DNA of 20,075 nt, from positions 1 to 20,075 of the forward strand of contig CAMZGJ010000002.1 of the NCBI GenBank assembly GCA_947306375.1, written 5' to 3'. The DNA is from an uncultured Spirochaetales bacterium (GTDB taxonomy: Bacteria; Spirochaetota; Spirochaetia; Sphaerochaetales; Sphaerochaetaceae). Of this stretch, positions 1 to 20,075 are shown one piece after another. The position numbers were made by a program, and so were the translations under genes. Numbering within the stretch: position 1 is the first letter of the stretch; each line of letters begins with the position of its first letter. The notes beneath the pieces were generated by a model. The model worked only from the letters and a program-made list of their open reading frames with translations, was not told where the DNA came from and did no database searches.

Positions 1-1
1 C

Positions 2-415
2 AACCTGACTTCAGGAACAACCCTGACAGGCTCTGTCCGTTCAGCTGCAGCCTCCGTAACCCTGGAAGGCTCAGGAACACTGACGGGCAGTGTTGAGTAT
101 CTTGGCAGCACAGGGACAATGAGCATATCCGGCATAACGGTCAACGGTCAGGTGAGCAACGCTTCAACCGGAACCGTGAATATTTCCGGCGGTACATTCT
201 CTGTTTCATCAGGCAACGTTGTTGAGGCTCTGGCCGGAACCGTGAATATTAGCGGCGGCACTTTCACCGGCAGTCTGAACGGAACTGACAGCTCCTCCGT
301 GAAACACATTGTCATAACCGACGGAACATTTAACAATGACCCGACTGCCTACCTGCATGAAGGCTATACAACTACTCAATCCGGAGGGTGGTGGACAGTT
401 GTTTCAGCCAATTAA
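2..415 (+). CDS. C-terminal fragment of a repetitive surface/secreted protein (beta-helix-like)
   Basis: The frame is open from the left edge to TAA at 413-415, so the N-terminus lies outside the window and 137 residues are visible. The sequence is dominated by Gly, Ser, Thr and Val. It contains two exact copies of GTVNISGGTF, 22 residues apart, with looser related turns upstream (TLTGSV, GTLTGSV, GTMSISG). A period of about 22 residues with alternating small and beta-branched residues fits a right-handed parallel beta-helix, as in adhesins and autotransporter-like surface proteins. The tail ends in an aromatic patch (GGWWTVVSAN), perhaps a cap or anchor. No anchoring motif or catalytic site is visible and the biochemical role is unknown. 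An ATG at 119 is an internal Met within the repeats, not a convincing start. Confidence 0.75.
   Translation, partial: NLTSGTTLTGSVRSAAASVTLEGSGTLTGSVEYLGSTGTMSISGITVNGQVSNASTGTVNISGGTFSVSSGNVVEALAGTVNISGGTFTGSLNGTDSSSVKHIVITDGTFNNDPTAYLHEGYTTTQSGGWWTVVSAN
170..265 (+). repeat. Two 22-codon coding repeat units (GTVNISGGTF)
   Basis: The decapeptide GTVNISGGTF is encoded at 170-199 and again at 236-265. The spacing is exactly 66 nt. The first 15 nt of each copy are identical and synonymous changes follow. The period matches one turn of a parallel beta-helix. Confidence 0.75.
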
Positions 416-436
416 GCTTTGTAAAATCGCCCGGCA

Positions 437-460
437 GGGCAGGAGGGCAGGAGGGCGGGG
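437..460 (+). other. Potential G-quadruplex motif
   Basis: Four G-runs (437-439, 445-447, 453-455, 457-460) are separated by loops CAGGA, CAGGA and C. This meets the usual G3+N1-7 pattern. It lies between the stop of the surface-protein gene and the transporter promoter, where no ordinary hairpin terminator is visible. Folding and function are inference. Confidence 0.45.
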
Positions 461-477
461 CGTGTGGAAAAATGTGG

Positions 478-507
478 TTGACAAGATGTTTCTGTTGGCA
501 GTAACAT
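478..507 (+). promoter_or_regulatory. Putative sigma70 promoter of the ABC transporter operon
   Basis: A perfect -35 TTGACA (478-483) is separated by 18 nt from TAACAT (502-507), which matches TATAAT at four of six positions. Transcription would start near 514, about 30 nt before the leader ORF. A small hairpin, GGTGC-GTT-GCACC, lies at 519-531, next to the leader ribosome binding site. Confidence 0.6.
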
Positions 508-544
508 CAGAAAAGTAAGGTGCGTTGCACCGGAGGATTGAATT

Positions 545-613
545 ATGTCAGGCAGAACTTACTACGCTTATTCTTATTATTACTCAAAGAATAAAGGGGT
601 ATGTGCCGCCTGA
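545..613 (+). CDS. Tyrosine-rich leader peptide of the transporter operon (22 aa)
   Basis: This is a short ORF from ATG 545 to TGA 611-613. GGAGG (532-536) lies 8 nt upstream, a good Shine-Dalgarno. Codons 6-13 read TYYAYSYYY when the preceding Thr is included, so there are six Tyr codons in eight (560, 563, 569, 575, 578, 581). The product has no other recognisable feature. It lies between a clear promoter and an intrinsic terminator placed ahead of the transporter genes, the layout of amino acid biosynthesis and transport attenuators such as those of the trp, his and phe operons. By that precedent, ribosome stalling at Tyr codons when charged Tyr-tRNA is scarce would decide whether transcription enters the operon. 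The ORF, its codons and the ribosome binding site are seen; translation and stalling are inferred. Confidence 0.7.
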   Translation: MSGRTYYAYSYYYSKNKGVCAA

Positions 614-647
614 GCATCAGGATATGCAAATAACAGAGCCGCACATA
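600..647 (+). promoter_or_regulatory. Candidate antiterminator pairing of the Tyr attenuator
   Basis: TATGTGC at 600-606, inside the last codons of the leader ORF, is perfectly complementary to GCACATA at 641-647. That second segment is part of the 5' arm and loop of the downstream terminator. The two pairings are therefore mutually exclusive. A further hairpin over the Tyr codons (568-575 with 587-594, 8 bp) and CCTGA-GCA-TCAGG at 609-621 could act as pausing or anti-antiterminator structures. A ribosome stalled at the Tyr codons leaves 600-606 free. One at the stop codon covers it and frees the terminator. Confidence 0.55.
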
Positions 648-670
648 GGTGTGGCTCTTTTTTTTATTTT
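635..670 (+). terminator. Intrinsic terminator acting as attenuator
   Basis: AGAGCCGCAC (635-644) pairs with GTGTGGCTCT (649-658) as a 10-bp stem with one G-U pair and an ATAG loop. It is followed by seven T, one A and four T. No other gene lies between the promoter and this terminator apart from the leader ORF, and the transporter genes follow. A regulatory role is therefore more likely than simple operon ending. A second small hairpin (CCTGTT-TAAT-AACAGG, 677-692) precedes the ribosome binding site of the next gene. Confidence 0.85.
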
Positions 671-715
671 GATTTTCCTGTTTAATAACAGGGTACTCTA
701 ACGGAGGAAAACAAT

Positions 716-1675
716 ATGAAGAAAGTTTTTTTGGTTCTGACCATTGCTGTCTGCCTTGTTGCATCTGTTTTTGCAGGCGGAGCTTCAGAGAAAAAGACAG
801 CCCCCGGCACATTCAGGGTCGGAGTTGTCCAGCTTGTCCAGCATCCCGCTCTTGATGCAGCCACAGAGGGCTTCATGAAGGCTTTGGTGGAACAGTTGGG
901 TGACAAGGTCAGTTTTGATGTCCAGAATGCATCCGGAGAGATCAACAACTGTGCAACAATAGTCAACGGTTTTGTCTCATCAAACACAGACCTTATCATG
1001 GCAAATGCAACACCGGCACTTACGGCTGCTGTTTCTGCAACAAACACCATTCCCGTTCTGGGAACATCCGTTACTGATTACGGCGTGGCTCTGGACATTG
1101 ACAACTTCAGCGGTCTTGTAGGCACAAACGTCAGCGGCACCAGCGACCAGCCGCCTCTTGACGAACAGGCCAGAATGATTTTGGAGATTTTCCCCGGAGT
1201 AAAGAAGGTAGGCATGCTCTACTGCAGTGCAGAGGCAAACAGCATCTTCCAGGTTGCAAAGGTTGAGGAAGTTCTCAAAGCAGCAGGCGTTGAGACAAGA
1301 CACTTTGCTTTTACCGACACAAACGACATTGCTTCAGTTACACAGAATGCAACACAGTGGGCACAGGTTGTATACATTCCCACGGACAACACGGCTGCAT
1401 CCAACACCGAGGCAATTGCCAACATCCTTGTTCCGGCAAAGGTTCCCGCATTCTGCGGTGAGCAGGCTCTCTGTGAAGGCTGCGGAGTTGCAACCCTCTC
1501 AATCAGCTACTACGACCTGGGCGTAACAACAGGCAACATGGCTGCAAAGATCCTCAAGGGCGAGGCCAAGGTTTCCGAAATGGCCATTGAATACGCTCCC
1601 GCCATCAAGATGTACAACGCAAAGATGTGTGAAGTCTACGGAATCAAGGCTCCGGCAGGCTACCAGGCATTCTGA
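716..1675 (+). CDS. ABC transporter substrate-binding protein (ABC_sub_bind / TrpX-like)
   Basis: This is a periplasmic binding protein of 319 aa, the usual length for the ABC_sub_bind family (COG2984). That family includes characterised tryptophan/aromatic amino acid binding proteins in Gram-positive bacteria. Residues 1-20 form a signal peptide with a hydrophobic core and a probable signal peptidase I site after VFA. No lipobox Cys follows, so a soluble periplasmic form is more likely than a lipoprotein. The mature part begins with the family-typical FRVGVVQLVQHPALDAATEGF and shows the two-lobe pattern, with PVLGTSVTDYG in the middle and VGMLYCSAEANS starting the second lobe. The start is ATG with CGGAGG (702-707) 8 nt upstream. 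It is the first gene of a three-gene operon behind the Tyr-codon attenuator, so tyrosine or a related aromatic amino acid is the likely ligand. The ligand is inferred, not read from binding-site residues. Confidence 0.88.
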   Translation: MKKVFLVLTIAVCLVASVFAGGASEKKTAPGTFRVGVVQLVQHPALDAATEGFMKALVEQLGDKVSFDVQNASGEINNCATIVNGFVSSNTDLIMANATPALTAAVSATNTIPVLGTSVTDYGVALDIDNFSGLVGTNVSGTSDQPPLDEQARMILEIFPGVKKVGMLYCSAEANSIFQVAKVEEVLKAAGVETRHFAFTDTNDIASVTQNATQWAQVVYIPTDNTAASNTEAIANILVPAKVPAFCGEQALCEGCGVATLSISYYDLGVTTGNMAAKILKGEAKVSEMAIEYAPAIKMYNAKMCEVYGIKAPAGYQAF

Positions 1676-1688
1676 TTGAGGTGTGAAA

Positions 1689-2615
1689 GTGGATTTTTTC
1701 GGTTCTTTACTTAATGCCACCCCGGGTGCTGTCTCACAGGGTATCATCTGGGGAATAATGGCCATAGGCCTGTACATAACATTTAAGATCATGGACATAG
1801 CCGACCTGTCCGTAGACGGCTCCTTTGCCACCGGCGGCGCGGTCTGTGTCATGCTTATCCGCGGCGGCTGCAATCCGTGGCTGGCAGTTCTTGTCGCCAT
1901 GTGCGCCGGCGGAGTTGCAGGCCTGATCACTGCACTTCTTCACACAAAGTGTGAGATTCCCGCCATCCTGTCCGGAATTCTGACACAGCTTGCCCTGTAC
2001 TCAATCAACCTGAGAATCATGGGCGGCCGTGCAAACCAGCCGGTCAGCGTTGACAAGTATCCGCTGCTGGTTTCCCAGCGCTATGTCCGTGAGCTTTCAC
2101 TGCGCAACCCGCTTCCGCTCATCATCCTGCTCACTGCAATTGTGATCGGATTCATGTACTGGTTCTTCGGTACCGAGCGCGGCTGCTCAATGCGTGCCAC
2201 CGGAGACAACCCCAACATGGCCAAGGCCCAGGGGATCAACGTCAAGAACAACATCATTCTTGCACTTGTTTTCTCCAACGCCATTGTTGCCTTCTCCGGC
2301 GCTCTGATTGCCCAGTTCCAGGGCAGTGCGGACATCAACATGGGACGCGGTGCCATAGTCATAGGTCTTGCCGCCGTCATTATAGGTGAGGTCTTCACAA
2401 AGAAGTTCTTCAAGAACTTTGCCCTCAAGCTCCTGGGTGTCTCAATCGGTGCAATCATCTACTACCTTGTACTGCAGGTCACTCTCCAGCTGGGTCTGAA
2501 CACCAACGACCTCAAGCTCATCTCCGCAACAATAGTTGCCGTCTTCCTTGCAATTCCCTACTGGAAGAAACTTGCAAGCCAGAAGGCCGGCAGGAAAGGA
2601 GGACGCAATGCTTGA
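1689..2615 (+). CDS. ABC transporter permease (TrpY-like, BPD_transp_2 family)
   Basis: This is an integral inner-membrane permease of about 308 aa with roughly eight to nine hydrophobic segments. It belongs to the branched-chain-type permease superfamily (COG4120 group), which partners ABC_sub_bind proteins. The cytoplasmic coupling loop is visible as MRATGDNPNMAKAQGIN, which matches the LivH-like pattern. The C-terminus is basic (KKLASQKAGRKGGRNA). The start is uncertain: GTG at 1683 is in frame, but the Shine-Dalgarno GAGGTG (1678-1683) would overlap it. GTG at 1689 sits 5 nt after that site and is preferred. The gene follows the binding protein by 13 nt and overlaps the ATPase start by 8 nt, indicating translational coupling. 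Confidence 0.85.
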   Translation: MDFFGSLLNATPGAVSQGIIWGIMAIGLYITFKIMDIADLSVDGSFATGGAVCVMLIRGGCNPWLAVLVAMCAGGVAGLITALLHTKCEIPAILSGILTQLALYSINLRIMGGRANQPVSVDKYPLLVSQRYVRELSLRNPLPLIILLTAIVIGFMYWFFGTERGCSMRATGDNPNMAKAQGINVKNNIILALVFSNAIVAFSGALIAQFQGSADINMGRGAIVIGLAAVIIGEVFTKKFFKNFALKLLGVSIGAIIYYLVLQVTLQLGLNTNDLKLISATIVAVFLAIPYWKKLASQKAGRKGGRNA

Positions 2616-3405
2616 AATCAAAAACATCTGTAAGACCTTCAACAAGGGCACCGTCAACGAAAAGGTTGCCATCAACAACCTCTCACTGACCCTCGAGGAC
2701 GGAGATTTTGTCACAGTCATAGGCGGAAACGGAGCAGGTAAGTCCACCATGCTTAACCTGATTGCCGGTGCCTTCCCCGTTGATTCGGGCTCAATCATAG
2801 CCAACGGCAAGGACATTACGCACCTTCCGGACTTCAAGCGCGCCTCAATCCTTGGCCGTGTTTTCCAGGACCCCATGATGGGTACCAGCGCAAACATGCT
2901 CATTGAGGAAAACCTGGCTCTTGCCAACAGGCGCGGCCAGAAGAGGGGACTTAAGTGGGGAATCTCCGACGCTGAGCGTGAAGATTTTAAAAAGCAGCTT
3001 GCTGCACTGAACTTGGGACTTGAAGACAGACTCTCAACAAAGGTGGGTCTTCTCTCCGGAGGCCAGAGACAGGCTCTGACTCTTCTCATGGCTGTTCTCA
3101 GGAAGCCCGACCTCCTGCTTCTTGACGAGCATACCGCAGCTCTTGACCCCAAGACTGCCGCCAAGGTCCTTGAGATGACTGACAGGATTGTCAGCAAGCA
3201 CAATCTCACAACTCTGATGGTTACCCACAACATGAAGGACGCCATTGAACACGGCAACCGCCTTATCATGATGGATGCCGGCCGCATTGTGGTGGATATC
3301 CGCGGAGAAGAGAAGAAAAAACTCACCGTGCCTTACCTGATAGATCTTTTCAGCAAGGCCAGCGGAAGCACAGAGGCCAATGACGCCATGCTTCTGAGCA
3401 AGTAA
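2608..3405 (+). CDS. ABC transporter ATP-binding protein (TrpZ-like)
   Basis: This is the cytoplasmic ATPase subunit of the operon, 265 aa. Walker A is GGNGAGKST (residues 39-47), the Q-loop region is GRVFQDP, the signature is LSGGQRQA (about residue 149), Walker B is LLLLDEH, and the switch His is in MVTHN. The DEHTAALDP variant, with His where most ABC ATPases have Pro, is typical of the COG1101 subfamily that pairs with ABC_sub_bind transporters. ATG 2608 is chosen because AAAGGAGG lies just upstream, the N-terminus MLEIKNICKTF aligns with normal ABC starts, and it overlaps the permease stop. The frame is open further upstream (ATG 2536), but that would lie inside the permease. A strong terminator follows 18 nt after the stop. 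Confidence 0.92.
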   Translation: MLEIKNICKTFNKGTVNEKVAINNLSLTLEDGDFVTVIGGNGAGKSTMLNLIAGAFPVDSGSIIANGKDITHLPDFKRASILGRVFQDPMMGTSANMLIEENLALANRRGQKRGLKWGISDAEREDFKKQLAALNLGLEDRLSTKVGLLSGGQRQALTLLMAVLRKPDLLLLDEHTAALDPKTAAKVLEMTDRIVSKHNLTTLMVTHNMKDAIEHGNRLIMMDAGRIVVDIRGEEKKKLTVPYLIDLFSKASGSTEANDAMLLSK

Positions 3406-3423
3406 TTATATTGATATTTACAC

Positions 3424-3456
3424 TCAGCCCCTCGCTAACCCGAGGGGCTGATTTCT
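3424..3456 (+). terminator. Strong intrinsic terminator of the transporter operon
   Basis: TCAGCCCCTCG (3424-3434) and CGAGGGGCTGA (3441-3451) form a perfect 11-bp stem with loop CTAACC, followed by a short T-rich run (TTTCT). The G/C-rich stem directly after the ATPase stop marks the operon end. Confidence 0.8.
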
Positions 3457-3513
3457 GAAAGGTCCCCTTTGTCACTGAGTCCAGCATTGAGTTCAGCCCG
3501 GAAGAGTAAAAAA

Positions 3514-3575
3514 GTGTCTCTCGGGCGGAACTGTTCCGCCTGAAGCAGGAATAAACGTGTCTCCAGGCGGAACTG
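3514..3575 (+). repeat. Imperfect tandem repeat with internal palindrome
   Basis: GTGTCTC followed by GGCGGAACTG occurs at 3514-3533 and again at 3557-3575, a period of 43 nt. The first copy extends into the palindrome GGCGGAA-CTG-TTCCGCC (3524-3540). Read on the minus strand, this hairpin is followed about 10 nt later by six T. It could therefore act as a weak terminator for slyX. The rest of 3457-3598 holds no convincing gene. Confidence 0.5.
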
Positions 3576-3598
3576 CTATGTTTCAGCGCGGGCAGTTA

Positions 3599-3787
3599 TC
3601 AATAGTGGGGCGGTTTTCTGTTGGGGCGGGCCTCAGTGTCCAGTTCCTCCAGCTTGCCCTTGAGATATTCATTCTGGCGTTCAAGCTTCATTACCTGCTG
3701 CTGGAGATCGGTAACAATTTCATTAAGCTGGCGCAGCTGGTCCTGCATGTAAGAGAGGTCCGTCTCAATTCTTTCTTCAAAGTCCAT
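3599..3787 (-). CDS. slyX: SlyX family protein
   Basis: This is a small coiled-coil protein of 62 aa, close to the family length of about 70. Heptad-like repeats run from residue 5 to about 50 (DLSYMQDQLRQLNEIVTDLQQQV). The C-terminus RPNRKPPHY carries the PPHY ending that marks SlyX proteins. Its molecular function is not established in the family. The gene is divergent from the WYL regulator. No Shine-Dalgarno precedes the ATG. Instead a promoter-like TTGACC-N17-AACAAT ends 6 nt before it, suggesting a leaderless mRNA. Longer open frames on the opposite strand here are shadows. Confidence 0.85.
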   Translation of the reverse strand: MDFEERIETDLSYMQDQLRQLNEIVTDLQQQVMKLERQNEYLKGKLEELDTEARPNRKPPHY

Positions 3788-3793
3788 ATTGAA

Positions 3794-3822
3794 ATTGTTT
3801 CAAAAGGTGCAACAAAGGTCAA
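3794..3822 (-). promoter_or_regulatory. Putative slyX promoter (leaderless arrangement)
   Basis: On the minus strand, TTGACC (3822-3817) is followed after 17 nt by AACAAT (3799-3794). The -10 ends 6 nt before the slyX ATG. A TGCAACAA box (3808-3815) lies in the spacer. Confidence 0.5.
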
Positions 3823-3857
3823 GTGAGGACATATTCTTAAAATGTTTTGCAACAAAC

Positions 3858-3887
3858 TTGCAACAAGCGGAGATAAACCGATATACT
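3858..3887 (+). promoter_or_regulatory. Putative promoter of the WYL regulator
   Basis: TTGCAA (3858-3863), an 18-nt spacer and TATACT (3882-3887) form a good sigma70-like promoter. The -35 overlaps one of two TGCAACAA boxes (3848-3855 and 3859-3866) spaced 11 nt apart, about one helical turn. Transcription would start near 3894 and include the AGGAGA ribosome binding site (3902-3907). Confidence 0.6.
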
Positions 3888-3912
3888 GTAAACGATAACA
3901 CAGGAGAAAATA

Positions 3913-4884
3913 GTGAAAGGCGACAGAGTTGCACAACTTGAACTCATTCTCATGTCTCATCCTGAAGGTCTGAGAAAATCCGACATAGCCAGAAGGATGG
4001 GGGTTCACCGCTCAACGGTAGGACGCTACATAGAAGAGCTCATGCAGGTAACAGATGCGGAAATCTATGAGGAGAAGGGCCTTGTCAAAATTAAGGTTCC
4101 GGAAGACGGGGAGCAGCTTGCGCTCAGTGTATATGAGAGCCTTGCCATAAACCTGGGAGCCGAACTCCTTCTGACAAAGTCTGAATTCAGAAATCCGCAC
4201 CTTTCCTCAGGACTGAGGAAGATTGCAAAGAACATGCTGCGCTATGCACCGTCTGTTGCAGGGAACATAAATTCACTGGCTGAGGAACTGGAAAGCCAGA
4301 TGAATGACAAAAATGACTACGGAAAGTACAACTCCACTCTGGAGGTGCTCATAGACGCCTGGACGTCCGGAAGAATGGTCAGAATAACCCACACGCAGAA
4401 CAATGAAGAGGAGGAGGCTGAACTTGCCCCTTACTTCATAGGCTTTGTTGAGGGAGAGACCGGGCGCAACCCCATAACGGTAACAGGCAGACTCAGGCAC
4501 ACCACCGAGATAGTGACCCTTGAGATTGCAAAGATCAACAAGGTTGAGATTCTTGAGGCAACATACACAATTCCGGACAACCTGAAAGTGTTCACAAAGA
4601 AGATAGATTCAGCTTCAGTGAATGAGGTTATAGACACCATACCGGTTGTGCTCAAGGTTACCGAGAAGAGTGCTCTGAACAGTTTCAGCCGCCTTGCCCA
4701 CGGGGAGATAAAGACGGAGAAAACGGCGGACGGCAGCTACATCTGCAGTTTTGAGGCGGAAAACTCCATAGAACTCATGCTGGGCATAATCCAGGGCCTG
4801 GATTCAGTGGAAGTGCTTGCCCCGGAGAAATACAGAAACAGGTTTGTTGAAAGACTTGAGAAAATTCTTGCACTCTACAAGTAG
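3913..4884 (+). CDS. HTH/WYL-domain transcriptional regulator
   Basis: This 323-aa protein has an N-terminal winged helix-turn-helix: residues 20-45, GLRKSDIARRMGVHRSTVGRYIEEL. A middle WYL-like beta domain follows (about 140-230, with ELAPYFIGFVEG at the usual core position). The WCX C-terminal extension ends with VEVLAPEKYRNRFVERLEKILALY, a typical ending of this family. The Trp-Tyr-Leu triplet itself is degenerate. WYL proteins are ligand-responsive regulators, several of them linked to DNA damage, phage defence or nucleic acid sensing. The ligand here is unknown. The start is GTG 3913, with AGGAGA 5 nt upstream. It lies between slyX (divergent) and dnaE (same strand, 41 nt downstream). 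Repeated TGCAACAA boxes in both flanking promoters suggest autoregulation and control of slyX. Confidence 0.8.
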   Translation: MKGDRVAQLELILMSHPEGLRKSDIARRMGVHRSTVGRYIEELMQVTDAEIYEEKGLVKIKVPEDGEQLALSVYESLAINLGAELLLTKSEFRNPHLSSGLRKIAKNMLRYAPSVAGNINSLAEELESQMNDKNDYGKYNSTLEVLIDAWTSGRMVRITHTQNNEEEEAELAPYFIGFVEGETGRNPITVTGRLRHTTEIVTLEIAKINKVEILEATYTIPDNLKVFTKKIDSASVNEVIDTIPVVLKVTEKSALNSFSRLAHGEIKTEKTADGSYICSFEAENSIELMLGIIQGLDSVEVLAPEKYRNRFVERLEKILALYK

Positions 4885-4913
4885 TATTCATGGTCTTCTC
4901 TGAAGATTTTGTT

Positions 4914-4919
4914 TATACT
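4914..4919 (+). promoter_or_regulatory. -10 element for dnaE (leaderless arrangement)
   Basis: TATACT preceded by GTT ends 6 nt before ATG 4926, and no Shine-Dalgarno lies between. The best -35 at standard spacing is poor. The strength of this promoter, and read-through from the upstream regulator, cannot be judged from sequence. Confidence 0.45.
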
Positions 4920-4925
4920 TGTCCT

Positions 4926-7900
4926 ATGGCCGAATTTGTACACCTTCACAACCATACTGATTACTCACTTCTGGATGGTGCCGGAAGCATCAGGAAATAC
5001 ATTAAGAGAACCAAAGAGCTGGGCATGAACGCGCTTGCCATAACCGATCACGGAAACATGTTCGGTGCAATTGAGTTCTACACCCAGTGCCGCAAAGCGG
5101 ACATTCTGCCCATCATAGGCTGTGAGTTCTACATTGCTCCCACGGGAAGGGAGATTAAGGACTCCAACAACAAGTACTACCATCTTATCCTTCTTGCCAT
5201 GACTGACAGAGGTTACCACAACCTCATGGAACTGAACACAATTGCATGGACGGAGGGTTACTACTATAAGCCCAGAATTGACGAGCAGAGTCTTTTTGAG
5301 CACTCTGAGGGCCTTATCTGTCTCAGCGCATGTCTTGCCGGGGAGATTCCCCAGAAACTGCTCAGCGCCTACCCGGAGGAGGCGTATGAAACGGCCAGAA
5401 AGTACAAAGAGCAGTTTCCCGGAAGGTACTTCATAGAGCTTCAGAGACACGGCCTTGAGGAGGAGCAGAAGGTCCTGCCGCGCCTTGTCAAACTGGCAAG
5501 GGACCTTGAGCTGCCGCTTGTTGCAACAAATGATATCCACTATGTGGACAAGAGTGACTCAAACGCTCATGACATACTCCTGTGCATAGGAACAGGCAGA
5601 AAGAAGAGTGACGAGAACAGACTCCGCTATGAGGCTGAGCAGTTCTATATGAGAAGCCCGGATGAGATGGCAAAACTCTTTGAGGACTACCCTGAGGCAA
5701 TTGAGAATACCGTGAAAATCGCGCAGATGTGCGCGGATTTCAAGATTGAGTTTCCCGGTCCCCAGCTTCCGGAGGTGGATGTTCCGCAGCCTTACGCGGA
5801 CACCAAGGAGTACATTACATCCCTTGCGTGGGAGGGTCTGGAGCGCAGATATCCGGGCTACAAGGAGGATGAGAAGCAGCGTGAGGTGCTGGAAAAGCGT
5901 CTTACCTATGAGCTGGGGGTCATTACCAAGATGGGCTTTGACTCATACTTCCTCATTGTGCGTGACTACATTTACTGGGCCAAGACCCACAACATCCCGG
6001 TAGGCGCGGGAAGGGGAAGCGGAGCCGGAAGCCTTGTTGCCTACTGCATAGACATAACCAACGTTGACCCCATTGCCCATGACCTGCTGTTCGAGCGCTT
6101 CCTCAACCCGGACCGCATAAGCCTCCCGGACTTTGACATAGACTTCTGCTACGAGGGCAGGCAGGACGTAATCAACTACGTCACTGAAAAGTACGGCAAG
6201 GACCGCGTGGGCCAGATAGCAACATTCGGAACCCTCAAGGCAAAGGCCGTTGTAAAGGACGTAGCCCGTGTGCTGGACATCCCGTTTGACGAGTCCAACG
6301 CCCTCACGAAGTACATAGAGGATGTCCTGCCGGACGATGCCAAAAAGCAGGGCTACAGCTCGCTCTTGCAGTACTCGCTGGACACTAAGCCGGAGCTAGC
6401 GCAGTTCCGCGCCCGCGGAGGCGTCTATGAGGAGCTTTTTGACGTAAGCCTCAGGCTTGAGAACCTCTCAAGACACGTAAGCACCCACGCATGCGGTGTT
6501 GTAATAGGCAGAACGCCGCTTAAGAACTACGTCCCGCTTTACATGGACCCCAGGACGGGCAGTATCTCCACCCAGTACACCATGACGGTGCTGGAGGACT
6601 GCGGCCTTGTCAAGATGGACTTCCTGGGCCTCAAGACTCTCACTCTTCTGAGAAACACCGTAAGGCTTGTAAGGCGCAGAATTCCGGACTTTGACCTGGA
6701 GAAGGTGCCCATGGATGACCCAGACACCTACAGGATGATGTCCAACGGAGACAGCACCATGGTCTTCCAGTTTGAAAGTCCGGGCATGCAGGAGAATCTG
6801 AGAAAGCTTGAACCCACAAGGTTTGAGGAGCTGGACGCAATGACCAGCCTGTACAGACCGGGTCCCATGCAGTTCATTCCGCAGTACATAGACTCAAGAC
6901 ACGGCAGAACGGCAATAGTGTATCCTGATGAGAGCCTCAAAGACCTGCTTGCACCCACATACGGCGTTATAGTCTACCAGGAGCAGGTAATGAAGGTTGC
7001 CCAGATAATTGCGGGCTTTTCCCTGGGAGAAGCAGACACCCTTCGCAAGATCATGGGTAAGAAGAAAAAGGACATGCTTCCGGAGCAGGAGAAGAAGTTC
7101 ATTGCCGGAGCCGTTAAGAACGGCCACACGGAGGAGCATGCAAAGGAGATCTTTGACATGCTGGCCCCGTTTGCCGGATACGGCTTCAACAAGAGCCACA
7201 GCGTGTGCTACACGGTCCTTTCATTCAGAACCGCCTACATGAAGTGCCACTTCCCGGCGGAGTTCTATGCGGCAAACCTTACCAATGAGATTTCAAGCGG
7301 GGACAAGTTCAAGGAATACCTGGACTACGTAAAGGGCAAGGGCATTAAGATCCTGCCTCCTGATATAAACAATTCAGAGGTGTTCTTCAACGTTGTGGAC
7401 GGCAACATAGTCTACGGACTTGCCGGAATCAAGGGAGTGGGCGAGGCTACGGTAAAGGCCATCCTGGAGGAGAGAAACGCCAACGGTCCGTTCACCGACT
7501 TCATGGACTTCATAAGAAGGGCGGACTCCAGGGTCCTCAACGGAGGCTCAATGGAAGGTCTGATAAACAGCGGAACATTTGACTGCTTCGGCTACAACAG
7601 ACCCACGCTGCTTTCCAACTACGAGGAGGCTGTAAGAAGCGTCAGAGAGGACAAGGAAGCAAAGAGCTTCGGGCAGAACATGCTGTTCGGAGCCGAGGAT
7701 GAGGGCATGACCAGCTTTGAGATGAAGGTCATTGCAGACTATGACCTTATGCAGAAACTGGAGATTGAGAAGACCTACATAGGCTTCTACCTCTCCGGCC
7801 ACCCGCTGGACACATACAGGGAAATCTGGAAGAACTGCGTAAGGCTCAACATAGGAAAGCCGGAGCGCTTCACCACCGGAACAAAGTTCAACGTCATGGG

Positions 7901-8402
7901 CCTTGTTACGGACGTAAAGACCATAACCACCAAGAGCGGCTCCAGAATGGGCCATGTGATAATTGAGGACTACAACGGAAAGCTTGACGTGACGGTGTTT
8001 CCCACACAGTGGTCACTGTGCGAGTCCGTTGTACAGAAGGGCAGAATCATGGCCTTCCGCGGTTCATTCAAGGAGTACAACGGAAGCGCAAGCTTCTCGG
8101 CGGATCTGGTTGTTGCGGACATGTCCCAGCTCAGACCTCTTTCTCCTCACAAGGTTATTGTGGAGATGGATGCCCGCAAGGCTTCCAGACAGACTGTTGC
8201 GGATCTTAAGAAGCTGTGCTCCAAGTACAGGGGCTCGGCATTCGTGGAGTTTGTAGTCTACGCCGGTATCCAGGAGGACGGAAGCTACATAAAACCAGCA
8301 AGACACATTGCGGCTGACCCGTCCTTCACCCTCAATGCAACAGAGGACATGGCTAAGGAAATCAGAGCCCTTGAGGGCGTCTGCGACGTTTATTCGGAGT
8401 AG
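4926..8402 (+). CDS. dnaE: DNA polymerase III alpha subunit
   Basis: This is the replicative polymerase catalytic subunit, 1158 aa, close to E. coli DnaE (1160). The N-terminal PHP domain starts FVHLHNHTDYSLLDGA (metal-binding HxHxH at residues 6-10). The polymerase core shows GAGRGSGAGSLVAY, the catalytic PDFDIDF (Asp 402 and 404) and the third acidic residue in KMDFLGLKTLT (about Asp 565). The fingers and tandem HhH follow (GIKGVGEATVKAI). Gln-Asn-Met-Leu-Phe at 917-921 matches the beta-clamp binding consensus. An OB fold (FNVMGLVTDVKTI) ends the protein. ATG 4926 is preferred over ATG 4890 because family proteins begin a few residues before HLHNH and a -10-like element sits exactly 6 nt upstream. 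Neither start has a Shine-Dalgarno. It is probably co-transcribed with yggT, recG and rsmD. Confidence 0.96.
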   Translation: MAEFVHLHNHTDYSLLDGAGSIRKYIKRTKELGMNALAITDHGNMFGAIEFYTQCRKADILPIIGCEFYIAPTGREIKDSNNKYYHLILLAMTDRGYHNLMELNTIAWTEGYYYKPRIDEQSLFEHSEGLICLSACLAGEIPQKLLSAYPEEAYETARKYKEQFPGRYFIELQRHGLEEEQKVLPRLVKLARDLELPLVATNDIHYVDKSDSNAHDILLCIGTGRKKSDENRLRYEAEQFYMRSPDEMAKLFEDYPEAIENTVKIAQMCADFKIEFPGPQLPEVDVPQPYADTKEYITSLAWEGLERRYPGYKEDEKQREVLEKRLTYELGVITKMGFDSYFLIVRDYIYWAKTHNIPVGAGRGSGAGSLVAYCIDITNVDPIAHDLLFERFLNPDRISLPDFDIDFCYEGRQDVINYVTEKYGKDRVGQIATFGTLKAKAVVKDVARVLDIPFDESNALTKYIEDVLPDDAKKQGYSSLLQYSLDTKPELAQFRARGGVYEELFDVSLRLENLSRHVSTHACGVVIGRTPLKNYVPLYMDPRTGSISTQYTMTVLEDCGLVKMDFLGLKTLTLLRNTVRLVRRRIPDFDLEKVPMDDPDTYRMMSNGDSTMVFQFESPGMQENLRKLEPTRFEELDAMTSLYRPGPMQFIPQYIDSRHGRTAIVYPDESLKDLLAPTYGVIVYQEQVMKVAQIIAGFSLGEADTLRKIMGKKKKDMLPEQEKKFIAGAVKNGHTEEHAKEIFDMLAPFAGYGFNKSHSVCYTVLSFRTAYMKCHFPAEFYAANLTNEISSGDKFKEYLDYVKGKGIKILPPDINNSEVFFNVVDGNIVYGLAGIKGVGEATVKAILEERNANGPFTDFMDFIRRADSRVLNGGSMEGLINSGTFDCFGYNRPTLLSNYEEAVRSVREDKEAKSFGQNMLFGAEDEGMTSFEMKVIADYDLMQKLEIEKTYIGFYLSGHPLDTYREIWKNCVRLNIGKPERFTTGTKFNVMGLVTDVKTITTKSGSRMGHVIIEDYNGKLDVTVFPTQWSLCESVVQKGRIMAFRGSFKEYNGSASFSADLVVADMSQLRPLSPHKVIVEMDARKASRQTVADLKKLCSKYRGSAFVEFVVYAGIQEDGSYIKPARHIAADPSFTLNATEDMAKEIRALEGVCDVYSE

Positions 8403-8411
8403 GGAGGAATT

Positions 8412-9008
8412 ATGCAAGCAGTTTATTCTTTGTGTTCCGTACTGGCAGGGCTGCTGTCTGTCTATTCAACCCTTATCTGGATAAGGCTCATACTATCATG
8501 GGTGCGCAACCCGGAGATTCGCAACGGAAATCTGTACAGAATCCTAAGTTCCGTCACGGACCCGTACCTCAACATCTTCCGCGGCCGCAGTTTCAACTCC
8601 GGCCGGGTGGACTGGTCTCCTCTTGTGGCCCTTATGTGCCTGAACATTGTCAGAAGCCTTCTGCAGATGATTGCGGTGAACGCAAAGTTCACAATCTGGC
8701 TTGTGGTTGCGGTTGTTGTCCAGAACCTTTGGTACTACATATTCAGATATTTCTTTATAATCCTGCTTGTTATGCTCATAGCAAGAGCCTGCATAGACGC
8801 ATTCGGAAGCCCTGCATCCAAATTGTGGCTGGACGGTCTTGACAGGACCCTCAACAGCCCGGTCTCCGTTGTGTTCAGGCTTTTTTATTCAAACGGCAAT
8901 CCCTCCGACCGGAAGCTGGTTATTTCATCAATTATCTTCTACGGTGCAATTTACTTCGGTCTGAAGTACGGCGTGCAGGCGCTTGTTGCCTTCCTGGTTT
9001 CATTGTAG
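8412..9008 (+). CDS. YggT family membrane protein
   Basis: This 198-aa protein contains two YGGT-type repeats. Each has a hydrophobic helix, an amphipathic stretch ending in a D/N-P-rich motif, and a second helix: residues about 8-85 (IRLILSWVRNP, SVTDPYLNIFRG) and about 110-198 (ARACIDAFGSP, LDRTLNSPVSVVFRLF). YggT proteins are integral membrane proteins implicated in osmotic stress, cell-division-associated membrane organisation and plastid nucleoid partitioning. Their molecular role is unsettled. GGGAGG (8402-8407) gives a good ribosome binding site 4 nt before ATG. It lies 9 nt after dnaE and 20 nt before recG. Confidence 0.85.
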   Translation: MQAVYSLCSVLAGLLSVYSTLIWIRLILSWVRNPEIRNGNLYRILSSVTDPYLNIFRGRSFNSGRVDWSPLVALMCLNIVRSLLQMIAVNAKFTIWLVVAVVVQNLWYYIFRYFFIILLVMLIARACIDAFGSPASKLWLDGLDRTLNSPVSVVFRLFYSNGNPSDRKLVISSIIFYGAIYFGLKYGVQALVAFLVSL

Positions 9009-9028
9009 GTTTTTCGGAGCTTGTACGG

Positions 9029-11083
9029 ATGACGGACAGCGAACTGAAAGCCGTTTCAATCAGACAGCTCACCGGGGTGGGACCCAAGGCCCAGAGTGCC
9101 TATGCAGCTTTGGGAATTGAGAACATAGAGGACCTTGTCCTGTTCAGACCCAGAGGGTATGAGGACCGTACCCACAGGGTCTGCATAGGAAACCAGGTCT
9201 CTTCCGGATTCAAGACAAACACCATTGTAAGGGTCATAAGAAAGAGCCTTTTCGGAAAGGGACTGAAGAGCGTTAAGGCCGTTGTTCAGGACACTGAGAA
9301 CAACGTCCGCGGAGAGCTTCTGGGCTTTAACCGCATGTTCCTGGACCATGTACTTCATGAAGGGGAGTACTACAGGCTCTTTGCGGACCAGATGCCCTAC
9401 AGGGGCACGGGCCCCTACCAGTTCTCACAGTTTGACATTGCTCCGGTCAGGGAGGAGGACCTTGTTGTCTCAGAGTTTGTGGTAAACGGAGGCCTTCTTC
9501 CCGTCTATTCTTTAAGCGGCACTCTGACCCAGACTGCCGTCAGACGGGACATTAAGAACGCCCTTAACCGGATTGACCGCATTGAAAACGACCTTCCGGA
9601 AAAACTGTATGCAAAGTACAGGCTCACTGACAGGGACAGCGCAATAAGGAAGATGCACAATCCTCGGAATGAGGAAGATATAAGACAGGCACTGCGCACT
9701 CTCGGTTTTTCCGAGGTCTTCTACATGCAGATGCTCTCCCTGCGCCGCACTGACAGCAGCCACAGGCGTGCCGTTCCCAAGAAGATTTACAAGGCGGAGC
9801 AGGACTTCATAGACAGCCTTCCTTTCAATCTGACCGGAGACCAGATAAAGGTTCTGGATGAAATCCGGGAGGACATGAGCAAAGGCCAGCCCATGAACCG
9901 CCTCCTGCAGGGAGATGTGGGAGCCGGAAAAACCCTTGTTGCATGGATAAGCGCACTTCACGCCATACAGGAGAAGCGTCAGGTTGCATTCATGGCGCCC
10001 ACCGAGCTTCTGGCCCGCCAGCATGCACAGAGCGCTGCAAAACTTCTTGAGAAAACCGGTGTGAACGTGGCCTACCTGGACGGCCAGGTCCAGGGCAAAA
10101 GCCGCCGTCTTCTTCTGCAGGCCCTGAAGGCCGGAGAGGTGGACCTGATAATAGGAACCCATGCCCTGTTCTCAAAGGACGTTGAGTATGCGGACCTGGG
10201 CTACGTGATAATAGACGAGCAGCACCGCTTCGGTGTTGAGCAGAGAAGAGCCCTCTCTGAGAAGGGTACAAACCCGGATATACTTCTCATGACCGCAACC
10301 CCCATCCCCAGGACCCTGGCACTTACTATTTACGGAAACCTTAACGTTTCCACCATTAAGACCATGCCTGCGGGAAGGCTTCCCATAAAGACATTCAGGG
10401 TGGGGCCCGAACGCATGGATGAGATGTACAAGGCAGTGGGAGAGGAACTTGGCAGGGGCCATCAGGTCTACTTTGTCTATCCGCGCATTGAGGAGGATGA
10501 GACGGGAGAGCTGCGCTCCGTGGAGGAGATGTTCGGCAAGCTTGCCGAACGATATTCCGGGTACAGGGGAGCCATGATCCACAGCCGTCTGGAAGATGAC
10601 CTGAAGATAGAGATTCTCAATGACTTTGCCGCGGGAAAGATACGCTTTCTTGTTGCAACAAGTGTTGTTGAGGTTGGAATAGACGTTCCCAATGCAACTG
10701 TAATGGTCATAGACCATGCGGATATGTTCGGCCTGTCCGCACTGCACCAGCTGCGCGGCCGTGTGGGAAGAAGTACCCTTCAGTCCTGGTGTTTTCTGGT
10801 CCACGGAGAGGATCCCACGGAAGATGCTGCAAAGAGGCTGTCCGTTCTCAGACAGACCAATGACGGCTTTGTAATAGCCGAACAGGACCTCAGGATAAGA
10901 GGTCCCGGAGAAATGTCCGGCCTCAGGCAGAGCGGTTTTACAAACCTCAGGTTTGCAGCCCTGGACCGGGAGAAGGACCTTGAGATGATCAAGTGCGCAA
11001 GGGAGGAGGTCAAAGCCATACTGGAGGAAGACCCCGGCCTGATTAAAATGGAGAATGCGGTAATAAGAAGATGCTTACAATGA
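9029..11083 (+). CDS. recG: ATP-dependent DNA helicase RecG
   Basis: This superfamily 2 helicase remodels stalled replication forks and branch-migrates Holliday junctions. It is 684 aa, against 693 in E. coli. The N-terminal wedge/OB domain starts LTGVGPKAQSAYAALGIENIEDL, the usual RecG opening. Helicase motif I is GDVGAGKT (about 295-302), motif II DEQHRFG (about Asp 396), and motif III MTATPIPRT. The C-terminal RecA lobe shows VATSVVEVGIDVPNATVMV and QLRGRVGRS, followed by the RecG-specific GPGEMSGLRQSG. GGAG at 9016-9019 lies 9 nt before ATG. The stop overlaps the rsmD start as ATGA. The gene appears complete and intact. Confidence 0.96.
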   Translation: MTDSELKAVSIRQLTGVGPKAQSAYAALGIENIEDLVLFRPRGYEDRTHRVCIGNQVSSGFKTNTIVRVIRKSLFGKGLKSVKAVVQDTENNVRGELLGFNRMFLDHVLHEGEYYRLFADQMPYRGTGPYQFSQFDIAPVREEDLVVSEFVVNGGLLPVYSLSGTLTQTAVRRDIKNALNRIDRIENDLPEKLYAKYRLTDRDSAIRKMHNPRNEEDIRQALRTLGFSEVFYMQMLSLRRTDSSHRRAVPKKIYKAEQDFIDSLPFNLTGDQIKVLDEIREDMSKGQPMNRLLQGDVGAGKTLVAWISALHAIQEKRQVAFMAPTELLARQHAQSAAKLLEKTGVNVAYLDGQVQGKSRRLLLQALKAGEVDLIIGTHALFSKDVEYADLGYVIIDEQHRFGVEQRRALSEKGTNPDILLMTATPIPRTLALTIYGNLNVSTIKTMPAGRLPIKTFRVGPERMDEMYKAVGEELGRGHQVYFVYPRIEEDETGELRSVEEMFGKLAERYSGYRGAMIHSRLEDDLKIEILNDFAAGKIRFLVATSVVEVGIDVPNATVMVIDHADMFGLSALHQLRGRVGRSTLQSWCFLVHGEDPTEDAAKRLSVLRQTNDGFVIAEQDLRIRGPGEMSGLRQSGFTNLRFAALDREKDLEMIKCAREEVKAILEEDPGLIKMENAVIRRCLQ

Positions 11084-11661
11084 GAATTACAGGCGGCAGA
11101 TACTGCGGCCGCAAAGTCATAATACCGGAGGGAAACCTTGAAATAAGGCCCGCCATGGACAGGATGAGGGAGTCTCTGTTCTCAATAATAGGCCCCATGG
11201 AGGGAATTGCATTCTGCGATCTCTTTTCAGGAAGCGGATGCGTGGGTCTTGAAGCCGCATCCCGCGGTGCAAAGACGGTGCATCTTGTTGAGCTGGACAG
11301 GGCCAAAAGGGAAATAATGGAGAGAAACATTTCCTGGGCTCTGGAGGACTGTGACATTCAAATCTTCTTTTCCAACGTACTGAAGTACATTCCCCGGTGC
11401 AGGACGGTCTATGACATAGTCTATGCGGACCCGCCGTTTCCCATGAGCGGAAAGCCCAACATACTGGAGCTTGTCCAGAGGAGGGGCATGGTTGTCCCGG
11501 AAGGACAGTTCATAGTGCACATACCGGCGGCCGAGGAGTCCCAGTGGCCGCAGTCATACAGGGACCTTGTGCTTACGGACACCCGCAAGTACGGAAGGAA
11601 CATGATCAAGTTCTATACCCGTATTAAACAATACCCTGGGAAATCTGATACAGAATGCTGA
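11080..11661 (+). CDS. rsmD: 16S rRNA (guanine(966)-N(2))-methyltransferase RsmD
   Basis: This SAM-dependent methyltransferase modifies G966 of 16S rRNA. It is 193 aa, of typical length. It starts MRITGGRYCGRKV, matching the family opening. The SAM-binding motif is CDLFSGSGCVGLEAASRGA and the catalytic loop is YADPPFPMSG (the DPPF/Y motif of N2/N6 methyltransferases). ATG 11080 overlaps the recG stop as ATGA and matches the family start; AGAAG lies 9 nt upstream. ATG 11071 would add only three residues. It is the last gene of the dnaE run. Its 3' end overlaps the convergent FAD-subunit gene by 38 nt, and no terminator is visible. Confidence 0.93.
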   Translation: MRITGGRYCGRKVIIPEGNLEIRPAMDRMRESLFSIIGPMEGIAFCDLFSGSGCVGLEAASRGAKTVHLVELDRAKREIMERNISWALEDCDIQIFFSNVLKYIPRCRTVYDIVYADPPFPMSGKPNILELVQRRGMVVPEGQFIVHIPAAEESQWPQSYRDLVLTDTRKYGRNMIKFYTRIKQYPGKSDTEC

Positions 11662-12523
11662 CAAACAGCCTTCTGGACCTCTCCCTCTGAATCGGGGTTG
11701 CCGACGGACAGGATTCCTCAAGTTTTTTCTCAAGTAGTTTTGCCATGTCCTCTATCTGCTGGGAATCAGGGGGGAAACTGAGGGATGAAAGCTGGTTTGA
11801 AAAATCCAGGTTCTGGAAGAAGCCGTTCTTGGGGAAGGCCAGGCAGAGGTTGGGGTGGGATATGCCGTTGGGCACCGGAGTATATTCAAAACCGAAGAAT
11901 ACGGTGCTGTCCATTTCCCTCATGGGGTTTCCCAGAGTTCTGAAAACCTGGATGTTGTTTGTCTTTGCCGGGATTCTGACCTTTGTAAGAATTGCCTTGT
12001 TCTCGTAGAGAAACACTCCCTCTGAGTTGTAGAGCTTGTTCACAGGAAGCCACATCTGGGAGCTTGTTATCTTGTGTCCCTTGAGGCCGCGCTTGGAGAG
12101 AAGCCTTATCTCAACCTGCGCTCCTATTGTGGAAAGTACGCAGCTGAGGAAGAATCTTGTGTCCGGGGTGCACAGGGCACCGCCAATTGTGGCCTGGGAC
12201 CTTACCATGGAGGAGGCTATGGATGTAATTGCCCTGAACGTCTCCTTGCCCATCAGGTATGAACCCGAGTTCAGAAGCTGCTCAATTGTCACACAGGCGC
12301 CGGCTTCAAGGTAACGGTCTGTCTGTGAAACCTTTGTCAGTTCCGGAATCTGGGTTATTGAGATTATGTCATCGCCGCTTCCGTCCGTGTAGAAGAAGGG
12401 GCGGGCCATTATGTAGCTGCCTCCGGCAAATATCCTGAGGGAGGGGTCTTTGCCCTTTTCCGTGAGCAGGTCCGCAAGGGATTTGGGGATGTGTATGCTG
12501 GGGGCCTTGATGTTATCTGCCAC
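11624..12523 (-). CDS. FAD-binding subunit of a molybdenum-hydroxylase-like complex
   Basis: This 299-aa protein resembles the FAD-binding medium subunit of xanthine dehydrogenase / CO dehydrogenase type enzymes (CoxM/XdhB family). The first FAD loop is RIFAGGSYIMARPF and the second is RSQATIGGALCTPDTRFFL, where most homologues have ATIGGNL and here Asn is replaced by Ala. A medium-subunit C-terminal region follows. GTG at 12523 is chosen as start because AGGAGG lies 7 nt upstream within the preceding gene. ATG 12577 would overlap that gene by 65 nt and encode a non-family N-terminus. It overlaps the 2Fe-2S gene by 11 nt and is the last gene of the minus-strand operon. Confidence 0.82.
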   Translation of the reverse strand: MADNIKAPSIHIPKSLADLLTEKGKDPSLRIFAGGSYIMARPFFYTDGSGDDIISITQIPELTKVSQTDRYLEAGACVTIEQLLNSGSYLMGKETFRAITSIASSMVRSQATIGGALCTPDTRFFLSCVLSTIGAQVEIRLLSKRGLKGHKITSSQMWLPVNKLYNSEGVFLYENKAILTKVRIPAKTNNIQVFRTLGNPMREMDSTVFFGFEYTPVPNGISHPNLCLAFPKNGFFQNLDFSNQLSSLSFPPDSQQIEDMAKLLEKKLEESCPSATPIQRERSRRLFVSILYQISQGIV

Positions 12524-13046
12524 TTCTCTGCCTCCTGTAGGTGTAGGCCAGCTCAACCACCTTTGCAATGTCGTCAATGTCCGTGCACTTGCAGATGTTT
12601 ATGCCCATTTCACGTTCCAGGTAGTCCCTGCTGTAGATTGAGTAGTTGGCCTTGTTTTCCGCGTCTCCCTTTATCATGGAGGAGGCCCTTGTCTGGTCGT
12701 ATCTGTTCAGCAGTCCGCCGATGAGTATTGTCTTGGACGCGTAGCACTGGGAGCAGGGCTTGATTCCGGTCTCTGCATAGGCCCTTTCAATGTCATGGCA
12801 GAACCTTGTCTTGCGGAAGCCGGCGTAGGTAAGGATGGCAGCTCCGTTTGCCCTGAAGGCGGGAATCAGGCAGGAAAGCCTTGCCGCTCCGTTTATCAGC
12901 ACAATGCAGTTTCCGCAGCCGGCGTCAAGGCAGCCGTGGTTTCTGACAAAGCTGTCTGACAGCTCCTCCAGAATTCTGTTGAGCGGTTTGTTTGCGTTCA
13001 CTACCATGCTCTGCTGTGTGCCGTCTATGGTGCAGTTCAGTTTCAT
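12513..13046 (-). CDS. 2Fe-2S subunit of a molybdenum-hydroxylase-like complex
   Basis: This 177-aa protein has the two [2Fe-2S] domains of the small subunit (CoxS/XdhC-type). The N-terminal plant-ferredoxin-type cluster has C-x4-C-G-x-C-x11-C (CLDAGCGNC then RLSC), the canonical spacing. The C-terminal helical domain has the pairs CSQC and CKC, matching the usual C-x2-C and C-x-C. The surrounding sequence is divergent: QCGxCTPG in most homologues is PCSQCYASKT here. All eight cluster ligands appear present, so electron transfer should be intact. The ATG overlaps the upstream large-subunit stop as ATGA, and the 3' end overlaps the FAD-subunit start, indicating translational coupling of all three. 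Confidence 0.85.
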   Translation of the reverse strand: MKLNCTIDGTQQSMVVNANKPLNRILEELSDSFVRNHGCLDAGCGNCIVLINGAARLSCLIPAFRANGAAILTYAGFRKTRFCHDIERAYAETGIKPCSQCYASKTILIGGLLNRYDQTRASSMIKGDAENKANYSIYSRDYLEREMGINICKCTDIDDIAKVVELAYTYRRQRSGR

Positions 13047-14983
13047 TTGTCTTCCGTCCTTGCGTTGCTTGTTTCCCGTTCAATATCCTCAACGGTCACG
13101 GGAATCTCCGAGACCGTGCAGCCCAGAGCCTGCCCCAGGGCCCGGCAGGCTGCGGAGATTGTAAGTCCCCTTATCAGGGCTGAAACGGAACCGACCCTGA
13201 TTTCCGGATTCACAACGGTTACAATATCCACATCAAAGTATTTGTCTGAGCAGGGGAAGAACTTCCTTACAATTGTAGCCAGCTCCTGCTTTGCCTTGTA
13301 TTCAAGTCTTGCCAGGTCATAGACCTTTCCCACGGAGAGCCTGATGCATGCCTTTCTGATAACCAGCTCAAAGAGCAGAGGATCCACCTCAAGCTCAAGG
13401 GAGACCGCGCCGCAGGAGTGGGAGGCAAAAAGGATGTTTTTGTCTGTCTTGTCAAAGGAAAGCTTCTCGCTCAAAGGCAGGGCTGCGCCGTTGCCTTTTT
13501 TCAATATAATGTTCTTGCAGGCCTTTTCCACAGTATATGGGAAGAAACTGACCGTTCTTGAAAGAGTGTAGGGGCCCAGGTCGTTTTCCATCTCCTCGTT
13601 GAGGTTTTCAAAGACAATATCCTCCATGGGCACGCCCAGGTTGTCATGGACAATTCCCTTGACAATCTCCACCATGGCCTTCTTGTATGCAAGGCTTCCT
13701 GAGATTACAACCTTGTTGTCCTCAGTCAGAGTCATGCGGGCGCTGTAGCCGAAGAGCTCTCCGTTCTTGCTGCTGAAGCCCTGAATGCCGTCTCCGGCGG
13801 CAAGTCCCACGCCCCTTGAGTATGAGAACATGGGAGTCAGATATGATTTCTGTATGTCTTTCTGAGAGTAGGCCGCATATAGTCTTGAGAAGGAAGAGGC
13901 ATCCGCGCAGTCTCTTATCACCTGTGCGTGCATGTCCTTGCAGTCTGACTGCCTTACGGACTCAATCTCCGCTCCGGAGTGCTCAATCTTCCAGTCCTGC
14001 GGGTTTGAAGTAAGCCCGGCAAGGTGCGAATAGTGGTTCTCAACCGCCGCAAGCGCCATTGAGTACCCCAGATCTCCGAAGAAGACCCCCGGAGCCCTTG
14101 AGCTTGAATACAGGTCAATGGTCACTTCCTGCGCCGGCACATGATAGATGGGAATACAGCCGGCCACCACGCTTCTTGCATACTCGGCGGTGTAGTGGGG
14201 GAAGGCCCCAAGGTCCACATCCACATGCGTTCTCTGGAAAACCGGCTGCCCGTCATTGCTCACGCCGGTGGAAATCTCAAACATAATGTCCGGCTGAATG
14301 CTCAACATGGGAACGTTGAACTCAATCAGCCTGCCCGAGCGTATTGCCGCCTGCGCGGCGATAACCGCAGCAAAAGAGGGCCAGAACAGAAGTTGGTCAT
14401 CCGGGGAATAAACGCTCCCCTCATGGATTATCACATCCTCTTTCCTCATTCCGGTAGCCCCGGCTATGCTCTTTTTGACATGAGCCGGCCACTGTGAGGC
14501 AATCTTTATATGCAGTTTTCCGTCAACTTCCCTTGCAAGCACCCTCTGTTCGGTAAGAAGCGCCTTTTCAAAGCTTTTGACATGGAACTTTGAGGAAATG
14601 ACCGTCAGCCCCGTTTCAGTCTCCGGGAACTCTCCCGCAGACCAGGTGGCTGAGTTTTCCTTCACCTTTCCGCTGTCTCCGTTACCCTCGGTGTAGACAA
14701 TGTTAATCTTTGAGCAGAAAGAGGCCAGGGTGTCGTTATCCTGTGCAAACACGGCAAGCACCGGCTGCCTTCTGTAGACAATCTTCTCATCCGACAGCAC
14801 GGGAATATCAACCTTTCCCACCCTGATTCTGTTTTCTTTCAGGTCCGCCCCGGAGAGAACCAGAATGTGTTCCGCATTGGGCATGGAGATGTCTGAGATT
14901 ACTGCGTCCACCCTCTCGGCAACAATCAGTCTGCCCACCAGGTGCTTGTTCTGTATATTGAAGATATCCGAAACATCAGGCAT
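13043..14983 (-). CDS. Divergent molybdopterin-binding large subunit homologue
   Basis: This 646-aa protein is recognisable as the large subunit of the xanthine dehydrogenase / aldehyde oxidase family. The N-terminal part reads SDISMPNAEHILVLSGADL and VLSDEKIVYRRQPVLAVFAQDN, as in the Ald_Xan_dh hammerhead domain. SSSRAPGVFFGDLGYSMALAAVENH matches the conserved R-APG helix. It is shorter than the usual 750-800 aa and starts inside the normal N-terminal region; an in-frame stop upstream of the ATG excludes a longer start. The Gly-rich GGGFG cofactor motif is replaced by HEGSVYSPDDQ. No GVGE-type catalytic Glu motif is visible near the C-terminus. Catalysis may be altered or lost, or the protein may have a different role. 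First gene of the operon; no Shine-Dalgarno, with a -10-like element 6 nt upstream. Confidence 0.72.
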   Translation of the reverse strand: MPDVSDIFNIQNKHLVGRLIVAERVDAVISDISMPNAEHILVLSGADLKENRIRVGKVDIPVLSDEKIVYRRQPVLAVFAQDNDTLASFCSKINIVYTEGNGDSGKVKENSATWSAGEFPETETGLTVISSKFHVKSFEKALLTEQRVLAREVDGKLHIKIASQWPAHVKKSIAGATGMRKEDVIIHEGSVYSPDDQLLFWPSFAAVIAAQAAIRSGRLIEFNVPMLSIQPDIMFEISTGVSNDGQPVFQRTHVDVDLGAFPHYTAEYARSVVAGCIPIYHVPAQEVTIDLYSSSRAPGVFFGDLGYSMALAAVENHYSHLAGLTSNPQDWKIEHSGAEIESVRQSDCKDMHAQVIRDCADASSFSRLYAAYSQKDIQKSYLTPMFSYSRGVGLAAGDGIQGFSSKNGELFGYSARMTLTEDNKVVISGSLAYKKAMVEIVKGIVHDNLGVPMEDIVFENLNEEMENDLGPYTLSRTVSFFPYTVEKACKNIILKKGNGAALPLSEKLSFDKTDKNILFASHSCGAVSLELEVDPLLFELVIRKACIRLSVGKVYDLARLEYKAKQELATIVRKFFPCSDKYFDVDIVTVVNPEIRVGSVSALIRGLTISAACRALGQALGCTVSEIPVTVEDIERETSNARTEDK

Positions 14984-14989
14984 AAAACC

Positions 14990-14995
14990 AATATA
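14990..14995 (-). promoter_or_regulatory. -10 element of the molybdenum-hydroxylase-like operon
   Basis: On the minus strand, TATATT ends 6 nt before the ATG at 14983, with GGTTTT between and no Shine-Dalgarno. The -35 region at standard spacing (TGTGAA) is weak. It shares the 124-nt divergent intergenic region with the promoter at 15070-15098. Confidence 0.45.
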
Positions 14996-15069
14996 TCACA
15001 CCTGGAGGGTCTTTTCACAGGCTTTTATACATACGTTCTCCGCCTGTGCGGCCATGTTTCCGAATCCGT

Positions 15070-15098
15070 TTGACTTATATACATATATTAAGTAGAAT
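15070..15098 (+). promoter_or_regulatory. Promoter of the HAD-guanylate kinase gene
   Basis: TTGACT (15070-15075), exactly 17 nt, then TAGAAT (15093-15098) form a near-consensus sigma70 promoter. The ATG begins 9 nt after the -10, so the leader would be absent or only a few nucleotides long. No Shine-Dalgarno is present. Confidence 0.65.
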
Positions 15099-15107
15099 AT
15101 TACTACC

Positions 15108-16223
15108 ATGAGAAAAAAACATACCCTGAAGATAGGCGTTGACGTTGATGACGTCCTGTATTCCTGCAACCAGCATGCAATAGACCTTCTTTCACAGGAA
15201 AGAGACCTGGGAGGTCTCAGTATCCATGACATAAACAGCTGGGGCGCGGGAAGCACCGAAAGTGTTCTGGATGAGCGTCATGAGTACTTTTCCAGCCCTG
15301 ATTTTGTTAAAAACCAGCCCGTCATCCCCGGTGCCGAGGAGTTTATAAAAAAGCTCTCCGAAAAGGGGGAGGTATTCTTTGTGACGGCGGTGGGCGGCAC
15401 CTGCATGTCAGAGCGTGCCAAGCGTCTGCTCAAGGACTTTCCGGAGGTTCCGGAGCGCAATATAATCATAGGCTCAAGGAAAGACCTTGTTGCACTGGAC
15501 ATTCTTCTGGATGACGGGGCCCACAACATCCTGGGCTCATGCGCCAGATACCCCGTGCTTTTCCGCAGGCCATGGAACAACAACCTGACGGGTCTTCTTG
15601 CAGTCAACGGCTATGATGACTTTCTGCGCCTTGTGGACCAGATACGCGGCAACGGCGCGGAGGATATTCCCTCTCTTGCAGACGGCGGAGTGGTCTGTCT
15701 TGTGGGGCCCACCGGTGCCGGAAAGAGGGAACTTGCAGAGCTTCTGACAAAGAAGCACGGATTTGTACGTCCGGTAACAACCACAACGCGTGCAATGCGT
15801 GACGGGGAGCAGGGTCTTTACAACTTCACCTCCAAAAAGGACTTTGAGAATGCTCAGGACAGAGGGGAGTTTCTGGAGTTCACGGTTTACGGCGGACACT
15901 ACTACGGCTGCAGGGCGGATGACGTTTCAACAATAATGGAGCAGGGCAGGGTTGCCGTAATGCCTATAGACATCTGCGGTGCAATTGCCGTTAAGAACGC
16001 CTTCCCCGGCAGATGCGTCATTGCCTTCACTGACCGCTCGCGCAGGGCTGTTCTCAAGCACATAATAGGCATGGACTGCACAGAGGATGAGAAGGTTCTC
16101 AGGATACTGAGTCTGGACTCTGAGTTCCGCAACCGTGAGATCTGTGACCTGATCATAAACATGGACGGCGGCGCGGAGAAAGGGGCGGCGGAACTTCTTG
16201 AAGACCTGGGCCCGGTGAAATAA
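15108..16223 (+). CDS. Fusion of a HAD 5'(3')-nucleotidase-like domain and a guanylate kinase-like domain
   Basis: This 371-aa protein has two domains. Residues 1 to about 175 resemble the 5' nucleotidase, deoxy-type C family (HAD superfamily). The nucleophile motif is GVDVDDVLY (Asp12, Asp14), motif II is FFVTAVGG, motif III Lys is in GSRKDL, and motif IV is DILLDDGAHN. Residues about 190-371 resemble guanylate kinase: P-loop GPTGAGKREL (200-209), the GMP-binding TTTTRAMRDGE, then GEFLEFTVYGGHYYG. The P-loop Lys (206) is followed by Arg-Glu, where guanylate kinases have Ser/Gly then Ser/Thr, so ATP binding may be altered. One domain would remove phosphate from nucleotides and the other would add it to GMP, or one may be regulatory. 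It lies between the divergent molybdenum-hydroxylase-like operon and ligA (9-nt gap). Whether it is the cell's only guanylate kinase cannot be told here. Confidence 0.8.
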   Translation: MRKKHTLKIGVDVDDVLYSCNQHAIDLLSQERDLGGLSIHDINSWGAGSTESVLDERHEYFSSPDFVKNQPVIPGAEEFIKKLSEKGEVFFVTAVGGTCMSERAKRLLKDFPEVPERNIIIGSRKDLVALDILLDDGAHNILGSCARYPVLFRRPWNNNLTGLLAVNGYDDFLRLVDQIRGNGAEDIPSLADGGVVCLVGPTGAGKRELAELLTKKHGFVRPVTTTTRAMRDGEQGLYNFTSKKDFENAQDRGEFLEFTVYGGHYYGCRADDVSTIMEQGRVAVMPIDICGAIAVKNAFPGRCVIAFTDRSRRAVLKHIIGMDCTEDEKVLRILSLDSEFRNREICDLIINMDGGAEKGAAELLEDLGPVK

Positions 16224-16226
16224 AAT
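16198..16226 (+). promoter_or_regulatory. Putative ligA promoter (leaderless arrangement)
   Basis: TTGAAG (16198-16203), 17 nt, TAAAAT (16221-16226), then AACTCT and ATG 16233. The -10 overlaps the stop region of the upstream gene. No Shine-Dalgarno lies before ligA, so a separate leaderless transcript is a plausible way for it to be translated. Confidence 0.55.
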
Positions 16227-16232
16227 AACTCT

Positions 16233-18347
16233 ATGACCTATTTGGAAAGGGCTTCGGAGCTCAGAAACCTGCTTGAGGAATACCAGCGCGCCTACTACAC
16301 AACCGGGCGCAGTCCGGTCTCGGATCTGGAATATGACAGACTCTTTGATGAACTCTCAGCCATAGAAAAAGAACATCCGGACGCCGTGACGGAGGACTCG
16401 CCCACCCATCGTGTGGGCAGTGACCTCAGCTCGGATTTTCCGGAGGTTGCCCACACAATTCCCGTTCTCAGCCTGGACAAGGCGTACAGCGCGCAGGAGG
16501 TTTTTACCTTCATTGACCGCATCCACAGGTCAAACGGAGCGGCCAGTTTTGTGCTGGAGGAGAAGATTGACGGTTTTTCCATTGTTCTCTACTACCGCAA
16601 AGGCATTCTGGAGCGCGCCGTCACAAGGGGCAACGGCAGCGTGGGCAACGACGTCACGCCCAACGTCAAGACCATAAAGGCAGTTCCGCTCAGGCTCTCC
16701 AAGCCTGTTGATATTTCCGTGCGCGGAGAGGTTTTTCTGCCGGTTGAGGAGTTTCAGAGAATCAACCTTACCCTTGATGAGCCCTATGCAAACCCGCGCA
16801 ACCTGGCCGCCGGAACCATCAGGCGCAACAAGAGCTCGGAGACCGCGCGCGTGCCGCTTTCCATTTTCTGCTACGAGGGTTTTTGGGCAGAGGGCGGCTT
16901 TGATGACCACATAAAGATACTCTCCGAACTCAAGACCCTGGGCTTCCCGGTGGATCCCAATCTAAGTTATTTCCGCTCAAGTGCGGAAGATGCGGCTGCC
17001 CGTCTGGCTGCCGCCGGTCTTGAGGGCAGGGCCTGCTCATATTCGGACCTTCCGGATGAGATTGAGCACCACACCCGTGAGAGAAAGAGCCTTCCCTATG
17101 AGATAGACGGCCTTGTGCTCAAGGTCAACGAAATAGGCTTCAGGGAGGAGCTTGGTTACACCGAGCACCATCCGCGCTGGGCCATAGCCTACAAGTTTGA
17201 GGCGCCTCAGGCCCAGAGTGTTGTTGAGGCCATTGACGTACAGGTGGGACGCACCGGACGCATAACCCCCATGGCCAGAATCAAGGCTGCAAAGCTTGCG
17301 GGTTCGGTTATAAGGAACGTGACACTTCACAATCAGGATTACATAGACAGTCTTGAACTTGCAGTAGGGGACACCGTTGCCGTTTCCAAGCGCGGAGATG
17401 TTATTCCCGCAGTTGAGAGCGTCGTTGAGCCCAACACGTTAGGCAACACCACATGGAAGATGCCTTCCGTGTGCCCTGAGTGCGGGGCAACTCTTGAAAA
17501 ACGCGGTGCACACCATTTCTGTCCCAACAGAAACTGCCCGGCCCGTGAGAAGGGCCGTCTGGAGTTCTTCTGCGCCAAGAAGCAGATGGACATAGAAGGT
17601 CTGGGCTCCGGAACCATTGAGGACCTTTACTCCAGGGGATACCTGCGCACAATTACCGACATTTACACCTTTGACTGGAGTTCTCTTGTCAGGGACGGCG
17701 TTCCCGGCTACGGGGAGAAGAAAACTTCCGCTATTGCAAAGGCAGTTGAAGAGAGTAGAAAAACCCCGTTCCGCAGGGTTCTTGCCGGCCTTGGAATGAA
17801 CGAGTTCAGCCATAAGGCAATTGAGATTCTGCAGAACGCCGGCTTCAGGTCAAAGCAGAGCCTTACGGACCTTGTTGCGGATTCCGCAAAGGCTCTTGAG
17901 GTTCTTACATCCCTTGACGGCATAGGGCCTCTTACCGGAGCGGAGATTGTCTGCGGTCTGACTGACCCGGACAATATTGCGCTTCTCAACAGCCTTGAGG
18001 AGCTTGGTCTTTGCATGGATGACGGCGCTGTTTCAGAGGCAGAGCCTACGGAAGCTCAGATTTTTGCCGGCCAGAGCTGGTGCGTAACCGGAACGTTTGA
18101 TCACTTCCAGCCCAGGGAAAAGGCCATGGAGGAGATTAAAAAGCGCGGCGGAACGGAGGTTTCCTCCGTCAGCCGCAGGACAAGCTGTCTTCTTGCCGGA
18201 AAGAACGCCGGAAGCAAGCTTGCAAAAGCCGCCGAGTTAGGGGTGCGTGTTGTCTCCGAGGAACAGTTTCTTGCCATGATAGGGCAGAAGGAGGAAACGG
18301 AGTCCGTTCAGGGAGAGGCGCAGGAAATACAGGGTTCTCTTTTCTGA
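16233..18347 (+). CDS. ligA: NAD-dependent DNA ligase LigA
   Basis: This enzyme seals nicks using NAD+ in replication and repair. It is 704 aa, of normal length. The Ia/adenylation domain opens with SDLEYDRLFDEL. The active-site Lys is K111 in EEKIDGFS, which is KxDG with Phe-Ser where many have Leu-Ala. VRGEVFLP and GRTGRITPMARI mark the nucleotidyltransferase and OB fold. A C4 zinc finger uses Cys 414, 417, 430 and 435 (CPECGATLEKR...CPNRNC). Tandem HhH repeats follow (GYGEKK, LDGIGPLTG), and the protein ends with a BRCT domain (about 610-690, TGTFDHFQPREKAMEEIKKRGG). It appears complete. A ModE-like gene follows after 24 nt. Confidence 0.96.
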   Translation: MTYLERASELRNLLEEYQRAYYTTGRSPVSDLEYDRLFDELSAIEKEHPDAVTEDSPTHRVGSDLSSDFPEVAHTIPVLSLDKAYSAQEVFTFIDRIHRSNGAASFVLEEKIDGFSIVLYYRKGILERAVTRGNGSVGNDVTPNVKTIKAVPLRLSKPVDISVRGEVFLPVEEFQRINLTLDEPYANPRNLAAGTIRRNKSSETARVPLSIFCYEGFWAEGGFDDHIKILSELKTLGFPVDPNLSYFRSSAEDAAARLAAAGLEGRACSYSDLPDEIEHHTRERKSLPYEIDGLVLKVNEIGFREELGYTEHHPRWAIAYKFEAPQAQSVVEAIDVQVGRTGRITPMARIKAAKLAGSVIRNVTLHNQDYIDSLELAVGDTVAVSKRGDVIPAVESVVEPNTLGNTTWKMPSVCPECGATLEKRGAHHFCPNRNCPAREKGRLEFFCAKKQMDIEGLGSGTIEDLYSRGYLRTITDIYTFDWSSLVRDGVPGYGEKKTSAIAKAVEESRKTPFRRVLAGLGMNEFSHKAIEILQNAGFRSKQSLTDLVADSAKALEVLTSLDGIGPLTGAEIVCGLTDPDNIALLNSLEELGLCMDDGAVSEAEPTEAQIFAGQSWCVTGTFDHFQPREKAMEEIKKRGGTEVSSVSRRTSCLLAGKNAGSKLAKAAELGVRVVSEEQFLAMIGQKEETESVQGEAQEIQGSLF

Positions 18348-18371
18348 GACGGGTCTGCGGGAGGTACGGAT

Positions 18372-18722
18372 ATGGATATGAATCTTAAAATAAAAATCTA
18401 CCTTGAGAACGGGGATGAGAAGTTCATGGGCATTGGCGTACTGTGGCTTCTTCAGTCCCTTGAGACGGAAAAGTCCCTGCGCAGTGCAGCCGCTAAACTG
18501 GGAATCTCCTATTCCAAGGCCTACGGCATGATCTCAAACCTTGAAAAAGCCGTTGGGAAGCCGGTTGTTGAGAGAAAACACGGCGGCCACGAGAGAAGCG
18601 GCGTTACCCTCACTTCCTGGGCAAAATCCTTCATAAAACTGTACGACGGCTTCCAGAACCGCTGTAAGGAACTGCTGAAGGAGCCTTTTGAAGAATTCAG
18701 GAAAAACCTGGCTGAAATCTGA
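18372..18722 (+). CDS. Stand-alone ModE-type winged-helix DNA-binding protein
   Basis: This 116-aa protein covers only the DNA-binding half of ModE. The winged HTH is visible as SLRSAAAKLGISYSKAYGMISNLEKAVGKPVVERKHGGHERSGVTLT, shown here in outline; the GISYSKA and GG-x4-GVTLT segments are the ModE/LysR-type hallmarks. The molybdate-binding MOP domains of full ModE (about 260 aa) are absent, so molybdate sensing cannot be assumed. GGGAGGT (18359-18365) lies 6 nt before the chosen ATG. A second in-frame ATG is two codons on. It follows ligA closely and may be co-transcribed. The molybdenum-hydroxylase-like operon about 3.4 kb upstream is a possible but unproven target. Confidence 0.8.
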   Translation: MDMNLKIKIYLENGDEKFMGIGVLWLLQSLETEKSLRSAAAKLGISYSKAYGMISNLEKAVGKPVVERKHGGHERSGVTLTSWAKSFIKLYDGFQNRCKELLKEPFEEFRKNLAEI

Positions 18723-18859
18723 CATAAGGACAAAAGCGACATTAAATAGGAACTTAAGGGTTTTTTGTTGTTTCTTATTGACTTAAACGTTTTAAAAAAA
18801 TAAAGTCTCTTTTCGAAAGCATATTCTAAGAGAATTTGTTTTAAACCTCCTTTTGTTTT

Positions 18860-18987
18860 CCCTTATGGTTATTGATCTCCTTTTACCATGAGGGTCTTTT
18901 ATTTTGTCCTGTGAGTCAATAGTTGATTTGAAATTGCTTTCTTCTTGACTTTTAGGCACATTTGGATAAACCTTCAATTGAAGGTTT
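18860..18987. other. Hairpin-rich AT-rich non-coding region next to the IS110 element (candidate bridge RNA locus)
   Basis: The stretch 18723-19020 has no convincing gene, and its AT content rises sharply after about 18740. It holds three inverted repeats. CCCTTATGGT (18860-18869) pairs with ACCATGAGGG (18885-18894) around a 15-nt loop. AGTCAA (18914-18919) pairs with TTGACT (18945-18950) around a 25-nt loop. A perfect 20-nt palindrome lies at 18968-18987 (half site AAACCTTCAA) and is followed by CGTTTTT, which could serve as a terminator. IS110-family elements encode a structured bridge RNA in a non-coding end, downstream of the transposase in the IS1111 group. That identity here is inference. 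Confidence 0.35.
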
Positions 18988-19020
18988 CGTTTTTGAGGCT
19001 TTAGTATTCACGAGCTCTTG

Positions 19021-20075
19021 TCAGTCTCTTGCTAGGTGGTCGACAAGAGCTTGAAGTTTATTCCAGGCCAATTTCCTTTCAAATTTGTCATACCCATCTT
19101 GAATCATAGGTCTGTACAAGTCGTTGTGATGTAACAGTGCTAAGCCTGTCCTCAACATCCGGTTAGCGACTGCGACAGCTACTTTTCCGTTGAATGGGCA
19201 TTCTTTCTTCTTACGATACGCAAACTTTGTAATCTCACAGGTTGCCGGGAGTTGCATTACAACCTGAGCACCCTGGACTACATTTCTGCGAATAGCAGTA
19301 CAACCTCTCTTTGTAATCCTGCCTTTGATGTCCACTGTTCCTGATTGATTCTGTTTTGGAGTCAGTCCGGCATAGTTGAGAAGTTGATCAGGCTTGGTGA
19401 ATCTTGAGCCATCTCCTATGTAGGCAATCAGTGTTGCTGCATTGACCAAACCTATTCCGGGAAGAGACAACCAGGCAAGAGCCTGCTGAGGATGATTCAG
19501 ACAAATGGTTCTGAGCCTGTCTTCCATGAAATTAAGCTGCGACTGGATTACTGAAATCTGTTCTTCAAGCATAACAGCATCTGTGAAGGCAAGTTCATTT
19601 GAAGACAACAGATTGTTGATTGTTTCAGTTCTGAACTCAGAATCTTTTTTCAACTTTGGTTTGTCTATTTCAGGGTAACCAAGACTGTTGAACAAGGCAA
19701 AGAATCTGTTGAAGAGCATTGTTTCCTGCTTTCTCAGGAAAACCCAATGCAAGATTACAGATCTTTCTGATTGTTCCTGTTCTGAAGGGACCGTTACTCT
19801 CGGCCAGGCTTCAGGCCTCATGTCTCTGGCAATGCAGGCAATCTTCATTGCATCTGCCTTGTCGTTCTTCTTCTGTGAATCCCATATGATTCTCAGGTTG
19901 GCAGGGTTAAGTACCACAACATCATTTGCCTGTGAATTCTTCAACAGGTATCTGGCAAGGTTGAATGTGGAACTTCCTGCCTCCATCAGGACAATGTCTC
20001 CGGCTTGGATTGTATTGTTAATCAACACATAACCGGATTCATCCCTTTTCATCTCTCCACTGAAGTTCTTTCTCT
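19021..20075 (-). CDS. IS110 family transposase, N-terminally cut by the window edge
   Basis: At least 350 residues are visible and the frame stays open to the right edge. ATG 20052 is therefore probably internal: IS110 proteins begin with a short GID motif carrying the first catalytic Asp, and this is not in view. Present are the DEDD-domain Glu in DIVLMEAGSS, the Asp pair region NDKADAMKIA, a coiled-coil linker, and the C-terminal Transposase_20 domain. That domain shows LPGIGLVNAATLIAYIGDGSRF, QLLNYAGLTPKQNQSG and GRITKRGCTAIRR. IS110 enzymes recombine DNA using a DEDD RuvC-like fold, a catalytic Ser in the C-terminal domain and a bridge RNA. The visible part has no frameshift or stop, so it may be functional. 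Confidence 0.88.
   Translation of the reverse strand, partial: RKNFSGEMKRDESGYVLINNTIQAGDIVLMEAGSSTFNLARYLLKNSQANDVVVLNPANLRIIWDSQKKNDKADAMKIACIARDMRPEAWPRVTVPSEQEQSERSVILHWVFLRKQETMLFNRFFALFNSLGYPEIDKPKLKKDSEFRTETINNLLSSNELAFTDAVMLEEQISVIQSQLNFMEDRLRTICLNHPQQALAWLSLPGIGLVNAATLIAYIGDGSRFTKPDQLLNYAGLTPKQNQSGTVDIKGRITKRGCTAIRRNVVQGAQVVMQLPATCEITKFAYRKKKECPFNGKVAVAVANRMLRTGLALLHHNDLYRPMIQDGYDKFERKLAWNKLQALVDHLARD

Follow-up and report, generated by a model that had tools for sequence, protein, structure and literature searches.

A tyrosine-codon leader and terminator, probably a ribosome-mediated attenuator, ahead of a predicted tyrosine importer operon in an uncultured spirochaete

Introduction

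What does a short open reading frame (ORF) crowded with tyrosine codons do in front of an ABC transporter operon of an uncultured spirochaete? The window analyzed here, positions 1 to 20,075 of contig CAMZGJ010000002.1, carries such an ORF, followed by a terminator hairpin and then by genes for a substrate-binding protein (SBP), a permease, and an ATPase. Several described systems resemble this layout in part, as the accessible text of the papers cited presents them. The pheL, trpL, and his attenuators combine a leader ORF containing tandem control codons with an antiterminator/terminator switch, as in the window, but the cases described there concern other amino acids and lie on biosynthesis or synthetase genes (PMC11802643, PMC9413887); His leaders occur in Firmicutes (PMC9413887). 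The aroR leader of Corynebacterium glutamicum aroF is also ribosome mediated and has Phe-Tyr-Phe codons, but it is reportedly unresponsive to Tyr availability, serves a biosynthetic gene, and has no Tyr-only run (Neshat 2014, as cited in PMC11802643). The uORFC-13-1 motif of aroF likewise has a terminator behind a short ORF that contains one or more Phe codons, although in Acholeplasma and environmental sequences and on a biosynthetic gene (PMC8632094). The trpXYZ operon of Streptococcus suis, whose SBP is related to that of the window, is controlled by transcription attenuation too, but its T-box RNA itself reads the tRNA and involves no leader peptide (PMC9382623). Enterococcus tyrS shows tyrosine-dependent attenuation of the T-box type (PMC3315439). 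The original prediction for this locus knew of no described Tyr leader-peptide attenuator on a spirochaete transporter, and we found no Tyr-specific case and no spirochaete case in the accessible part of the open-access literature, which leaves subscription journals largely outside. The kind of mechanism is already known; the Tyr specificity and the spirochaete host are the features that we did not find in that literature.

Results

Attenuator-like elements ahead of the operon

The elements that precede the operon, and its three genes, are the following (window positions).

478..507, forward strand: sigma-70-type promoter TTGACA-N18-TAACAT, 10 of 12 consensus positions (consensus match only)
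532..536, forward strand: GGAGG, ribosome-binding site of the leader ORF, 8 nt 5' of the ATG at 545
545..613, forward strand: leader-peptide ORF of 22 codons, MSGRTYYAYSYYYSKNKGVCAA, recognized from its sequence and from relatives
548..613, forward strand: predicted ribosome-free helix, TCAGGC (548-553) with GCCTGA (608-613), enclosing 568-575/587-594
560..583, forward strand: control codons TAC TAC GCT TAT TCT TAT TAT TAC, six of eight Tyr
600..606, forward strand: antiterminator 5' strand TATGTGC, 16 nt past the last Tyr codon
635..666, forward strand: intrinsic terminator, stem 635-644/649-658, then a T-tract
641..647, forward strand: antiterminator 3' strand GCACATA, within the 5' arm and loop of the terminator
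716..1675, forward strand: SBP, PF04392; E249 and Y265 align with Glu-263 and Tyr-279 of CD0873
1683..2615, forward strand: ABC permease, PF02653 (domain match)
2608..3405, forward strand: ABC ATPase, PF00005 (domain match)

This architecture is real, and it bears out the original prediction of a promoter, a GGAGG, a 22-codon ORF with six Tyr codons in eight, and a 10-bp terminator with a T-tract; the promoter and ribosome-binding site are recognized by consensus match only. The terminator stem (635-658) lies between the leader and the first gene, contains six G-C pairs, closes a loop of four, and is followed by eight T residues. No second stretch with at least six Tyr per eight codons occurs in the six frames of the 20-kb window, and loci L042-L121 (1.45 Mb, both strands) contain one, which lies before an SBP gene (L116).

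Folding of the leader RNA, proposed as a check of the original prediction, gave a structure more stable (z, -3.44) than all 200 shuffles. Positions 600-606 and 641-647 are exact complements, as had been predicted, and the folds show that their pairing excludes the terminator. When the 5' part is hidden up to position 598 and the 3' end is set at 648-652, the window folds into a seven-pair antiterminator (-15.2 kcal/mol); when a ribosome occupies the stop codon, the terminator alone is left. In the fold without a ribosome, the terminator forms and the helix spanning 548-613 takes up five of the seven bases of 600-606 by upstream pairing. The 8-bp hairpin 568-575/587-594, which the original prediction expected when ribosomes are absent from the Tyr codons, is found in the minimum-free-energy fold, but it is the tip of this larger helix between the start and the end of the ORF, and its conservation is not visible in G001 and G002b, whose sequences were judged by eye. 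The complete terminator (-25.7 kcal/mol) is more stable than the antiterminator, a point against attenuation, so antitermination must be kinetic, decided during transcription.

Taken with the relatives described below, these features make it very probable that the element is a classical ribosome-mediated transcription attenuator that senses the charging of Tyr-tRNA. We infer that RNA polymerase would start near position 514 and that a ribosome would translate the 22-codon leader. With charged Tyr-tRNA at hand, the ribosome would reach the stop codon (611-613) and cover 600-606, so that the terminator would form and the importer would not be made. If charged Tyr-tRNA were scarce, the ribosome would stall on the codons at 560-583 and leave 600-606 free to pair with 641-647 before the 3' arm of the terminator exists; with the antiterminator formed, transcription would proceed into the SBP-permease-ATPase operon. 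On an RNA with no ribosome, the start of the ORF would pair with its end, 600-606 would be hidden, and transcription would stop.

Leaders in the spirochaete family

Orthologues of the SBP are present in 31 of the 139 genomes of the spirochaete family (E ≤ 1e-60). Judged by eye on the upstream DNA, 15 of 33 spirochaete SBP copies are preceded by an aromatic leader ORF plus a terminator, the one in G158 being the weakest. Another 16 of the 33 show no recognized leader in 260 nt or more of upstream DNA, which we count against attenuation, and two (in G013 and G067) have less than 120 nt upstream; G150, in which the SBP is split between contigs, is outside this count. The hairpins found close 5' of the SBP gene in G104, G105, G077, and G078 have no acceptable Tyr/Phe-rich leader. 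A TTGACA hexamer lies within 100 nt 5' of 12 of 14 spirochaete leaders and is absent for G011 and G009.

In the window's own genus, the leader of G000 and that of G002a are both MSGRTYYAYSYYYSKNKGVCAA; G001 has MFGRTSYYYYYSSNPAVVCAGQA, with one Phe outside the run, and G002b has MTKARFYFYFFISPEKGVCA. We rejected the identity of the first two as proof of selection on the RNA, because the permease is identical too. Permease DNA matches at 933 of 933 positions between window 1683-2615 and L002, from two genomes of one genus, beside an SBP at 91.4%, a pattern that hints at recombination.

A comparison of the leader across relatives, suggested with the original prediction, supports it: the Tyr codons, the terminator, and the antiterminator are kept within the window's own genus. 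One correction is that leaders with both Phe and Tyr codons predominate among the relatives; the window copy has six Tyr and no Phe. Three genomes contain both types on paralogues, with Tyr-only leaders at G002a, G020b, and G035b and mixed Phe/Tyr leaders at G002b, G020a, and G035a. Because the two types coexist in this way, the choice of codons looks maintained, and this split is the less expected part of our findings. G020 and G035 have two SBPs in tandem, each with its own leader, and the permease and ATPase follow the second. G002 has a second SBP with a Phe/Tyr leader (L031, 2405-2543, reverse strand), and the next ORF on the same strand encodes a 294-aa protein that, judging from the listed ORFs, is neither an ABC permease nor an ABC ATPase.

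Leaders in Clostridia and controls for chance

The best 80 of at least 585 SBP relatives in the named genome collection are 54 to 65% identical and come mostly from Clostridia or Bacillota. An aromatic leader plus terminator was flagged at 18 of 79 of these loci (L043-L121, one of them from Spirochaetales), again mostly in Clostridia, with MTNSCRSFAYFYYFYFFAER (L062) and MKLNRFIANGFYYYFYFESNGCLCCS (L066) as examples. In other genera and in Clostridia, the leaders repeat the layout seen in the window but are unlike in sequence. An automatic test, run on the window and loci L031-L121, took long ORFs preceded by a gap of 120 nt or more and asked for an ORF of 10 to 45 aa with five or more Tyr/Phe per ten codons and, within 90 nt, a strong terminator. 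It was passed by 16 of 46 SBP genes and by 1 of 304 controls; the 46 include near-duplicates, as L035 is the contig of L042 and the window and L041 share one leader.

Five genomes contain 32 matches to TAYTAYTAYTAY, two of them without a locus. None of the 21 loci other than SBP leaders resembled a short ORF plus terminator when these five genomes were inspected by eye, and in G000, G001, and G002 such runs were no commoner than the control, the same pattern reversed. In each of the five genomes, TAY repeats form a run directly 5' of a dnaN-like gene (G000:C38, G001:C80, G002:C61, G020:C22, and G035:C67; loci L149, L161, L148, L151, and L170), preceded in four by a TTTTTGTGG-like stretch. We take this to resemble a DnaA box with the DnaA-trio repeats of an origin, and we rejected the run as a leader since origin DNA is more likely.

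In a FastTree tree, the spirochaete and clostridial SBPs form one clade, apart from six other spirochaete SBPs. The tree needs two changes between spirochaetes and Clostridia, of which the well-supported branches force just one, and the SBP may have been transferred between the phyla.

Antiterminator pairing in 29 leaders

Thirty leaders were entered in a pairing test, and 29 of them (14 spirochaete and 15 clostridial) have a terminator, L116 being the exception. In each, we paired the 5' arm and loop of the terminator with the segment that separates the last aromatic codon from it and scored the result against 500 dinucleotide shuffles. G002a and L081, whose leaders equal those of G000 and L075, were left out, as were L058 and L090, flagged as leadered and with weak terminators. 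The antiterminator beat its shuffles at a P value of ≤0.05 in 19 of the 29 leaders, several of these 19 being closely related. For the window's own antiterminator, which excludes the terminator and which a ribosome on the stop codon would mask, 9.0% of shuffles were equally good (P = 0.09), which alone is not significant and is counted against attenuation; L119 gave a P value of 0.52. Terminators compared for pairing with their own versus foreign leaders gave a Fisher combined P value of 4e-4 over 12 groups, with relatedness handled roughly. In 15 of the 29 leaders, the core of the pairing starts 14 to 20 nt past the last aromatic codon, approximately the span that a stalled ribosome covers.

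Across the three distinct sequences of the window's own genus, each helix has one compensatory pair: U-A becomes A-U in the antiterminator and C-G in the terminator. The covariation scores were, however, matched by 166 and 176 of 500 shuffles, about a third. G001 has one broken terminator pair, which counts against the mechanism, and covariation from three sequences gives it support that is weak by itself.

Folds of the separate states follow the expected order in most leaders, though these counts are partly circular because the core was picked by complementarity. The antiterminator is present in 27 of 29 stalled-state folds (no core in G020b and G011), and the terminator is present in 28 of 29 folds in which the ribosome has reached the stop codon (L099 is the exception). 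Without a ribosome, at least three core bases are hidden upstream in 21 of 29 leaders. In 15 of 29 leaders, ribosome-free folds that end at the loop nevertheless have four or more core bases paired with the arm or loop of the terminator, which argues against a uniform picture, and the full ribosome-free fold has no terminator in four (L057, L070, L075, and L099). The resemblance to trp, phe, and his attenuation in the original prediction draws support from the layout of the relatives and from complementarity above controls.

Predicted substrate of the importer

The SBP has three sequence relatives in the PDB (E ≤ 0.001), and their names, CD0873, SP1069, and VC_1101, are those used in PMC6816091. 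An AlphaFold2 model (mean pLDDT, 88.1) has CD0873 of Clostridioides difficile as its top structural match, and the two proteins, of one SBP family, are 32 to 33% identical. According to the accessible text on CD0873, this protein binds tyrosine, Glu-263 bonds the tyrosine hydroxyl, and Tyr-279 blocks the binding of tryptophan (PMC6816091). Both specificity residues are conserved in the window protein as E249 and Y265 and across all 112 aligned members of the clade (33 of 33 from the spirochaete family, 79 of 79 others); residue 249 is Asp in six of six outgroup SBPs. Tyrosine is therefore the probable substrate, in keeping with the original prediction of tyrosine or a related aromatic, and most likely what the operon imports. 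The description "TrpX-like transporter" is misleading because the NCBIfam model for the tryptophan SBP TrpX (NF041285) scores 224.7 bits, below its curated cutoff of 390. The tryptophan specificity that the name suggests was rejected on that score and on the CD0873-type residues.

SBP residue 247 (window 1454-1456), two residues before the specificity Glu, is Cys or Val in six of six proteins behind Tyr-dominant leaders and Ala in 20 of 24 others. We treat this link to the leader as a lead, because column 33 separates the two groups slightly better and the comparison comprises between one (if branches are starred) and three independent pairs.

Tyrosine biosynthesis in leadered genomes

Of 12 leadered genomes, one (G158) has a prephenate dehydrogenase (PF02153) above the cutoff, versus 11 of 16 leaderless ones, with a Fisher P value of 0.002 that is too small because genera cluster and several genomes are 58 to 90% complete; G009 has a subthreshold match. 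The missing TyrA of G000 proves little, as that genome is 58% complete, and G001 (95%) is without TyrA too. Neither prephenate dehydratase (PF00800) nor the DAHP synthase family PF00793 was found in G000, G001, G002, G020, or G035. Since a Tyr-rich leader and a terminator hairpin precede a predicted tyrosine importer, the importer should turn on upon Tyr shortage, and an auxotroph that induces a tyrosine importer when tyrosine runs short would be a coherent picture.

Known RNA families and other genes in the window

Neither the window nor any of 17 chosen loci has an Rfam match at the gathering score, and the Phe_leader family (RF01859) scored 24.9 bits against a cutoff of 55 in a permissive scan of 440-720. 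Control by a T-box was rejected for the window: none reaches the gathering score there, none has an E value of ≤0.001 in G000, G001, or G002, and a regular expression for T-box motifs found none upstream of 80 SBP matches, some of whose upstream stretches are short. In G020 and G035 (L177 and L178; G020:C54 and G035:C123), a further SBP paralogue of 27 to 28% identity follows a T-box-like RNA that scores under the gathering cutoff. The specifier loop of this RNA reads UGG, for Trp, which suggests that Tyr/Phe importers may be under leader peptides in the same cell in which a T-box serves Trp.

Elsewhere in the window, 15108-16223 encodes a single protein in which a 5'-deoxynucleotidase domain (PF06941) is joined to a guanylate kinase domain (PF00625). 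A molybdenum-hydroxylase-like set of three genes occupies 11624-14983 on the reverse strand, its small-subunit Fe-S domains and one MoCo domain falling below Pfam cutoffs. An IS110-family transposase gene (PF02371) lies at the contig end (19021-20073, reverse strand).

Discussion

An arrest peptide would look much like the anatomy described here. A Tyr/Phe-rich nascent peptide would stall the ribosome in response to free tyrosine or another small molecule, following a logic for which TnaC is the model; induction would then come with excess, and any stall near the aromatic codons would yield the antiterminator. Outside the aromatic run, however, the leaders diverge widely, and within it the number and order of Tyr and Phe codons vary. 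They also tend to accompany the absence of TyrA and to precede an importer, which fits the sensing of shortage, and we consider arrest very unlikely. We give equally little credence to a constitutive terminator, with an ORF that encodes a small functional protein or arose by chance and an operon regulated elsewhere. The 16 orthologous SBP copies without a recognized leader and the shuffle result for the window's own antiterminator favor that explanation, but it sits badly with the excess of leadered SBP genes over controls, with complementarity retained across unlike leaders, and with the TTGACA hexamer before most spirochaete leaders.

A broader form of sensing deserves somewhat more weight, though it too seems improbable: the leaders may respond to Phe and Tyr alike, the operon may import any aromatic amino acid, and the Tyr codons of the window may be one mix among several. 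The mixed codons of most relatives fit this well. The absence of Phe codons from the window copy does not, nor does the presence of Tyr-only and mixed leaders on paralogues of the same genome; the CD0873-type Glu, invariant in the clade, also speaks against general sensing, although it is found in mixed-leader copies too. Attenuation by Tyr-tRNA charging remains our preferred explanation. More tentatively, since we hold it to be possible but rather doubtful as a whole, there may be a family of leader attenuators in two phyla on tyrosine-type importers, mainly in tyrosine auxotrophs, in which control codons and binding pocket would change together, the leader would label the substrate, and paralogues would be tuned differently.

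Ribosome-mediated attenuation appears to extend to spirochaetes and to tyrosine specificity. If this is true, leaders of this kind would offer a cheap prediction of substrate for poorly annotated ABC importers of uncultured bacteria, and the Tyr-only and Phe/Tyr leaders on paralogues would amount to a paired natural experiment in the evolution of control codons and transporter specificity.
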